Shown in pieces: positions 1 through 64,000 of a stretch of DNA of 64,000 nt. The stretch comes from Phycisphaerae bacterium (GTDB lineage: Bacteria > Planctomycetota > Phycisphaerae > Phycisphaerales > Phycisphaeraceae): contig JAUIGU010000004.1 in NCBI GenBank assembly GCA_030432595.1, positions 62,001 to 126,000 of the forward strand. Reading direction: 5' to 3'. How positions within the stretch are numbered: position 1 is the stretch's first letter; every line of letters starts with the position of its first letter. The notes beneath the pieces were generated by a model. That model saw only the letters and a list, made by a program, of their open reading frames with translations. It had not been told where the DNA came from and did no database searches. The translations under genes were made by a program, and so were the position numbers.

Positions 1-469
1 GCTCGCGCTACGACCTCGCGAGAGGCAAGCCGCGGCCGATTCTGCGGGACCGCGGGCTCGACGGTATGTCGCCGGCAGGCTGCCTTCTATAAAGCGGCCG
101 ACGGTGTCGGCCGTCTCTCGCGGAGCGTTCGCCGGGGACGGCGGCCACCGGCCGCCGCTTTGTACGAGGCGCGCAGGGTTCTTGTGCTGATTCTGTTTTG
201 TCCGGCCGGGGCGATGGGGGTAAAGGTGCGGTCGATATTTCTTCGTGCCGCGTCCACGACATCGTCGGACCGGGTGGATGAAGCGGCCAAGGCTTGAACG
301 GCCGCGGACGTTCCGGGTTTCCGGTCGGCCCGGCGTCGCGGGCGTTACACGCGTAACAGTCCGCGCCCGGCGGGGCAGGGTTTTCCCTCGAACGCTGATG
401 AAATACTGGCAAATGCCCGATTAAATACCTCATCGCGGGTAGGGGGAATCCTGATCCAAAGGTTCAGCC
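1..469. other. Leading intergenic/unassigned stretch
   Basis: No convincing gene is seen in the first 469 bases. A minus-strand open frame spans most of it, but its translation is Pro/Arg-rich with no domain, signal or hydrophobic segment. It looks like a by-product of high GC. The stretch probably holds the 3' flank of a gene outside the window and the promoter of the diguanylate cyclase that starts at 470. The last 100 bases are relatively AT-rich, as a promoter region would be, but no clear -35/-10 pair could be fixed. Confidence 0.4.
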
Positions 470-2167
470 ATGACCTGTGGAATGCCCCGAATCTCCCCGG
501 ATGCCGCGTCACGCCTCTCGGCGCGGGCCCGGGTTTACCGTCAGCTCAGCAGGCTTCTGATCGTCGTCGGCGTGTTGTTCGGGGCCGGGGCGCTCTTTAC
601 CTACTGGTCGGTGGTCAAGTTCGAAGACCGGATGCGGACGCAGTACGCCCAGGGGCTGCTCAGCGAGGTCAGCATCATCGACGAGGCGATCGATCTGTGG
701 GTCGGGACGCAGACGCGGTCGATCGAGAAGATCGCCAGCAACCCGCGGGTGGTCGCGTTGGCCGACCGGCTGCTCGAGGAGCCGGCCGACGCGCCGGGGC
801 TGATCCGCTCGCCGGTGCTGCGGGAGTTGCGGGCCGAGCTGGCGCCCAAGCTCGAGCCGCTGGAGGGCGAGGGGATCTTCGTGATCGGGCCGGACCGCCT
901 GAACTACGCGTCGATGCGCGACAACAACCTCGGGGTCGAGAACTTCCTGCTCGCCGAGCACCCGCTTCGGATCGAGGCGGCGTGGTCGGGGCGGACCGTC
1001 GCGATCCCGCCCGTGCCCTCCGACGTGCCGATCGCCGACGACTACGCGGAGAACCGCTCGCTGTTTCTGGTGACGCCGATCCGCCGCGACAACGGGACGG
1101 TGATCGCGCTGTTCACCATCCGCTACTCCCCGACGCAGACCGTCGACCGCATCCTCAGCGTGCAGGACGACCGCGCCGTCGATCTGTACGCGTTCGACCG
1201 GCACCTGCACTTCACGACCCGGCCCCGGGTGACGCGGACGAACCGGGAGCTGCTCAACCCCGGCGGCGAGTTCCGGTTCCACACCGCCCGCGTGGCGGTC
1301 GCGGATAAGGACACCGTCACGCCGACCCAACTGGCACAGGCGGCGCTGGCCCGGCACGACGGGTTCCTCGCCGGGGGCTACGCGTCGTACCACGGGCGGC
1401 GCGTCATCGGCGCGTGGGTCTGGAACGACACGCTGGGCATGGCGATCGCCGCCGAGCTTCCCGAGGACGCGTTTTTTGCCACGTTCGCGGACTTCACCGC
1501 CACGCTCCTCTACATCGCGATCGGGACCGCGTGCGTGCTGGCGTTCGTCCTGGTCTGCACGATCGCCCTCTACGGCCGGCTCGCGGATCGGCAATCCGAG
1601 GTCATCGCGGTGGACGGCCTCACCGGCATCGCCTGCCGCCGTCACATGGACGACTACCTCGCCGAGCAGTTCAGCGTGTTCGAGCGCTCCAAGCTGCCGC
1701 TGTCGCTTGCGCTGCTGGACATCGACCACTTCAAGGCGTTCAACGACCAGTACGGCCACCCCGCTGGCGACGAGTGCCTCAAGGCCGTCGCCGACGACCT
1801 GCGGCACGCCTGCGAACGCCCGACCGACCTGCCCGCCCGGTACGGCGGCGAAGAGTTCGCGCTGGTTCTGCCCATGACCGACCACAACGGCGCGGTCCGG
1901 GTGCTCTCGCGGTTCAAGGAAGAGCTGCGCCGCCGCAAGATCCCGCACGCCCGGTCGGAAGCCGGCCAGTACATGACGGTCAGCGCCGGCGTGGTCACGG
2001 TCGACGCCTCCAACCAATTCCCCTCGCCCAAGGCGCTGATCGATGAGGCGGACCGCAACCTCTACCTCGCCAAGGACCAGGGCCGGGACCGCATCGTCGC
2101 CAGCGGCCCGGAGGACCCGCAGCCCGCGGAGCCCCCGTGCAGCATCCCGCTGAAAAAGTGCGCGTGA
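470..2167 (+). CDS. Membrane-bound diguanylate cyclase (periplasmic sensor + GGDEF)
   Basis: Makes cyclic di-GMP from two GTP. The 565-aa protein has a short cytoplasmic N-terminus, a first membrane helix at about residues 24-46, a roughly 295-residue extracytoplasmic sensor region (Cache-like by layout, not proven), a second helix at about 344-369 and a C-terminal GGDEF domain. The active-site motif reads GGEEF at about 459-463. The inhibitory-site motif RPTD lies exactly five residues before it, so both catalysis and product inhibition look intact. LLDIDHFKAFNDQYGH is the usual nucleotide and metal-binding segment. The ATG at 470 is the longest reasonable start; an ATG at 482 is an alternative and no strong ribosome-binding site separates them. 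The gene stands alone, with a PilZ protein and an MshEN-type PilB elsewhere in the window as possible c-di-GMP targets. Confidence 0.93.
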   Translation: MTCGMPRISPDAASRLSARARVYRQLSRLLIVVGVLFGAGALFTYWSVVKFEDRMRTQYAQGLLSEVSIIDEAIDLWVGTQTRSIEKIASNPRVVALADRLLEEPADAPGLIRSPVLRELRAELAPKLEPLEGEGIFVIGPDRLNYASMRDNNLGVENFLLAEHPLRIEAAWSGRTVAIPPVPSDVPIADDYAENRSLFLVTPIRRDNGTVIALFTIRYSPTQTVDRILSVQDDRAVDLYAFDRHLHFTTRPRVTRTNRELLNPGGEFRFHTARVAVADKDTVTPTQLAQAALARHDGFLAGGYASYHGRRVIGAWVWNDTLGMAIAAELPEDAFFATFADFTATLLYIAIGTACVLAFVLVCTIALYGRLADRQSEVIAVDGLTGIACRRHMDDYLAEQFSVFERSKLPLSLALLDIDHFKAFNDQYGHPAGDECLKAVADDLRHACERPTDLPARYGGEEFALVLPMTDHNGAVRVLSRFKEELRRRKIPHARSEAGQYMTVSAGVVTVDASNQFPSPKALIDEADRNLYLAKDQGRDRIVASGPEDPQPAEPPCSIPLKKCA

Positions 2168-2307
2168 CAACGCGGTCCCGGGGAGCCTCTTCGGTAAGGC
2201 GTCTCCGAAACCATCGGCATCCGAACGGACCCGCGTTGGGAGTCGGTCTGAACAACACGCCGTGAAGTTGCGCACGCTTTGACGCGGAGTCGAGGGCGGA
2301 ACGTCCG

Positions 2308-2706
2308 TGGCGTGCGGGTAAAATGTAAGTGCAGGTGAAGGGCGTGGCCTCCGCGTGGGTGCCAGGTGGGTGAGGGCTTGAGTTCCTTAATCACGAAATG
2401 TCGTGTGGCCTTGGACGCGGGTGGGTTGGAATGGATTCCAATCGCACGCCGTCTCCCGCCGGAACCCCCCGAGTGAGTCCCATCCGAAGCGCGGTGACGG
2501 CGGGTTGCAAAACCGACGCCGGCCGGGGGTTTGTTTGGATCGCGACGGCGGTCCCGCCCCGGGTTTGTTTCGCAGCGAGTCCAAAGCGAGCCGGGCCGTG
2601 TCGGCCCGGGTTCCGGACACAGGGCCGACACGGCCCGGCTCGCCAGAGGCGCACACGGCGTTCTTTCACAAGTGAAGCAGGGGCGTAAGGAGCTCCACAA
2701 GGGCAG
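2308..2706. repeat. Long intergenic repeat, copy 1 (~390 bp)
   Basis: Copy 1 of an element that recurs at about 34641-35031. From about 2342 the copies run in parallel for about 360 bases, with blocks of 40 to 80 bases that are identical or nearly so (for example 2345-2396 and about 2447-2522). Resemblance fades upstream of 2342. Differences include 1- and 2-base indels, so no reading frame is conserved. This argues for a non-coding or structured element. The copy sits between two convergent genes. Confidence 0.85.
2588..2641. repeat. 20-bp perfect inverted repeat inside the long repeat
   Basis: Arms at 2588-2607 and 2622-2641 pair perfectly over 20 bases around a 14-base loop, giving a very stable GC-rich hairpin. 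The equivalent in copy 2 (34916-34935 with 34950-34969) has an unchanged left arm and two mismatches in the right arm. There is no U-tract, so it is not a standard intrinsic terminator. Confidence 0.85.
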
Positions 2707-2719
2707 TGATGAGAATGAA

Positions 2720-2748
2720 GAAGCCCACACCGTGACGGTGTGGGCTTC
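2720..2748. terminator. Hairpin between convergent genes, GTGGGCTTC family
   Basis: A 13-base stem (2720-2732 with 2736-2748) closes on the loop TGA. It lies between the convergent diguanylate cyclase and GH130 genes, just past the long repeat. A bidirectional terminator role is plausible, but there is no T-run. The right arm ends GTGGGCTTC, a feature shared with hairpins at 6970, 26501 and 42807. Confidence 0.5.
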
Positions 2749-2790
2749 GGGGGTGTGTTCACATTTCGGTTCGAGCCTGTGTGTCGTTGC

Positions 2791-4308
2791 TCACACGCGC
2801 GCGGTCACCCGGCGGTCGGGTAGGGGGCAGCTCCGGCTCTTGCCGGTGAGGTGGTCGAGCAGCGCGTCCAGATCGACAGTCGCGATGGTGCTCGCGCTGT
2901 CGCTGACCGCGTAGGGCAGGACGAGCTTGCCCGCCCAGGTCATCGCGCCGCAGGTGTAGACGACGTTGGGCACGTAGCCGTCGCGCTCGTCCTCTTGCGG
3001 CACGAGCAGCGGCTGGTCGAGGTGCCCGATGACCTTGGACGGGTCGTTCAAATCCAGCAGGCACGCGCCGATGCAGTACTGGCGCACCGGCCCGACGCCG
3101 TGCGTGAGCAGCAGCCAGCCGGCGTCGGTCTCGATCGGCGGGCCGCAGTTGCCGATCTGCACGAACTCCCAGGGGTACATCGGGCCGACAAGCTTCTGGC
3201 AGTCGTTCCAGAAGTGGACGTTGTCGGAGGTCATGAGGAACATGTTCTCGCCGTCGAGCCGGGAGATCATGTGGTAGAAGCCGTTGATCTTGCGGGGGAA
3301 CAGGCCCATGCCCTTGTTCTGGACGTACTTGCCGTTAAGGGTGTGGATCGAGACGGTGTGGAAGTCGGTGGTCTCGAAGAGCTGGGGCAGGATGCGGAAG
3401 CCGTTGTAGGCGGTGTACGTGCCGTAGTACTTGACCGAGCCGTCGTCGTCGGTGAAGCGGGTGAGGCGGACGTCCTCGATGCCGCGCGACTCGTTTTCGG
3501 AGGTGGGGAAGATGACGATCTCGTCGGGCGTGGCGTCCTCGGGGATGCGGAGGGTGTAGTTGGAGCGGGCGAGCCAGCGCATGTTGTTGGCGGTCTCGTC
3601 GAACGGCCGGGGCGAGCCGGGGCGTTCGCGGACTTCGGCGACCTTGTGGTCCAGTTCGGCGTAGCTGAACGAGTCGGGCAAATCGTCCAGGACCATGCGG
3701 GCCGCGTCGGTGTAGGCGGCCATCTCGATGAGCTTGAGGAAGAACAGGTGCTTGTCGAAGCGGCGGTCGGGATCGACGCGCATCTTGGCGACGAAGCGCG
3801 TCGGCGGGTCGAAGGCGATGTCGCCGGACGCGCTGACCGAGCCGGTGCGGAAGACGATGGACGAGACGTGGCCCTCGCCGGTGGCGCGGAGGGACATGAT
3901 GAAGTTGCACCCGCCGGGCGGCGCGTCGGACTGGTCGGGGTGAGGGACGATGGAGGGGTTGAAGAGCGCCGCGGACTCGATGGCGTACTCCATGGTGAAG
4001 TACGACCCGATGAGCAGCCGGCGGGTGGGCGAGAGGTCGCCGGGGATCAGGTCCGGGACGCGCTGCTGGATGTAGCCGAAGTGGCGCTCGAAGGCGGCGG
4101 CGATGCGGCGGTGGCGCGGCTCGAAGTCGGCGCGGACCTGGGCGTAGAGCGTTTCGACCTGGGGGTCGGTGAGCCCGGCGACACGTTCGAGGACGTTGCG
4201 GATGCGCTGCTCGCCGCCGACCTGGAAGAATCGCGCGATGACGCGCTGGTCGTTGGCCTCGAAGCGGTGGGGGTGCCGGGTGACGTCGATGGGGGCGCGG
4301 TCGGGCAA
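2791..4308 (-). CDS. Glycoside hydrolase family 130-like protein (mannoside phosphorylase/hydrolase group)
   Basis: GH130 enzymes are five-bladed propellers that mostly phosphorolyse beta-mannosides. This 505-aa protein has an N-terminal helical extension of roughly 120 residues before the propeller. The GH130 signature appears as RGIEDVRLTRF, with Glu278-Asp279; the family usually has EDPR, so Val replaces Pro, and the Asp is the expected general acid. Other family-like segments are TYTAYNG, the C-terminal HGVGPVRQYCIGACLLDL (HGV...Y..GA..LD) and VPNVVYTCGA. No signal peptide is visible, so it should be cytoplasmic. The start is a TTG at 4308. The subfamily and the choice between phosphorylase and hydrolase cannot be settled by eye. 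Confidence 0.85.
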   Translation of the reverse strand: MPDRAPIDVTRHPHRFEANDQRVIARFFQVGGEQRIRNVLERVAGLTDPQVETLYAQVRADFEPRHRRIAAAFERHFGYIQQRVPDLIPGDLSPTRRLLIGSYFTMEYAIESAALFNPSIVPHPDQSDAPPGGCNFIMSLRATGEGHVSSIVFRTGSVSASGDIAFDPPTRFVAKMRVDPDRRFDKHLFFLKLIEMAAYTDAARMVLDDLPDSFSYAELDHKVAEVRERPGSPRPFDETANNMRWLARSNYTLRIPEDATPDEIVIFPTSENESRGIEDVRLTRFTDDDGSVKYYGTYTAYNGFRILPQLFETTDFHTVSIHTLNGKYVQNKGMGLFPRKINGFYHMISRLDGENMFLMTSDNVHFWNDCQKLVGPMYPWEFVQIGNCGPPIETDAGWLLLTHGVGPVRQYCIGACLLDLNDPSKVIGHLDQPLLVPQEDERDGYVPNVVYTCGAMTWAGKLVLPYAVSDSASTIATVDLDALLDHLTGKSRSCPLPDRRVTARV

Positions 4309-4418
4309 AACGGGCCTCGGGGGATCGCGGGCAAGGCGGCGTCAGGCCGGGGACAGCATAGCGGCCGGCGGCCTCTTATTATCCATATCGGCATCTCTAA
4401 CTCCGGAGTCCTGTTTAT

Positions 4419-4826
4419 TCAGGGATCGGCTCCGGTTAAACCACTCTGAAATGTTAATCGGGCGAACGCATACGCAAGGGCAGCGATCACTCCGAGGATG
4501 GTGGCGAGGTTACAGGCCAACGGACGCCAGCGGTCCCACCAATGATCGACCGGAACACAGAATGCCGCGAAGAGGTAAAGGCTTATCGCAAAATAGAACG
4601 TGCCGCCCCATGCGGCCATTTGACCTTCGACGGGCTTGACTTCGCGCTTGAACGGATCGTTGTCGGCACGACCAAACAAAAACGCCTCGCCTGAGAACCA
4701 CGCCGATACCGCGATCGCTAGGACCACCAATGCGATCAATAGCATCGAGTACCGGATAAAATGACTGGCGCCAACCGCGTCAGAGGGGATCAGATAACCC
4801 CGATTCAGGTCACGCCAAAGGCTCAC
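4419..4826 (-). CDS. Small membrane protein, translationally coupled to yggS
   Basis: A 135-aa protein read from a GTG at 4826 that overlaps the TGA stop of the upstream yggS gene (GTGA overlap). That overlap decides the start. There are three probable membrane helices: around residues 27-46 (YSMLLIALVVLAIAVSAWF), about 77-92 (GGTFYFAISLYLFAAF) and about 106-126 (ACNLATILGVIAALAYAFA). They are separated by a polar loop rich in Asp/Lys. No family was recognised. Coupling suggests co-expression with YggS, but YggS partners such as YggT have a different layout, and this protein does not obviously match YggT. Confidence 0.75.
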   Translation of the reverse strand: MSLWRDLNRGYLIPSDAVGASHFIRYSMLLIALVVLAIAVSAWFSGEAFLFGRADNDPFKREVKPVEGQMAAWGGTFYFAISLYLFAAFCVPVDHWWDRWRPLACNLATILGVIAALAYAFARLTFQSGLTGADP

Positions 4827-5599
4827 GCCTCCGCGTCGCCGAACAGCGCCCGGCCGACGCGGACGACGTTGGCACCCTCTTCGATGGCGACCTCGTAGTC
4901 GTGGGTCATGCCCATCGACAGCACGTTGAAGTGGTCGGTGGTCCACTCGCAGGCCTTGCAGTCCTCGAAGAGTTCGCGGAGCTGACGGAAGACCGGGCGG
5001 CAGTCTTCCGGGTTGTCGTGGTGAGGGGCCATGGTCATCAGGCCGCGGCAGCGCAGGTGCATCATCGAGTCGATCTGCTCGAGCAGGTGGATGATGGCGG
5101 GGGGCACGATGCCGGTCTTGGTGGCTTCGCCCGAGATGTTCACTTGCAACAGCACGTCGATGTCGAGGTCGTGCTTGGCGCCGTAGCCGTGCAGCTCCTC
5201 GGCGAGGCGGAGCGAATCGACGGAGTGGACGAGCTGAACGAGCGGGACGGTCTGCTTGACCTTGTTGCGTTGGAGGTGGCCGATCATGTGCCAGCGGACG
5301 CGGTCGGGCGGCGTGTCGTTTTTGGAGGACGCGTTGCCGAGGGTCTTGCGTCGTCCGAGGTATTCCTCAAGCTGGGGGACGCGTTGCTGGAGCTGCTGGG
5401 CCTGGCTCTCGCCGAAGTCCATGTGGCCCAGGTCGGCGAGCTGGCGGACCTGGTCCATGGCGGCGTACTTGGTGACGGCGACGAGCACGACGTCCTCGGG
5501 CTGACGCCCGGAACGGGTCGCGGCCTCGGCGATGTTGTCCTGCACGGCCCGGTAGGCCTCGCGGAGCTTGGCGGGGGTGGCGGTGTTGCTGGCGGGCAT
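4823..5599 (-). CDS. yggS: YggS/PLPBP-family pyridoxal phosphate-binding protein
   Basis: A 258-aa alanine-racemase-fold protein that binds PLP and helps keep free PLP and amino/keto-acid pools in balance; it has no known enzymatic turnover. Lys44 in AVTKYAAMD is the PLP-linking lysine. The family hallmarks WHMIGHLQRNKVK, LLQVNISGEATKTG, RGLMTMAP and the phosphate-binding end SMGMTHDYEVAIEEGAN with VRVGRALFG are all present. The length is slightly above the usual 220-235 residues because of a short insertion after LGRRKTL. The ATG at 5599 fits the family N-terminus. The downstream small membrane protein begins inside the stop codon. Confidence 0.95.
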   Translation of the reverse strand: MPASNTATPAKLREAYRAVQDNIAEAATRSGRQPEDVVLVAVTKYAAMDQVRQLADLGHMDFGESQAQQLQQRVPQLEEYLGRRKTLGNASSKNDTPPDRVRWHMIGHLQRNKVKQTVPLVQLVHSVDSLRLAEELHGYGAKHDLDIDVLLQVNISGEATKTGIVPPAIIHLLEQIDSMMHLRCRGLMTMAPHHDNPEDCRPVFRQLRELFEDCKACEWTTDHFNVLSMGMTHDYEVAIEEGANVVRVGRALFGDAEA

Positions 5600-5647
5600 G
5601 AGGGCATCTTACCCGCGCGGTGCGTGGAGCGCCACGGTCGGCGGCGT

Positions 5648-6907
5648 TCAGGGCTGAATCGTTTTCGCCAGTGCGAGGGCGGCGTCGCGGTCACGGACGT
5701 TGCCTTCGAGCTGGGCGTCGTAGACGTCGTCGAGGATTTTTTTGAACGCCGGCCCGGGCTGGAATCCGGCGGCGATGAGGTCGTCGCCGGTGAGGATCGG
5801 GTCGGGAGCGAGGCCGATGCCGTCGTGGGCGAGGGCGTCACGATCCGACAAACGTTCGTCTGCGTCGATGCTGCTCGCGTGGTTGGCCCGGGCGATCTGG
5901 ATGGCGGGATTGAAGGAGGGCCGGGCGTAGACGCGCTTGCGACAGGCCAGCTCGGACTCAGTCAAATCGGCGAGGTCGCGGAGAGTGGCACGGAGGTCGC
6001 GGATCGCGTCGGTCTGTTCGTTGGACAGCGACAAGGCTTGGCGGAGTTCGTGCTGGGTCAACGTCGGCAGCCAGGCGACGAGGCGTGTGGGGTAATCGGA
6101 TGCGTCCGGGAGACGGGCGAGCACGTCGGGCTGTGCCGTTGCAACGAGCGCACGATCAAACACCGGGTCGTCGAGTTTGAAGTCAATCAGCAGCTTCGCG
6201 GCGGTGGCGGCGGATGGTGGCTTACGCTCAGTGAACATGCGAAGAAACTCGTCGCCGATGCGTTCGCGGGCGATGCGGTTGAGTTTGGGGGCGTGCTCAC
6301 GGATGGCATCGGCGGTGGCGGGTTCGATCGTGAAGCCGAAGCGGGCGGCGAAGCGGACGGCGCGGAGCATGCGGAGGTAGTCCTCGGCGAAGCGCTGGTG
6401 CGGGTCGCCGATGGCGCGGATGATTTTGTCGTTGAGGTCTTGGACGCCGCCGATGTAATCGATGATGGTGGGTTGATCCGGGTCTTCGTCGCGTGGCTCC
6501 TCAGTCCTCGGCTTGGTCGGATTGGGTGGGTCTTCGAACAAGCCGTTGATGGTGAAGTCGCGGCGCTGGGCGTCGTGCTTTGCGTCGGTGAAGGTGACGC
6601 GGTCGGGGCGGCGGCCGTCGGTGTAGTCGCCGTCGGTGCGGAAGGTCGCGACTTCCGTCGTAATTCGTTGATCGCCGTGGCCGTGGTAGACGAGGACGAC
6701 GCCGAACGCGGCGCCGACGGCGTTGGAACGCTTGAAGCGTTTCTGCACCACTTCCGGGGTGGCGTCGGTGGCGACGTCGTAGTCCTTGGGTTCCAGGCCG
6801 AGCAGGCGGTCGCGGACGCAGCCGCCGGCGAAGTAGGCGACGTGGCCGGCGTCGCGGAGGGTGTTCAGGATGTCCAGCGCGGCGTCGCGCGGGGAAAGTG
6901 ACGACAT
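5648..6907 (-). CDS. cca: CCA tRNA nucleotidyltransferase / poly(A) polymerase family protein
   Basis: A 419-aa class II nucleotidyltransferase that adds nucleotides to RNA 3' ends. Gly28-Gly29 in YFAGGCVRDRLLG and the metal-binding pair Asp42/Asp44 in DYDVATDATPE form the catalytic site. RRDFTINGLFEDP is the conserved motif downstream, followed by IRAIGDPHQRFAEDYLRMLRAVRFAARFGF (motif positions about 150-180), typical of the family. The C-terminal 200 residues are helical. Distinguishing CCA-adding, A-adding and poly(A) polymerase activity by eye is not safe. A stretch of about 20 residues rich in Asp/Glu/Pro (around 130-146) interrupts the core as a lineage-specific loop. Confidence 0.9.
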   Translation of the reverse strand: MSSLSPRDAALDILNTLRDAGHVAYFAGGCVRDRLLGLEPKDYDVATDATPEVVQKRFKRSNAVGAAFGVVLVYHGHGDQRITTEVATFRTDGDYTDGRRPDRVTFTDAKHDAQRRDFTINGLFEDPPNPTKPRTEEPRDEDPDQPTIIDYIGGVQDLNDKIIRAIGDPHQRFAEDYLRMLRAVRFAARFGFTIEPATADAIREHAPKLNRIARERIGDEFLRMFTERKPPSAATAAKLLIDFKLDDPVFDRALVATAQPDVLARLPDASDYPTRLVAWLPTLTQHELRQALSLSNEQTDAIRDLRATLRDLADLTESELACRKRVYARPSFNPAIQIARANHASSIDADERLSDRDALAHDGIGLAPDPILTGDDLIAAGFQPGPAFKKILDDVYDAQLEGNVRDRDAALALAKTIQP

Positions 6908-6969
6908 AACGGGGGAGTTTATGGGGTGGGGTTTGCGGTCGTGGTTGATGGAGGAGGTTTTGGGGGTCG

Positions 6970-6992
6970 GCCCACGTTCGCAGAACGTGGGC
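6970..6992. terminator. Hairpin, GTGGGCTTC family
   Basis: A perfect 10-base stem (6970-6979 with 6983-6992) with loop GCA sits between the divergent cca and zinc-ribbon membrane protein genes. Its position upstream of both genes makes a terminator role unlikely here. It is better read as a member of a dispersed palindrome family that shares the right flank GTGGGCTTC. Confidence 0.45.
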
Positions 6993-7087
6993 TTCTGAGA
7001 ACGGGGTGAAGTCGCTTGGATCGCATCCGTCTATCGTTTGGATGGGGTTCGTGGGTGGGGTGTGGGTGGGCTGAAAGGAGCGGACGC

Positions 7088-7999
7088 GTGTCGTTGGCGT
7101 TTCCCGAGGTGTTGCCGGCCAGGACGGACGAGCGCGGGGCCATCGCGGTCGATTTTCCGTGCGGCGGGTGCGGGTACAACCTGCGGGCGCAGGCGTTGGG
7201 GGCGGCGTGTCCGGAGTGCGGGCGGACGATCGATGCGGCGGCGCAGGATGCGCCGCTGGAACGGGCGGATGCGGATTATGTGGCGCGGGTGCGGCGCGGG
7301 GCGCGGCGGCTGTGGTGGGGCGTGGCGCTGACGATGCCGTTGGTTTATCCCGGTTTGTTCGTGGTGGCGGCGGGGGTGTGGCTGTTGACGGGGAAGGAGC
7401 CGGGCGCGGCGGAGCGCTGGTCGGTGCGGAACGGGCGGTTGTTGGCGCGGTGGCTGGTGGTGCTGGGGACGCCGGCGGCGCTGGCGTCGGCGCTGTGGAT
7501 GGCGTGGCAGCTGGTGGAGGGCCGGGGGCTGGGCGGCAGCGATCAGACGTGGCGGATGATCGACACGGTGCTGACGGGCACGCACGCGGCGGTGTTCATG
7601 GGGTGCATGTTCGCGTGGCGGCACGTGTTCGACTTGGCCGCGCGGGCGGACGGTGCCGAGAGCGCGCGGACGCTCCGCCGGTTGTGGCGGCGGTACTTTC
7701 ACGTGCTGCTGTTCATCGGGGGCACGGCGCTGGCGGTGAACGCCTACGACGCGTTGGGGCTGGAGCGTTGGCTGGACAACGCGACCGTGCGGCAGGCGTT
7801 GCCGGCGCTGGTCGTCGTCGTGGTGTGGGCGGTGCTGGCGGCGCTGTGGTGGCAGACGCTGCGGGCGACGCGGGCGTTGTCGGTCGTGATCAATCGCGTC
7901 GATCGTCGTCTCCACGCCGATCATCCCGCCGGTCGTCGTCCCGATCACGGTCCCGGCGGCGGTCCTCGCGGTCCGGGCGTTCTTCCAACAGACGGTTGA
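7088..7999 (+). CDS. Multi-pass membrane protein with N-terminal zinc-ribbon
   Basis: A 303-aa protein. The start is taken as the GTG at 7088 because AAGGAG lies about seven bases ahead; an in-frame ATG at 7016 lacks this. After a short lead, CGGCGYNL and CPECGR form a two-knuckle zinc ribbon of the kind often found at the N-terminus of planctomycete membrane proteins. Four to five hydrophobic segments follow, including LVYPGLFVVAAGVWLL, WLVVLGTPAALASALWMAW and ALPALVVVVVWAVLAALWW. The function is unknown. The last 37 codons overlap the 3' end of the opposing gene, so the Pro/Gly/Arg-rich tail may be genuine but is constrained by the other frame. Confidence 0.7.
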   Translation: MSLAFPEVLPARTDERGAIAVDFPCGGCGYNLRAQALGAACPECGRTIDAAAQDAPLERADADYVARVRRGARRLWWGVALTMPLVYPGLFVVAAGVWLLTGKEPGAAERWSVRNGRLLARWLVVLGTPAALASALWMAWQLVEGRGLGGSDQTWRMIDTVLTGTHAAVFMGCMFAWRHVFDLAARADGAESARTLRRLWRRYFHVLLFIGGTALAVNAYDALGLERWLDNATVRQALPALVVVVVWAVLAALWWQTLRATRALSVVINRVDRRLHADHPAGRRPDHGPGGGPRGPGVLPTDG

Positions 8000-8663
8000 G
8001 GCGTTTTTCGATCAGTTCTTTTTCGCGGCGGTCGCGGTCGCGGATCGCGTCTTTGAGCGCGTCGATGCGGGCTTCGAGGCGTTCGACTTCCAGCTCGTGG
8101 ATCGTGTTCTGCACCTCGAAGTGCTGCTCGATGGTTTCGGTCAGGGCGTCGGTGAGGTCGTCGGCGACGTCGCCGTCGGGGTCTTCGCGGCGGGCTTCGC
8201 GGAGCTGTTTGGCGAGGACTTCGCTGCGGCGGTAGAGCTTGAGGTCGTCGACGCGCAGGGCGTACATGGCCGGGTCGTCGTGGCGGAGGCGGACGAGCCA
8301 GAAGGCCTCGGGGAACTTGTCGCGGATGATGCCCATGGAGGCGCGGGGGTTGTCGTCGCGGTGGCGTCGGATCCGGTCGGCCATCTCGGGGTCGATGTCG
8401 GCGATGACGTCCATGACGTTTTCCATCATGCGTTGGAAGTCGTCGCGGTCGAAGCGTTCGCGGCGGTCGCGTTCGGTGTCGGGGGCGTCCGAGAACACGT
8501 CGTCGGTGACGGACGGCGGGCCGGTGACGGGGCCGGCCGGCGGCGGGTTATCGCGGCGGTCGTCACGGTCCTGGGCGACGCCGGCGGTCGGCGTGGTGGC
8601 GAGCAGCCCGAACACGGCGACGGCCAGCGCGATCACGGAAGCGGGGTTCCGGCGGACGTTCAT
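7890..8663 (-). CDS. Exported Arg/Asp-rich protein, last gene of the ECF sigma operon
   Basis: A 257-aa protein with a signal peptide (MNVRRNPASVIALAVAVFG, cleavage near GVAQ). A charged linker follows, then a mainly helical middle section (RMMENVMDVIADIDPEMADR), a long amphipathic helix or coiled coil (HELEVERLEARIDALKDAI) and a C-terminal tail of about 30 residues made almost only of Arg and Asp. It follows an ECF sigma gene and an anti-sigma-like gene on the same strand, which suggests an envelope-stress role comparable in position to Spy/CpxP-type periplasmic proteins. The likeness is in layout only. Its final 110 bases overlap the convergent gene ending at 7999. Confidence 0.65.
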   Translation of the reverse strand: MNVRRNPASVIALAVAVFGLLATTPTAGVAQDRDDRRDNPPPAGPVTGPPSVTDDVFSDAPDTERDRRERFDRDDFQRMMENVMDVIADIDPEMADRIRRHRDDNPRASMGIIRDKFPEAFWLVRLRHDDPAMYALRVDDLKLYRRSEVLAKQLREARREDPDGDVADDLTDALTETIEQHFEVQNTIHELEVERLEARIDALKDAIRDRDRREKELIEKRLNRLLEERPDREDRRRDRDRDDDRRDDRRGDDDRRD

Positions 8664-8744
8664 GGGCGGGATTCCGGGGCGGGCGCGGTGCGGCGGGCGG
8701 CGGCTTCGATGCTGAGTCGCGTCTGAACCAACAAGATCGGCCGA

Positions 8745-9356
8745 TCAGAACTGCGTCGTGAGCGGGTAGGCCATGGCGTCGAGCTCGCGCTGCAGGTCGG
8801 CGACCTCGAGCGACTCCCACGGGTCGTCGTGGCCCCAGAGCTCTTCCGACGAGGTCAGGGCGACCTGGGTGTGCAGCAGTTCGAGTTCGTCGTCGACCCA
8901 GGCGGTCTCGTCCCAGGCGCGGCTCTCGGCGACGGCCCGGGCGTAGGCGGACCAGACCTGGAGCTCGCTGCCCAACGCCTCGGCGTCGGCGAGGGCGGCG
9001 GGGCTGGCGGACGCGTCAGGAGCTTCCACGATGACGGCGTTTCCGTCGTCGGACGGGTCGGAGCCGGTCAGGGAGATGGCGACGATGGCGGTGCCCAGCG
9101 CGACGGCGGCGGCGACGGCCCAGGCGAGGCTGCCGCCGATGCGGGCCAGGACGGGCGAGGCGTCCGGGTCTGCGGTCGGGGCGTCGTGGGCGATGCTCTG
9201 GGCGGCGGTGTTGGCGGCGAGGACGGCGGCGTAGGCGCGCTGGCGCGCGGCGTCGGGCCAGTCCTGCGGCGCGAGCGCTTCGTCGAGCAGCGCGTCGAGG
9301 CGCGGGTCGGTGGGCTCGGGTTGCTCGGGTTCGTGGTTGCGGGGTGTGGCGGGCAT
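8745..9356 (-). CDS. Probable anti-sigma factor (single-pass membrane protein)
   Basis: A 203-aa protein starting at the ATG at 9356, 50 bases after the sigma gene on the same strand. The N-terminal 70 residues are acidic and Pro-rich with a short helical part (DPRLDALLDEALAPQDWPDA). One membrane helix lies at about residues 74-97 (AWAVAAAVALGTAIVAISL), then an acidic extracytoplasmic domain rich in Trp/Glu/Asp. There is no HxxxCxxC zinc anti-sigma motif. The function is inferred from gene order and the single-pass topology. A much longer open frame runs through this region into the sigma gene, but it is a shadow. Confidence 0.7.
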   Translation of the reverse strand: MPATPRNHEPEQPEPTDPRLDALLDEALAPQDWPDAARQRAYAAVLAANTAAQSIAHDAPTADPDASPVLARIGGSLAWAVAAAVALGTAIVAISLTGSDPSDDGNAVIVEAPDASASPAALADAEALGSELQVWSAYARAVAESRAWDETAWVDDELELLHTQVALTSSEELWGHDDPWESLEVADLQRELDAMAYPLTTQF

Positions 9357-9406
9357 GATCGGGCTCGCTTTGGTTTCTGTTCCTGGTGCGTGTCCGCGCG
9401 ACGTGG

Positions 9407-10087
9407 TCAGGCGGCGGGTTGTTCCATCATGGTGCGGAGTTTTTTCAGGGCGCGGTGTCCGCGGGCGAGGACGGTGCCGAGCGGTTGGTCCAGGGTCTCG
9501 GCGATCTGGGCGAAGCTCAGGCCGGCGGTGTGCCGGAGGTGGAGCAGTTCGCGGTCGGCCTCGGGCAGCTCGGCGATGCACCGGCGGAGTTGATCGACCT
9601 GCTCGGCGCGTTCGAGGTTTTCGAGCGGGCCGGGGCCGAGGTTCGAGACGCCCGAGACGACGCGGGTCTGTTGGGTCGCCCAGCCGGCGTCGCGTTCGGC
9701 CGAGCCGCTGGCGGCGGCGGCGGTCATGTCGGTGGGCGTGGCGTGGCGCTTGCGGCGGCGCATCTCGTCGCGGAGGCGGTTCATGGCGATGCGGAAGAGC
9801 CAGGCCTCGAAGCGGCCGCGTTCTTGGTAGCGGGCGTGTCCGGGTGGGGCGGTGTCGCCGGCGTCGTCTTGGTGGTCTTGTTCGTCTTGCTGGTTTTTGC
9901 GGAGCACCTCCACGAGTTTGACGAAGGTCTGTTGGGCGAGTTCCTCGGCGAGTTCGCGGTCGCCGCACTGTTTGAACAGCAGGCCGAACACGCGCCGGCC
10001 GTACGCGTCGAGCAGGTCGGCCCACGCCTGCGCGTCGCCGGCCCCGGCCCGTTGCAGCGTTGCTGGGACATCGAGTTCCGGGGTCAT
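9407..10087 (-). CDS. ECF-family RNA polymerase sigma factor (1)
   Basis: A 226-aa sigma-70 family factor with region 2 (DLLDAYGRRVFGLLFKQ ... ELAEELAQQTFVKLVEVL, then RFEAWLFRIAMNRLRDEMRR) and region 4 (LPEADRELLHLRHTAGLSF, QIAETLDQPLGTVLARGHRA). The linker before the RFEAWLFRIA segment is unusual: a run of Gln/Asp/Glu/His (NQQDEQDHQDD). A second Ala/Ser/Gly-rich linker separates regions 2 and 4. The ATG at 10087 is chosen because the protein starts MTPELDVPATL just before region 2; the open frame continues far upstream but without sense. It heads an operon with the anti-sigma-like and exported Arg/Asp-rich genes, and it diverges from the phosphoesterase gene. Confidence 0.92.
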   Translation of the reverse strand: MTPELDVPATLQRAGAGDAQAWADLLDAYGRRVFGLLFKQCGDRELAEELAQQTFVKLVEVLRKNQQDEQDHQDDAGDTAPPGHARYQERGRFEAWLFRIAMNRLRDEMRRRKRHATPTDMTAAAASGSAERDAGWATQQTRVVSGVSNLGPGPLENLERAEQVDQLRRCIAELPEADRELLHLRHTAGLSFAQIAETLDQPLGTVLARGHRALKKLRTMMEQPAA

Positions 10088-10222
10088 CCGGCGGGCATCC
10101 CGGGGTTGGGTCTCGGGCCCGTGGTGGGCCGGGAGACGGCGAGTACGGCTCATTCGCCGCGGGGGAAACGCCCCGCGGTGGCCCATTATTGCAGGTCCGG
10201 GCGGTCCGGCCGCGTATCCCTT

Positions 10223-11143
10223 GTGCCCGCCGGGCGTTACACTCGGCCGGCCTTGCCTGCGACCGGATCGCCCAGCCCGCTGGATGTCAACGACGCCGCC
10301 GCCGTGGCCGACGTCCTGCGGCGGTGTGCCGAGCTGAACCTGAGCCAGAAAGCCCGGACCGGCGGGTCGATCCACCTGGGCAAAAAGGGCACGCTCGTCG
10401 CCACCGGGGACCTGCACGACCACGGCCCGAACCTGCAGCGGATCACGAAGTACGCCGACCTGGACGCGGGGAAGAGCCGGCATCTGATCCTCCACGAGGT
10501 GATCCACGGCGAGAACCTGCTCCACGACGCCGACCTGTCGGTGCGGACGCTGGCCCGCGTCGCCGAGCTGAAGGTGAAGTACCCCGATCAGGTCCACCTG
10601 CTCCAGAGCAACCACGAGCTGGCCCAGATGCTCGGCGAGGGGATCATGAAGGACGGGATCTCGTCGGTCGAGGCCTTCGATGAGGGCCTGGCCTACCTCT
10701 ACGGCGACGACGCCGAGGACGTGGCGGCGGCGGTGGACGAATACGTCGATTCGCTCGCGTTGTGCGTGCGGTGCGGCAACGGGGTGATGGTCGCGCATTC
10801 GCTGCCGGCCCCGCGCCGCATCGAGGACTTCGACAAGGACGTGCTCGACCGGGAGATCACGGACGAGGATCTGTCGATTCACGGCTCGGCGTACGACATG
10901 GTGTGGGGCCGGTACCAGAACAAAAAGATCATGACCGAGCTGGCCGAGGCTTGGGGCGTGAGTGTCTTCGTGCTGGGGCACCAGCCGGCGGAGATGGGGT
11001 ACGAACCGCTGGGCGACAACGGGATCATCCTCGCGTCGGACCACGGGCACGGGCAGCTCTTGCCGATCGATCTGAGCGCGACGTACGAGCGTGACGAGTT
11101 GATCGAGTTGCTGGTGCCGATCAACAGCATCCGGCTGGATTGA
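10223..11143 (+). CDS. Metallophosphoesterase (calcineurin-like)
   Basis: Roughly 300 aa with the metal-binding blocks of the calcineurin-like phosphoesterase fold: ATGDLHDHGPNLQ (GDxHD variant), LLQSNHELAQML (the GNHE position reads SNHE), a later VAHSLPAPRR, and the C-terminal FVLGHQPAE with SDHGHGQLL (GH...GH). The target, protein phosphoserine/threonine or a small molecule, cannot be called. The start is uncertain: no in-frame ATG precedes the catalytic blocks, so a GTG at 10223 or a TTG at 10253 must be used. A TTACACT box at 10237-10243 would suit a near-leaderless TTG start. The gene diverges from the ECF sigma gene. Confidence 0.8.
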   Translation: MPAGRYTRPALPATGSPSPLDVNDAAAVADVLRRCAELNLSQKARTGGSIHLGKKGTLVATGDLHDHGPNLQRITKYADLDAGKSRHLILHEVIHGENLLHDADLSVRTLARVAELKVKYPDQVHLLQSNHELAQMLGEGIMKDGISSVEAFDEGLAYLYGDDAEDVAAAVDEYVDSLALCVRCGNGVMVAHSLPAPRRIEDFDKDVLDREITDEDLSIHGSAYDMVWGRYQNKKIMTELAEAWGVSVFVLGHQPAEMGYEPLGDNGIILASDHGHGQLLPIDLSATYERDELIELLVPINSIRLD

Positions 11144-11243
11144 GCAGATTCTGTGTCCGGCGTCGGCGTTCGCGGTGCGCGCTAGGATGTTTTGGATCGA
11201 GCGTCATGATTGCATTGATGGCCGGATCGAAAAGGAGCTCAAT

Positions 11244-11906
11244 ATGAAGTCTCGCGTTTCCCGTGTCTCCCGTATTCCGCTTTTGTGTTGGTTGGCCGTG
11301 CCGTTGATCGTGGCGGGCGCGGCGGTGCTGGCGGTGGCCGATCACCACGGCGGCGCGGCGGAAGGGGCGGTCGCCGGCGCGGTCGAAGGGGCCGCCGAGG
11401 GCGACGCGGTGGCGGCGGCGGAGGACGCCATGATGCCGCACCCGTTCCTGGTGGAGCGGGCGGTCGCGGTGCTTACGCCGACCGAGGGCAACGCGGTGAC
11501 GGGCGAGGTGATGTTCGAGCAGATCGACGCCGACCGGGTGCGGATCACCGCGGAGGTCAGCGGCCTGACGCCCAACGCGCAGCACGGGTTCCACATCCAC
11601 GAGTTCGGCGACATCTCCGCGGCGGACGGCACGGCGACGGGCGGGCACTACAACCCGCAGGGCCACGACCACGCGCTGCCCACCGGCGAGTCGGCGCGCC
11701 ACGCCGGGGACCTGGGCAACCTCACCGCCGACGCCAACGGCGACGCGAGCTACGGCATGATCGTCGAGAACCTCAGCATCGCGGGCGCGATGAACCCGAT
11801 CCTGGGCCGCGGCGTCATCGTCCACGCCAAACCCGACGACGGCGGCCAACCCACGGGCAACGCGGGCGCGCGGATCGCGCAGGGCGTGATCGGCGTGCAT
11901 CAATAA
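11244..11906 (+). CDS. sodC: Exported Cu/Zn superoxide dismutase lacking the disulfide cysteines
   Basis: Dismutates superoxide in the periplasm or at the envelope. It is 220 aa with an N-terminal signal or anchor (residues about 11-32) and an Ala/Gly/Glu-rich linker before the catalytic domain. Metal ligands are recognisable: His117 and His119 in GFHIHEFGD, His135 in GGHYNP, His143, His153 and Asp156 in RHAGDLGN, and His194 in GVIVHAKPDD. The guidance arginine is Arg210 in GNAGARIAQGV. The two cysteines that normally form the structural disulfide are both replaced, by Ile124 in FGDISAADG and Gln213 in IAQGVIG, and the mature chain has no cysteine. AAGGAG lies eight bases before the ATG at 11244, fixing the start. 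Confidence 0.93.
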   Translation: MKSRVSRVSRIPLLCWLAVPLIVAGAAVLAVADHHGGAAEGAVAGAVEGAAEGDAVAAAEDAMMPHPFLVERAVAVLTPTEGNAVTGEVMFEQIDADRVRITAEVSGLTPNAQHGFHIHEFGDISAADGTATGGHYNPQGHDHALPTGESARHAGDLGNLTADANGDASYGMIVENLSIAGAMNPILGRGVIVHAKPDDGGQPTGNAGARIAQGVIGVHQ

Positions 11907-11934
11907 AAACGCATCGAGGGGTGGGCGGATTCTT

Positions 11935-12006
11935 AGCTGCGACGCCACGCGCCGCAGAACACCGCGACGCGGATGGGAAAAGACTGCGACGCGTGGCGTC
12001 GCAGCT
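11935..12006. repeat. 17-bp perfect inverted repeat between convergent genes
   Basis: Arms at 11935-11951 and 11990-12006 pair perfectly over 17 bases around a 38-base spacer. The element separates the 3' ends of sodC and the DUF2203 gene. The long spacer and the absence of a T-tract make it atypical as an intrinsic terminator, though it could serve both strands. Confidence 0.7.
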
Positions 12007-12033
12007 CAATGTGTATTTCGGTTGGTTGTGCGG

Positions 12034-12468
12034 TTACGCCGCGGCGCTGAGGTGGTCCAGCGAGCGCCGTTGGGTAATGCTCTCGTCCTGCTCGTGGAAG
12101 TGGTTGACCGCGGGCTCGCCGGGCTTCCAGGACAGCAGGATGGTGCGGCCGTCGTGCTCGGCGGGGAAGGCGACGATGCCGCGCTCGAAGTCGCGCAACT
12201 CGACGCCGGCGTCGTGCAGTTCGTCCACGAGCCCGCCGAGCCGGTCCATGGCGCACTCGTAGGTCGCCTCGGCGTGTTCGTCGAGCGTGGTGGGCCCGCC
12301 CGCGTCGATGGCGAGGTCGCGGCGCATCGCCACGATCACCCCGTACTGCTCGGTGATGTCGTCCACGATCTTGCGGACGTAGGCCAGCGAGCGGTTGGCC
12401 TCGTCGAGCGCAAAGCGTTTGCGGGTGGCGTGGTGGGCGGGCAGGTCCTGGGTGGTCGCTTCGGGCAT
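12034..12468 (-). CDS. DUF2203 family protein
   Basis: A 144-aa cytoplasmic protein of a widespread family without a known function. Family-like segments are [21 protein letters not shown] at the N-terminus, a central acidic helix ([19 protein letters not shown]) and the ending [22 protein letters not shown] with NHFHEQDE. The ATG at 12468 is preferred over the in-frame GTG at 12480, because a GGAGGTG sequence lies about nine bases ahead of the ATG and includes that GTG. It is convergent with sodC. Confidence 0.85.
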
Positions 12469-12685
12469 CGTTTCGGACACCTCCGGGCGGGGCGGCGGGC
12501 GGGATCGGGCCCGCAGATGGGGTTTCTATCGACCCAAAACCGCCGTGATCTCAAACTTCGCGGTCTCGCTGGCCGGCGGTCGGACCGCAAAAAAAAACGA
12601 ATGCCTGAATCCATCGGCGTCTCGGCCGCGAAAGCACGTCTGGTGTTGGAATGATCCCTCCCCTCACATGACAAGGAGTTATCGG

Positions 12686-13216
12686 ATGAACATTGGACGC
12701 CTCGTATTGGTTCCGACTCTCTCCGCCGGCCTGACCGTTGGGATGGCCCAGCTGACCTTAGGCGGCCACCACACGCACGGCTCGGCGGACGACAAGCCCG
12801 ACATCGTCGAGACCGCGGTCGCGGCCGGCCAGTTCAAGACCCTCGCGGCGGCGCTCGAGGCCGCCGGGCTGGTGAGCACGCTTCAGGGCGACGGCCCGTT
12901 CACGGTGCTCGCACCCACGGACGAGGCGTTCGCGAAGCTTCCGGACGGCACCGTTGAGACCCTGCTCAAGCCGGAAAACAAGGACACCCTGGTGGACATC
13001 CTGACCTACCACGTGGTCAAGGGCGACATCGACGCGGTCTCGGCGGTCAAGGCCGGCGAAGCCGACGCGGTCAACGGCGACGCCTTGACCTTCTCGATCA
13101 AGGACGGCCGGCTGCAAGTCAACGGCGTGAACGTGATGATGACCGACATCGACGCCGAGAACGGCACGATCCACGTGATCGACGAGGTTCTGCTGCCGCC
13201 TAAGGATGCGCACTGA
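12686..13216 (+). CDS. Secreted fasciclin (FAS1) domain protein
   Basis: A 176-aa protein with a signal peptide and a single FAS1 domain. The H1 block reads [17 protein letters not shown], followed by [14 protein letters not shown], and the closing block is [14 protein letters not shown], so the domain is full length. FAS1 proteins act in adhesion at the cell surface. AAGGAG at 12673-12678 favours the ATG at 12686 over one at 12668. A strong terminator follows at 13250. The next genes downstream are an ECF sigma factor and an RskA-like anti-sigma, the regulator pair known to control fasciclin-type antigens in actinobacteria. Confidence 0.92.
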
Positions 13217-13249
13217 CCGACGCTCAATCGTGACGACTATCTCCCCCGT

Positions 13250-13295
13250 AAACCACGCGCCGCGATCAGGTCCGCCTGAGCGGCGCGTGGTTTTT
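13250..13295 (+). terminator. Intrinsic terminator after the fasciclin gene
   Basis: A 14-base perfect stem (13250-13263 with 13280-13293) ends in a run of five T at 13291-13295. This is the clearest rho-independent terminator in the window. It implies that the sigma factor gene downstream has its own promoter, and it argues against sigma starts upstream of about 13300. Confidence 0.85.
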
Positions 13296-13394
13296 ACCGA
13301 GGTTGCTGGCCGGTCTGAATCGGCGCCGCCTAGCATCTTATCCGGGGTGATGTTTGTCTCGGTATTTCCTTCGACCACGCTGCTCGCCGACCCC

Positions 13395-13967
13395 ATGGAA
13401 CCCGGCCCGACCGTTGACCTCGCGGATGACGACTTGCTGCCCCGCGTGGCGGCAGGCGATCCCTCGGCGGTCACGGCATGCATCGATCGATACGGCGGCC
13501 TGGTGTGGTCGCTGGCCTCGCGGATGCTCGGAGCCGGACCCGACGCGGAAGACGTTACGCAGGAAGTGTTCGTGGACCTCTGGCGCTTCGCGGAACGTTT
13601 CGACCCGGACCGCAGCAAGGAATCCACGTTTGTCGCGATGATCGCCCGGCGAAAAACGATCAGCCGTCTGCGTAAGCGCACGTCCGGGCCGAGCGTTACG
13701 GGCGGTGTCGTCGAGATGGACCTGCCCGCCGCCGGCACCCGCGACCGCGTCGCGGATCGGGAGGAGGCCGACCGGATCAAGGCGGCGATGCGACAACTCG
13801 ACCCGCCCAAGCCAGAACTGCTGAGAATGTCGATCTGCGACGGGCTGACCCACGCCCAGATTGCGGAACGGATGGACCTGCCGCTGGGCACGGTGAAGAC
13901 GCACCTGCGTCGCGGTCTGGCGAAACTTCGAGACACCTTGACGCCGGCGGGGGCGGGCGCACTATGA
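13395..13967 (+). CDS. ECF-family RNA polymerase sigma factor (2), SigK-like by context
   Basis: A 190-aa sigma factor from the ATG at 13395; the ATG at 13350 is possible, and anything earlier would cross the terminator at 13250. Region 2 is ACIDRYGGLVWSLASRML with DAEDVTQEVFVDLWRFAE and STFVAMIARRKTISRLRKR. Region 4 is PPKPELLRMSICDGLTHAQ with IAERMDLPLGTVKTHLRRGL. The stop codon overlaps the start of the RskA-like anti-sigma (ATGA), so the two are translationally coupled. The SigK assignment rests on the neighbouring RskA domain and fasciclin gene, not on a sequence search. Confidence 0.93.
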   Translation: MEPGPTVDLADDDLLPRVAAGDPSAVTACIDRYGGLVWSLASRMLGAGPDAEDVTQEVFVDLWRFAERFDPDRSKESTFVAMIARRKTISRLRKRTSGPSVTGGVVEMDLPAAGTRDRVADREEADRIKAAMRQLDPPKPELLRMSICDGLTHAQIAERMDLPLGTVKTHLRRGLAKLRDTLTPAGAGAL

Positions 13968-14737
13968 ACGATCCCACCGTCCATCCCGAAGGCCTTGACC
14001 CGGCCGACCGCCGGGAGGAGTTGCTCGCGCAGCGCGCGACCGAAGGGCTGAGCGCGGCCGAATCTGTGGAACTGCGCGGCTTGCTCGCGGATGCGCCGCA
14101 GGCGGACGATGACCGCTGGGAATACGCGGCGGCGGCGTTGGCACGCGGTGAAACCGCGCCGACCGAACTGCCGGCTGGGTTGCGATCGAAGTTGGAGCAA
14201 GACGCGGAGGCGTTTTTCAATTCATCCGGAGCGAGGGATCATGACGCGCGTCCGGGCGATGATCGGGGTCCGGTGCTTTGGTCGTTCGCGCTGGGCGCGT
14301 TGAGCGCGGCGGCGTTGATCGCGCTGGTGTTTTGGGTGTGGCCTTTGGCGGATGACGCTCCGTCCGGGCAGCGCGATTACGTGAGCCGTCCCTGGTCGGG
14401 CGTGGTCGAGGGCTACGAGCAGGTCACCGGCGAGGTGCGCTGGAGCCGGGACGCGCAGGCCGGACAGATGGTTTTCCGCGGCTTGCCCGAGAACGACCCG
14501 GCGGCGGGGCAGTATCAGCTCTGGATCGTGGACCCCGCGCGTGACGCCGAGCCGGTGGACGGCGGAGTTTTTGACGTGTCCTACGCCGACGGGAACAACG
14601 AGGTGACAGTCGATTTCGCGGCGAAGCTGCGGGTCGATGTGCCGACGGTGTTTGCCGTGACCTACGAAAAGCCCGGCGGGGTCGTGGTGTCGGAGGGGCC
14701 GCTGCTGGTCGTCGCTTCGATGGAAACCAGCGGGTAG
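13964..14737 (+). CDS. RskA-like anti-sigma factor
   Basis: A 257-aa single-pass membrane protein. The cytoplasmic N-terminal part resembles an anti-sigma domain (ELLAQRATEGLSAAESVEL ... WEYAAAALA). A membrane helix lies at about residues 106-127 (LWSFALGALSAAALIALVFWV). The extracytoplasmic C-terminal domain is of RskA type: GQMVFRGLPENDPAAGQYQL, WIVDPARDAEPVDGGVFDV and a final FAVTYEKPGGVVVSEGPLL. Such proteins hold their ECF sigma inactive and release it after proteolysis. The ATG overlaps the sigma stop codon. Confidence 0.92.
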   Translation: MNDPTVHPEGLDPADRREELLAQRATEGLSAAESVELRGLLADAPQADDDRWEYAAAALARGETAPTELPAGLRSKLEQDAEAFFNSSGARDHDARPGDDRGPVLWSFALGALSAAALIALVFWVWPLADDAPSGQRDYVSRPWSGVVEGYEQVTGEVRWSRDAQAGQMVFRGLPENDPAAGQYQLWIVDPARDAEPVDGGVFDVSYADGNNEVTVDFAAKLRVDVPTVFAVTYEKPGGVVVSEGPLLVVASMETSG

Positions 14738-14767
14738 CAACCTCACCCAGAGTGAGGCGACGGGCGA

Positions 14768-15463
14768 TCAGTCCGCATATTCCCACACCACGACTTCGAG
14801 GTTCTGGACGCCCCATTGCAGGGCGATGTCGTGCGTGGGGTAGAGCAGGTCGAGGCGGTGGCCTTTGATGGCGGCACCGCGGTCCAGGACGGGGACGGGT
14901 TTGCCGTCGTGGTAGCCGGGGATCGAGACGAGCGTGCCGAAGGGCAGCAGGTCGGTGTCGGCGGCGACGAGCTTGCCGGCGTTGGTCCAGACGCTGTAGC
15001 CCGAGGCGGTGATGCCGTCGGCGAAGTTGCCGCAGGAGCGCTCGTCGGGGCTGTACGCGGTGGTCCGCATGGTCAGCGTGCGGACGGGGCGCAGCGGCCG
15101 GCCGTCGAAGGTCGGGGCGTCGGTTGTGACTTCGGTGACGACGGTTTTTGCCGGCGACGGTTGGGCCGTGGTTTTCGCGCGGGGCGTCGCGGCGGTGTGG
15201 GGCGGGTTGGCGGTGGCGTCGGCTATGGAAAGCGTCGGGGCCTTGCGCGAGGGCGCTTCGACGGTGACGGCTTCGACGGCGGCGCGATCCGCGTCGAGTT
15301 GCATGAGCGGCACGGTGTCCTGCTGCCCGTGCATCGACGACCAGAGCGTGGCCCCCACGGCACCGCCCAGGCCCGCGGCGAAAAACAGCGCGGCGACGGC
15401 CACGCCCTTCGCGGCGAAGCGCGTGCGGCGGGTTCCGCGGTAGGGGGTGTTGGCCAAGGCCAT
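14768..15463 (-). CDS. Membrane-anchored 3D-domain protein (possible cell-wall hydrolase)
   Basis: A 231-aa protein with a membrane anchor at about residues 18-41 (VAVAALFFAAGLGGAVGAT), a Thr/Ala/Pro-rich linker and a C-terminal 3D domain, named for three conserved aspartates and related to lytic-transglycosylase catalytic domains. Its blocks are MRTTAYSPDERSCG, ADGITASGYSV, LVAADTDLLPFGTLVSIPG, VPVLDRGAAIKGHRLDLL and the ending LEVVVWEY. It probably acts on the peptidoglycan or envelope. It is a single gene, convergent with the anti-sigma gene. Confidence 0.88.
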   Translation of the reverse strand: MALANTPYRGTRRTRFAAKGVAVAALFFAAGLGGAVGATLWSSMHGQQDTVPLMQLDADRAAVEAVTVEAPSRKAPTLSIADATANPPHTAATPRAKTTAQPSPAKTVVTEVTTDAPTFDGRPLRPVRTLTMRTTAYSPDERSCGNFADGITASGYSVWTNAGKLVAADTDLLPFGTLVSIPGYHDGKPVPVLDRGAAIKGHRLDLLYPTHDIALQWGVQNLEVVVWEYAD

Positions 15464-15621
15464 GTCGGGCTCCGTCTACCTCTCCTGATCGCCCGGGCTG
15501 AGGTGGCCCGGGCCGACGGACGATTGTACCGGGCTGAGGTGGACGCGACAGCGGCCGGCCAAGAAAACTCAAGTCCGGGGCGGGGTTGAGCCGAGTGGCT
15601 GGCCCGACCTCGGGCGACGGC

Positions 15622-15969
15622 TCATTTCTTCTTCTTGGGCTTGGCTTCGGCGGTTTTTTCCGACGCGGACGTCGTCTGAACCGTGGTCTTGGCGTTTGAT
15701 GAAGGTTTTTGGCCGGGTTTTGACTCCGAAGAGCCGCCGCTGGACTTGCCTGCCCCGGGGGTGGCGACCCAGATGAGCTGGTCCGCGGCGTACCACGTGG
15801 CCGGGGCGTAGGGCTGGTGGAGCGGGCGCACGGAGACAAAGGCCTCGCCGTCGTCACGCTGGACCTCCCAGACCTTGCCGGTCATCTGGCCGTTGAGGGA
15901 CGAGACGGTGTCGCCTTTGGTGAGCGGTCGGCCGGAGACGTCGGCGGCGTGTTCGGTGGCGGTGGGCAT
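15622..15969 (-). CDS. Small basic-tailed hypothetical protein
   Basis: A 115-aa protein read from the ATG at 15969. The N-terminal half looks like a small beta-barrel, SH3/Tudor-like by pattern (LTKGDTVSSLNGQMTGKVW ... YAADQLIWV). The C-terminal half is low complexity, rich in Ser/Lys/Thr, and ends in KPKKKK. No family was recognised and no signal peptide is visible. The basic tail would suit nucleic-acid binding, which is inference only. It diverges from ndk. Longer upstream starts (to 16110) would run into the ndk promoter region. Confidence 0.6.
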   Translation of the reverse strand: MPTATEHAADVSGRPLTKGDTVSSLNGQMTGKVWEVQRDDGEAFVSVRPLHQPYAPATWYAADQLIWVATPGAGKSSGGSSESKPGQKPSSNAKTTVQTTSASEKTAEAKPKKKK

Positions 15970-16155
15970 GGCGAGATTGCGGGCGGCAGGATTCGGGACC
16001 GGAAGGGGACGATAGGCGCAGAAGCCGCGAAACTCCACGGCCGGGGCGTCTTTTCCCGATATCATCCGCCCCCCGCCGTCCGATTGACGCCGGGAAACGC
16101 CCCGCAACACGCCGCGTCAGAACCACCCCTGAACCCCGAAACCGGAGCCTCCCCC

Positions 16156-16623
16156 ATGTCTCAGGAAACCACGCTGATCATCCTCAAGCCCGACGCCGTG
16201 CAACGCGGACTGATGGGCAAGGTGCTGACCCGGCTGGAGGACAAGGGGCTCACGATTGTCGGCGGCAAGTTTCAGATGGTGCCCAAGGCGACGGCCGAGG
16301 CGCACTACGCCGAGCACGCGGGCAAGGGGTTCTACGACGGGTTGATCCGGTTCGTGACCGGGTCGCCGGTGCTGGTGCTGGCGGTGCGGGGCGTGAACGC
16401 GATCGCGGTCTGCCGGACGCTGATCGGCGCGACCAACGGGCAGAAGGCCGACCCGGGCACGATCCGCGGCGACTTCGGCATGTCCGGCGGGTACAACCTG
16501 ATCCACGGCAGCGATTCGCCGGAGTCGGCGGAGCGCGAGTTGAAGCTTTGGTTCGGCGACGGCGAGCTGGTGGATTATGAGCCGAGCCGGCAGGCGTGGG
16601 TGTACGACCCGTCCGACCTGTAA
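16156..16623 (+). CDS. ndk: Nucleoside diphosphate kinase
   Basis: A 155-aa enzyme that transfers the gamma phosphate of ATP to nucleoside diphosphates through phosphohistidine. The active-site histidine is His117 in GGYNLIHGSDSPESA. The N-terminus ETTLIILKPDAVQRGLMG and the segment ADPGTIRGDFGMS are typical. Slightly longer than the usual 135-150 residues owing to a C-terminal extension (DYEPSRQAWVYDPSDL). The ATG at 16156 is the only sensible start. Confidence 0.97.
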   Translation: MSQETTLIILKPDAVQRGLMGKVLTRLEDKGLTIVGGKFQMVPKATAEAHYAEHAGKGFYDGLIRFVTGSPVLVLAVRGVNAIAVCRTLIGATNGQKADPGTIRGDFGMSGGYNLIHGSDSPESAERELKLWFGDGELVDYEPSRQAWVYDPSDL

Positions 16624-16648
16624 ACCGCCGCGCCTTGGTGTCAGTACA

Positions 16649-18874
16649 TCACGGGTTGGCCAGCGCGTCGATTTCGGTGGCGTCGAGCTGGCGGTTGAAG
16701 ATGTAGACCTCGTCCATCTTGCCGTTGAAGTAATTGTTGACGGGGTCTTTGCTGCCCTGACTGCTTGACCAGGTCCCTGCGCCCAGCACGAGGGGTTCGT
16801 AGTTGCCTGCGCCGCCGGACGTGGTGCCAAGTCCGCCTGTGTAGGGGTCGGAATCAGTCAGCGTGCCGTTGACGTAAAGGCTCGCGCCGGCAGGCCCGAA
16901 GGTGAAGGCGAGGTGGTACCAGTTGCCCGCGGAGATGGCGCCGCTGCCGGTCTGGGTGTTGTGGTCGGAGGCGGTGTCCTGGAGGCGGACGCGGAGCTGG
17001 CTTCCGTTGAGGTAGATGTGCAGGTGCCCGCCGGTGGCGTAGTAGCTGGTGTCCTTGGAGAACATGGCCTGGTGGCCGCTGGTGTCGTCGGGGCGGAACC
17101 AGAAGGCGACGGTGCCGGCGTCGAGGAGCAGGTCGTCGCTGTGGGCGATGGCGATGTGGTCGTTGCCGCCGTCGAAGTCCATGGCGGTGCCGACGACGCC
17201 GGCGGCGCCGGTGGTGACGCCGTTGTGGAGCGTGCCGTGGTGGCCGCCGGCACCGTCGGAGGCGGTGGTGCCGCTGGTCTCGTCGAGGGGCCAATGGGCG
17301 ATCGCGTCGCCGGACGTCTCGGTCGCGCCGAACGCAGAGGCGGGGACGACCTGCTTGGGCGTGCCGGGGCCGGACCAACTGAGGATGAGCCCCGCGCCGC
17401 CGTAGTTCTCGAAGAAGCGCACGCGGATGGGCAGCGCTTCGCCCTCGGTCATGCTGACGGCGCCGCTGAGTTCCACCATGCCGTGCAGGCCGTCGTTGTC
17501 GATCACGGTGGCGCCGTCGATGACCAAGTCCGAGCCGTCGTCCGAGTCGAGGTAGAAGGTCCACGTGCCGGTGGAGGGCGCGGTGACGGTGCCGGTGAGT
17601 TCCAAGGCGAACAAGTCGTCCTGGATGCCGGCGCGCCAGGTGTCGGTGGTGGACGGCCAGTTGATGTCGGGCTCGTTGCTGGTGTCGTCGATGTCGGCCC
17701 AGTCGACGTCGGCCAATTCATCCAGCGACGCGTCGAGGTTGTACCAGTTCGCGGTCAGCCCGACGGACTCGCCGTACATCGCGGCCCACTCGACCGAGCG
17801 TTGGAGGATGGTGCGGCCGTCGGCGTTGAGGGCGTCGAAGTCGTGGAACGTCCAGCCCCAGGGCATCACCAGGCGCCGGCCGGCCACGGTGGCGCCGGTG
17901 CGGTCGCGGTCGCCGATGTCCAGGTACAGCAGCACGGGGTAGCCGGACGTGGTCTCGGCGAGCGACTTGGTGTCGGCCGCGAAGCCGCCGTCCGAGCGGT
18001 GCATCTCGTTGACCGTGCTGCAGATCACGAGGCCGCCCAGCGCGAAGCCTTCGGTGATCGAGTGGGTGTTGTCGGTGATGACGATGGTGTCGCTGTTGTA
18101 TTGCTGGGGCGGATTGGCGATCTCGAAGTCGTCGGCGTTGTAGGGCTCCTCGATGACCACGCCGAGGGGCGCGTCGTAGAGTTTGGTGTTCAGGTCGCCG
18201 GACGACACGTCTTCGGGCACGTACGCGACCATGTTGCGGGTGGCCGCGTCGTCGAAGGCCGAGGAGGACGCGGTGGCCGCGATGTACTCGACGGTGTACC
18301 CCAGGCCCTCGAAGTACGCCGCCGTCTTGCCCGCGGACGAGGTGGGTGACAGGTCGGCCGTACCGGGTTTGACGAACAGCAGCGTCAGCGGGTCCGCCGC
18401 GGGGTCGGTCTCCACGACGCGCGTGGCCTGCGCGGTCACCCCCGCGTCGGTGGCGGTGGCGACGAAGGTGATGCGGTCGCCGGGCTCGAAGTCCTCGGCG
18501 TCGTCGCCCGCGTCGCCGTCGGTGCGGGTGGCGTAGAGGCTGTAGGTGCCGTCGCCGAGCGTGACGTCGGTCGCCCACCACCCCTCGGACTTGTCGGTGT
18601 TGTCGGTGGTCCAGTCGTCGGCGTGTTCGGCGAGGTAGGCCTCGGCGGCGTCGAGCGCGCCCTGGGCGACGGCGTGGGCGTCGGCGCTGCCGCGCGTGTT
18701 GCTGGCCATGGTGGTGGCGGGCGTGAGCGAGCCGAGCATCTCCATCGCGACGATCGCGGCGATGGCGATGGCGATCATCACCAGCAGCATCGCGTAGCCG
18801 CCGCGGCGCGGACCGCACATAGGCCCACGGGTATTCAGGCTTTCCGTTTTGCTCTTTCCGGGGGTGCGGGTCAT
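16649..18874 (-). CDS. Large composite pilin-like protein: PilX/GspK-type N-terminus + ThuA-like + PA14 + LamG
   Basis: A 741-aa protein, last in a three-gene pseudopilin operon, with its ATG overlapping the stop of the gene before (ATGA). The N-terminus RRGGYAMLLVMIAIAIAAI is a PilX/GspK-like transmembrane segment, but the position of the usual Phe/Glu is altered. After a beta-rich segment comes a Rossmann-like ThuA/amidotransferase-fold region (about 230-430; LLFVKPGTADLSP ... VLLYLDIGDRDRTG ... VMPWGWTFHDF). A PA14 domain follows (about 430-575; TGTWTFYLDSDDGSDLVIDG), then a C-terminal LamG/concanavalin-like domain (about 580-738; MDFDGGNDHIAIAHSDDL, WYHLAFTF, GKMDEVYIFNRQLDATEI). Exposed modules of this kind would suit an adhesin at a pilus or pseudopilus tip. 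Confidence 0.85.
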   Translation of the reverse strand: MTRTPGKSKTESLNTRGPMCGPRRGGYAMLLVMIAIAIAAIVAMEMLGSLTPATTMASNTRGSADAHAVAQGALDAAEAYLAEHADDWTTDNTDKSEGWWATDVTLGDGTYSLYATRTDGDAGDDAEDFEPGDRITFVATATDAGVTAQATRVVETDPAADPLTLLFVKPGTADLSPTSSAGKTAAYFEGLGYTVEYIAATASSSAFDDAATRNMVAYVPEDVSSGDLNTKLYDAPLGVVIEEPYNADDFEIANPPQQYNSDTIVITDNTHSITEGFALGGLVICSTVNEMHRSDGGFAADTKSLAETTSGYPVLLYLDIGDRDRTGATVAGRRLVMPWGWTFHDFDALNADGRTILQRSVEWAAMYGESVGLTANWYNLDASLDELADVDWADIDDTSNEPDINWPSTTDTWRAGIQDDLFALELTGTVTAPSTGTWTFYLDSDDGSDLVIDGATVIDNDGLHGMVELSGAVSMTEGEALPIRVRFFENYGGAGLILSWSGPGTPKQVVPASAFGATETSGDAIAHWPLDETSGTTASDGAGGHHGTLHNGVTTGAAGVVGTAMDFDGGNDHIAIAHSDDLLLDAGTVAFWFRPDDTSGHQAMFSKDTSYYATGGHLHIYLNGSQLRVRLQDTASDHNTQTGSGAISAGNWYHLAFTFGPAGASLYVNGTLTDSDPYTGGLGTTSGGAGNYEPLVLGAGTWSSSQGSKDPVNNYFNGKMDEVYIFNRQLDATEIDALANP

Positions 18875-19485
18875 TCGCCACCCACCTTTTCCGCGTGCAC
18901 CTGCGTGTCGCTGACCGTGCCGAACGTGAAGGTCGCGTGCCAGGTGACGAGCTGCGTGGCGATGGGCGCGGCGTCCACGCTGAACGTGAACGCCGAGACG
19001 TCCCGACCCCAAACCTGTTCGTCGAGCTCGCCGGCGCCGCTGAGCGCGGTCTTGGTCGTCGCCAGGTCGCCGAGCGTGATGGTGGCGGGGGTGTGCGTGT
19101 CGGTGGCGGTGGCGAAAGTGATTTCGTCGGCGGCGCCGTCGTACTCGATCCAGGCGATCTCGTCGCTGTCGTAGTCGTCGTTGTCGTTGGCGTCGTCGGT
19201 CCAGAGCACGAGGGTGGTGTCGGTCTGATCGACGACCTGACGGGCGTGGCGGACGGCGTCGGCGAGGCGGGCCGAGAGCACGCGGTGCCGGGGGACCAGG
19301 TCGCGGGTGTCGGTGCCGGACTGCGAGCCGTAGGCGACGGCGTTGAGCATGGTGGCGACGGCCAAACCGATGAACGCGGTGGCGGCCAGCGCGAGCACGA
19401 GTTCGACGAGGGTGAGGCCGCGCCGAACGCGCGGCCGCCGCACACCGAGCGGGTTCTTTCGAGTCTCGGGGTTGGGGCGGCTCAT
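18871..19485 (-). CDS. Prepilin-type protein (PulJ/GspJ-like)
   Basis: A 204-aa pseudopilin with the class III signal RRGLTLVELVLALAATAFI (cleavage Gly-Leu, Glu at +5) and a hydrophobic helix, then a beta-rich globular domain (DTTLVLWTDDANDNDDYDS, EIAWIEYD). It sits between another pseudopilin and the large composite pilin-like protein, with ATGA overlaps at both ends. This fixes its start at 19485 and implies one co-translated unit. The order after the divergent GspH-like gene (I-, J-, K-like) mirrors the minor-pseudopilin order of type II secretion systems. Confidence 0.88.
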   Translation of the reverse strand: MSRPNPETRKNPLGVRRPRVRRGLTLVELVLALAATAFIGLAVATMLNAVAYGSQSGTDTRDLVPRHRVLSARLADAVRHARQVVDQTDTTLVLWTDDANDNDDYDSDEIAWIEYDGAADEITFATATDTHTPATITLGDLATTKTALSGAGELDEQVWGRDVSAFTFSVDAAPIATQLVTWHATFTFGTVSDTQVHAEKVGGE

Positions 19486-20042
19486 TCCTGCGGCTCCGGG
19501 AAGAAACGCTCCAGTTCCCAGGTGCCGCCGTTGGCGTCGGTGACGGTAACCGTGACCCACACGCCGCTGTAGTTGCTGCCGAACACGGTCGCGGCGTTGC
19601 TGGCGGTGGCCACGGCGACGGCGCGGGCGAGCTTTGCGTAGCTGTCGGGGTAGGCCGCGCCCTGGGCGTCGGTGAGTGTGCCGGCGGCTTCGCTGTGTCC
19701 GTGGTAGTCGTCGATTTCGTCGAAGCCGGTGGCGCGGGTTTCGCCGGTTTCGGGGCCCGGGTCCAGCGCGGTGTCGCCGGTGCTGAAGTAGGGCTTGGTG
19801 GCGATCTCGGCCATGAGCGCCTCGGCGGCGGAGACGGCGCGGGTCTCCTGCACGGCCTGGTAGGCGTGGGCCTGCCCGGTGACGATCGCCTGTGTGAACG
19901 CGGCCACGACGAACGCCAGAATCGACGCGGCCAGCAGCACTTCCACCAGCGTAAAGCCGGCGACGGCGACGGCGGCGCGGGTCGGTGTCGCGCGGCAGTG
20001 CGGTCGGCGGGTCGGGATGGCGCGGCGAACGGGCGAGGTCAT
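19482..20042 (-). CDS. Prepilin-type protein (PulI/GspI/PilV-like)
   Basis: A 186-aa pseudopilin. The prepilin peptidase site GFTLVEVLLAASILAFVVAA lies about 29 residues in, after an unusually long Arg/Ala-rich leader. The mature part carries Gln/Ala-rich helix residues (TQAIVTGQAHAYQAVQETRA) and a C-terminal beta domain ending ELERFFPEPQE. It is the first gene of the three-gene minus-strand operon and is divergent, about 150 bases away, from a GspH-like pseudopilin gene. Confidence 0.87.
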   Translation of the reverse strand: MTSPVRRAIPTRRPHCRATPTRAAVAVAGFTLVEVLLAASILAFVVAAFTQAIVTGQAHAYQAVQETRAVSAAEALMAEIATKPYFSTGDTALDPGPETGETRATGFDEIDDYHGHSEAAGTLTDAQGAAYPDSYAKLARAVAVATASNAATVFGSNYSGVWVTVTVTDANGGTWELERFFPEPQE

Positions 20043-20189
20043 AGCGCTGCCGGTGACATCGGGGGGATCGTGTCCGGTGTTGACGTGTGCCCGGGTCGGG
20101 GGCGACGTCCGCGGCGAGTTATCGCCGTTGCGACCGGAGGTTCTTGCCGGGTTCCCCACGGATTGTCGAGCCGGGGCGTTGGCGTCGTG

Positions 20190-20858
20190 ATGCCCGCCCG
20201 GCCGAACGCCGATGGACGCGGCATGCGCGTGTGTTGCCGAGCCCCTCAAACCGCCCGCCCCGGCTTCACCGCCGTCGAGATGATCGTGGTCGTGGTCGTG
20301 CTGGCCATCACCGCGGCGCTGGTCGTGCCGCGGCTGGGTTCGGCCGAGACGTCCACGCTGCGGGCCGCCGCGCGCATCCTCGCCGCCGACATCCAGCTCA
20401 CCCAGAGCGAGGCGATGGCCCACCCCGACGAGCTGCGCATCCTCGACTGGTCGCTCAGCGGCGCCCTGCGCTACGACGTCACGACCGTCGACACGCCCGG
20501 CGCGCCCGACACGGACGACCTGATCACCAACCCGCTGAGCAAGGAGCCCTACCGCGTCGCCTACGGCGAGAACGCGGCGTACGACTTCCTCCACGGCGTC
20601 TGGCTCGCCAAGTCGAACCTCGACGTCGCCGACCACGCCGGGCACCTCCACTTCGGCGCGTTCGGCCAGGTCGACCTGCCCACGCACGACCCGGCCATGG
20701 TGCTCGCGGCCGGCGACCTCACGCTGACCGTCTCGGTCGACGGGATTACCGGCGCGGTCGCCGTGGCGGACACGTTCGTGCCGCTGAGCCAGCTCGGTTC
20801 GATCTCATTGCCCGGGCCCTCGGGCGACGTGTTCACGCAGGCGACGTCGCCGTACTGA
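20190..20858 (+). CDS. Prepilin-type protein (GspH/FimT-like)
   Basis: About 222 aa from the ATG at 20190, or 211 from the ATG at 20223; no ribosome-binding site decides. The class III signal RPGFTAVEMIVVVVVLAITA and the following VPRLGSAETSTLRAAARILA are GspH/FimT-like. The body is beta-rich with a SEAMAHPDELRILDW segment. It lies divergent to the I/J/K-like operon, so the four minor pseudopilin-type genes make one locus. No major pseudopilin or secretin gene is nearby; the pilB/pilT motors lie 25 kb away. Confidence 0.83.
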   Translation: MPARPNADGRGMRVCCRAPQTARPGFTAVEMIVVVVVLAITAALVVPRLGSAETSTLRAAARILAADIQLTQSEAMAHPDELRILDWSLSGALRYDVTTVDTPGAPDTDDLITNPLSKEPYRVAYGENAAYDFLHGVWLAKSNLDVADHAGHLHFGAFGQVDLPTHDPAMVLAAGDLTLTVSVDGITGAVAVADTFVPLSQLGSISLPGPSGDVFTQATSPY

Positions 20859-20918
20859 AAAAGGCAGCGCGATCGTAAGCCGGGTCTGAGCGGAGCGAAT
20901 GCCCGGGTCTCCCGTTGG

Positions 20919-21779
20919 TCACCGCGCGTCGCGCACCGGGTTGGTCAGCGTCCCGATCTTCTCGATGGTCACCGCGACCTCGTCACCGTCTCGGAGCAGG
21001 CGCGGCGGGTCGCTCGCCATCCCCACGCCCGAGGGCGTGCCGGTCAGGATCACCGCGCCGGGCCACAGCGTCGTGTCCTGCGAAATAAACGCGATCAACT
21101 CCGCGACCGGGACCATCATGTTCGCGGTTGTGTCGCTTTGCCGGGTTTCGCCGTTGATCGTGCACGAGATCGCGAGGTTCTGCGGGTCGGTGATGACGTC
21201 CTCGTCGCCATCAAAGCACGGCCGGGCGGTCGTGATGCTCGGACCCAGCGGGCAGAACGTGTCGAAGCTCTTGCCGCGCACCCACTGCCCGCCGCCGTAC
21301 TTCTTTTGCCACTGCCGCGCGGAGACGTCGTTGGCGCAGGTGTAGCCGAACACGAACGACAGCGCCTCGTCCGCCGAGACGTTTCGGCACGGCCGGTCTT
21401 CGGGGCCGTACCCGATCACCACCGCCAGCTCGGCCTCGTAGTCCACCTCCGGTCCGTCGCGCTGACACCGCGGCAGCACGATCGCCTCGCCGTCGGGGAT
21501 CACGCACCCGCTGGGCTTCATGAACACGACCGGCAGTTCGGGCGCGTCGCCGCCAAACTCGCGGACGTGCTCGGCGTAGTTCTTCCCGATGCACCACACG
21601 TCGGTAGGCGTGACCGGCGGGTGACGCTCGGTGACCGGGGCGATGAAATCCGGGATGTCGGTCATCAGCTCGAACGCGCCCTCGAACGGGTCGCCGATCA
21701 GCGGGATCGCGGTGCCGTCGTCGAGGTCTTTTCCGTAGGCCCGCTGGCCGTATTCGTCGATAAAACAACAGATCCGCAC
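20919..21779 (-). CDS. Fumarylacetoacetate hydrolase (FAH) family protein
   Basis: A 286-aa metal-dependent enzyme of the FAH superfamily, which covers hydrolases, isomerases and decarboxylases of 2-keto acid derivatives. Conserved blocks are WCIGKNYAEHVREFGGD, PVVFMKPSG, EVDYEAELAVVIG (with the metal-binding glutamates), FGYTCANDVSARQWQ, GKSFDTFCPLGP and ILTGTPSGVG. The start is the GTG at 21779, with ACGGAG some nine bases upstream. The first 60 residues form the family's smaller N-terminal domain. The substrate cannot be named. It is divergent from accD. Confidence 0.92.
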   Translation of the reverse strand: MRICCFIDEYGQRAYGKDLDDGTAIPLIGDPFEGAFELMTDIPDFIAPVTERHPPVTPTDVWCIGKNYAEHVREFGGDAPELPVVFMKPSGCVIPDGEAIVLPRCQRDGPEVDYEAELAVVIGYGPEDRPCRNVSADEALSFVFGYTCANDVSARQWQKKYGGGQWVRGKSFDTFCPLGPSITTARPCFDGDEDVITDPQNLAISCTINGETRQSDTTANMMVPVAELIAFISQDTTLWPGAVILTGTPSGVGMASDPPRLLRDGDEVAVTIEKIGTLTNPVRDAR

Positions 21780-21963
21780 CGTGTGACTCCGTGTCCTAAG
21801 CCCCGATATAATCCGCTCCTTACAAATCCCCGGCCCAAACCCTGAACCAACCCCGGCCGCACTGTACCGCCACCCCGCGGCCGCCACCGACGCCCCCATC
21901 ACACGGCCGTCGCCCCGGGCAATCCCACAAGGGCCACTCGAACAGCCACCCCAGGAGCCAGCC

Positions 21964-22878
21964 TTGGCTGAAACCACCCCCGGAAGCGCCGCAAGCCCTG
22001 CCAGCCCCGGAAGCGCCATCACCCCCGGCAGCGCCGCGAGTCCCGCCGCCCGCTCCGCCCGCATGTTCAACCCCGGCGAAAAACGCTCCGAAGTCCCCGA
22101 GGGACTCTGGACCCGCTGCGCCAACTGCGACGCGATGCTCTACACCAAGGCCCTCCGCGAGGCGATGTTCGTCTGCCCGCAGTGCGACCACCACCACCGC
22201 ATCGGCGCCGACGAACGCGTCCGCCAACTCGTCGACCCCGGCTCCTTCGAGCCGATGTGGACCGACCTGCAGCCCATCGACTCGCTGAAGTTCGTGGACC
22301 GTTTGCCTTACGGCCAGCGTATCGAACGCGAGCAGAAAAAGACCGGGCACAAGGACGCGCTCGTCGCGGGCAAGGCGTTCGTTAAGGGCCGCGGCGTCGT
22401 GCTGGCCGTGATGAACAACGAGTTCATGATGGCGTCGATGGGCAGCGTCGTCGGCGAGAAGATCACCCGCGCGATCGAGCTCGCGACCGACGAGAACCGC
22501 GCGCTGATCCTCGTCTGCGCCGGCGGCGGCGCCCGCATGCAGGAGAGCACGCTCGCGGTCTCGCAGATGATCAAGACCTCCGCCGCGCTCGCCCGGCACG
22601 ACGAAGCCGGCGGACTCTACCTCGCCGTCCTCACCGACCCGACCACCGGCGGCACCGCCGCGTCCTTCGCCATGCTCGGCGACCTCACCCTCGCCGAACC
22701 CAAGGCCCTCATCGGCTTCACCGGCGCCCGCGTCATCGCCAACACCGTGCGGCAGGAACTCCCGCAAGGCTTCCAACGCGCCGAGTTCCTCGTCGAAAAA
22801 GGTTTCGTCGACCGCGTCGTGCACCGCCACCAGCTACGCAACGAGATCGCGCGGCTGATCGACTACGCGGGGAAGTAG
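21964..22878 (+). CDS. accD: Acetyl-CoA carboxylase, carboxyltransferase beta subunit
   Basis: A 304-aa subunit of the fatty-acid-synthesis carboxylase. The N-terminal zinc ribbon has CANC and CPQC knuckles. The crotonase-fold body shows GSVVGEKITRAIELAT, ALILVCAGGGARMQE, TDPTTGGTAASFAMLGD and the ending GFTGARVIANTVRQELP. The start is a TTG at 21964, with AGGAG six bases ahead. The first 30 residues are an unusual Ala/Ser/Pro/Gly low-complexity lead before the zinc ribbon. accA is not in the window. Confidence 0.95.
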   Translation: MAETTPGSAASPASPGSAITPGSAASPAARSARMFNPGEKRSEVPEGLWTRCANCDAMLYTKALREAMFVCPQCDHHHRIGADERVRQLVDPGSFEPMWTDLQPIDSLKFVDRLPYGQRIEREQKKTGHKDALVAGKAFVKGRGVVLAVMNNEFMMASMGSVVGEKITRAIELATDENRALILVCAGGGARMQESTLAVSQMIKTSAALARHDEAGGLYLAVLTDPTTGGTAASFAMLGDLTLAEPKALIGFTGARVIANTVRQELPQGFQRAEFLVEKGFVDRVVHRHQLRNEIARLIDYAGK

Positions 22879-22886
22879 GCTGCACA

Positions 22887-23528
22887 GTGGACTACAACGC
22901 TTGGCGAAACGAGGTTTTTGGCAAGCCGCCGAACTTTGATCCTGTCTGGGATGAATTGTCGGAACGGTTTGACTGCCTTGCGCCGTCCGAGCACGTTGTG
23001 TTCATCGATCGCATCTTGATGGACCCCGAAGTCCATGAAACCTACACGGTTGGTCAGATCGGTATTGGACTTAGATTGTTATTCGACAACTGCTCCTCCA
23101 CACACTTTGCGTTTTCGCCGTGAGTCGAAACGCAAACTCGGTTAGAATTGATTGGCAAACTTCGATTCGTTTACACCGAGTATTTTGATCGATACTGTAT
23201 CTGGCCGGTCACAACTGTTGGCAATGACCTCGGGGTTGGTGAGTATGCCGACATCGGATACGTCTGTTACATGTTCTGGGAAAACTTCAATCCGGTTTTT
23301 CGTGAAGACCCAGCAGAGCTGCAAAAGAGTGTATTGAGCGTAATGAATGCTGGGCTCCATTCTAGAAATGACCCTTCCATTGTCTCGGCGATTCATGGAT
23401 TGGGTCATGAAGTGCGTTCCGACCCGGATGCAAAACGATTGCTTGAAAAGTGGCTGAAGGCGCCAACGACGGGTAATGCGAACGTCCTGGATTATGCTCG
23501 GCAAGCAACCACTGGATGTATCCAGTAG
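22887..23528 (+). pseudogene. Hypothetical gene interrupted by an in-frame TGA
   Basis: Two open stretches in the same frame, 22887-23123 (78 aa) and about 23124-23528, are separated only by the TGA at 23121-23123. The frame continues sensibly across it (CSSTHFAFSP, stop, VETQTRLELIGKLRFVYTEY). The whole would be about 213 aa. The second half carries features recalled from a family of planctomycete hypothetical proteins: VYTEYFDRYC, SAIHGLGHE, LDYARQATTGCIQ. It may be a nonsense-mutated pseudogene, two genes with a TTG restart at 23148, a sequence error, or a recoded TGA. GC content is visibly lower than in accD and mutS on either side, hinting at separate ancestry. Confidence 0.6.
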
Positions 23529-23697
23529 GACTGCTCCTCAGTCTCTGCCTTTGGAATCGTCCGTACCCAAGCTCGTCGCCTGTGCTCCGGTCCAGTTGTT
23601 GAGTAACGACAAGGCGTCGGCGGAAACGAGACTGCGAAACCACTCATGGCTGTAATCCCGTGACGGTCGAATCACGTCCGCGCCGGTACGTTTTCGG

Positions 23698-26454
23698 TTA
23701 CTCCGGCTGGCTAAGTACGGTGAGCTTGCGCAGCGCATCGAACGCCTGCATCGGCGTCATGTCGTCGAGGTTGAGATCACGGAGTTGTTGGACGGCCGGG
23801 TGCTCGACGTACTCGGTGAACAGCGACATCTGTGGCACGCCCTCGCGCCGGCGTTTTGCCGGGGCGTTCGCGGACGGCGGGGCATCGGCGGCGGGGTGGC
23901 TTCCGGGGGCGGCGAGGTCGGCGAGGAGTTCGTTGGCGCGTTTCACGACGTCGGCGGGGAGGCCGGCGAGTTTGGCGACGGCGATGCCGTAGGACTTGTC
24001 GGTGGCGCCGGGCTCGATGCGGTGGAGGAAGACGATCTGGTCGTTCCACTCGCGGACTTTCACGTTGAGGTTGCCGACCCCCGGAAGGGATTCACTCAGT
24101 TGCGTGAGTTCGTGGTAGTGGGTGGCGAAGAGGGTGCGGCAGCCGAGCTGGGCGAGGTGTTCGGTGATGGCCCAGGCGAGGGCGAGGCCGTCGTAGGTGC
24201 TGGTGCCGCGCCCGATCTCGTCGAGGATGACGAGACTTGCGGGGGTGGCGTGGTGGCAGATGTTGGCGGTCTCGGTCATCTCGACCATGAAGGTGGACCG
24301 GCCGGCGTGGAGCTCGTCGTGGGCGCCGACGCGGGTGAAGATGCGGTCGCACAGGCCGACGGTGGCGGCGGCGGCGGGCACGAACGAGCCGGTGTGGGCG
24401 AGCAGGGCGATGAGCGCGGTCTGCCGGATGTACGTGGATTTGCCGGCCATGTTGGGGCCGGTGATGAGTTGCAGGGTCGAGGGGGTCTGGGGTCTGGGGC
24501 TTGGGGCTTGGTCTGCGATGGATTCTTCCCCCGACCCCAAGCCCGAGACCCCAGACCCCAGCTCCACGTCATTGGGCACGAACTGGTCGCCGAGGAGTTC
24601 GTCGAGGACGGGGTGGCGGCCGGCTTCGATGTGCAGGACGGGTTTATCGACGAGGGTGGGCGCGATGTAGTTGTGTTTGATGGCGCGCTGGGCGAAGCAG
24701 CGCAGCACGTCCAGCTCCGCGACGGCTTCGCTGAACGCGTGGAGCGCGTCGAGGTACTGCTCGCAGTCGCCGCAGAGCTTGGCGAAGAGTTCGTTTTCGC
24801 GGGCGACGGCGCGGTCCTTGGCGGACAGGACGTTGCCCTCGTATTCCTTGAGTTCGGGCGTGATGTAGCGCTCGGCGTTCTTGAGCGTCTGCTTGCGCGT
24901 CCACGCGCCCCCGGAAGTGCCGGCCTCGCCCGACTTTTTCATGAAGTCGTCGGCTTTTTGTTTGTTCGCGGCGGTGACCTCGATGTAGTAGCCGAAGACC
25001 TTGTTGTAGCCGACCTTGAGCGAGGCGATGCCGGTCTCCTGGGTGATCTTGCCCTGGTACTCGGCCAGCCAGGCGTCGGAGTCGGCCATCAAGTCGCGCT
25101 GGGTGTCGAGGGCGTGGTCGTGGCCGTCGCGGAAGAGGCCGCCTTCGCGCAGGTGGGCGGGCGGGTCGTCGCGGCAGGCCTCGGCGATGCGCTGCGACAG
25201 CGGGCCGAGCGCGTCTCGGACGGTTTCGATGCGGGCGTGGTACGGCGCGACGGACTCGCGCTCGGCGAGCGCCTCGGCGACGGCGTCCACGGCGGCGGCG
25301 GACTGTCCGAGCGCAACGAGGTCGCGCGGGCTGGCGCGGCCGACGGCGAGTCGGGCGCACAGGCGGGGCACGTCCTGCACGCCGTCGAGGGCTTCGCCGA
25401 GCGTGTCCACAAAGCGTGCGTCGTTTACCAGCGACGTGACCACGCGTTGGCGCTGCATGATCGCGTCGCGGGATGCGAGTGGGTAGCACAGCCAGTCGCG
25501 GAGCTTGCGTTTGCCCATGGCGGTGCGGCACGCCCGGCCGTTCTGCCCCAGGACGCCGACGAGCGAGCCGGCCGTGCTGTTGCCGCGCAGGGTGCGCTCG
25601 ACTTCGAGCGACGCGAGCGAGGTCTGATCGATGACCAGGTGGTTTTCTCGGGCGAAGCGTTGCGGCGGGCGGAGGTGGGCGAGCCGGGCGTCCGCCGATT
25701 TGTTTTCCCCCGGGCGTTGCGTTTCTAGCAGGTAGTGCAGCACGCAGCCGGCCGCACCGAGCGTCGGGTCGTCTTCGCGCAGCCCGAACCCGCCGAGCTC
25801 GGCGACGCGGTACTGCTTCTTCAATAAGGCCGCGGCTTCGGAAGGGCGGAAGGGCCATGCCGGCCGTGCGGTGAGCGGGCAGTTCTCCGGGGCGACCTCT
25901 TGCACGCGCGAGGGCGTGACGCCGTCGGCGGTTTCGCAGTAGAGCACTTCGACCGGGCCGACACGCGTGAGCTCGTCGCGCACGGAGTCGACGGGGAGCT
26001 CGGCGATCATGAACGCGCCGGTGGACAACTCCGCCCACGCGAGGGCGGCGCGGTCGTCGCCGAGGAACGCGACGGCGGCGAGCGGCGCGGGTCGGCTTTC
26101 GTCCAGCAGCGTGTCATCGGTGAGCGTGCCGGGCGTGATGACGCGGGTGACATCGCGCTTCACGACGCCTTTCGCCTGAGACGCTTCTTCGACCTGGTCG
26201 CACACGGCGACGCGGTGCCCGGCCTGGATCATGCGGCGCAGGTAGCCCTCGACGCTGTGGTACGGCACGCCCGCCATCGGCACGCCCTCGGTGCGCTGCG
26301 TGAGCGTGACGCCCAGCGTGCGGTGCGCGAGCTCCGCGTCCTCGAAGAACATCTCGTAGAAATCGCCCATGCGGAAGAACAGCACGCACCCGGGGTGCTG
26401 CTCCTTGAACCGGCGGTACTGCCGCATCGCGGGCGTGTCGGTCTTGGCGGGCAT
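23698..26454 (-). CDS. mutS: DNA mismatch repair protein MutS with a repeat-derived insertion
   Basis: A 918-aa mismatch-recognition ATPase. The N-terminal domain has RFKEQHPGCVLFFRMGDFYE (the Phe-x-Glu mismatch-contact motif is FRMGDFYEMF). The connector, lever and clamp domains follow, and the ATPase domain has Walker A GPNMAGKSTYIRQ, SLVILDEIGRGTSTYDG and ATHYHEL. The C-terminal helix-turn-helix is present. About 27 residues (roughly 631-658, Gly/Ser then Pro/Gln/Thr-rich: GSGVSGLGSGEE, SPRPQTPS) lie between the strand leading into Walker A and Walker A itself, where other MutS proteins have a short turn. The DNA of this insertion is a palindromic repeat also found near 49.7 kb. Diverges from priA. 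Confidence 0.95.
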   Translation of the reverse strand: MPAKTDTPAMRQYRRFKEQHPGCVLFFRMGDFYEMFFEDAELAHRTLGVTLTQRTEGVPMAGVPYHSVEGYLRRMIQAGHRVAVCDQVEEASQAKGVVKRDVTRVITPGTLTDDTLLDESRPAPLAAVAFLGDDRAALAWAELSTGAFMIAELPVDSVRDELTRVGPVEVLYCETADGVTPSRVQEVAPENCPLTARPAWPFRPSEAAALLKKQYRVAELGGFGLREDDPTLGAAGCVLHYLLETQRPGENKSADARLAHLRPPQRFARENHLVIDQTSLASLEVERTLRGNSTAGSLVGVLGQNGRACRTAMGKRKLRDWLCYPLASRDAIMQRQRVVTSLVNDARFVDTLGEALDGVQDVPRLCARLAVGRASPRDLVALGQSAAAVDAVAEALAERESVAPYHARIETVRDALGPLSQRIAEACRDDPPAHLREGGLFRDGHDHALDTQRDLMADSDAWLAEYQGKITQETGIASLKVGYNKVFGYYIEVTAANKQKADDFMKKSGEAGTSGGAWTRKQTLKNAERYITPELKEYEGNVLSAKDRAVARENELFAKLCGDCEQYLDALHAFSEAVAELDVLRCFAQRAIKHNYIAPTLVDKPVLHIEAGRHPVLDELLGDQFVPNDVELGSGVSGLGSGEESIADQAPSPRPQTPSTLQLITGPNMAGKSTYIRQTALIALLAHTGSFVPAAAATVGLCDRIFTRVGAHDELHAGRSTFMVEMTETANICHHATPASLVILDEIGRGTSTYDGLALAWAITEHLAQLGCRTLFATHYHELTQLSESLPGVGNLNVKVREWNDQIVFLHRIEPGATDKSYGIAVAKLAGLPADVVKRANELLADLAAPGSHPAADAPPSANAPAKRRREGVPQMSLFTEYVEHPAVQQLRDLNLDDMTPMQAFDALRKLTVLSQPE
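24483..24564. repeat. Palindromic repeat inserted in mutS
   Basis: The left part 24483-24506 is identical over 24 bases to 49650-49673. The right part (about 24532-24562) is a GACCCCAAGCC/CCAGACCCC-type inverted copy, so the unit can fold on itself. Its length keeps the mutS frame open. It encodes the Gly/Ser/Pro/Gln-rich segment just before Walker A. Confidence 0.75.
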
Positions 26455-26500
26455 GGGCGGGCAATGTAGCCGACGAACGAATTCCCCTTCTGATCCGTTA

Positions 26501-26552
26501 GAAGCCCATCCCTTTCAGGGCTGGGTACTCACGATGCCAGACCGTGGGCTTC
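26501..26552. repeat. Hairpin element in the mutS-priA intergenic region
   Basis: Arms GAAGCCCAT (26501-26509) and GTGGGCTTC (26544-26552) pair with one G-T wobble or mismatch. A smaller inner hairpin (AGCCC/GGGCT) lies inside. It lies in the 117-base divergent region that must also hold the promoters of mutS and priA. Shares the GTGGGCTTC flank with hairpins at 2720, 6970 and 42807. Confidence 0.4.
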
Positions 26553-26571
26553 GCTCACTAGACTTGGGTTC

Positions 26572-28941
26572 ATGGCAACGGGCGCGGATGATGGCGAACT
26601 GTTTGGCGATGGCGACGAAGCGCCGATCGGTTACGCGCTGGTCGCGGTCGAGCGCGGGCTGGACGCGCCGGACGGCGGGCTGACGTATTCGGTGCCGGCC
26701 AAGCTGTCGGCGATCCAAGCAGGTCAGCGCGTCGAGGTGCCGCTGGGCCGGGGCAACAAGAGCGCCGCGGGGTTTGTGCTCGAACGGCTCGACACGCCGG
26801 ACCCGACGATCAAGGTGATCAAGCCGATCAAGGCGACGCTGGGCGAGGCGGTGTCGCTGCCGGGCGAGCTGATCCGGCTGGCGCGGTGGACGGCCAGCTA
26901 CTACGCGTGCCCGCTGGGCATGGTGCTGCAAACGATGTTGCCCGCGGCGGTCAAGCGCGGCGTCGGGATTCACGCAAAGACGATGGTGCGGAAGTCGCCG
27001 GACGCGTTGCCGCTGGAGAAGCCGACGAAGCTGCAGACGGCGGTGCTCGACGCGGCACCGGCAGACGGCTGGATCGAGCTGCGCGACCTCGCGGACGCCG
27101 CCGGCGCGAAGACGTCTTCGCCCGTGAAGCGGCTGATCGACTTGGGTCAGTTGGAGACGCAGAAGGTGCGCGTGGTGGACGCCGAGCTCGAAGCGACTAC
27201 GCCCGACGAGAGAAACCGCGAACCACTCGAATTAACTTCGCCGCAGCAACGTGCGCTCGACGAACTGACGGACACGCTCGGCTCGTTTCAGGTTTCCTTG
27301 CTGCACGGCGTCACCGGCTCGGGGAAGACCGAGGTGTACCTGCGTCTGATCGATGCGTTGCGGAAGCGGGACCCGTCGGCGGGGGTGGTGGTGTTGGTGC
27401 CGGAGATCGCGCTGACGCCGCAGGCGGTGTCGCGGTTTTCGTCGCGGTTCGGGGCGTTGTCCGGGCCGCACGCGACGGGGGTGGCGGTGCTGCACTCGGG
27501 GCTGACCGCGGCGCAGCGTCACGCGCAGTGGCAGCGCATCCGGCGGGGCGAAGCGAAGATCGTGATCGGGGCGCGGTCGGCCGTGTTCGCGCCGCTGCCG
27601 GATGGTCAAAAGGGTTCCGAAAACACAGGCGCAACTTCCGGGGGCCTCGGTCTGATCATCGTCGACGAAGAGCACGACAGCTCGTACAAGCAGGACCAGC
27701 TCCCGCGCTACCACGCGCGGGACGTGGCGATCAAGCGGGCGCAGCTTGCCGGCTGCCCGGTGGTGCTGGGCAGCGCGACGCCGGCGTTGGAGAGCTACGC
27801 CCACGCGACGGAAGGGCGGTACCGGCTGATCAATCTGCCCGACCGCGTGCCGGGCGCAAAGCTGCCGACGGTGGAGATCGTCGACTTGGTGGCCGAGCGC
27901 AAGGAGCGTGCGCGCGACCGGCACGTCCACCTCATGTCACGCCGGCTCGAAGCGGCGTTGACGCAGACACTGGACGATCAAGGCCAGGCCGTGCTGCTGC
28001 TCAACCGCCGCGGCTACGCGAACTACATCGCCTGCCCCGACCAGGGCTGCGGCTGGCTGATGAGCTGCGAGCACTGCGATGCGCTCATGGTGTACCACCT
28101 CAACGCGAAGCTGCCGGACGGCGGGCTGGTGCGTTGTCACCACTGTCTGGCCGAGCAGCGGCTGCCGCAGGTCTGCCCGGACTGTTCGCGCAAGGTGGTG
28201 ACGTTCGGCATGGGCACGCAGCGCATCGAGCAGGAGCTTCAGCGCAAGTTCCCCGACGCCCGCGTGGCGCGGATGGACGCGGACGTGATGCGCACCGGGA
28301 AGGACTACCGCCGGACGCTCGAAGCGTTCGCGAACCACGAGACCGACGTGCTGCTGGGCACGCAGATGATCGCCAAGGGGTTGGACGTGCCGAACGTCCG
28401 GCTGGTCGGCGTGATCTCGGCGGACACGTCGCTGAACTTCCCCGACTTCCGCGCCGCGGAGCGCACGTTTCAGTTGATCGCGCAGGTGTCGGGCCGGGCG
28501 GGGCGGGGCGCGAAGCGCGGGCTCGTGGTGTTGCAGACCTTCAACCCCGACGACCACACGATCCGCGACGCGGCGGCGCACGACTTCGTCACGTTCGCGC
28601 AGCGCGAACTGGGCCTCCGGAAGGACGCGAGCCTGCCGCCGGCCGCGCGGATGGCGCGGATCGTGGCGCGCGACCCGCAGCGCGTCGAGGCGTTCCGGCG
28701 GATCACCGAGCTGCACGCGGCGCTGGCCGAAGCGAACACGCAGTTGGAGCTGGGCGTATACCTGACCCCGCCGGCCCCGTGCCCGATCGAGCGGGTGGCG
28801 GACCACTACCGCTACGACGTGCGGCTGCTCGCGGGGTCGGCCGCGGCGCTGCAGCGGCTGCTGACCACGCTGCGCAACGCCCGGAAGCTGGTGAGCGACG
28901 CCCGGGTCGCGATCGACGTGGACCCGGTGGGTTTGCTCTAA
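26572..28941 (+). CDS. priA: Primosomal replication protein N' (PriA helicase)
   Basis: A 789-aa superfamily 2 helicase that restarts stalled replication forks. The N-terminal DNA-binding part carries LTYSVPAKLSAIQAGQRVEV and VPLGRGNKSAAGFVL. The helicase core has Walker A GVTGSGKTEVYLR (about 246-258), the DEEH box in IIVDEEHDSSYKQ, VVLGSATPALESY and the C-terminal QMIAKGLDVPNVRLVGVISAD. The paired zinc-binding loops CPDQGCGWLMSCEHC and CHHCLAEQRLPQVCPDC are intact. The ATG at 26572 fits the family start. Divergent from mutS. Confidence 0.96.
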   Translation: MATGADDGELFGDGDEAPIGYALVAVERGLDAPDGGLTYSVPAKLSAIQAGQRVEVPLGRGNKSAAGFVLERLDTPDPTIKVIKPIKATLGEAVSLPGELIRLARWTASYYACPLGMVLQTMLPAAVKRGVGIHAKTMVRKSPDALPLEKPTKLQTAVLDAAPADGWIELRDLADAAGAKTSSPVKRLIDLGQLETQKVRVVDAELEATTPDERNREPLELTSPQQRALDELTDTLGSFQVSLLHGVTGSGKTEVYLRLIDALRKRDPSAGVVVLVPEIALTPQAVSRFSSRFGALSGPHATGVAVLHSGLTAAQRHAQWQRIRRGEAKIVIGARSAVFAPLPDGQKGSENTGATSGGLGLIIVDEEHDSSYKQDQLPRYHARDVAIKRAQLAGCPVVLGSATPALESYAHATEGRYRLINLPDRVPGAKLPTVEIVDLVAERKERARDRHVHLMSRRLEAALTQTLDDQGQAVLLLNRRGYANYIACPDQGCGWLMSCEHCDALMVYHLNAKLPDGGLVRCHHCLAEQRLPQVCPDCSRKVVTFGMGTQRIEQELQRKFPDARVARMDADVMRTGKDYRRTLEAFANHETDVLLGTQMIAKGLDVPNVRLVGVISADTSLNFPDFRAAERTFQLIAQVSGRAGRGAKRGLVVLQTFNPDDHTIRDAAAHDFVTFAQRELGLRKDASLPPAARMARIVARDPQRVEAFRRITELHAALAEANTQLELGVYLTPPAPCPIERVADHYRYDVRLLAGSAAALQRLLTTLRNARKLVSDARVAIDVDPVGLL

Positions 28942-29043
28942 AACCGGGCCGGATCGGCCTTTACGCCGGCCAAAACGTGTGGCATAATGTATGGGGTGCG
29001 CGTTCGGCGGCGGAATCGTCAAGCCGGACGCCGGGAGAAAACG

Positions 29044-30159
29044 ATGCCGATGAAGATGGTCCCCGGGAAAGGTCGTTGTGTCGCCGCGTCGGTGCGGCTG
29101 TGGCTGGCTGCCGCGCCGGTGGTGGTGGCCGGCTGTTTCGTGGGCGCCGCACCGGAGGCCTCGGCGATCACGATCCGCGAAGACGTCGCCATCAAGACCA
29201 TCAACAACCGCAGCAACCGCCCGCGCTACAAGTCCATCGGCCGGTTCGACACCAACGCCACGCACCGCTCGCTCGCCGGCACCGGCACGCTGGTCGCGCC
29301 CCAGTGGGTGCTCACCGCCGCCCACGTCGTCGACGGCGCCAACGCCCAGAAGTTCACCGTCGGCAACCAGACCTACAACATCGCTGGCTGGGCCGCGCCC
29401 CCGCAGTACGACACCGACCCCGGCTTCGGCTACGACCTCGCGCTGGTCAAGCTCGACCGGCCCGTCACCGGGATCGACCCCGCCGACCTCTACCGCACCA
29501 ACAGCTCCGAGCTCAACCGCACCGGCATGATCCTGGGCTACGGCTACTCCGGCACCGGCGCCACCGGCGAAAACAACCGCACCGCCCAGACCCTCCGCAT
29601 CTCCACCAACCGCATCGACGGCGTCCAGGGCGGGCAGATCCTCCTCACCGACTTCAACGCCCCCGACGGCAGTGGCAACCAACTCCACACCAACGAGGTC
29701 ACCCGCTTCGAGGGCGGCCTCACCCCCGGCGACTCCGGCGGCCCGGCCTTCATCTACGACGGCAGCAACTTCACCCTCGGCGGCGTCGCCGTCTTCGCCT
29801 CCGACGTCGGCGACGGCATCCTCGACGGCGACTACGGCGAGATCAACGGCTTCGTGCGCGTCCAGCCGCACATCTCATGGATCGACTCGGTCATCACCGG
29901 CAACCCGACGCTGCGGACGGCGGCGGCAACTGCGGTCGATGTCACGAAGCGTGGTGCCGGCACATTGACGCTAACTTCGACGAGCGAACTCGGACAAATC
30001 GAGGGTGGCACACTAAGTTCGATCGTTACTCCTCTGAGCGGTTCTGACCTTCCTCTTGATGAAAATGGCATTTATGTGATTGGGCAACCTGTTCCCGAGC
30101 CCGCGACGCTCGCGATCCTGGGCGGTCTGGGCCTCCTTAGCCTGCGTCGCCGCCGCTGA
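29044..30159 (+). CDS. Trypsin-like serine protease with PEP-CTERM tail (paralog A)
   Basis: A 371-aa exported protease. A signal peptide (about 1-41) is followed by a chymotrypsin-fold domain with the triad His94 (VLTAAHVVDG), Asp131 (YDLALVKLD) and Ser231 (LTPGDSGGPAF). A divergent segment of about 70 residues follows, Ser/Thr/Gly-rich and from DNA of lower GC. The end is PVPEPATLAILGGLGLLSLRRRR-like: a PEP motif, a hydrophobic helix and a basic tail, the exosortase sorting signal. GGGAG about eight bases ahead supports the ATG at 29044. It is paralogous to the gene at 33028: both share RSNRPRY, GYGYSG, TGENNRTAQTLR and RFEGGLTPGDSG. Confidence 0.93.
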   Translation: MPMKMVPGKGRCVAASVRLWLAAAPVVVAGCFVGAAPEASAITIREDVAIKTINNRSNRPRYKSIGRFDTNATHRSLAGTGTLVAPQWVLTAAHVVDGANAQKFTVGNQTYNIAGWAAPPQYDTDPGFGYDLALVKLDRPVTGIDPADLYRTNSSELNRTGMILGYGYSGTGATGENNRTAQTLRISTNRIDGVQGGQILLTDFNAPDGSGNQLHTNEVTRFEGGLTPGDSGGPAFIYDGSNFTLGGVAVFASDVGDGILDGDYGEINGFVRVQPHISWIDSVITGNPTLRTAAATAVDVTKRGAGTLTLTSTSELGQIEGGTLSSIVTPLSGSDLPLDENGIYVIGQPVPEPATLAILGGLGLLSLRRRR

Positions 30160-30345
30160 TCTTGGATTCGCCGACGTTTCTCTCCGTTTTTCCCGGCAAA
30201 TCTTCTGAAACCATTGCGGCTCGGCCGGGGTTGGCTTAACATATTCGTGGTTGGAGGAATGAGAAGCCTCCAGCCCACGCGGGTTCGACCCGTCATGTCT
30301 GACCTGCTTTGTAGTTGCCGTTGATCCTGGCTGGAGAGAAGAGAT

Positions 30346-31218
30346 ATGAAAACCGGTCTCTATGTCGTCGCGGGCTGCTCCGCGCTTTCGTTCGCTGCCA
30401 CGCCCGCCGCGGCCGGCACGCTCCTGCCCCAGCCGCTCCTGCAGTACGACTTTGACGCCTCGGGCGGCGGCGCGACCGTCGCCGACGACGGCACCGCCCC
30501 GCAGACCGACGGCACGCTCACCGGCGGCGCGGCGGTCTCCACCGACACGCCTGGCGGCTTCAGCGCCTTCTCGGTCGACCTCAGCAACGACGACCCGTTC
30601 GCCCACGTGTTCTCCACCGACGCCGCCGACCTCGACGGCCTGGGCCAACTGACGCTGACCACCTGGCTGAAGGTCAACGACTACACCTCCGGCAACAACC
30701 GCCTCGTCGCCAAGCAGGATGGCGGGAACTTTGGCGGCTTCAGCTTCAACATGAACGCCACCACCAACGACGGCGCGACCGCGCCCGACAACTTCCGCCT
30801 CGCCGTCTTCCTGGGCGGCAACGCCGGCGGCGACTTCGATGGCGCGTTCTCCGACGTCGATGCCTCCGCCGCCGACTGGGCCTTCCTCGCGGTGACCTAC
30901 GACACCACCACCTCCACCGTCACCTTCTACCAGGGCGATGAGACCAACCCGGTCACCGTGCTGGGCACCCCGCAGGTGCTGGGCACCAACCCCGGCAACG
31001 TCGACGGCGGCACCGCCCGCTTCGGCATCGGCCTCACCGACGCCGCGCCCACCGCCGACACCTCCGTCAACGGCCTGCAGGACGACGTCCGCGTCTACGG
31101 TGCCGCCCTCACCCTCGCCGACCTCGAGCAGGTCCGCCTGAGCAACCTGGTGCCCGAGCCCGCCGCGCTGCTGGGCCTGGGCGTGCTGGGCGCGGCCGTG
31201 ACCCGGCGGCGTCGCTGA
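30346..31218 (+). CDS. LamG-like domain protein with PEP-CTERM tail
   Basis: A 290-aa exported protein. A signal peptide (about 1-23) precedes a concanavalin/LamG-like beta-sandwich: LQYDFDASGGGATVADDGT, LTLTTWLKVNDYTSGNNRL, WAFLAVTYDTTTSTVTFYQG and LQDDVRVYGAALTLADLEQV. The C-terminus VPEPAALLGLGVLGAAVTRRRR is a PEP-CTERM sorting signal. Such domains bind glycans or other proteins at the surface. The ATG at 30346 follows a GAGAGAAGAG purine-rich stretch. It lies between the two protease paralogs. Confidence 0.9.
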   Translation: MKTGLYVVAGCSALSFAATPAAAGTLLPQPLLQYDFDASGGGATVADDGTAPQTDGTLTGGAAVSTDTPGGFSAFSVDLSNDDPFAHVFSTDAADLDGLGQLTLTTWLKVNDYTSGNNRLVAKQDGGNFGGFSFNMNATTNDGATAPDNFRLAVFLGGNAGGDFDGAFSDVDASAADWAFLAVTYDTTTSTVTFYQGDETNPVTVLGTPQVLGTNPGNVDGGTARFGIGLTDAAPTADTSVNGLQDDVRVYGAALTLADLEQVRLSNLVPEPAALLGLGVLGAAVTRRRR

Positions 31219-31281
31219 CCACGGCACGTCTCTTTGCCACGCGGATCGGTCGAGAGCACACGGAGTTTCTACAAACCCGTT

Positions 31282-31385
31282 GGGGGCCACGGTTGCTTGC
31301 GACCGTGTTCTGCTGTGCGGACATCGTGCGGGGCAAAAGTCCGGGGCGCTGGCCATCGTCACCGTCGCAAGCGACGGCGGCACCC
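31282..31385. repeat. Imperfect inverted repeat, ACGGTxGCTTGCGACCGT family
   Basis: Arms 31282-31307 and 31360-31385 pair at about 21 of 26 positions. The left arm contains a local stem (CACGGTTGC/GCGACCGTG) nearly identical to the one at 60782-60801. It fills most of the gap between the convergent LamG and LEPR genes and might act as a bidirectional terminator. Confidence 0.6.
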
Positions 31386-31422
31386 GCGATGAACGGTTCC
31401 CGATTGCTCGATCCCTTCAGGC

Positions 31423-32778
31423 TCACCCGCGCACTACGATTGTGGGCGCGATGAATTCGTCTAGCGTCCGCCCGGTCCGGAACCAGTAGTGCATGTCCGA
31501 CACCGCGGTGTGTCCTTCGGAAATGATCTCCTCCACGCGCTGCTGATGCAGCGGGCCGACCAGCGCGATCAGGCTGCCGTCTTCCCGCCGCGGCCGGGCG
31601 ATCCGCATGATCTCGCCGGTCAGCACGCTGTTCTCGATCCCGTAGTTCTGCGCGTGCGGGTGCCCGGTGTGCAGGTCGTCGTCCAGGAAGTTCTGGTCCA
31701 GCGACACCATGCCGTAGTCCCACCAGTGCGGCGTGAAACGCGTGGGCTTGGCCTCGACGATCACCTCGACGCCCATCGACCGCAGCTCCTCGGCGAAGCG
31801 GTGCGTGTGCGAGCCCTCCGTGGCGATCACCGCCGCGTCCAGCGCGATCGACATCCCCGCGTCCACCATCAGCCGCACCGAATCCATCGCCCGCTGACGC
31901 CAGTCCCACCAGCCCAGGCCGTCGAAGTCCGGGTCGTCCAGACCGCTGCCCACGTACGCGATCACCTCCACCCCCGCGTCCGTGATCGGCTTCCACGCCT
32001 CCACGAACCCCTGCGTCACGAAGTCCAGCCCCGCCTCCCGCGCGTGCAGCAACTGATCCAACTGCATGTTCTCGCCCGGCAGCACGCCCCACGGGTTGTG
32101 CAGCATGAACCGCGTCACCCCGCCCTCGATCTGCGGCAACACGTCCCGCTCGATCCACCCCGACCAGCCCAGGTTGTCGAGGTTCCGCCCGATGTGTCGC
32201 TTCGCCGGGTCCGCCCCCGACCACCCGATCGTGAACCAGCTCACGAAGTAGTCCGCCGTCGCCACCCGGTGCGCGCCCCAATTCGCCAGCAGCGCGTCGA
32301 GCTCTGCCTGGCCGATCGTCGTGGTCGGCACCTCCTGCACCCAGCCCTCGGGCACGCCCTGCGTCGCCGGGTCCTGCCCCCAGTTCTGGAGCAGCAGGTC
32401 CAGGTCGCCCTGGTCCACCTGGCCCGAGTTGTCGTAATCGCCCGGCACGTCGCTGGGCGAGAACGCCTCCCCCCAGTTCGCCAGCACCCGGTCCAGCTCG
32501 CCCTGGTCGATCAGCCCCACCGGCAGGTCGCTGCCCCAGCCGCCCGGCAGCCCGTCCGCCGCCACGTCCCGGCCCCAGTGCTGCAACACCAGATCCAGGT
32601 CACCCTGCTCCACCACCCCCGAACCGTTGAAGTCCCCCGCCAGCGACTCGGCCGACAACAACACCCGCGGCTCCAAGGGCTCCACCCGCGCCGCTCGTGC
32701 CGAAACCGACTGTCCGGCCCGGCCTGAACCGTCCGCCACCGCCTCCGACACGTTCTCCGGGGAACCAACCCTGTTCAC
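31423..32778 (-). CDS. Secreted LEPR-motif protein with dockerin-like repeats
   Basis: About 451 aa from a GTG at 32778 (GGAGG about ten bases ahead); an open frame extends to 32919 but adds a Gly/Arg-rich lead without sense. EPLEPRVLLSAESLAGDFNG contains the planctomycete LEPR motif, a secretion-associated signature. Two calcium-loop, dockerin-type repeats follow (GDFNGSGVVEQGDLDLVLQ with HWG, and GDYDNSGQVDQGDLDLLLQ with NWG), each ending in WG, plus degenerate copies. The remaining 300 residues look like a TIM-barrel or hydrolase-type domain (YFVSWFTIGWSG, DFVTQGFVEAWKPITDAGVE, VIAYVGSGLDD), not assigned to a family. Convergent with the LamG gene. Confidence 0.8.
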   Translation of the reverse strand: MNRVGSPENVSEAVADGSGRAGQSVSARAARVEPLEPRVLLSAESLAGDFNGSGVVEQGDLDLVLQHWGRDVAADGLPGGWGSDLPVGLIDQGELDRVLANWGEAFSPSDVPGDYDNSGQVDQGDLDLLLQNWGQDPATQGVPEGWVQEVPTTTIGQAELDALLANWGAHRVATADYFVSWFTIGWSGADPAKRHIGRNLDNLGWSGWIERDVLPQIEGGVTRFMLHNPWGVLPGENMQLDQLLHAREAGLDFVTQGFVEAWKPITDAGVEVIAYVGSGLDDPDFDGLGWWDWRQRAMDSVRLMVDAGMSIALDAAVIATEGSHTHRFAEELRSMGVEVIVEAKPTRFTPHWWDYGMVSLDQNFLDDDLHTGHPHAQNYGIENSVLTGEIMRIARPRREDGSLIALVGPLHQQRVEEIISEGHTAVSDMHYWFRTGRTLDEFIAPTIVVRG

Positions 32779-33027
32779 ACCAAGCCTGCCTCCGGGGTAG
32801 GGCAACACAACCGCCAGCCCACCGACCTTCCGTGCCCCGCCAGGGCGAACGCCCTGCCCGTCTACGTGAGACTCCCTGCCCCTCCTGGAGCCGCGCCAGT
32901 ATACCGCAAGCCCGTGCAAACCCCAGCCCTGCGCACCGCGAATCCGCCGCGCCTTTTCCCTTTTCGGGGCGTCCCTGATGCCTTAAGCTGCGGAGGTCAT
33001 CTCTGCTTCCACCGAGGGGTTCCGTTC

Positions 33028-34434
33028 ATGCCGTCGCTCATCCGCCTGCCCGGCCGCACCCACGCGGGCTTGATCGCCGTGGCCGTCCTGGCGACATCGC
33101 TCGTCCCGCCGCCCAACGCCGCCCGCGCCGCCACCGTCCGCGCCGATGTCGATCTCGCCACCATCAACCACCGCAGCAACCGCCCGCGCTACCACGCCGT
33201 CGGCCGGTTCGACACCGACGCCGCCCGCCGCTCCCTCGCCGGCACCGGCACCCTCGTCGCCGACCAGTGGGTCCTCACCGCCGCCCACGTCCTCGACGGC
33301 ATGAACACCCAGACCTTCACCCTCCGCGGCCAGACGTACAACGTTGAAGGCTGGACCGCGCCGCGCGGCTACGTCAACGACCCCACCTTCTTCACCGACA
33401 TCGCGCTCGTCAAACTCGACCGGCCCGTCACCGGCATCGAACCCGCCAAGCTCTACCGAACCAACAACCCGGAAATCAACCGTACCGCCATGATCCTCGG
33501 CTACGGCTACTCCGGCCACGGCGATACCGGCGAAAACAACCGCACCGCGCAAACCCTCCGACTCACCACCAACCGCATCGAAACCATCGACTCGGCCCAC
33601 GTCCTCCGCACCGACTTCGACAACCCCGCCGGCGGCTTCAACCCCTACGCCGGCAACGGCATCACCCGCTTCGAGGGCGGCCTCACCCCCGGCGACTCCG
33701 GCGCGCCCGCCTTCATCTTCGACGGCCACGACTTCACCCTCGGCGGCATCGGTGTCTACGCCGACGACCTGCTCGGCGGCCCGCTCGACGGTAACTACGG
33801 CGAAGAGAACGGCCTGCTCCGCGTGCGCTCCCACATCGACTGGATCGACTCGGTCATCGCCGGCGGCGTGAGCGACCGCGAATTGTTCCTGTCCAACCTC
33901 TCGACGTATCAAGGCGACCTCGAGGACCTGCTCGCGAACACGCCGAACCACCCCCCGATCGTCGGCTGGACGAGCACCCATCCGACAGGCACGATTAAAA
34001 AGGCCGGAGGTACTCTGGAATTCAACAATGGCTCATTAGTTGTCAATCCCGGCGGCTCGATCAATGGCGAGGTGCGTTCGACAGTCACAGTCAACGGCGG
34101 TGTTACTTTGGACCCTGGGGTTTTCGCAACCTATAACCTCATCCCAACGCAAAGCATCGACTCCATTGTGGGCTGGTCTTCTCTGTATCCCACCGGCCAG
34201 ATTGAGCAGGGCGATCTCGACGCCGTGCTGCAAAACTGGGGGCAGACGAATACGCCGGAGGTCATTGGCTGGACCAACCACTTCCCGACCGGGCAGACGG
34301 ACCTAGACATGATCCTCACGAATTGGGGCGACGTCGCATCGCCGAGCAACCCGAGCCCCCTCCCCGAGCCCGCGGCGGCACTGATTGCTTCGGGTTTTCT
34401 GTCCGCAAGGTGGCGGCGAAAAATCCGCCCGTGA
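33028..34434 (+). CDS. Trypsin-like serine protease with dockerin-like repeats and PEP-CTERM tail (paralog B)
   Basis: A 468-aa exported protein. A signal peptide (about 1-35) precedes the protease domain with His87 (VLTAAHVLDG), Asp124 (TDIALVKLD) and Ser224 (LTPGDSGAPAF; Gly-to-Ala after the usual GDSG). The C-terminal region, from DNA of visibly lower GC (about 33960-34330), carries a beta-rich stretch (GGTLEFNNGSLVVNPGG) and two QGDLDAVLQNWGQ / TDLDMILTNWGD dockerin-like units. It ends with PLPEPAAALIASGFLSARW and a basic tail. It is the paralog of the gene at 29044; the protease domains align throughout, while the C-terminal parts are unrelated, so modules have been exchanged. Confidence 0.92.
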   Translation: MPSLIRLPGRTHAGLIAVAVLATSLVPPPNAARAATVRADVDLATINHRSNRPRYHAVGRFDTDAARRSLAGTGTLVADQWVLTAAHVLDGMNTQTFTLRGQTYNVEGWTAPRGYVNDPTFFTDIALVKLDRPVTGIEPAKLYRTNNPEINRTAMILGYGYSGHGDTGENNRTAQTLRLTTNRIETIDSAHVLRTDFDNPAGGFNPYAGNGITRFEGGLTPGDSGAPAFIFDGHDFTLGGIGVYADDLLGGPLDGNYGEENGLLRVRSHIDWIDSVIAGGVSDRELFLSNLSTYQGDLEDLLANTPNHPPIVGWTSTHPTGTIKKAGGTLEFNNGSLVVNPGGSINGEVRSTVTVNGGVTLDPGVFATYNLIPTQSIDSIVGWSSLYPTGQIEQGDLDAVLQNWGQTNTPEVIGWTNHFPTGQTDLDMILTNWGDVASPSNPSPLPEPAAALIASGFLSARWRRKIRP

Positions 34435-34482
34435 ATGTCGGCTACCGCCAGACACACCCGCTCGTCTTCAAAGGTCGCACCA

Positions 34483-34570
34483 TCAGAGCCGGGAGCGTCA
34501 GCGACCGGTCCGGCTCGGTGCTTACGCCCGGCCTCTCGGGACCACCGGTCGCTCACGCTCCCGGCTCTGA
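34483..34570. repeat. Palindromic element, AGAGCCGGGAGCGTCAGCGA family, copy 1
   Basis: Arms 34483-34509 and 34544-34570 match at 26 of 27 positions as an inverted repeat around a 34-base spacer. The same arms occur at 53795-53869. It follows the stop of protease paralog B by about 50 bases and could also terminate its transcript. Confidence 0.8.
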
Positions 34571-34640
34571 CGAAGCTTGCGTTGAGTTTGACGCCGGTTT
34601 CCTGCGCACGGTTGGCCCGCGACTTCGCCGCGGCGCCTTG

Positions 34641-35031
34641 ACCTGCGGATAGAATTGAATGTGCGAGAGTGGAGCGTGGCCTCCGCGTGGGTGCCAGGTG
34701 GGTGAGGGCTTGAGTTCCTTAATCACGAAGTAACGTGTGGCCTTGGACGCGGGTTTGTCGGGAAGGATTCCGACTGACGCCGTCTCCCGCCGGAACCCCC
34801 CGAGTGAGTCCCATCCGAAACGCGGTGACGGCGGGTTGCAAAACCGACGCCGGGCGGGGGCCTGCGGATCGTGACGACGGTCCCGCCCCGGGTTGTTTCG
34901 AAGCGAGTTCATAGCGAGCCGGGCCGTGTCGGCCCGGGTTCCGGACACCGGGGCGACACGCCCCGGCTCGCCAGAGGCGCACACGGCGTTCTTTGACATG
35001 TGAAGCAGGGGCGTAAGGAGTCCCACAATGC
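34641..35031. repeat. Long intergenic repeat, copy 2 (~390 bp)
   Basis: Second copy of the element at about 2308-2706, in the same orientation. Conserved blocks include about 34676-34728 and 34779-34853. The large hairpin (34916-34935 with 34950-34969) and the 3' boundary GAAGCAGGGGCGTAAGGAG are also retained. Differences include several 1-2 base indels. It lies between protease paralog B and the DUF1549/1553 gene. Confidence 0.85.
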
Positions 35032-35177
35032 AGAAGAAGAGACGGAGCCCCGCATGTCAATGCGGGGCCGGGACGGAGAAGGTGCGGACGCTTCATTTCA
35101 TGCACAGACGCCGCGCCGACCTGCGGAGCGCAGCGTTGAGTGCGGCGTTGGCCGTGGCGGGTTTGCTCGTAGTGTGA
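35028..35177 (+). CDS. Possible 49-aa peptide at the 3' edge of the long repeat
   Basis: An ATG at 35028 follows TAAGGAG by eight bases, a good ribosome-binding site that belongs to the conserved 3' edge of the long repeat. The 49-aa reading starts MQKKRRSPACQCG, contains a CQC motif encoded by a hairpin (35047-35055 with 35060-35068), and ends in a short hydrophobic stretch LSAALAVAGLLVV. In copy 1 the same site leads only to a tiny frame (MRMKKPTP). It may be chance. No homolog is known to me. Confidence 0.25.
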   Translation: MQKKRRSPACQCGAGTEKVRTLHFMHRRRADLRSAALSAALAVAGLLVV

Positions 35178-35270
35178 ACACCGCCTCGCCGTGATCGTCG
35201 CCGGCCCGTGGGTGATGACATGTGAGAGCGTGTCGGGGGATCGGTCTGGGCCGCGAGATATACTCGCGGC

Positions 35271-38200
35271 ATGCGGGCAGTTCGACGGTCGCGCTGGGGC
35301 ACGGGTGCAAGTGGCGCGGCGTGGACGGTGCGCGGTCTGGCGATACTCGGCCTGCCGGTGTGGGTCGGCTGCGGAGTATTGAGCGCGTTGTCGGTCGTGT
35401 ACGGAGAAACACCGGGAAGCGATCAACGTGCGACCGAAACGTCGTCAGATCTTCCGGCGGTGCAGGGCGAGGCGGCGGTGCGTTATCAACGCGACGTGCT
35501 GCCGATCCTGAGCCAGCATTGTTTCCCGTGTCACGGGCCGGACGAGGCGCAGCGGCGCGGCCGGTTGCGGTTGGACCAGGCCAAGGCAAACGCGACCGAC
35601 GACACAGACAGGCTGGACCGCTTGCCCGACGTGGTCACGCCCGGCGCGCCCGACGCGTCGGAGTTGGTGACGCGCATCCGCAGCGCGTTTGAAGACGAGG
35701 TGATGCCGCCGCCGGAGTTTGAGCACGCGCTGTCGCCGGCGCAGATCGACACGCTCGTGCGCTGGGTGCGGCAGGGCGCCGAGGTCACGGAGCACTGGGC
35801 GTACTTGCCGCTGCGGACTTCGCCGGACGAAGCGCGCACGGGCGCGGCGTTGAGCGCGGTGATCGACGCGCGGATCGCGGAGAAGCTCGCCGAGCACGGC
35901 CTGAACCCCAACCCGCGTGCCGACCGCCGGACGCTGATCCGCCGGGTGTCGCTGGATTTGATCGGCTTGCCGCCGAGCCCCGAGCAGGTCGAAGCGTTTG
36001 TGAATGATGCGGAGCCGGACGCGTACGACCGTCTGGTGAACGCGTTGCTGGCCTCGCCGCGTTTCGGTGAGCACTGGGCGACGTGGTGGCTGGACGCGGC
36101 GCGGTACGCGGACTCGTCGGGGTATCAGCAGGACCGCCGGCGGGACATGTGGCCTTACCGGGACTGGGTGATCCGGGCGCTCAATGAGGACATTCCGTTC
36201 GATCGTTTCACGGCCGAGCAGCTCGCGGGCGATTTGCTGCCCGAGCCCACGCACGACCAGCTCGTGGCGACGGCGTTCCACCGCAACACGCTGACCAACC
36301 ACGAAGACGGCATCGATCCCGAAGAGTTCCGCGTGGCGGCGGTGCAGGACCGGGTCAACACGACGATGTCCGCGTGGATGGGTGTAACGATGAGCTGCGC
36401 CCAGTGCCACTCGCACAAGTACGACCCGATCACGCACCGCGAGTACTACGAGCTTTACGCCTTCTTCAACCAGACGCAGGACGCCAACCGGCAGGACGAG
36501 GCGCCGACGCTGCGAACGCCGACCGATGCGCAGACGAAGGCGTGGCACGAGCGTGTGAGTGCGGAGCGTGCTGCGTTTGAAGTATTAAGCAACGCGGTTG
36601 AAGCGCACGCGCAAGCGCTTCAAAGTTGGAATGTTGACGCTGAACATCCCGGTCGTGTGTCCGCATCGATGCGATCTGCGGTTGCCGCAGCACGGGTAAG
36701 CGCTGCGGGCATCGAGTCTGAAGGCTTCCGCTGGCAGACGGACAAGCCGCGGTTTGTCCCTGCCCCAACGGGGCGCGGCGTGGTCTTCGACGACACCGGG
36801 TTCCTCGCGTGGGAAGGCGACAAAACGGTCGGTGATTTCCGGATCGATCAATCCTTCAGTGTTGCGTTGTGGGTTCGGCCGGATGCGGCGCACGGCCCGT
36901 CGAACCTCGTCACCCGCGCCAGCCCGGATGGCGAGGCCGGACCGTTGTCGCGCGGCTGGGCGTTCATGCTGCGGCGCGGCAAGCCGTTGTTTCAATTGAC
37001 CGGCGGGCAGGCGGGCAACCGGATCACAGTGGAAACGCAGGACCCGCTTGTGATCAGCGGAGCGTGGACGCACCTGGCCGTGAGTTACGACGGCTCGGGC
37101 AAGGCGTCGGGCGTCGTCTTGATGGTCGATGGCGTTACCGTGCCGGTGAAGGTACTGGCGGACCGCTTCGACACCGACATCACCAACGACGCTCAACTCC
37201 AAGTCGGCCGGCAGGACGGCGTGATCAGCGCGGCGTTTACGGGGGCGATGGCGGACGTTGTGGTTGTCGATGGAGCGCTGTCGGCTGCCGAGGTGAAGAA
37301 TCATGTCGATGCGTCGGTGAGGCGTGACTTTGACAAAGACGTAAATGTTGAAACTGACGGATTGCCGTTGTTCGCGCGTCTTGCGCTGCTGCACGTCGAT
37401 ACCGATCTGCATGACGCGTGGGTCCGCTGGCGGGTGCGGCGATACGAGCTTGAAGACACCGAGCGTTTTCTGCCGGACCTGCCGATCATGGCGGAGCTTC
37501 CCGCAGAAGCCCGACGCGCGACGCACCGTTTCGTCCGGGGCGACTTCCTTCGGCCGGCCGAAGCGGTTACGCCCGGCACGCCCGCCGTGTTTCCTCGTTT
37601 TGATTCCGGCCTGCCGAGGTCTCGGCTGGGTCTGGCCCAATGGTTGACGGACGCCGACAACCCGCTCACCGCCCGGGTCCAGGTCAACCGCGTGTGGGAA
37701 CGCTTGATGGGGCGGGGGATCGTGGAGACGGTCGAGGATTTTGGCATCCGCGGCGAGCTGCCGACCCATCCGGAACTTTTGGATGAACTCGCCGCCGGTT
37801 TTGTGGCCGACGAATGGTCGTTCAAAGCGTTGATCCGCGCGGTGGTGCTCAGCGACACGTACCGGCGTTCTGCGGTGATTGACGAGGCGGCATTTCAGGC
37901 CGACCCGGAGAACACGCTGTACGCACGCATGTCCCGGCTGCGCCTGCCGGCCGAGGTCTTGCGTGATTCCGCGTTGACGGTGTCGGGTTTGCTCAGCGAC
38001 CAGACCGGCGGGCCGCCGTTTGCGCCGGTGCTGCCGGACGGGCACCCGCGTTTGACCGCGGCGCCGGCCGCGGCGGCAACGATGGCCGGGGTGGACAGCC
38101 CGTATCGGCGGAGCGTGTACGCGGTGCGTCAGCGGTCGGTGGATGTTGCGTTGTTCAATGCGTACGACGCGGCGGACCCGAACACCTGCGTGCTGCGTCG

Positions 38201-38582
38201 CCGGCGCAGCAACACGCCGATCCAGGCGTTGACGACTTTGAACGATCCGGAGTTTGTCGCCGCGGCGCACGCGCTGGCGCAAAGGGCGTGGTCGGGTACG
38301 GAAACGAACATTCAACCGTCCGTCGCCAAGGTGTTCAGCCTTGCGATCGGCCGGGTTCCGACCGCCGAAGAATTGGTAATACTCACCGAGTTGTACCGCC
38401 GGTCGTATCAGGCATATCAGGAAGATCCACAATCCGCTGAACACGCGATCCAAAAAAGGTCGGACCTTGAGGATGAAACCGTTTCGTCAAATCACGCGTT
38501 AGTCTCCAGTGCAGAGCACACCGCCCTGATGGTCGTGGCAAACGCGGTGCTCTCGACCGATGCGTTTCTGACCCGCCCCTGA
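35271..38582 (+). CDS. Planctomycete cytochrome C + DUF1549 + LamG + DUF1553 protein
   Basis: A 1103-aa exported protein typical of planctomycetes. An N-terminal hydrophobic signal or anchor is followed by a planctomycete-type cytochrome C domain with the heme motif CFPCH (residues 84-88). DUF1549 follows (about 195-400; RRVSLDLIGLPPSPEQVEAF, WWLDAARYADSSGYQ), containing a second CAQCH at 376-380, then a LamG-like domain (about 490-680; FRIDQSFSVALWVRPDA). DUF1553 makes up the C-terminal 350 residues (SRLGLAQWLTDADNPLTARV, NRVWERLMGRGIVET, RRRSNTPIQALTTLNDPEFV). The function is unsettled; such proteins are abundant in planctomycetes and are thought to act with DUF1501 partners, here the next gene, 17 bases on. 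Confidence 0.95.
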   Translation: MRAVRRSRWGTGASGAAWTVRGLAILGLPVWVGCGVLSALSVVYGETPGSDQRATETSSDLPAVQGEAAVRYQRDVLPILSQHCFPCHGPDEAQRRGRLRLDQAKANATDDTDRLDRLPDVVTPGAPDASELVTRIRSAFEDEVMPPPEFEHALSPAQIDTLVRWVRQGAEVTEHWAYLPLRTSPDEARTGAALSAVIDARIAEKLAEHGLNPNPRADRRTLIRRVSLDLIGLPPSPEQVEAFVNDAEPDAYDRLVNALLASPRFGEHWATWWLDAARYADSSGYQQDRRRDMWPYRDWVIRALNEDIPFDRFTAEQLAGDLLPEPTHDQLVATAFHRNTLTNHEDGIDPEEFRVAAVQDRVNTTMSAWMGVTMSCAQCHSHKYDPITHREYYELYAFFNQTQDANRQDEAPTLRTPTDAQTKAWHERVSAERAAFEVLSNAVEAHAQALQSWNVDAEHPGRVSASMRSAVAAARVSAAGIESEGFRWQTDKPRFVPAPTGRGVVFDDTGFLAWEGDKTVGDFRIDQSFSVALWVRPDAAHGPSNLVTRASPDGEAGPLSRGWAFMLRRGKPLFQLTGGQAGNRITVETQDPLVISGAWTHLAVSYDGSGKASGVVLMVDGVTVPVKVLADRFDTDITNDAQLQVGRQDGVISAAFTGAMADVVVVDGALSAAEVKNHVDASVRRDFDKDVNVETDGLPLFARLALLHVDTDLHDAWVRWRVRRYELEDTERFLPDLPIMAELPAEARRATHRFVRGDFLRPAEAVTPGTPAVFPRFDSGLPRSRLGLAQWLTDADNPLTARVQVNRVWERLMGRGIVETVEDFGIRGELPTHPELLDELAAGFVADEWSFKALIRAVVLSDTYRRSAVIDEAAFQADPENTLYARMSRLRLPAEVLRDSALTVSGLLSDQTGGPPFAPVLPDGHPRLTAAPAAAATMAGVDSPYRRSVYAVRQRSVDVALFNAYDAADPNTCVLRRRRSNTPIQALTTLNDPEFVAAAHALAQRAWSGTETNIQPSVAKVFSLAIGRVPTAEELVILTELYRRSYQAYQEDPQSAEHAIQKRSDLEDETVSSNHALVSSAEHTALMVVANAVLSTDAFLTRP

Positions 38583-38599
38583 GTAAGCTGGATTTCGCG

Positions 38600-40063
38600 A
38601 TGCCCTTGAACCCGATCCATCAGGCCGTCACGCAGGAACACACGCGGCGCCACTTCCTCGGCCAGAGCGCGCTGGGGCTGGGCGGGCTGGTGTTGCAATC
38701 ACTGATGGGCGTGCCGTCGCAAGCGGCGGAACCTGAGTCGGCTGATCAACACCCGCTCGCCGCCAAACCGCCGCACTTTGCGCCCAAGGCGAAGCGGGTG
38801 ATCTACATCCACCTGGTGGGTTCGCCGCCGCAGCACGACCTTCTGGACTACAAGCCGGCGCTGCAGAAGCACGACGGCGACGCCGCGCCGGCCGAGTTGT
38901 TTGAGGGCCAGCGCTTCGCGTTTATTGAGGGCACGCCGCGCCTGTTGGCCAGTCCGTACGCGTTCGCACCGGCCGGGCAGAACGGGCTGCCGGTCTCCGA
39001 GTTGCTGCCGCACTTCCGCGAGATCATCGACGACGTCTGCCTGGTCCGCTCGATGCACACCGACCAGTTCAACCACGCCCCGGCCCAGCTCCTGCTGCAG
39101 ACCGGTTCGGCGGTGCCCGGACGCCCGAGCATGGGGTCGTGGCTGACGTACGGCCTGGGCAGCGAGAACCGCGACCTGCCGGGCTTCATCGTGCTCGCGT
39201 CCGGCGGCGCGAAACCCGGCGGCGGGCCGGCGCTGTGGAACTCGGGTTTTCTGCCCACGATCCACAGCGGCGTGCAATGCCGCAGCGAAGGCCCGGCGGT
39301 CCTGAACCTGGAGAACCCGCCGGGCATCTCACGCCGGACGCGCCGCGACAGCCTCGACGCCATCCACGCGCTCAACGAGGTCGAAGCGGAACACTTCGGC
39401 GACCCCGAGACCCGTTCGCGCATCCAGCAGTACGAGATGGCGTTCCGGATGCAGGTGAGCGTGCCGGGCGTGATGTCGATCGACGACGAGACGCCGGGGA
39501 CGCTCGAGCAATACGGCGCAGTCCCGGGCGACGCGACGTTTGCGAACAACTGCCTGCTGGCGCGCAAGCTCGCCGAGGCGGATGTGCGGTTCATCCAGTT
39601 GTACGACTGGGGCTGGGACATGCACGGCATCGACACGACGACCGACCTGATTACCGCGCTGCCAAAGAAGTGCCGGGAGACGGACCGGCCGATCGCCGCG
39701 CTGGTGAAAGACCTGAAGCAGCGCGGCCTGCTCGACGACACGCTCGTGGTCTGGTCCGGCGAGTTCGGGCGTACCGCGATGAACGAGTACCGGGACGGCT
39801 CGCGGTTCCTGGGGCGCGACCACCACCCCGGCGCGTTCACGATCTGGATGGCCGGCGGCGGCGTGAAGCCCGGGCTGATCTACGGCCGGACCGACGACTT
39901 CAGCCACACCATCGCGGAGAACCCGGTCCACGTGCACGACCTGCAGGCGACCATCCTGCACCTGCTGGGGCTGGACCATGAACGCCTGACGTACCGTTAC
40001 CAGGGGCGCGACTTCCGATTGACGGACGTGCACGGGCACGTCGTTCACGACTTGATTTCGTGA
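38600..40063 (+). CDS. DUF1501 protein with Tat-type signal
   Basis: A 487-aa protein of the sulfatase/alkaline-phosphatase-like DUF1501 group. The N-terminal TRRHFLGQSALGLGGLVLQ is a twin-arginine signal. Body motifs are IYIHLVGSPPQHDLLDYKP, CLVRSMHTDQFNHAPAQLLL, SMGSWLTYGLGSENRDLPG, DTLVVWSGEFGRTAMNEY and DHHPGAFTIWMAGGGVKPG. These residues line a metal-dependent phosphatase/sulfatase-like site, but catalysis has not been shown for the family to my knowledge. It lies 17 bases after the DUF1549/1553 gene, the standard planctomycete pairing. Confidence 0.95.
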   Translation: MPLNPIHQAVTQEHTRRHFLGQSALGLGGLVLQSLMGVPSQAAEPESADQHPLAAKPPHFAPKAKRVIYIHLVGSPPQHDLLDYKPALQKHDGDAAPAELFEGQRFAFIEGTPRLLASPYAFAPAGQNGLPVSELLPHFREIIDDVCLVRSMHTDQFNHAPAQLLLQTGSAVPGRPSMGSWLTYGLGSENRDLPGFIVLASGGAKPGGGPALWNSGFLPTIHSGVQCRSEGPAVLNLENPPGISRRTRRDSLDAIHALNEVEAEHFGDPETRSRIQQYEMAFRMQVSVPGVMSIDDETPGTLEQYGAVPGDATFANNCLLARKLAEADVRFIQLYDWGWDMHGIDTTTDLITALPKKCRETDRPIAALVKDLKQRGLLDDTLVVWSGEFGRTAMNEYRDGSRFLGRDHHPGAFTIWMAGGGVKPGLIYGRTDDFSHTIAENPVHVHDLQATILHLLGLDHERLTYRYQGRDFRLTDVHGHVVHDLIS

Positions 40064-40085
40064 ACGCGGGGCGCGTCGGGTTGAT

Positions 40086-41516
40086 TCAGAGGCCGCCGAG
40101 GTTGATGAGGTTGTAGCCCGTGGCGGTGAGGCGTTGCTGGGTGCGGTAGGCGGGGTGGGCGTAGCGTTGCTTCGCGGCGTCGGAATCGTGGGCGTCGCGG
40201 TCGGCCCAGATCCGGAGGGTGCCGTCGGGGTGGAAGGTCACGGCCTGCTCGCCCGGCAGGTCGAGGAGCTTGGACAGCGCGGCGACGGGGCCGCGGACGC
40301 TGCCGAGCGTTTGGCCTTGACGGTCGATGACGCGTCCGTCCTGGCCGGGCAGGCCGTAGACGAGTTCGTGGCCGCCGTCGCCGTCGAGGTCGACGGGCAG
40401 CGTGCCGTAGGGGTTGAAGGGCAGTTCGAACGGTTCGCCGGTGTTGGCGACGAAGGCGTGGGCTTTGGGGTCGGTGTGGTGTCGGCCGTCGGGCCCGCAG
40501 GTCTTGTGATCGATGGCGACGCCGAGGCAGACGTGTTCGTATTGATGGTTGTTGCCGTTCGGCTTGAGTCGCGCGGTCCAGCCCATGTCCATGTGCCCGC
40601 GTTCGACGGCGTGCCACTTCCGCTTTCCGTTTGCGTCGTACATCACGAGGCGCGGCGGCTTCTCGACGTCGTTTTCTCTTGCCGTGAAGACGCTCCAGGT
40701 TTTGCTTTCACGGTCCCACACGGGTTGGATGACGTCGGAGTGCCACGGCCAGGTGTCGCGGTCGGCGCACCAGAGTTCTTGGCCGTCGCGAAGTGAAAAG
40801 CAGTGCTCGCCCCAGAGCAGTTCGTCGTCGCCGTCTTGATTAAGGTCCACGACGGGCGACATGTGGCTGCCCATCGCGCCGCAGGGCTTGCCGTGTTCGT
40901 TGAACCCCGGCGTCATGGTGGTTTGCCAAAACGGTTGGAGGTCGCCGGTCCAGGCCTGGAAGTGGGTGGGCCCGTAGGTGCCCTGGGCGGAGACAAGGAC
41001 GGGTTGGTTCTGAACGTGTCCGCCGACGAGGAAGAAACGGAATACGTGCGACAGCGCTTGGTGTGACGACGGTTGCGGCCAAGGGATATGTCCCGTGACT
41101 TCGCCGGTGCGGGCATCGAGGCGCGTGAGTCGGTAGTGACTAAGCCCCAGCGGGTGTGCGGCCTGCGGGTTTTCGACGAGGTAGATCTCGTCGACACCGT
41201 CACCGTCGAGGTCGAAGGGCAGCACCGGGCAGAACCACATGCCCGGCACCGTGCCGCGGCCCAGGTCGCGCGTCCACACGATTTCACCCGACGTCAGGTC
41301 GATCAACGAGAGTTTGAGCGTGTCCGTCGGGAAGAAAAACATCTCGAGGTACGGGTCGACGTCGAAGTCGGCGGCGTATACGGCGAGCAGCGCGTCGATG
41401 CCGCCCCCGGAAGCCGACGACGTTTGATCGTCGTGACGCCCGAGGCGCACCGGTGCGACACGGCATTGGCCGAGTCTTTGCCCCAGGTCGGCGGTGATGA
41501 CGGGTTGCAGGTTCAT
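40086..41516 (-). CDS. FG-GAP/VCBS-like beta-propeller protein
   Basis: A 476-aa protein with several calcium-loop propeller repeats: PFDLDGDGVDEIYLVE, VVDLNQDGDDELLWGEHCFS and PVDLDGDGGHELVYGLPG. Other recognisable pieces are HMDMGWTARLK and an ending RLTATGYNLINLGGL. The propeller with these ends is reminiscent of rhamnogalacturonan lyase family 11 and planctomycete relatives, but no catalytic assignment is made. There is no obvious signal peptide from the ATG at 41516; the frame continues upstream only as a shadow of bioB. It is convergent with the DUF1501 gene and divergent from bioB. Confidence 0.75.
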   Translation of the reverse strand: MNLQPVITADLGQRLGQCRVAPVRLGRHDDQTSSASGGGIDALLAVYAADFDVDPYLEMFFFPTDTLKLSLIDLTSGEIVWTRDLGRGTVPGMWFCPVLPFDLDGDGVDEIYLVENPQAAHPLGLSHYRLTRLDARTGEVTGHIPWPQPSSHQALSHVFRFFLVGGHVQNQPVLVSAQGTYGPTHFQAWTGDLQPFWQTTMTPGFNEHGKPCGAMGSHMSPVVDLNQDGDDELLWGEHCFSLRDGQELWCADRDTWPWHSDVIQPVWDRESKTWSVFTARENDVEKPPRLVMYDANGKRKWHAVERGHMDMGWTARLKPNGNNHQYEHVCLGVAIDHKTCGPDGRHHTDPKAHAFVANTGEPFELPFNPYGTLPVDLDGDGGHELVYGLPGQDGRVIDRQGQTLGSVRGPVAALSKLLDLPGEQAVTFHPDGTLRIWADRDAHDSDAAKQRYAHPAYRTQQRLTATGYNLINLGGL

Positions 41517-41633
41517 GAAGGGGGTGCGGGGTTGGTTCTGACGAGCCGTGACCGTGAGGGAGCGGGTTCTGCGGCGATGCCCGCTTCCGCACGGTCGCGG
41601 CTCGTATGAGGTGTATCCCGTTATAGTTTCGGG

Positions 41634-42776
41634 ATGAGCGACATGCCCACGGATCGCCTGCCGCGCGACTTTTACCACGGCCTGACCGACGCCGCACTGA
41701 ACGGCGAAACGCCCGACGCGGCGTTGCTCGAGCGTTTGCTGACCGACCCGGCGGTGGAGTTGATGCCGCTCTTGAACGCGGCGTACGCGGTCCGGCAGCA
41801 CCACTTCGGGCGGGCGGTGCAGGTCCACATTCTGAACAACGCGCAGAACGGGCGGTGCCCGGAGGACTGCTCGTACTGCACGCAGGCCAAGACGAGCGCC
41901 GCGGGCATCGAGCCGTACGCGATGAAGCCCCCGGAAGAAGTCATGCAAGAAGCGGAGCGCGCCTACAAAGCGGGGGCGCACCGGTACTGCATGGTGTTCT
42001 CGGGGCGCGGGCCCAGCGACAAGCGGACGCAACAACTCGCGGACCTGGTGCGGCAGGTGAAGTCGAACTTCCCGACGCTGGAGGTCTGCGTGTCGGCGGG
42101 GCTGCTCGACGACGAGAAGGCAAAGGTCCTCGCCGACGCCGGGCTGGACCGGCTGAACCACAACCTCAACACGTCGCGGAAGCGCTACGGCGATATCTGC
42201 ACGACGCACACCTACGACGACCGGCTGAACACGCTGCGGTCGGCGCAGAAGGCGGGGCTTTCGATGTGCTCGGGGCTGATCGTCGGTATGGGCGAGCCGC
42301 CGGAAGAGGTGGTCGAGATCGCGTTGACGATGCGGCAGCTGGGCACGGCGTCGATCCCGGTCAACTTCCTGCTGCCGTTCGAGGGGAACGTGCTGGACAC
42401 GCCGCACGGGTTGTCGCCGGATTACTGTTTGCGGGTGTTGTGCATGTTCCGGTTCGCGTGCCCGTCGGCGGAGGTGCGGTGCGCGGCGGGGCGGGAGTTT
42501 CACCTGCGTTCGCTGGAGGTGATGGCGCTGTACCCGGCGAATTCGCTGTTCCTCGACGGCTACCTCAACGGGCAGGGCGAGGAGCGCCGGCGGACCTACC
42601 GCATGATTCGGGATGCGGGGTTCGAGATCGTGTCGGACCACGGCGTGGATGAACTGCTCGACGAGATCACGGCGGACACCGACCCAAGCACGACGGCGGC
42701 GCTGACGATCGGCGGCAACACGACGCCGATTAAGTCGACGGAGCAGTTACGGCCGGCGTTGAATGGAGCGAAGTAA
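41634..42776 (+). CDS. bioB: Biotin synthase
   Basis: A 380-aa radical-SAM enzyme that inserts sulfur into dethiobiotin. The [4Fe-4S] ligands are Cys75, Cys79 and Cys82 in GRCPEDCSYCTQAK. Further family blocks are VCVSAGLLDDEKAKVLADAG, RLNHNLNTSRKRYGDI, MCSGLIVGMGEPPEE, PVNFLLPFEGN and VRCAAGREFHLRSLE. It is longer than usual by about 40 residues at the C-terminus. No other biotin gene is adjacent. A hairpin follows the stop. Confidence 0.96.
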   Translation: MSDMPTDRLPRDFYHGLTDAALNGETPDAALLERLLTDPAVELMPLLNAAYAVRQHHFGRAVQVHILNNAQNGRCPEDCSYCTQAKTSAAGIEPYAMKPPEEVMQEAERAYKAGAHRYCMVFSGRGPSDKRTQQLADLVRQVKSNFPTLEVCVSAGLLDDEKAKVLADAGLDRLNHNLNTSRKRYGDICTTHTYDDRLNTLRSAQKAGLSMCSGLIVGMGEPPEEVVEIALTMRQLGTASIPVNFLLPFEGNVLDTPHGLSPDYCLRVLCMFRFACPSAEVRCAAGREFHLRSLEVMALYPANSLFLDGYLNGQGEERRRTYRMIRDAGFEIVSDHGVDELLDEITADTDPSTTAALTIGGNTTPIKSTEQLRPALNGAK

Positions 42777-42806
42777 GACTTGGGTTTGCACATTGGCAAA
42801 GAAAAA

Positions 42807-42827
42807 CCCACGCTCGGAGAGCGTGGG
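42807..42827. terminator. Terminator-like hairpin between bioB and a convergent PEP-CTERM gene
   Basis: A 9-base stem (42807-42815 with 42819-42827) is flanked by AAAAA on the left and TGGGTTTT on the right. It may therefore terminate both convergent genes. The right flank GTGGGCTTC places it in the same hairpin family as 2720, 6970 and 26501. Confidence 0.65.
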
Positions 42828-42858
42828 CTTCGTTGGGTTTTGATTTGTGGTGTCGAGC

Positions 42859-43755
42859 TCAGGCGCTGCGGCGGCGGAGCATCAGCAGGGCCGCGGGGGC
42901 GAGCAGGGCGGCGACGGGTTCGGGGACCTTCTCGGCGGCGCCGTCGGTGAAGTCGTACCAGCCGTAGGTCGCGCGGTCGAACTCCCACTGGGTCAGGTAG
43001 CCGTCCTGGTCGTACTGGGCGTTGAAGCTCTTGAAGCCGTGCTGCCAGGCGCCGATGCTGGTGGAGTACGCGAGGCCCAGCCAGCCCGGGCCGTTGTTGG
43101 GGTAGGCGGGGACGTGGCTGTTGATGGCGCCGGCGTCGAGGGACATCGAGAAGACGACGTCGGCGAGGACACCCGAGGTGTCGACCGAGGCGCTGTTAAG
43201 GAACGACGCGGTGCCGGGGTCCAGCGAGCTGGCGATGGGGTCGGGGGCGTCGGTCGGCGGGGACCAGGTGTCGGTGTTGGCGTCGTAGACCCAGTCGCTG
43301 GTGCCGTACTTGTGCGAGGTCGCGGAGTCGTCGCCGTTGTAGGCGTAGGCGCTGACGATGGGGTTGTTGGGGTCGGTGGCGTCGAAGTAGACCGCGGCGA
43401 GGTAGCCGGTGATGTGGTCGGGGACGGGGCCGTCGTTGACGGTCAGGGAGAAGCCTTCGGGCAGTTCGCCGTCGCCGTTGGCGTTGTAGCCGACGGTCCA
43501 GTCGAACTGGCCGGTGTTGGGGTTGTACATCGACTCGATGAAGGCGAGTTCGCCGACTTCATCGTTGGGGTTGTTGTAGAAGCCGGTCTGGGCATTCTGT
43601 TCGAAGACGTAGACGCAGTTGTCGTCTTCGGGGCCGACGATGCCGGCGTGCGCCGCGTTGCCGATCATCAAGCCGGCACCGGCCACCGCCAGAACGCCCG
43701 GCACCCCGTGAAACCACGCACCCCGTTTGGATCCCCGTTGGGTCGGACTGTTCAT
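42859..43755 (-). CDS. Exported PEP-CTERM protein of unknown function
   Basis: A 298-aa protein from the ATG at 43755, chosen because AGGAG lies eight bases ahead. A signal peptide (VLAVAGAGLMIGNAAHA) precedes a beta-rich acidic body with many Asn/Asp/Gly residues (YVFEQNAQTGFYNNPNDEVG, WTVGYNANGDGELPEGFSL). The C-terminal tail VPEPVAALLAPAALLMLRRR is a PEP-CTERM signal. No domain was recognised. Confidence 0.85.
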   Translation of the reverse strand: MNSPTQRGSKRGAWFHGVPGVLAVAGAGLMIGNAAHAGIVGPEDDNCVYVFEQNAQTGFYNNPNDEVGELAFIESMYNPNTGQFDWTVGYNANGDGELPEGFSLTVNDGPVPDHITGYLAAVYFDATDPNNPIVSAYAYNGDDSATSHKYGTSDWVYDANTDTWSPPTDAPDPIASSLDPGTASFLNSASVDTSGVLADVVFSMSLDAGAINSHVPAYPNNGPGWLGLAYSTSIGAWQHGFKSFNAQYDQDGYLTQWEFDRATYGWYDFTDGAAEKVPEPVAALLAPAALLMLRRRSA

Positions 43756-43954
43756 CCACAACTCTCCTGGTGCGGGTCGGACGGCCCGCCGTGAAACGCG
43801 AAGTGTCCCGCCGGTTCCGGGTCAGCGCCTCGGACACCGGCGGAGAGGAACATACCTCTCCTCGTCGGTGGTTTGCAGACGTCGTCCGCCCACAACCCGC
43901 CTAGGTGAGAATACCCGTAAAGTGGCGTCAAGGCCAGAAAAATCCTCATACCTC

Positions 43955-44797
43955 ATGCAAATTCACACCATGCCGCGTCCGCTCCGCGTCACCACCTGGA
44001 ACGTCAACGGCCTGCGGGCGGCGCTGCGCAAGGGGTTCGCCGATCAACTCGACCGTCTTGCCCCAGATGTCCTGCTTTTACAGGAGGTCCGTGCGACGCC
44101 CGAGCAGTTGCCCGAGCCTTGGGCGCAGCCGCCGGGCTGGCATGTGACCTGGCACCCGGCGCAGAAGCTGGGGTACGCCGGGACCGCGGTGTGGTCGCGG
44201 ATGCCGCACCGGGTGGTCGCGACCGGGCTGGCGCACGGCACGCGCTCGCGGCGCGGGGCGGCGGACGACCCCGACGGGCGCGTCCTGCGGGTGGCGCTGG
44301 ACGAGCTGAGCCGGCCGTTGCAGGTGGCGAGCATTTATCTGCCGTCCGGCTCGTCGTCGCCGCAGCGTCAGACGGCCAAGGAGGCGTGGATGGAGGCGTT
44401 TTTTCCGTGGGCGCAGCGGGCCCGCCGCGGCCGGTCGCCCCTGATCCTGGGCGGGGACTTCAACATTGCCCACACCGAGGCGGACATTTGGAACCCCAAG
44501 GGCAACGCGAAGAACTCCGGGTTCCTGCCGCATGAGCGAGACTGGTTCGGCCGGGTGTTGGACGACGCGGGCTGGCACGACGCGGTCCGTCGGCACGCGG
44601 GTGAACAACAGGGGCCGTACTCGTGGTGGAGCAACCGCGGCCGGGCCCGGGAGCTGGACCGCGGCTGGCGGATCGATTACCTGCTGGCCAACGGCCCGGC
44701 GGCGCGGCTGATCCACGCCTGCCACACCGACCGCGACGCGATGCTTGCGTGTTCGGACCACGCCCCGGTGAGCGTGGACCTGCGTCTGCCGGCGTGA
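43955..44797 (+). CDS. xth: Exodeoxyribonuclease III / AP endonuclease
   Basis: A 280-aa (ATG 43955) or 275-aa (ATG 43970) enzyme of the exonuclease III family, which cuts at abasic sites and repairs 3' ends. The family blocks are VTTWNVNGLRAALRKG, DVLLLQEVRATPEQLP, GYAGTAVWSR, ILGGDFNIAHTEADIWNPKG, PYSWWSNRGRARELDRGWR, IDYLLANGP and the final CSDHAPVSVDL. They supply the metal, Asn and His residues of the catalytic site. An upstream in-frame extension to 43727 overlaps the PEP-CTERM gene start and is not used. Confidence 0.93.
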   Translation: MQIHTMPRPLRVTTWNVNGLRAALRKGFADQLDRLAPDVLLLQEVRATPEQLPEPWAQPPGWHVTWHPAQKLGYAGTAVWSRMPHRVVATGLAHGTRSRRGAADDPDGRVLRVALDELSRPLQVASIYLPSGSSSPQRQTAKEAWMEAFFPWAQRARRGRSPLILGGDFNIAHTEADIWNPKGNAKNSGFLPHERDWFGRVLDDAGWHDAVRRHAGEQQGPYSWWSNRGRARELDRGWRIDYLLANGPAARLIHACHTDRDAMLACSDHAPVSVDLRLPA

Positions 44798-44963
44798 AAA
44801 CGGAATCCGCGGCGGGCCGCGCCCGTCTTTGTTCATGGCGTACCATGAGCGCGGAGGCGAGACCCGCTCGCCTTGCCGCGGCGCGGCCCCGCCTCCATAA
44901 TCCCTTGCCCCGCGGTCGGTTGTCGTTGCCCGGCCGGGCCTGCCGCGCTCCCGGAGCCTCCCC

Positions 44964-46754
44964 ATGTCCCGCAAACGCCTGAAGCTCGGCCAGATCCTCC
45001 AGGGCTGGAGCACCATCACCGAGGCCCAGCTCGAAGAGGCCCTGAAGATTTCACAGGGCACCGGGCGGCGGCTGGGCGACACGCTCGTGTCCCTGGGCTA
45101 CGCCGACGAGAACGACGTCGCCAAGGCCCTGGCCAACCAGTTCGGGCTCGAGTTCGTCGATCTGGACCAGCCCAACATCATCAAACGCGAGAACCTCAGC
45201 CTCATCCCCGAGGACATGATCAAGAAGATGAACGTCCTACCGCTCAAGAAAGAGGGCGGCGTGCTCAAGGTCGTCGTGCACGACCCGATGAACATCCAGC
45301 TCATCGACGACCTGCAGTTCCGCGTGGGCGGGCGCATCGAGCTGGCCATCGGCGCCTACGGCAAGATCAAGGAATACATCGACAACGTCCTGTCGGACAC
45401 CAAGAAGTCGCTCGACTCGCTGACGCAGGACCTCTCGGTCGACACGTCGATGGACATCACCCTGGACCAGACGCTCGACACGTCGATGGACCGCGGCGCG
45501 AGCATCGACGTGGCCGGCGGCACCGAGGACGCGAACGACCCGTCGTCCGCGCCGGTGATCAAGCTGGTCAACCAGGTCATTCAGAAGGCCGTGACGTCCC
45601 GCGTCTCCGACATCCACATCGAGCCGTTCGACAACCGCGTCCGCCTGCGCTACCGCATCGACGGCGTCTGCCAGGAGATGGACCGCATCCCCAAGCGGAT
45701 CCAGGGCGCGATCACCGCCCGCATGAAGATTATGGCCGGCGTCAAGGTCGAGGAAAAACGCATCCCGCAGGACGGCCGAATCAAGATGCGCGTCGGCGAC
45801 GACGTCGTCGACTTCCGTGTGTCGTTCTGCCCGGTGTACCACGGCGAATCCATCGTCCTGCGTATCCTCCGCTCCGACGCGGCGAAGCTCGGCCTCGAAA
45901 AGCTCGGCATGCAGCCCGACACGCTCGAAACCTTCAACAAAATCATCAATCGGCCCAACGGCATCTTCCTCGTGACCGGGCCCACCGGCTCGGGCAAGAC
46001 CACCACGCTCTACTCGGCGCTCAACGTCCTCAACCGGCCCGACCGCAAGATCATCACCGCCGAGGACCCCATCGAATACAACTTCAAGGGCATCAACCAG
46101 TGCCAGGTCAACATGGGCATGAAACCCCCGCTGACCTTCCAGCTCATCCTCAAGGCGATGCTGCGTCAGGCGCCCAACATCATCCTGGTCGGCGAGATCC
46201 GCGACCAGGAGGTCGGCGAGGTCGCGGTGCAGGCGGCGCTGACCGGGCACATGGTGTTTTCCACGCTGCACACCAATGATGCGCCGTCGGCGATTACGCG
46301 TCTGATCGACATGGGGCTCAAGCCGTTCCTGGTCGCCAGCTCGATCCAGGCCGTACTCGCCCAACGCCTGGTCCGCATTTTGTGTGACCACTGCAAGGAG
46401 CCGTTGACCGACCCCAGCCCGCGGTTGATGTCGTTGGCCGGGCTCACGCGCGAAGACATCCAGGGCAAGACGATCTACAAGCCTGTCGGCTGCAAGCGCT
46501 GCTCGGACACCGGGTACCGCGGCCGGCAGGGGATCTACGAGCTGATGATGATGTCCAGCGAGATCCGGGAGCTGGCGTTCAACCGCGCCCCGGTGAGCAA
46601 GATCCGCCAGGCCGCGACCGCGGCGGGCATGCGGAACCTGCTGGGCGACGGGCGGCTCAAGATCCTCGAAGGCAAGACCACGCTCGACGAGATCGCCCGC
46701 ATCACGCAGGTCGAGGGCATCGTCGAAGACGGGGAGGAAGACTTGGCGGCGTGA
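44964..46754 (+). CDS. pilB: Type IV pilus / type II secretion assembly ATPase, MshEN type
   Basis: A 596-aa hexameric motor. The N-terminal MshEN domain carries RRLGDTLVSLGYADENDVAK followed by ALANQ, which fits the c-di-GMP-binding pattern RLGxxLxxxG(x)nLxxQ; FVDLDQPNII follows. The ATPase core has Walker A GPTGSGKTTT (from residue 339), the Asp box ITAEDPIEYNF, Walker B PNIILVGEIRDQE and the His box HTNDAPSA. The tetracysteine zinc site is CDHC and CKRC. An Asp/Ser/Thr-rich insertion (about 145-190) links the domains. pilT follows 110 bases on, so this is the extension motor of a type IV pilus. Confidence 0.95.
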   Translation: MSRKRLKLGQILQGWSTITEAQLEEALKISQGTGRRLGDTLVSLGYADENDVAKALANQFGLEFVDLDQPNIIKRENLSLIPEDMIKKMNVLPLKKEGGVLKVVVHDPMNIQLIDDLQFRVGGRIELAIGAYGKIKEYIDNVLSDTKKSLDSLTQDLSVDTSMDITLDQTLDTSMDRGASIDVAGGTEDANDPSSAPVIKLVNQVIQKAVTSRVSDIHIEPFDNRVRLRYRIDGVCQEMDRIPKRIQGAITARMKIMAGVKVEEKRIPQDGRIKMRVGDDVVDFRVSFCPVYHGESIVLRILRSDAAKLGLEKLGMQPDTLETFNKIINRPNGIFLVTGPTGSGKTTTLYSALNVLNRPDRKIITAEDPIEYNFKGINQCQVNMGMKPPLTFQLILKAMLRQAPNIILVGEIRDQEVGEVAVQAALTGHMVFSTLHTNDAPSAITRLIDMGLKPFLVASSIQAVLAQRLVRILCDHCKEPLTDPSPRLMSLAGLTREDIQGKTIYKPVGCKRCSDTGYRGRQGIYELMMMSSEIRELAFNRAPVSKIRQAATAAGMRNLLGDGRLKILEGKTTLDEIARITQVEGIVEDGEEDLAA

Positions 46755-46761
46755 CCGCCGA

Positions 46762-46830
46762 AGTGGCCAGTGGCGAGTTGACCAATGGCCGGTGACCCTT
46801 TTGTATTTGCATCACTGGCCACTGGCCACT
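46762..46830. repeat. Inverted repeat between pilB and pilT
   Basis: AGTGGCCAGTGG (46762-46773) and its complement CCACTGGCCACT (46819-46830) pair perfectly over 12 bases. Short TGGCC units also lie between them. It lies in the 109-base gap between the two motor genes and could fold in the message between the extension and retraction motor frames. Confidence 0.6.
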
Positions 46831-46863
46831 GAAAACTAGCCACAGTTTGCGGAGCAAACCCCC

Positions 46864-48003
46864 ATGTCCACGATGCGCATCGACCGCCTGCTCGACACCG
46901 TCATCAAGCAGGAGGCGTCCGACCTGCACCTGACCGTCGGCAAGCCGCCGACCGTCCGCATGTCCGGCCGGCTGATCGAGCTCAAAACCAAAGAACTCGA
47001 ACCCGAGGACACCGTCGCCTTGATGAAGGCGATCAGCCCCGAACGCTCGCAGAACGAGCTCCAGGAAGAAGGCGGCTCCGACTTCGGCTTCGCGTACGGC
47101 CCGCAGGACGACCCGGACAACTCTGCCCGGTTCCGCGTGTCGATCTTCCGGCAAAAAGGCAACGTGTCGCTCGTCCTGCGGCGCATCCCCAACCGCCTGC
47201 TCGACATCGACAAGATCGGCCTGCCGCCCATCGTCAAGGACCTGATCCGCCGGCCGCGCGGGCTGTTCCTGGTCACCGGGCCCACCGGCTCGGGCAAGAC
47301 CACCACGCTGGCGTCGATGATCGACTACATCAACATGAACATCGACCGGCACATCATCACGGTCGAAGACCCCATCGAGTACTACCAGCCGCACAAGAAA
47401 TCCATCGTCAACCAGCGCGAGGTCGGCACGGACGTGCCCTCGTTCTCCGAAGCGCTGCGCCGCGCCCTGCGTCAGGACCCCGACGTCATCCTCGTCGGCG
47501 AGATGCGCGACCTGGAGACCATCGAGGCCGCGATCACCGCGGCGGAAACGGGCCACCTGGTGTTCGGCACGCTGCACACCAACTCGGCGGCCGGCACGAT
47601 CAACCGCCTGATCGACGCGTTCCCCACGAACCAGCAGGCGCAGGTGCGGGCCCAGCTCTCGGTCGCGCTGATCGCGGTGTTGTCGCAGCAGCTATTGAAG
47701 CGCAAGCCCAAGGGCATGATCGCGGCGTACGAGTTCATGGTGGTGACGCCCGCGATCTCGAACCTCATCCGCGAGGCGCAGTCGTACAAGATTCCGTCCG
47801 CGATCCAGACCGGCAAGAAGTTCGGCATGAAGCTGCTGGACGACTTCCTATGGGAGCTTTACACGAAGGACCAGATCGCCGCCGAGGACATGGTCGACCG
47901 CGCCGCCAACCCCGAGATGATCGCCGAGAAGGTCCACCGCGCCGGCGGGCAGGTCGGCCGGGCGGAGCTGGACGACCCGGACGCGGCGAAGCCGGTGACG
48001 TAA
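46864..48003 (+). CDS. pilT: Type IV pilus retraction ATPase PilT
   Basis: A 379-aa twitching-motility motor. The N-terminal EASDLHLTVGKPPTVRMSG is PilT-like. Walker A is GPTGSGKTTT (from residue 139), followed by ITVEDPIEYYQPHKKSIVNQ, Walker B PDVILVGEMRDLE and the His box HTNSAAGTINRLID. The AIRNLIRE-type C-terminal motif appears as ISNLIREAQSYK. It lies immediately downstream of pilB. The membrane platform pilC and the prepilin peptidase are not in the window. Confidence 0.96.
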   Translation: MSTMRIDRLLDTVIKQEASDLHLTVGKPPTVRMSGRLIELKTKELEPEDTVALMKAISPERSQNELQEEGGSDFGFAYGPQDDPDNSARFRVSIFRQKGNVSLVLRRIPNRLLDIDKIGLPPIVKDLIRRPRGLFLVTGPTGSGKTTTLASMIDYINMNIDRHIITVEDPIEYYQPHKKSIVNQREVGTDVPSFSEALRRALRQDPDVILVGEMRDLETIEAAITAAETGHLVFGTLHTNSAAGTINRLIDAFPTNQQAQVRAQLSVALIAVLSQQLLKRKPKGMIAAYEFMVVTPAISNLIREAQSYKIPSAIQTGKKFGMKLLDDFLWELYTKDQIAAEDMVDRAANPEMIAEKVHRAGGQVGRAELDDPDAAKPVT

Positions 48004-48042
48004 GTCCACGCGGCTACAGCTTCTCAACTCTCCTGCATGCTT

Positions 48043-48094
48043 AGCCGCACGCCAACGGCGTGCGCTCAGGCGCGCGGCCCGTTGGTCCGCGGCT
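48043..48094. repeat. Palindromic element, AGCCGCA...TGCGGCT family, copy 1
   Basis: Arms at 48043-48065 and 48070-48094 form an imperfect inverted repeat (about 17 of 23 pairs) beginning TTAGCCGCA and ending CCGCGGCT. The element at 61818-61876 has the same ends. It lies in the gap between the convergent pilT and the coiled-coil gene and may terminate both. Confidence 0.5.
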
Positions 48095-48125
48095 GTGCAT
48101 CGGCATGCCGCGTGACTGGCATGGA

Positions 48126-48926
48126 TTATTCGCTCGCCGTCTGATCCGCCGCGTCCATCCGCACCAGCAACGCCCGCAGCAGGGCGCGTTGCTGCCGGGA
48201 CCACGTCAGCGGGCCTTCGTGGGTTTGGGTGACGAGCGAAGTCGCTTCGGCGAGGCGGCGCAGGGTCGGCACGTCGACCACGAAGGTGAGCGTTTCGTCG
48301 CCCTTGTTCGCGCGGTTCTTGCCCGAGAGGCCCGAGCGTTTGCGGGTCTGGCGGTAGTCGGCGACGGGCAGCACGAGCTCTTCGCCGGCGACCTCGAAGG
48401 TCATGGTTTGCAGGCTTTCGAACTGCCGGCCGGAGAACTCTCCCTGGATGAACAGCGAGACGGACTCGGGCGTGCCGGCCGCGGTGTCGCCCGGCACGGA
48501 GTAGACCGCCGAGGCCGCGAAGTCGCCGACGAGGGTTTCGTTCTCGAACCAGACGGGTCCGGCGCTGACCACGGTGCGGTCGCGGCGGTCGTCGTATTCA
48601 ACTTTGACTTGCGAGAGGAACTGCTCGGCCAATGCGCCCGTCGTGACTGCGCCGGCCATGGTTTCGAGGTTGCGCTCGCGCTGGTCGAGCTGGGCTTCAC
48701 GCTGCGTGACCTGCGTCTGGCGTTGGCGGAGCGTGGCCAACTCGGCTTCGAGCTCGGCGATGCGCGCTTCGCGATCGGCCAGGCGGGCTTCGAGCTCGGC
48801 GACGCGGGCCTGCAACACATCGACATCTTGCGCGGCAATGCTGGTTGACCACGCGAGCGTGATGCCGATGGCGAGTAGGACGCGGCCGAGGCTGCGGAAA
48901 CTTGCGGGGGGGTTGTGGGGTTTCAT
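48126..48926 (-). CDS. Exported coiled-coil protein with beta-rich C-terminal domain
   Basis: A 266-aa protein with a signal peptide (LLAIGITLAWSTSIAAQ), then a heptad-rich coiled coil (about 37-95; RVAELEARLADREARIAELE) and a C-terminal beta-rich domain of about 150 residues (VEYDDRRDRTVVSAGPVWFE, ESVSLFIQGEFSGRQFESL). It is coupled by an ATGA overlap to the zinc-ribbon bactofilin-like gene upstream, so it is the last member of a bactofilin operon. The function is unknown. The open frame runs further upstream (to 49229) as a shadow. Confidence 0.75.
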   Translation of the reverse strand: MKPHNPPASFRSLGRVLLAIGITLAWSTSIAAQDVDVLQARVAELEARLADREARIAELEAELATLRQRQTQVTQREAQLDQRERNLETMAGAVTTGALAEQFLSQVKVEYDDRRDRTVVSAGPVWFENETLVGDFAASAVYSVPGDTAAGTPESVSLFIQGEFSGRQFESLQTMTFEVAGEELVLPVADYRQTRKRSGLSGKNRANKGDETLTFVVDVPTLRRLAEATSLVTQTHEGPLTWSRQQRALLRALLVRMDAADQTASE

Positions 48927-49600
48927 GCCTTGTCTCCGGGTTCGGGCGGCGGCTTCTTGCGGGTCGACTTCTTCTTGCGGACTTTTTTGGTGACTTTCTT
49001 CCGCACCGGCGGCTCGGGGCGGGGGAGGTTCCGCGTCGAGGAGGTTTTCATGGGCGGCGGTTCGGGCGGGGCGTCGCCGCGCAGCGTATCGCCGGGGCCG
49101 GGCGGTTGGTCGGGGCCCGGGCCGTCGTTTTCGATGGGCGGTTCGTCGGATTTGAGCAGGCCGCTGGGGTCGCTGGGCACGTGGAACGCGCTGGGCCTGA
49201 TCTTCGCGCCCTCTTCCATGTGGACCCACTGGCTATGCAGTTCCCCGCGGAACTCGGACTTGGGGCCCAGGATCAGGCCGCCGCCGGTGACGACCTTTTT
49301 GGCCTCGATGGTGCCGAGGTTTTCGATGCCGGCGTGGGCGACGATCTGCTCGGCCATGAGCCGGGCTTTCTTCATGACCGTGATCTTGCCGCAGGTCTTG
49401 AGCTCGCGGATGGGGCCGCGCACCTTCTTGATGACCTCGTCCGCGACCATGACCGGCTTGTTACAGCCCGGGCAGGACGTGGACTGAGCCATCGCGCTCA
49501 CCTCGAAGCGGCGGCCGCAGAGGTAGCACTGCACCAGCTTGGGACCGGTCGTACGGGCCAGGGTGGGGTCCTGGGAACGGGGTACGGGGATCGGGTACAC
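48923..49600 (-). CDS. Zinc-ribbon bactofilin-like protein with basic tail
   Basis: About 225 aa from the GTG at 49600; the ATG at 49717 is possible but would include residues encoded by a palindromic repeat (PDPKPQTPDPRC). An N-terminal two-knuckle zinc ribbon (CYLCGRRF and CPGCNKP) precedes a bactofilin-type beta-helix (GPIRELKTCGKITVMKKARL, GIENLGTIEAKKVVTGGGLI, LGPKSEFRGELHS). The C-terminal third is Pro/Asp-rich and then a Lys/Arg-rich tail (VRKKVTKKVRKKKSTRKK), suited to DNA, peptidoglycan or membrane contact. It precedes the coiled-coil gene and follows a small bactofilin gene. Confidence 0.75.
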   Translation of the reverse strand: MYPIPVPRSQDPTLARTTGPKLVQCYLCGRRFEVSAMAQSTSCPGCNKPVMVADEVIKKVRGPIRELKTCGKITVMKKARLMAEQIVAHAGIENLGTIEAKKVVTGGGLILGPKSEFRGELHSQWVHMEEGAKIRPSAFHVPSDPSGLLKSDEPPIENDGPGPDQPPGPGDTLRGDAPPEPPPMKTSSTRNLPRPEPPVRKKVTKKVRKKKSTRKKPPPEPGDKA

Positions 49601-49649
49601 GACCGCGCGGCGTTGTTGCGCGACGCGACGACATGCCCGCGCACAGCGC

Positions 49650-49806
49650 GGGTCTGGGGTCTGGGGCTTGGGGTCTGGGAAAAGGAACGAAGCGCGGCGG
49701 GCGCGCGACATCAGCAAACGTCGCGGCGCGCAGCGGAACTCGGGGCATCAGGCAGCGGGGTCGCGGCGTGTCGGCCGAACCCCAAACCCCAAGCCCCAGA
49801 CCCCCG
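49650..49806. repeat. Palindromic repeat, GGGTCTGGGGCTTGGGG family (intergenic copy)
   Basis: The left arm begins at 49650 with 24 bases identical to 24483-24506 in mutS. The right arm at 49778-49806 is its approximate inverse (ACCCCAAGCCCCAGACCCC). The roughly 105-base core between the arms has no clear ORF. It separates the small bactofilin gene from the zinc-ribbon bactofilin gene. Confidence 0.75.
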
Positions 49807-49811
49807 CGCCA

Positions 49812-50234
49812 TCACTTTTTGTCGCCGCCGCCTTGCTGGCCACCTTGTCCGCCTTGCGGCTGGCCGCCGGAGGGTTGACCGGAGGGTTTGGGCGCGCCCT
49901 TCTTGGCGTCGGGGCCGACGGAGCACATGCCGTAGAACGACGCGCCCTCGGCCATGACCATCTTGGCGGCGGTGATGTCGCCCTTGACGGTGCCGTTGGC
50001 GTTGAGGCGGACGGCGTCGGAGGCGGTGACGTTGCCCTCGATGGTGCCGTCGATGTTGGCGACGGCGGCCTCGACGTCGGCCTGGCAGGTCGCGTTGTTG
50101 ACGACCTGGAGCTCGCCCTTGCCGGTGATCTTGCCGTCGAACTTGCCGATGATGCGGGCGGTTTTCTCGAACATGAGCTCGCCCTTGAAGTGGGAATCGG
50201 CGCCCACGACGGTGGTTTCGCTGCCTTCAGCCAT
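49812..50234 (-). CDS. Small bactofilin
   Basis: A 140-aa polymer-forming cytoskeletal protein. The beta-helical core shows ETTVVGADSHFKGELMFEK, ARIIGKFDGKITGKGELQV, VEAAVANIDGTIEGNVTASD and VRLNANGTVKGDITAAKMV. The C-terminal 35 residues are a Gly/Gln/Pro linker ending in DKK. AAGGAG eight bases before the ATG at 50234 supports the start. It lies upstream of the zinc-ribbon bactofilin-like and coiled-coil genes in the same direction, with the palindromic repeat between. Confidence 0.93.
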   Translation of the reverse strand: MAEGSETTVVGADSHFKGELMFEKTARIIGKFDGKITGKGELQVVNNATCQADVEAAVANIDGTIEGNVTASDAVRLNANGTVKGDITAAKMVMAEGASFYGMCSVGPDAKKGAPKPSGQPSGGQPQGGQGGQQGGGDKK

Positions 50235-50387
50235 GTCACAACTCCTTGAAAGAACAACACTTGCTCCACGACACGTTGTCGGGGACGACCGCAGAGTTTA
50301 GCGGTTCAGACGGTGTGAACGCACATGGAGGCCTTGCCCTTCGCGTCGCGCAGGGTTCGGCTTTTTGGACGTGTGGAGGTGACGAAT

Positions 50388-51608
50388 CTACGCGGCGACG
50401 GCGGGCGCGGCGGGCAGCCTCGGCTCGAGCTTGTCGGTGATGAGCTTGCCGATGTTCAGCGACGCGGTCGCGGCGGGGGACGGGGCGTTGTTGACGTTCA
50501 CGACGCCCTCGGCCTCGTCCACGATGAAATCGTCCACCAGCGCGCCGTCGGGCTTGAGCGCCTGGGCGCGGATGCCGGACGGGCAGGGCTCGAGGTGCTC
50601 GGCCTTGATCTCGGGCATGAGGCGTTGCAGCGCGGTGACGAACGCGGCCTTGTTGTAGCTGCGCCACATCTCGCCCAGGCCCATGCGCCAGTGCTTCGCG
50701 GCCATCTTGATGAACCCGCGGTAGGTCAGCGACTCGAACAGGTCGGGGAAGTTGACCTGGAACTTGCCGTAGCACTCGCGCCCCAGCGCGAGGACGGCGT
50801 TGGGCCCGCACTCGACGCCGCCGTGAACCATCGTCGTGAAGTGCACGCCCAGGAACGGGAACGCGGGGTCGGGCACCGGGTAGATCAGCGTCTTGCAGAG
50901 GTGCTCGGCCTCGGGCTTGAGCTCGAAGTACTCGCCGCGGAACGGGACGATCTTCGCGGTCGGCTTCATGCCCGCGAGCTTGGTCACGCGGTCGCAGTGC
51001 AGACCCGCACAGTTCACGATCAATCGCGCCTGCACCGGGCCGGTCATCGTGTGCAGCACGGACACGCCGTCGGGCGTCTTGCGGATGTTGGTGACGCCCG
51101 CGTTGGTCTTGATGTCCTGTCCGGACTTGCGCATCAGCCCGGCCATGGTTTCACAGACCTGCTTGTAGTCGACGATGCCGGCCTCGGGCACGTGGATCGC
51201 CGCGATCGCGTTGGCGTGCGGCTCGATCTCCTTGCATTCCTCGCCGCTGATCTTGCGGCAGTTGACACCGTTGGCCTGGCCGCGCTCGAAGATGTCGTTC
51301 ATCTTCGGCAGTTCTTTTTCGTCGGTGGCGACGATGACCTTGCCGCAGAGGTTGAACGGGATGTCGTGTTCTTCGCAGAACCGTTCCATCGCGGCCTTGC
51401 CGGCCCGGCAGTTGACGGCCTTGAGCGAGCCGGGCTTGTAGTAGATGCCGCTGTGCAGGACGCCGGAGTTGTGGCCGGTCTGGTGGTGGGCGAGCGTGGG
51501 CTCTTTTTCGAGCACGCAGAGGCGGATGCCCGGTCGGCGCTGGGTGAGGTTGTAGGCGGTGGCGAGGCCGACGATGCCTCCGCCGATGATGGCGACGTCG
51601 TAAGTCAT
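50388..51608 (-). CDS. lhgO: L-2-hydroxyglutarate oxidase/dehydrogenase (LhgO family)
   Basis: A 406-aa FAD-dependent oxidoreductase that oxidises L-2-hydroxyglutarate to 2-oxoglutarate. The FAD-binding N-terminus is [20 protein letters not shown], followed by [20 protein letters not shown], both strong LhgO/YgaF features. Later blocks are [50 protein letters not shown] and [17 protein letters not shown]. The ATG at 51608 gives the standard start. A PilZ gene lies 60 bases upstream in the same direction. Confidence 0.93.
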
Positions 51609-51668
51609 GGCGTTGAAGCGTAGCGTGGTTCGGTGGGGCGGTATCGAGGGCGGAGTCGGGGGGCAGGC

Positions 51669-52439
51669 TCAAGCGCGGCGGCGTCGGAGCTGGTCACGTT
51701 GGAGGTCGGTGGTGAGGCGGGCGAGGGTTTCGCGGACGGTGCGGTCTTCCGGCGTGTCGCGGTTGAGCGTGAACTGCAGGCCCAGGTAGGCCCCGGGTCC
51801 GCGGCGCGGCTCATGCCGACGGATGCGGACGGGCACGACCAGGTCGGTCTTGCCGTTGGGCAGGGTCATGTGGACCTCGAAGATCTGGTTCTCGTGGTTC
51901 TCGATCCACTCGGCGTCCTGCTCGACGAGCAGCCCCATGCCTTCGGCGGAGAGGTTGACGAGGATGGCGGACCGGGGCTTGAGCTTCATGCCGGTCGCGC
52001 CCGGCGGGTTGATGTGCACCTTGGCGAAGCCGGCGGCGGTGGTGTCGACCCGGAACGAGGCGCGGCGTTGGGCCGAGGTGACGTCGCCGACGCGGCGCAG
52101 CTCCGTGGCCATGACGCGGCGTTCGGCGTTGAGTTGGAACGGGGCGACATCGGCGATGTCGTGGGCGGCGACGAGGCGCATCTGTTCGGAGAGGATGTAG
52201 ACATCGACGCGGCTGCCGACCGGGCAGGTCACGGGCTCGTCCCGCGCGACGCGGAACCGCTCAACGACGAGCGTGTGGGTGTCGGCGTCGAGGGCGTAGG
52301 GGAGCACCTTGAACTGCGGCGGGTCGTCGGGGTCGGGTCGGCCGGGCACGCACACGATCGCGACCTCCAGCGCGTCGGCGCGCTCGATGCGCTCGTTGAT
52401 CTCACGGTGCCAGATGGCGTCGTGGGTGTGACTGGGCAC
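51669..52439 (-). CDS. PilZ-domain c-di-GMP receptor-like protein (YcgR-like layout)
   Basis: A 256-aa protein. An N-terminal beta-barrel resembling the YcgR N-domain (KVLPYALDADTHTLVVERFR, PVTCPVGSRVDVYILS) precedes a C-terminal PilZ domain. The c-di-GMP motif RxxxR is present in AQRRASFRVDT, and the second motif (D/N)xSxxG reads NLSAEGMGLL. There is no membrane segment, so it should be cytoplasmic. The start is a GTG at 52439. It could read out the product of cyclases such as the one at 470 and act on pili or another surface process. Confidence 0.9.
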   Translation of the reverse strand: MPSHTHDAIWHREINERIERADALEVAIVCVPGRPDPDDPPQFKVLPYALDADTHTLVVERFRVARDEPVTCPVGSRVDVYILSEQMRLVAAHDIADVAPFQLNAERRVMATELRRVGDVTSAQRRASFRVDTTAAGFAKVHINPPGATGMKLKPRSAILVNLSAEGMGLLVEQDAEWIENHENQIFEVHMTLPNGKTDLVVPVRIRRHEPRRGPGAYLGLQFTLNRDTPEDRTVRETLARLTTDLQRDQLRRRRA

Positions 52440-52573
52440 GGGTTGGCCGTCCTCGATTCCTGCCTGGGTCGTCGCCGTGTCTCCGACCGTTCGGAGCGCG
52501 TTCCCGGGTTGTATCGGCCCGGTACGGGGGCCGCGCTAGGCCGGGTTCCCAGGTGAACCCGGACATCCCGGCG

Positions 52574-53665
52574 TCACGCTTGGGTTACCGGACGTGTCGG
52601 GTCCGGGCGTGGCGGGTGCGCGGATTTGAGTCCGACCATCGCCCACGCGCCGGGCAGCGCGATGGTCAGCAGGTACATGCGGTGGATGAGCAGCATGCCG
52701 ACGACCGCGTTGTCCGTTGCCGGGTCGCCGCCCAGCAGCGCGAGCGCGACGCCTTCCATGACACCCAGGCCCTGGTAGGTCAGCGGCAGGGCGGCGGACA
52801 CGAACACGACGGGCAACACCGCCAGCAGCAACGCCGGCGGCGCGGCGAGCCCCAACGCGTAGCCCGCGCACGCCGCGGACGACGCCAACACGGCGTGCAC
52901 CAACACGCTCACCGCCACCGCCGACCCCACCGGCGCGAAACGTCGCGCCCGGTACGCGTCGGCCACGGCGAGCAGACGTCCGACGCCGGGCCAGGACTTC
53001 ATGCGTTCAAACCCCAGCCGGCGGTGCGACCACGGCCAGGCGTACAACGCCAAACCCAACAGCCCCGACGCCAGCAGCGCCCACGCCACGGCGGTGACCA
53101 TGCGGACCGTCGGCTCGTGCATCTGCGTCAGCCCGGCCAACCCCGCCAGTACCAGCAACCCCGCCAGCCCGGCGGCGCGGTCTGCGCCCAGGCTCAGAAC
53201 GGCCGAGGCCTTCTTGCCCGGTTCCGCCCACCGCGCCCCGACGACCGCGCGGACCACGTCGCCGCCGGTCGAACCCACCGGCACCGCGTAGTTGAGGAAC
53301 TGCCCGGCCCACGTCAGTCGCAACACCGAACGCCACGCATGATGAACCTCGACGCCGCGCAGCAACACCCACCACCGCCACGACGCGACGAGCACCAACG
53401 GCGAGACCAGGACCAGGCCCAGCACCAGCCAGCGCGGGTCCGCCTCGGCCAAGCGTGCGAGGAAGCCGGGCTGCGTGACGCCGTGTTCGTCGATGTATTC
53501 CCGCCACTGCACAACCGAGATGATGTACGCCAGCCCCGCCGCCGCGACGGCCAGCCGCAGCGCCAACCAGACCCAGCCGCGCCAGCGCGACGCCGCGGGG
53601 TGCGGGGCGTCCGGTGCCGGTTCGTCGGCGTCGGTCGGGGGCGGGGTTGCGGGCGGGGTCTCCAC
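52574..53665 (-). CDS. Flippase-like integral membrane protein (LPG synthase TM family)
   Basis: A 363-aa polytopic protein with about eight helices (LALRLAVAAAGLAYIISVV, WLVLGLVLVSPLVLVASWRW, SVLVHAVLASSAACAGYALG). The pattern SWRWWVLLRG, FLNYAVPVGSTGGDVVRA (cf. FxxxxxP...GDxxR) and PLTYQGLGVMEGVALALL is that of the lysylphosphatidylglycerol synthase transmembrane/AglD-like family, thought to move lipids or lipid-linked sugars. The start is a GTG at 53665. A Pro-rich cytoplasmic N-terminus of about 25 residues is predicted. Confidence 0.85.
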   Translation of the reverse strand: METPPATPPPTDADEPAPDAPHPAASRWRGWVWLALRLAVAAAGLAYIISVVQWREYIDEHGVTQPGFLARLAEADPRWLVLGLVLVSPLVLVASWRWWVLLRGVEVHHAWRSVLRLTWAGQFLNYAVPVGSTGGDVVRAVVGARWAEPGKKASAVLSLGADRAAGLAGLLVLAGLAGLTQMHEPTVRMVTAVAWALLASGLLGLALYAWPWSHRRLGFERMKSWPGVGRLLAVADAYRARRFAPVGSAVAVSVLVHAVLASSAACAGYALGLAAPPALLLAVLPVVFVSAALPLTYQGLGVMEGVALALLGGDPATDNAVVGMLLIHRMYLLTIALPGAWAMVGLKSAHPPRPDPTRPVTQA

Positions 53666-53794
53666 CCTTTCACCATCGGCCGGTTTGCGGTGCCAGCCGG
53701 AGATTCACGGCTCGCGCGAATCGATCGGATTCAGGCCTTCTTTGTTGCCGTCGAACGCCCACGATCGCCGCAATAGCGCGCAGACTGCTCTACG

Positions 53795-53869
53795 TCAGAG
53801 CCGGGAGCGTCAGCGACCGGTTCCGCCTTGCGGGTCGTGGCAACCGGTCGCTGACGCTCCCGGCTCTGA
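53795..53869. repeat. Palindromic element, AGAGCCGGGAGCGTCAGCGA family, copy 2
   Basis: Arms 53795-53822 and 53842-53869 pair perfectly over 28 bases around a 19-base spacer. The arms are the same as those at 34483-34570. It lies between the divergent flippase and prenyltransferase-repeat genes, so it cannot be a terminator for either. Confidence 0.85.
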
Positions 53870-53925
53870 TCGTGCGTGAATGGACCATCGACTGGGCCAT
53901 CGGTCTCGGTGCGTATCATGGCGTC

Positions 53926-55110
53926 ATGAAAAAGCGCACCCATACCGTTTCGCGGTTCGTCTTGGCATGGCTGGCAGTTTTTGTGTTGGCTTCGCCCGCC
54001 GGAGCGCTCGACGCCGCGGACCGTCAGCGTGCCGACGAGGCGATCTCCCGCGGTGTGGTCTACCTCCAAAGTACGCAAGCGCCTGACGGGAGTTGGACGC
54101 CCCAGGTCGGGCCGGCCGTCACCGGGCTCGCGCTGCGGGCGCTGATCGATGCGCCCGGCGTCACGGCCAACGACCCCGCGGTCGCGAACGCGCGGCAGTA
54201 CCTGCTCGACCACGCCCAGCCCGACGGCTCGATCCGCAACGGGCCGGACGGCATCCTCGCCAACTACAACACGGCGATCTGTGTCTCGGCGCTCGCGAAG
54301 TTCAGCGACCCTGAAAGTCAACAGGCCGTGCAGAAGGGCGTTGCGTTCCTCAAGGGCTTGCAGTGGCAGGACGGCATGGCCGACGAAAACGGCCAGGCGA
54401 TCACCCAGGAGCACCCCTTCTACGGCGGCGCCGGGTACGGCAGGCACGGGCGGCCCGACCTTTCCAATACGCAGATGATGGTGCAGGCCCTGCACGACGC
54501 GGGCGTTTCGTCGGAAGACCCGGCCTATCAACGCGCGGTCGTGTTCATCACCCGGCTGCAGGGCACAGAGGCCAACGACTACTACCCCGAAGGCACGTTC
54601 GCGAACGACGGCGGGGCGGTCTACGCGACATCGATCAACAAGGAACTGGTCGGCGTGCCGCAGTCGATGGCCAACCCCGAGATGATCGACGAGGGCCGGG
54701 CCGGCCGTCCGGTGTCCGGGCTGCGCGGTTACGGCACGATGACCTACGCCGCGTTCAAGTCGTACCTCTACGCCGACCTGACGCCTGCCGACCAGCGCGT
54801 GCACGACGCGCTGAATTGGATCGGCGCGAACTACACGCTGGACCGCAACCCCGGGCTGCCCGAGGGCCAGAGCCAGCAGGGGCTTTTCTACTACTACCTG
54901 GTACATGCGCGGGCGTTGGCGGCGTTCGGCCGGGACACGATCGAGACGTCCGACGGTCAGGTCGATTGGGCCGTCAACCTGATCGACGCGCTGGCGCAGC
55001 GGCAACAGGCCGACGGCTCGTGGGCCAACCCCGAGCCGCGCTGGATGGAGAACGACCCGGCGTTGGTAACGGCGTACGCCGTGATCGCGCTGGAGGAAGC
55101 GCGGCGGTGA
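53926..55110 (+). CDS. Exported prenyltransferase/squalene-oxidase repeat protein
   Basis: A 394-aa protein with a signal peptide (FVLAWLAVFVLASPAGALD) and an alpha/alpha-toroid made of prenyltransferase-type repeats: AISRGVVYLQSTQAPDGSWT, ARQYLLDHAQPDGSIRNG, KGVAFLKGLQWQDGM and a terminal LAQRQQADGSWANPE. Such barrels occur in terpene cyclases and also, as here, in secreted planctomycete proteins with no assigned substrate. The DXDD cyclase motif is not seen. The ATG at 53926 is chosen because the longer open frame crosses the palindrome and lacks a signal. Confidence 0.85.
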   Translation: MKKRTHTVSRFVLAWLAVFVLASPAGALDAADRQRADEAISRGVVYLQSTQAPDGSWTPQVGPAVTGLALRALIDAPGVTANDPAVANARQYLLDHAQPDGSIRNGPDGILANYNTAICVSALAKFSDPESQQAVQKGVAFLKGLQWQDGMADENGQAITQEHPFYGGAGYGRHGRPDLSNTQMMVQALHDAGVSSEDPAYQRAVVFITRLQGTEANDYYPEGTFANDGGAVYATSINKELVGVPQSMANPEMIDEGRAGRPVSGLRGYGTMTYAAFKSYLYADLTPADQRVHDALNWIGANYTLDRNPGLPEGQSQQGLFYYYLVHARALAAFGRDTIETSDGQVDWAVNLIDALAQRQQADGSWANPEPRWMENDPALVTAYAVIALEEARR

Positions 55111-55316
55111 CGTTTGGCCGGCTGCCCCAAGTGTCAAATCTTTTTCACGGTTTTTCTGCTTTGGGGTTGGGCTTCAAGCGGCCGTGTCGTTTTGTTGGCG
55201 CGACGGGGATCTCGGGCGTGAAAACAAAGCGATGAATCACAAATCGGATCAAGGCTTCTCGTTGGGCCCCCGATGGGGTGCGGGCCGCGATGCCCGCGGC
55301 GTTGAGGAGCTTTGCG

Positions 55317-55490
55317 ATGAGCGTGATGATGTCTGTTCTGCTGACCGGGACGGCCGGGCTGGGTCTGGCGAGCCTGATGCTGATCTTGGGGCTGAAAGAG
55401 ATGCGTGACGCGGCCGGCAACGGCCTGGCGGACGAGGCCGGTAGCGACGAACTGGCCGGCGGAGCGCCCGGATTGCCCGAAGGCATGTGA
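55317..55490 (+). CDS. Small single-pass membrane protein (57 aa)
   Basis: An ATG at 55317 is preceded by GAGGAG seven bases upstream, a strong ribosome-binding site. The 57-aa product has one hydrophobic helix (MMSVLLTGTAGLGLASLMLI) and an acidic Gly-rich tail (LADEAGSDELAGGAPGL). It ends 11 bases before the stop of the convergent M48 peptidase gene. The function is unknown. An opposite-strand frame covering it looks like a shadow. Confidence 0.55.
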   Translation: MSVMMSVLLTGTAGLGLASLMLILGLKEMRDAAGNGLADEAGSDELAGGAPGLPEGM

Positions 55491-55500
55491 GAAAGGCGAA

Positions 55501-56970
55501 CTAGTCGCCGAGCGCGACCCAGACGATCAGCCCGATCAGCACCGCGGCGGTGACCCAACGGATGTGCCGCATCGTGCGGTCGACGTCCGCGGCGTCGAGC
55601 GGCCGGCCGATCAACGAGTGCAGGTACTTCTGCCGGCGGGCGATGGACCCGTGCCGCCAGCTCGGGCGGTGCGCTGAGATGTGGTTGAGGTCGGCGACGC
55701 ACTGGAGCGCTTCGACAACGTGCAGCACACCGCGGCCGGTGAAGACGGTTGAAGCTGCTTCTTCCGGGGCGTCTGTATCGGACGGGGTCAACGCAAACGG
55801 ATTGGTCCCGGCTTCATCTTCTGGAGGGTTTGTGTCTTGCGGCGCGAACGTGCTCATGTGTTTAGCCGCGAATGTGTCGGCCTGGCGTTCGATGCGCCGC
55901 GACACCCACCCGAAGCCCAGCACCCAGCCGATCAGCGCCGCGGTGACGCCCACGCCCTGCACCCACAGCGCATCGTTAACGTGAATGAAAAACGCCTCCG
56001 CGAGCGAGAAAAGCACGGCCATCCACGCCCCGGCGATCAGGACCAGCCAGACCAGGTGTTTGTGTTTGACGTGCCCGAGCTCGTGGGCCATGACCGCCTC
56101 GACGTGCGGCCGGCGGAGCTGGTCGAGCAGGCCGTCGGTCATGAGCACGTAGCGCAGCGGCGCGACCAGGCCCATGACCGCGGCGTTGATGACGTGCCCG
56201 CCGGTGCGCCACAGCAGCAGGTCGCGCACGCCCACGCGGTGTTGCTGGCAGATGTGCGCGAGCGTGTCTCGGACCGTCCCGGCCGGCAAGGGCACCGTAT
56301 CGAACACATGGCGCAACAGCGGCGGCGTGAACAGGAACACGAGCCCGGCCCCCAGCGGCGTGATCCACAGCGCCAGGTTGAGCGCGAGGCGCCCGCTCTC
56401 GACGAACCACTGCACCGACTCGGACCACGCGAGGATCGCCAGCAGCGGCGCGAGGATGATGCCCAATTGGTGCCGCGCCTGGGTCAGGACGTACTGCCCG
56501 CGCGTCCAGAGCGGGTACAGCGGCATGCCCTGGTCGGCGCGGCGGATGATCGTGGCTTCGCGGACCCGGCGGTCGATCGGGTGGTGCAACGCCCACACGC
56601 CCAGCACGGCCAACAGCGTCGGCAGCATCGACAGCAGTTCGTCCGCGAGGATGACGTTGCCGAGGACGTCGCGGAGCAGCACGAGCCAGCCGAGCGCGAG
56701 GTCGATCAGGAAGCCGAGCAAGAGCAGGACCGGCACGACGCCGAGCAGGCGTTCGAGCTTGCGCAGAGCGCGTCGGCCTTTGGGTTTGGCGAGGTTTTGT
56801 TGCGTGCGGCGCACGAACCACGCGAACGGCCCGAGCACCGCGGCCTTGGTCAGCAGCATGACCGAGATCGTCAGCGCCGGATGGAACGTCAGCGGGTGGG
56901 TGCGGCCCAGGTCGAGCACATCGTCGTGCACGAAGACCGCGGCGATCATGCCCAGCAGCAGCAGTTGCAT
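55501..56970 (-). CDS. M48-family integral membrane metallopeptidase
   Basis: A 489-aa protein with six or seven membrane helices and the zinc-binding HELGH motif at residues 296-300 (EAVMAHELGHVKHKHL). The third zinc ligand should be the Glu of the later RRIERQADTFAAKH segment. It is related to HtpX/Ste24-type proteases that process or degrade membrane proteins. A loop rich in Pro/Asp/Glu follows at about 376-410 (STFAPQDTNPPEDEAGTNP). It starts ten bases after the LarC gene stop and probably belongs to one transcript with it. Confidence 0.88.
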   Translation of the reverse strand: MQLLLLGMIAAVFVHDDVLDLGRTHPLTFHPALTISVMLLTKAAVLGPFAWFVRRTQQNLAKPKGRRALRKLERLLGVVPVLLLLGFLIDLALGWLVLLRDVLGNVILADELLSMLPTLLAVLGVWALHHPIDRRVREATIIRRADQGMPLYPLWTRGQYVLTQARHQLGIILAPLLAILAWSESVQWFVESGRLALNLALWITPLGAGLVFLFTPPLLRHVFDTVPLPAGTVRDTLAHICQQHRVGVRDLLLWRTGGHVINAAVMGLVAPLRYVLMTDGLLDQLRRPHVEAVMAHELGHVKHKHLVWLVLIAGAWMAVLFSLAEAFFIHVNDALWVQGVGVTAALIGWVLGFGWVSRRIERQADTFAAKHMSTFAPQDTNPPEDEAGTNPFALTPSDTDAPEEAASTVFTGRGVLHVVEALQCVADLNHISAHRPSWRHGSIARRQKYLHSLIGRPLDAADVDRTMRHIRWVTAAVLIGLIVWVALGD

Positions 56971-56979
56971 GGGGAGGGG

Positions 56980-58068
56980 TTACGCGGGGTCGGCGGCGGC
57001 GGTTTGATCGGCGTGGGCGTCGGCGTGGGTGTGCGTATGTGAATGTTCGTGGCCGTGCCCGTGATCGTGTTGGTGTGGATGCGGCTTGGTCATCGCCGGC
57101 GTGGTCGGGCCCAGGTCTCCCGCGTGCGAAAGCCGCCCGAGCATGAGCCGCAGCAGGTTCGGCACGTGCGGGTCGTCGCGGTCGCCGGCGCCGTAGCCCA
57201 CACCTTGGAGCGTCATGGTGGGTGGCGGGCCGAAGCGCCCGCCCGTGGTCTCGACCAGCCCCGCGATCAGCGCCGCGCCGGTCGGCGTGACCAGCTCCCC
57301 CGTGCGGTCGACGCCGACGGTCGGCACGCCTTCGAGCAGGTAGGCCGTCGCGGGCGCGGGCACCGGCATCAGCCCGTGGGCGCACTTGACGTAGCCCCGC
57401 GACAGCGGCACCGGCCCCGACGACACCGTCGCCACGCCGAGCTGTTCCAACGCCAGGATCGAGCCGAGCATATCGACGATCGAGTCCACCGCGCCGACCT
57501 CGTGGAAATGAATCTTCTCCCGATCGACTGCGTGCACGCGCGACTCGGCGTCGGCGAGCTTCGTCACCACTGCGGCCGCGCGCTGCTTTCCCGCGTCGGA
57601 CACGGGCATCTTCTCGACCATCGCCATGATCTCGCGGTAGCCGACGTGGTGGTGGTGATGTCCGTGGTCACCGTGCGCGTGATCGTGATGATGTTCGTGC
57701 GTGTGGCTGTGTTTTTCTTTGCCGTGGTGGTGCCCGTGGTGATCGTGACCGTGACTGTGGGTGTGTTCGTGACTGTGACTGTGACTATGACTGTGGCCGT
57801 GGCCGTGGCTGTGATTGTGTGTGTGTTGGTGCGTGTGCTCCGTGTGAACCTTCAGGTCCACGCCCCCGACGCCGCACTTCTGCACGCGTGCCACGGTCAG
57901 CTCGAACGGGTCCGCGATGCCGAGGTGGCCCAGGTCGTGTTTGAGCCGGTCGAGGTCGGCCCCCAGGTCCAGCAGCGCACCCAGGAACATGTCGCCGGCG
58001 ATGCCGCTGAACGGGTCGATGTGCAGATGGAGTCCGGCCGGGCGGTGCGTGGTTGCCATGGCGGGCAT
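56980..58068 (-). CDS. larC: LarC-type nickel insertion protein, LarC1-only, with histidine-rich tracts
   Basis: A 362-aa DUF111 protein of the kind that installs nickel in the pincer cofactor of lactate racemase-type enzymes. LarC1 features are present: IDPFSGIAGDMFLGALLDLG, HFHEVGAVDSIVDMLGSILA, PVPAPATAYLLEGVPT, ELVTPTGAALIAGL and PNLLRLMLG. About 36 of 67 residues (75-141) are histidine, in an insertion typical of metal-storing loops. The C-terminus after LarC1 is another His-rich tail (about 332-354) in place of the usual LarC2 domain. The next gene begins ten bases on, leaving no space for a frameshifted LarC2. larA, larB and larE are not in the window. Confidence 0.9.
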   Translation of the reverse strand: MPAMATTHRPAGLHLHIDPFSGIAGDMFLGALLDLGADLDRLKHDLGHLGIADPFELTVARVQKCGVGGVDLKVHTEHTHQHTHNHSHGHGHSHSHSHSHEHTHSHGHDHHGHHHGKEKHSHTHEHHHDHAHGDHGHHHHHVGYREIMAMVEKMPVSDAGKQRAAAVVTKLADAESRVHAVDREKIHFHEVGAVDSIVDMLGSILALEQLGVATVSSGPVPLSRGYVKCAHGLMPVPAPATAYLLEGVPTVGVDRTGELVTPTGAALIAGLVETTGGRFGPPPTMTLQGVGYGAGDRDDPHVPNLLRLMLGRLSHAGDLGPTTPAMTKPHPHQHDHGHGHEHSHTHTHADAHADQTAAADPA

Positions 58069-58234
58069 CGTAGCCCGGTCCCGCCACGCTGCGTGCGTCG
58101 CCCCGGGCCGCGATTGGTGGCCGCGGCGACGTTGGCCCGATTATGATGCGACCAGCGCCGCCGTCTTTTCACGGGCGGCTCGACCGGCCGGCGGTTTGGC
58201 CCGTCCGTCTACTCGCGACCCGGAGAGCGTGACC

Positions 58235-59365
58235 ATGAATCTGGAGAACGGCCCCGACACCCCGTCTTCGCCGCAGGCACCGCCCCCGCCGCGCCCTCCG
58301 ATGGACCCCCGCGCCGTCGCCGCGCCGCCGCCCCCGCCGCCGGGCTACATGCCGATGTACGCCCCGCCGCCCAAGGCCAAGGGCTGGGTCTCGCGGGCGC
58401 TCACGTCGCTGCTCGTGTCGCTGGTCATCTTTTCGGTGATCCTGAACTTTTACCTGGCGTTCCTGGTGTATCAGTTGACCGCCGGGCTGTCCGAAGACGT
58501 CTACCAGACCGGCCAGACCCAGCAGCGCATCGTGGTACTTCCGATCGTCGGTGGGATCGACGACACCATGTCGCGCTTCGCCCGTCGCGCGCTTCGCCAG
58601 CTCGAAGCCGACCCGCCCGCGGCGGTCATCCTACGCGTCGAGTCCGGCGGCGGCGGCGTCACCGCGTCCGACCAGATCTGGAACGCGCTCGAAACTTTCA
58701 GCCAGGAACACCCCGACGTCCCGATCGTCGCGAGCTTCGGCGGCGTCGCCGCGTCCGGCGGGTACTACATCGCCGCCGGCGCCGACACCATCCTCTGCGA
58801 ACCCACCGGGTTCACCGGCAGCATCGGGGTGATCGCCCAGGTGCCCACGCTCGCCGGCACCGTCCGCATGCTCGGTATGGACATCGTCACCGAAGTCGCC
58901 GACGGCTCGCCCAACAAGGACGACGCCAACAACATGTTCGAGGTGTGGGACGACGAAGACAAGGCCGTGCTCAGCTACCTCATCAACAGCGCCTACGACC
59001 GCTTCGCCGACGTGGTCAAGCAGGGCCGGCCCGACATCGACGACAGCAACATCAGCGAAGTCGCCACCGGCTCGATCTACACCGCGCAGGACGCGGTCGA
59101 TAACAAACTCATCGACGGCATCGGCTACCTCGACGACGCCATCGCCGAGGCCGCCAGCCTCGCGGGCATGCCGACGGACAAAGAACCGAAAGTCACGGTC
59201 ATCCGCCAACCCGCCGCGGGCCTGCTCGGCCTGCTCACCAGCCGCAAGACCGAGGCCGACTCCCCGCACGCGATCGACCCCACCGCCGTGACGGCGCAGG
59301 GCTTGCGGACGTTCCTTGAAGACTTCACGGAGGTCCGGCTGTCGTACCGCTGGGCGGGGCCGTAA
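58235..59365 (+). CDS. sppA: Signal peptide peptidase SppA-type serine protease (S49)
   Basis: A 376-aa membrane-anchored protease. A Pro-rich cytoplasmic N-terminus of about 50 residues precedes one membrane helix (SLLVSLVIFSVILNFYLAFL) and the S49 domain (AAVILRVESGGGGVTASDQI). The nucleophile is probably Ser174 in GGVAASGGYYIAAGAD and the general base Lys228 in GSPNKDDANN, 54 residues on, matching the single-domain SppA spacing. FTGSIGVIAQ is also conserved. GGAGAG lies ahead of the ATG at 58235; a GTG six bases earlier is possible. Confidence 0.92.
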   Translation: MNLENGPDTPSSPQAPPPPRPPMDPRAVAAPPPPPPGYMPMYAPPPKAKGWVSRALTSLLVSLVIFSVILNFYLAFLVYQLTAGLSEDVYQTGQTQQRIVVLPIVGGIDDTMSRFARRALRQLEADPPAAVILRVESGGGGVTASDQIWNALETFSQEHPDVPIVASFGGVAASGGYYIAAGADTILCEPTGFTGSIGVIAQVPTLAGTVRMLGMDIVTEVADGSPNKDDANNMFEVWDDEDKAVLSYLINSAYDRFADVVKQGRPDIDDSNISEVATGSIYTAQDAVDNKLIDGIGYLDDAIAEAASLAGMPTDKEPKVTVIRQPAAGLLGLLTSRKTEADSPHAIDPTAVTAQGLRTFLEDFTEVRLSYRWAGP

Positions 59366-59377
59366 CCGGGAACATTG

Positions 59378-60757
59378 ATGCGGGTTCGTCGCGGACTATG
59401 GGGGTCGTTCCTCGCACTGTTGTGCCTGACCTGGGCTGGATGTCCGGCACGGGTGACGGACGCGGAACTGCTGCTGTCCGATCCCAACGCCACGGTGGAT
59501 CGCCGGATCGAAGCGGCTTCCGGGCTGGAACTGGATCGACCCAACGCGTACAGCCGGGTCACGAATGAGGCTTGGGCGTACAACAACCCGACGCGACTGC
59601 GACTGGCATTGCTGGACCTGACGCATCGTCATTCGCCCGAGGCTTTCTGGCTAGCGGCCAGTTTTCACTGGGAAAACGAAGCGAATCCCGACGTCGTGGC
59701 CGCGCTGCAGGCCTGGGTTACGCGGGACGGAGCGTTGGCGGAAACCGCGACGTTGCGCTACCTGGCGTCCGCGTCAGGTCGTGATTCCGGCGGTCCGCTC
59801 GATCATGAACGGCACCGCGAGCTGTTGTCCCGGGTCAGCGATCGGCGCGCCGAACGGGCCAACTTGATCGAGTATCTCACCTCGGTTGTCAACGATCCCG
59901 TGCGGCCGCCCCGCGCGCGTTTTGCCGCGTGGGGCTTGTTGGCGGCCGACGCCAACAAGCCGAACCGGCGAGATGAACTGCGGCAATGGTTGCGTTCGGT
60001 CTCGCCTGCGACGCCGCTGGCCGCGGACCTGCAGTCGGCCGCCGAGGTTTTGTGTGAATTACCGCGACGGACGGCCCACTTGATGTCGCTCTCGGCGCTG
60101 CGCGACCCGCAGGTCCGCCGGGGTTGGGATGAACTCGTTGCCGCGCAACCCGACTTGTCGCCGGGCATGGCGTTGCGGCACGTCGGGTTCGTCCGAGGTC
60201 GGCCCTATCCCGCGGTAATCGTGGGCTGGTCGGCCCGATTTGATCGATCGGTCGATGCCGGCGGCGATGCCCTTCACCCCCTCGACCGCGCCGCGCTGGG
60301 CGGAATGCTGGCGGCGCTGGATCGACCCGACACGCGGGCCGACGTATTCAACCAAGCCGACGCGGACCATGCCGACACGATGAGTGAGCACGGCGGTCTG
60401 GCGTCGCGGCTGGACGAGGCCGGCGGCGCAGAGTCTGACGGGTCCGGGGTTTTCTTTCGGTCGTACCCGCCGACCCGACGTGTCCACGACCGGGCGTACC
60501 ACGCGCCGGTGGCCCTCTTGATGGACCGGCCGAACGCGCTGGCGACATACCACTTCCACGCCGAGCGCCACGCCAACGCGGAGCACGACGGGCCGGGCTC
60601 TGGCGATCTGCGGAACGTCACGGCGACGGGGATGACGATGGTGGTGTTCACGTTTTTGGATCGCGACACGCTGTCGGTGAAGGCGGCCGTGCCCGGGGCG
60701 TGGGGCGAAGCCCCGGTCGTGGTGTCGCTGGGGACGATCACCCGGCCGAAGGAATAA
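59378..60757 (+). CDS. Lipoprotein-like exported protein of unknown function
   Basis: A 459-aa protein from the ATG at 59378 (a TTG lies just before it). The signal peptide ends in CLTWAGCPA, a near-lipobox with Cys at about position 22. Helical repeats of about 250 residues follow (EAASGLELDRPNAYSRVT, RARFAAWGLLAADANK) and then a mixed C-terminal domain (YPAVIVGWSARFDRSVDAGG, VMTGMTM-like beta strands). The C-terminal domain contains a His-rich stretch TYHFHAERHANAEHDGPGSG. No family was recognised. It begins 12 bases after sppA and is probably co-transcribed. Confidence 0.7.
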   Translation: MRVRRGLWGSFLALLCLTWAGCPARVTDAELLLSDPNATVDRRIEAASGLELDRPNAYSRVTNEAWAYNNPTRLRLALLDLTHRHSPEAFWLAASFHWENEANPDVVAALQAWVTRDGALAETATLRYLASASGRDSGGPLDHERHRELLSRVSDRRAERANLIEYLTSVVNDPVRPPRARFAAWGLLAADANKPNRRDELRQWLRSVSPATPLAADLQSAAEVLCELPRRTAHLMSLSALRDPQVRRGWDELVAAQPDLSPGMALRHVGFVRGRPYPAVIVGWSARFDRSVDAGGDALHPLDRAALGGMLAALDRPDTRADVFNQADADHADTMSEHGGLASRLDEAGGAESDGSGVFFRSYPPTRRVHDRAYHAPVALLMDRPNALATYHFHAERHANAEHDGPGSGDLRNVTATGMTMVVFTFLDRDTLSVKAAVPGAWGEAPVVVSLGTITRPKE

Positions 60758-60781
60758 AGTAGAGCATGTCTTGCTGGGTGC

Positions 60782-60801
60782 CACGGTCGCTTGCGACCGT
60801 G
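60782..60801. repeat. Short hairpin, CACGGTCGC/GCGACCGTG family
   Basis: A 9-base perfect stem (60782-60790 with 60793-60801) closes on TT, immediately after the lipoprotein-like gene. The same hairpin, with one mismatch, forms part of the repeat at 31282. It lies between convergent genes and may act as a terminator, but lacks a T-run. Confidence 0.5.
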
Positions 60802-60860
60802 CGGTTCGTGAGGATGCGCACTGACGAAAGCGAGGGTGGTAACGGGCGTGGACTCGGCCG

Positions 60861-61769
60861 TCACGCATTCGTGTCGCAGCACGCACTGGCGAACGTGATT
60901 GTGGCCTCGATCAATGTTTCTGTCGCGGCCGGTGGGACCGCGTCGGTCGGCAATGGGTTGGGCGCATCAAACGTGTGCGACGCGCCCTCGATGAGTTCGA
61001 GCCGGGCGGGCGTATGATCCGGCGGGCTCGGCGCGTCCAGGTACGCGTGCGCCGCGGCGACGGGCACGGTGGTGTCAGCAGTGCCGTGCACGATCAAGCG
61101 TGGCCCGGGGTAGACGCCCGCGGCGCGGTACGGGTCGCGCGCCTCGGGGTGTTGCTCGATATCGTCGAGCCAGCACCGTCCGACATAGAGGTCCTGCCCC
61201 GTTCGCCCGGACGGCGAGAGCAGGCGTCCCTCCGTCCGCAGAGTGTTACGGGCTTCATCGTCGAGCGAACACGCCCGGTGCGGCGACGCCGCGGTGACCA
61301 CACCGGCGGGCCGGAGATGCGGTTGCCCGTCGCGTTCGATCTGCGCCGCGGTCAGCAGGCAGGTGACGCCGCCGCGCGAGTGGCCGAAGAACACGACGGG
61401 TTGGCGCCGGCTCTCTTGCTCGGAGGCGCCGGGGAGTCGTCCGTCGTGCACCGCCTGGGCCACGGCTTGCAGGTCGTGCATCTGACGTCCCCAGGTCTCG
61501 CGCTCAAACAACTCGGGATGCTCGAATGTTTCGAGGTGGTTCGTCATCCCGCTGTGGCTGAAATTGAAGCGGTGGGCGATCAACCCCGCGAGCGCGGCGC
61601 GGTGGGCGAGCATCGGCAGGAAGCCGTAGTCCTTGTAGCCCTTGAACCCGTGCGCGATCAGCAGGTGGCCGAGCGCTCGAACATCCGCAGGCGGCCGGTG
61701 CGTGTCGCCGAGGATCGGGTGGTTGTCGGAGCCGGGGATAGACCAGGAGATTAAAGCAGGGGTGGCCAT
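60861..61769 (-). CDS. Alpha/beta-hydrolase family protein
   Basis: A 302-aa serine hydrolase-type protein. The nucleophile elbow is GHSRGG with Ser131. The acid is probably Asp in LIVHGTADTTVPVAAAHAYL and the base His in EGASHTFDAPNP. The oxyanion region is near LLIAHGFKGYKDYGF. No signal peptide is present, so it should be cytoplasmic. The substrate is unknown; the dienelactone-hydrolase/acyl-peptidase-like group is closest by pattern. Confidence 0.88.
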   Translation of the reverse strand: MATPALISWSIPGSDNHPILGDTHRPPADVRALGHLLIAHGFKGYKDYGFLPMLAHRAALAGLIAHRFNFSHSGMTNHLETFEHPELFERETWGRQMHDLQAVAQAVHDGRLPGASEQESRRQPVVFFGHSRGGVTCLLTAAQIERDGQPHLRPAGVVTAASPHRACSLDDEARNTLRTEGRLLSPSGRTGQDLYVGRCWLDDIEQHPEARDPYRAAGVYPGPRLIVHGTADTTVPVAAAHAYLDAPSPPDHTPARLELIEGASHTFDAPNPLPTDAVPPAATETLIEATITFASACCDTNA

Positions 61770-61817
61770 GCAAAAAGCTTACGCGGGTCGGGTTTTCGTG
61801 GTGCTGTCCTGACTTTC

Positions 61818-61876
61818 AGCCGCAGCTCAACGGGCTGCGCGTCTGTCGCTTACGCGCAGTCCGCTGGACTGCGGCT
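61818..61876. repeat. Palindromic element, AGCCGCA...TGCGGCT family, copy 2
   Basis: Arms 61818-61841 and 61853-61876 pair at about 20 of 24 positions around an 11-base loop. Same ends as the element at 48043-48094. It lies between the IDH gene's 3' end and the hydrolase gene's 5' end on the minus strand, so it may end the IDH transcript. Confidence 0.6.
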
Positions 61877-61912
61877 AACCGAGAAGCCTGACCCGGGACT
61901 GGTTTGCTGTGT

Positions 61913-62935
61913 TCAAAGTCGTTCGATCACCGCGTCGGCGAAGGCGTCGGTGTTCAGGTCGCCGCCGAGGTCGCGCGTCTTCTGGCCGTCGTGGAGCGCC
62001 TGGTTGTAGGCGTGCTTGATGCGTTCGGCCGCGTCGTGGCTGGCGGCGCAGCCGCGCGTCTCGTGCAGGTGGTTGAGCATCATCACGGCCGACATAAGCA
62101 GCGCGAGCGGATTCGCTTTGCTCTGGCCCGCGATGTCGGGCGCGCTGCCGTGCACCGCTTCAAACACGGCGCAGTCGTGCCCGAGGTTCGCCCCCGGAAC
62201 GACGCCCAAGCCACCCACGAGTCCCGCGGCCAGGTCGCTGACGACGTCGCCGTAGAAGTTTTCCATGAGCAGCACGTCGAACTGCGACGGGTCCTGCACG
62301 AGCTTCATGCAGCCGGCGTCGATGATGCGGGTTTCGTACGCGATGTCGGTGAAGCCGTCGTCGTGCACGTCTTTGACGCAGCGTAGGAACAGCCCGTCCG
62401 ACTTTTTCATGATGTTCGCCTTGTGGAACACCGTGACTTTTTGGCGTCCGCGCTGCCGGCAGTACTCGAAGCAGCGCTGCGCAATCCGGCGGGACGCGGC
62501 GTCGGTGGCGATCTTCATCGACGTGACCACGCCGGGCACGATGTCGTTCTCGACCCCGGCGTAAAGCCCCTCGGTGTTCTCGCGGAAAATCACCAGATCG
62601 ACGTCGTCGTAGCGAGTCTTGACCCCGTCGAGCGAACGCACCGGCCGCACCGCGGCGAACAGTTCGAGCTTCTGCCGGAGCTGCACGTTGACGGAGGTGA
62701 ACCCCTCGCCCACGGGCGTGGTGCAGGGGCCCTTGAGCGCGAGCCCGTGTTTCCGGATCGCCTCGATCGTGGCGTCCGGCAGCACGTCCAGCCCGGCGTC
62801 GAGCGCCGCGACCCCGGCAAGGTGTTCGTGAAACGTCAGCGGCGCGTCCGCGGCGTCGAGCACTTTGCGGACGGCCCCGGCGACTTCTGGGCCGATCCCG
62901 TCGCCGGGGATGAGGACGGTGTCGTGCGGGGTCAT
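61913..62935 (-). CDS. NAD-type isocitrate/isopropylmalate dehydrogenase family protein
   Basis: A 340-aa beta-decarboxylating dehydrogenase. The N-terminus TVLIPGDGIGPEVAGAVRKV and the substrate loop TPVGEGFTSVNVQLRQKLEL, with Ser and Asn, together with FRENTEGLYAGVENDIV, indicate NAD-dependent isocitrate dehydrogenase rather than isopropylmalate dehydrogenase. KANIMKKSDGLF supplies the catalytic Lys, and LMENFYGDVVSDLAAGLVGG the metal Asp residues. EAVHGSAPDIAGQSKANPLA follows. The ATG at 62935 is used. Its length matches the short NAD-type enzymes. Confidence 0.9.
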   Translation of the reverse strand: MTPHDTVLIPGDGIGPEVAGAVRKVLDAADAPLTFHEHLAGVAALDAGLDVLPDATIEAIRKHGLALKGPCTTPVGEGFTSVNVQLRQKLELFAAVRPVRSLDGVKTRYDDVDLVIFRENTEGLYAGVENDIVPGVVTSMKIATDAASRRIAQRCFEYCRQRGRQKVTVFHKANIMKKSDGLFLRCVKDVHDDGFTDIAYETRIIDAGCMKLVQDPSQFDVLLMENFYGDVVSDLAAGLVGGLGVVPGANLGHDCAVFEAVHGSAPDIAGQSKANPLALLMSAVMMLNHLHETRGCAASHDAAERIKHAYNQALHDGQKTRDLGGDLNTDAFADAVIERL

Positions 62936-63089
62936 GCGGCGAGTTTACGCGGAGGTGGTTCTTAGCGTGGTGCACGATCCAGCCTGCCGTGCTGCCGCTA
63001 TCTGCATTTGTTACGCCCGGTCTCGGTCAGGGGACTCACGCTCTCTGCGGTAAACTCTTGACGCCACGCAGCGAACGGAGGATGATGCG

Positions 63090-63632
63090 TTGAAGTATCG
63101 GCGGATTCCCTGCCGAATCAATTCGGTTGAACCATTATTTGGCCAATTGATGGTGGACAGATACATCATCTTCGAGAACGGCTATCCGTGGCTTGCAGAC
63201 GAATTATTGAACCGCCCGCTATTCAAACGAGATATCGCGACCAAGTGGTGGGACCGGATGCATGCGGTTGACCAAGGTAACTATTACCGGCTCTTGGTAG
63301 ACAATCCCCCTGAGATGAGTGGCTTCAAGCGATTTGTAACGTGCGGCTTGGCTGAAGTGGGATATAACCCGCGTGTAGCAATGGTATCAGAGTGGCGGCG
63401 CGTTAGCCCATACTCTAAAGATGTTGTCATCACCCAAATAAAAATAGGACTTGAGACAGACGACGACATCATCACGCAGTGGTTTCATGGCGACGATGTC
63501 TTGAAGTTGGTGGGTGCTGCAAGCAACTTCGACGAAATGGTTTTGGCAATTCGCTGTATCGAGGGAGCCTTCGAGGTCGATCAGGAAGCTCGCAATTACG
63601 TTAAGCGGGTTGTCGGTAGTATCGACTGTTGA
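63090..63632 (+). CDS. Orphan hypothetical gene of lower GC content
   Basis: A 180-aa protein read from a TTG at 63090 with GGAGG eight bases ahead; nearby ATG codons lead to immediate stops. The protein is soluble, with several aromatic and charged segments (YIIFENGYPWLADELLNRPL, KWWDRMHAVDQGNYYRLLVD, GLETDDDIITQWFHGDDVL). No domain was recognised. Base composition is clearly more AT-rich than the neighbouring IDH gene, like the gene at 22887, suggesting recent acquisition. Confidence 0.7.
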   Translation: MKYRRIPCRINSVEPLFGQLMVDRYIIFENGYPWLADELLNRPLFKRDIATKWWDRMHAVDQGNYYRLLVDNPPEMSGFKRFVTCGLAEVGYNPRVAMVSEWRRVSPYSKDVVITQIKIGLETDDDIITQWFHGDDVLKLVGAASNFDEMVLAIRCIEGAFEVDQEARNYVKRVVGSIDC

Positions 63633-63683
63633 CTGGGCCTTAACACCGGCTGTAGGTGACCGGCGGCGAGCGCTTGATTGGGA

Positions 63684-64000
63684 TCACGCTGTCGCGGCCG
63701 CCGCCTGCTGCCCCGCCGCGCGTTCGCGGAGGAGGTCGAGCATGCCGCGGACTTCGTCGGCCATTCTTGTGTTGGGGAACTCGCGGACGATCTGTTCGCC
63801 GACGCGGACGGCGGAGAGCCATTCCTTGTCGTGGACGGCGAGCTTGAATTGGACGCCCAGGTTGTCGCGCTGCTTGCCGATCACGCCGCGGGCGACCTCT
63901 TCGAACTGCTTGGCCTCCAGGGGGCTGAGGTAGCGGTCGAGTTCCTTGAGCAGGGCCATGGCGCCGGCGACGTCTTCGTTGCGGGCGGCATCGAGGAACT
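63684..64000 (-). CDS. Partial gene at right edge, helical repeat protein
   Basis: The C-terminal 105 residues of a gene that continues beyond the window. The visible part is helical (FLDAARNEDVAGAMALLKEL, DRYLSPLEAKQFEEVARG, QFKLAVHDKEWLSAVRVGEQ) and resembles TPR-like repeats. It ends in an Ala/Gln-rich tail. The frame is open through position 64000. The function is not known. Confidence 0.75.
   Translation of the reverse strand, partial: FLDAARNEDVAGAMALLKELDRYLSPLEAKQFEEVARGVIGKQRDNLGVQFKLAVHDKEWLSAVRVGEQIVREFPNTRMADEVRGMLDLLRERAAGQQAAAATA

Follow-up and report, generated by a model that had tools for sequence, protein, structure and literature searches.

The 64-kb window examined here, by which we mean the whole stretch of DNA analyzed (64,000 nt), carries an intact mutS gene that contains, in frame and just before the Walker A motif, a palindrome built of 7-base (heptad) units. 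The features of the gene, together with two further heptad palindromes of the window, are as follows.

23698–26454, minus strand: mutS, an intact open reading frame of 918 aa (NCBIfam NF003810, 951.8 bits vs. a cut-off of 480)
24436–24459, minus strand: Walker A motif GPNMAGKS, residues 666–673, unchanged in the translation
24480–24566: heptad palindrome, in frame in mutS at about residues 630–659 (lag-7 arrays with inverted partner)
24482–24506, plus strand: G-rich arm (inverted-repeat comparison)
24507–24534: loop of 28 bases between the arms
24535–24559, plus strand: C-rich arm, complementary to the G-rich arm at 24 of 25 positions
46762–46838: heptad palindrome of another family, CCACTGG/GGCCAGT (lag-7 scan)
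49647–49806: sister element of the mutS palindrome, 6 bases beyond the stop codon (49812–49814) of a minus-strand frame

The lag-7 arrays of the mutS insert occupy 24480–24513 and 24535–24566, with an inverted partner score of 22. Sequence comparison bears out the initial annotation in its reading that the 24 bases at 24483–24506 are identical to 49650–49673, and the complementarity of the arms agrees with its statement that the right part of the repeat is the inverse of the left. Matches to the motif with no more than three mismatches number ten in the 64-kb window vs. 0.59 expected, a count reached in none of 100 shuffles; an Rfam search of the window returned no family at gathering score. 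Relative to E. coli MutS chains, the extra residues follow FVPND and precede the strand that enters the P-loop. We read 50 MutS loci of the order and 80 of outgroups and could anchor 48 and 72 of them, dropping the 2 and 8 unanchored rows. From the HPV anchor to TGPN there are 47 residues in this MutS vs. 23–27 in 67 of the 72 anchored outgroup sequences, a gain of ~23 residues over most of them; extra in-frame residues had been correctly called, but their number had been put at ~27. The ATPase motif itself is intact, and the columns of G666, P667, N668, M669, G671, K672, and S673 are invariant across 43 MutS sequences (GPNM.GKS). The insert is a copy of a dispersed repeat specific to this genome, and we find support for the proposal of a dispersed palindromic repeat in frame directly ahead of Walker A, tolerated by the protein as a loop. 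The sister element had been described as intergenic. This stands on the side of the stop codon, some 6 bases away; on the opposite side the element is entered by a minus-strand open frame, and the description depends on where that frame starts. The GGCCAGT unit of the palindrome at 46762–46838 also makes up the MutS loop array of a genus-mate (G001).

The window belongs to contig C69; the draft genome (G000) comprises 73 contigs and 4.39 Mb. A scan of the genome collection with this MutS yielded distant relatives, and we call the genome planctomycete on the strength of the nearest named hits, which are of Phycisphaerales and Planctomycetota, among other phyla. The core of the mutS repeat, GGGTCTGGGGYTTGGGG, occurs in this genome in 48 copies, 24 on each strand, mostly as convergent pairs (36 pairs with 30–167 bases between cores; 34 by a second count). 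Copies of the core were found in 6 of 60 relatives, with a maximum of eight in G036, and none occurred in the genus-mate G001. The exact CTT form was present in one of 392 genomes drawn from the phylum, namely this genome; G008, G048, and G053, with one CTT copy each among the 60 relatives, fall outside that draw. The arms are arrays of a 7-base unit (GGGGTCT or GGGGCTT), in most cases arranged convergently as a pair with an unrelated spacer between them. When 25 spacers of at least 20 bases were compared, only two reciprocal 11-base matches were obtained at E ≤ 0.05.

The mutS family is not the only one of its kind. A lag scan for tandem periods was run without reference to the motif, counting as inverted partner any within 300 bases. 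Period-7 arrays had an inverted partner in 20 of 29 cases in 400 kb of contig C17 of the same genome, in 5 of 6 in the window, and in 18 of 24 in 400 kb of the relative G010; at periods 5, 8, 10, 11, and 13 the same three regions each yielded 0–5 arrays with such a partner. Units of our genome include GGGGTCT, TCGGGGT, GATGGCG, CAGTAGT, and CCACTGG, and those of G010 GATTTCG and GAGTGAC. The genome holds several unrelated heptad families, mostly as inverted pairs; the mutS unit has GGGG runs, and several families (e.g., CAGTAGT and GATTTCG) are without them. Heptad density differs among relatives. G007 has 21 arrays in 53 kb, G023 has 17 in 100 kb, and G028 has 2 in 40 kb, all three counts being raised by the choice of contigs for the genes under study; G046 has 4 in 80 kb, G024 has 1 in 40 kb, and G004, G006, G008, G019, G031, and G057 have 0–2 per 80 kb each. 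In G007 (L369–L371) the arrays are very dense, and no fewer than eight different units occur within those 53 kb.

In-frame heptad arrays extend to other core genes. In 464 kb of sequence from our genome that was not picked by motif (C17 and the window), 15 palindromic elements had an inverted score of at least 11, and four of these lie inside genes confirmed by family models, namely MutS, MiaA, NadE, and LysS. Places with a spanning frame numbered 37, and ten of the array-bearing frames were submitted to Pfam, with matches to MiaA, LysS, NadE, GcvP, a BioA-like aminotransferase, DnaE, TsaD, HisF, CN-hydrolase, and RarA/MgsA. NCBIfam cut-offs were passed by seven of the nine scanned (MiaA, LysS, NadE, GcvP, DnaE, TsaD, and HisF), with the BioA-like and RarA-like proteins below them. 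The inserts lie between domains in LysS (OB fold, 137–207; catalytic domain from 273), NadE (CN-hydrolase to 437; synthase from 474), and DnaE (NTPase domain to 684; finger from 755). In HisF two heptad families are mixed, with an inverted score of 8. Arrays also occur in locus L090, which from its sequence we take to be an epimerase, and in G010 proteins that are presumably PriA-like and ketosynthase-like.

Heptad arrays recur at the MutS loop across the order. A lag-7 score of at least 11 was obtained in 10 of the 48 anchored loci (G000, G001, G007, G009, G010, G019, G023, G028, G029, and G036), vs. two at period 8 (G019 and G024) and none at periods 5, 10, or 11. The inverted score likewise reaches 11 in eight of the ten periodic loops, the exceptions being G001 (8) and G009 (10). 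The units are different: GGCCAGT in G001, GAGTGAC in G010, TCGGGTA in G007, AACTCGA in G023, and GGACTCT in G028, so that loop content differs even between genus-mates (GGGGTCT in our genome vs. GGCCAGT in G001). The loop of G019 fits period 8 better than 7, and with that of G024 it indicates that 7 is not the sole unit length; the two period-8 loops read AAGGGGCC (L275, G019) and GGCTCGGT (L113, G024). Among the 72 outgroup sequences a lag-7 array was found once, in a verrucomicrobial MAG (L252, unit AATTGCC, score 14) whose MutS may not be intact, since a stop codon lies in its MutS range. The statement that other MutS proteins have only a short turn here is true of most outgroups but not of the order, where 23 of the 48 anchored sequences have at least 38 residues. 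The initial annotation had set a repeat insertion against an old loop, seen as the same insertion with unrelated codons in all relatives. The latter case holds only in part: these 23 members do have a long loop at the site, but in ten of them it is made up of a 7- or 8-base array, which argues that the site has been filled again and again and is not one old loop.

Heptad arrays recur likewise, on smaller samples, in other enzymes. For DnaE and NadE, 30 loci each were read and 25 anchored, five unanchored rows being dropped in each case; for LysS, RarA, and the other genes the anchors caught only some loci. DnaE loops contain arrays in 5 of 25 loci (our genome, G009, G024, G045, and G049), with a single case at control periods, at 8; the G049 array (score 11) is a CCCTCTCCC-type repeat. 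NadE loops contain them in 4 of 25 (our genome, G007, G041, and G049), with one control case each at 5 and 10. Only the NadE element of our genome has an inverted partner, the other three being single arrays, and its linker is nearly equal in length to that of G001 (88 vs. 89), so no length has been added over G001. Arrays were present, our genome included, in 3 of 5 anchored TsaD loops, 2 of 3 MiaA, 2 of 6 HisF, 1 of 3 LysS, and 1 of 2 RarA. Recurrence in DnaE, NadE, TsaD, MiaA, and HisF often takes the form of a single array without an inverted partner. In the genus-mate G001, none of the six anchored genes (DnaE, NadE, LysS, MiaA, HisF, and TsaD) carried a heptad array. The DnaE loops L292 (G024) and L296 (G049) hold non-heptad palindromes as well (GGCCTGCGGACTTGAGTCCGCAGGCC-like in one form, CTCCCTCTCC...GGAGAGGG in another), which suggests that these linkers accept several kinds of repeat.

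We consider it probable, at roughly 0.78, that the heptad repeat in mutS is one case of a recurrent, unit-switching insertion that takes place across the order. Each heptad-rich genome would have its own units, whose copies would land mostly between genes; copies falling within genes would survive only if in frame, free of stop codons, and situated in a linker. Such limits on survival would explain why the same linkers (in MutS, DnaE, NadE, TsaD, MiaA, and HisF) are refilled by unrelated units in different genera. The repeat would have entered mutS in frame at a length-tolerant beta-hairpin loop and been kept there as a disordered loop. The repeat families, the copies lying in frame, the reuse of sites, and the intact ATPase motif are observed, whereas both parts of this reading, recurrent independent insertion rather than one old insert and selection on where copies survive, are inferred.

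An opposing account is that each linker received one ancestral insertion whose arms were later rewritten by the dominant heptad family of each genome through concerted evolution. The MutS spacer might then conceivably be an old acidic linker retained while the arms around it were rewritten. On a MutS tree built with the loop excluded, a single branch of 11 rows (support 97/96), most of them with long loops, unites eight of the ten periodic ones, and one GGGTCT-like unit is common to three of the ten (G000, G029, and G036). The ten rows need four changes on this tree, three of them forced by well-supported branches, vs. 7.7 with shuffled labels (3 of 500 shuffles as low as 4), indicating one or a few origins of a receptive loop. 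On the other hand, units such as GGGGTCT and GGCCAGT, of our genome and its genus-mate, are too dissimilar for homologous conversion. This difference in loop content, together with the lack of arrays in the six other anchored genes of G001, favors repeated insertion, and we judge the ancestral account unlikely as a general explanation. For MutS itself, one old insert with fast sequence turnover is possible.

With regard to how the copies of a recurrent insertion arise, our leading, though tentative, guess is that short stretches are copied by template switching, with microhomology of a few bases as guide. It is prompted by native codons that continue the repeat in register at the left edge of the MutS insert (Leu-Gly, CTGGGG) and at the right edge of the TsaD insert (CCGTACCCCG, with the same codons in the uninserted G001 gene). 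At the insert edges compared in several genes for a target-site duplication, repeat and native codons merge. In LysS a native GTCTGG is close to the repeat without sharing its register, and no edge microhomology was seen in RarA, DnaE, or NadE; as a clue to copying, these edges can be taken as suggestive only.

We place the action of a transposase in trans second, as less probable. In its specific form, a REP/RAYT or MITE-type element moved in trans by a tyrosine (Y1) or other transposase, we regard it as doubtful. A dispersed family with inverted ends would fit, the genome has three Y1_Tnp matches, and intragenic in-frame REPs are on record (PMC3733652). However, Y1_Tnp counts do not track heptad richness, being 3, 4, 3, and 1 in the heptad-rich G000, G007, G010, and G023, and 0, 1, 2, 2, 6, and 8 in the compared genomes G008, G019, G004, G006, G031, and G057. 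Moreover, none of the three Y1_Tnp genes in our genome is adjoined by an array, the nearest being ~1 kb away, and spacers are unrelated between copies, unlike those of one MITE. RAYT mobilization therefore gained no support from either the counts or the surroundings of these genes, and the unrelated spacers weigh against whole-element transposition.

It is also conceivable that arms are made on the spot, with slippage expanding an array and fold-back copying writing its inverse (quasi-palindrome formation). A unit length of 7 common to unrelated families would agree with this, as would the previous association of heptanucleotide repeats with polymerase slippage, as told in PMC4679880. Yet slippage alone gives no single family dispersed genome-wide, and the two arms of an element were no more similar (mean score 20.62) than arms of different elements (20.69; P = 0.56, 10,000 permutations of 34 elements picked by their common core, a choice that lowers power). 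Among these core-picked elements local fold-back copying is thus not borne out, and we hold on-the-spot formation to be quite improbable.

What the insert means for MutS was considered at the levels of protein and mRNA. AlphaFold2 modeling of this MutS with 43 sequences gave a mean pLDDT of 87.9. Segments of at least three residues with pLDDT < 50 were 1–3, 637–648, and 852–882, of which only 637–648 lies in the insert, and the flanking strands (628–632 and 661–665) and the P-loop helix were predicted. Our reading of the model is a probable floppy loop beside an intact ATPase site. The further suggestion of the initial annotation, that ATP binding or mutation rate may be altered, finds no support in a model in which Walker A is intact, the flanking strands are predicted, and low confidence in the insert is confined to those 12 residues. 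A related idea is that the element has been kept for a function, either as a stable hairpin tuning mutS translation or as a loop tuning ATP turnover. The mutS mRNA segment indeed folds at −66.3 kcal/mol (z −6.75), and none of 200 shuffles was as low. Nevertheless, any palindrome gives a strong hairpin, the same repeats are located mostly between genes and in unrelated enzymes, and relatives have non-palindromic repeats or none at the MutS loop, making retention for function very unlikely in our view.

Several known systems resemble these repeats in part, as judged from the portions of the sources cited here. Heptameric G-rich repeats have been described in Xanthomonas and Nostoc, in each of which a single unit was studied as a G-quadruplex (Rehm et al., 2015; PMC4692102). 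Xanthomonas has 70 (Xcc) and 75 (Xac) convergent heptamer pairs, and 11% and 7% of the copies are intragenic and 89% and 93% intergenic (PMC4692102). Our repeats share with them 7-base, GGG-rich units that are dispersed, convergently paired, and mostly intergenic, but differ from that account in their in-frame inserts in loops of conserved enzymes, in having several families per genome, and in the reuse of loops by other units in relatives (PMC4692102). Rickettsia palindromic elements (RPEs) form families of ~150 bp with a conserved encoded peptide, as told in a review (PMC10969869). They too are palindromic repeats tolerated in frame in unrelated protein genes, here MutS and ten further genes; unlike RPEs as described there, our elements have arms of 7-base units around unrelated spacers, and other genomes place other units in the same linkers (PMC10969869). 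GTAG/CGTC REPs are short tagged stem-loops with stems of 5–13 or 8–9 bp; many of those inserted in frame are found in genes for replication and repair, a verrucomicrobium being among the hosts, and two Xanthomonas species carry REPs at nearly the same position of recB (PMC3733652). The in-frame palindromic inserts, including one in a repair gene, are alike, whereas arms here are 22–25 bp with period 7, and a common GTAG/CGTC start tag is not apparent by eye on the arms of our genome; the main text of that report makes no mention of MutS among REP-bearing genes (PMC3733652). TAACTGA direct repeats, found in Beggiatoaceae, cyanobacteria, and Bacteroidetes mainly just upstream of start codons, are likewise 7-base repeats abundant in one genome, but direct ones, unlike our mostly inverted pairs (PMC4679880). 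Unlike copies of a MITE, the copies here share no interior among the 25 spacers compared. Coding palindromes are also reported from nematomorph mitochondria (PMC6649704). Among the literature matches listed, we found no report of heptad arrays refilling the same enzyme loops. In-frame palindromes (RPE and REP) and convergent heptamers (Xanthomonas) are known; that unrelated heptads refill the same linkers seems to be new. What had first been read from this sequence did not include the construction from 7-base units, the further repeat families, the additional core genes hit, or the reuse of loops in relatives.

Our genome has its own repeat in mutS, and in its relatives other heptads occupy matching loops of these core enzymes; seven-base repeats thus seem to supply proteins with extra floppy loops time and again. 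If so, core enzymes are still acquiring disordered loops today, at positions that a comparison of genera reveals, and heptameric repeats and protein-coding palindromes would belong to one process. A caution also follows: an unusually long loop in a planctomycete protein may be a remnant of repeats and not a functional domain. More speculatively, heptad palindromes could be one class of propagating DNA whose common features are the length of the unit and the inverted arrangement, not the sequence. Some activity would copy short 7-base arrays to new sites, with quick switching of units, and in-frame linker arrays would decay into the long non-periodic loops of relatives. Planctomycetes, and perhaps other phyla, might in this way continually gain disordered linkers in enzymes of replication, repair, translation, and metabolism.

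The window contains other repeats besides the heptads. A dispersed palindromic repeat (TCAGAGCCGGGAGCGTCAGCGACCGGT and its inverse) with arms of 28–42 nt that lack period 7 lies at 34468–34585 and 53790–53876. A stretch duplicated at 2321–2700 and 34653–35028 consists of three blocks of 86–98% identity, and each copy includes a near-perfect palindrome of two 29-nt arms; a 300-nt repeat (29169–29468 vs. 33132–33431) has 80% identity. The stretch at 22890–23530, which separates mutS from a presumably AccD-like gene, is AT-richer, with a short open frame at 23148–23528, and may be foreign or decayed.
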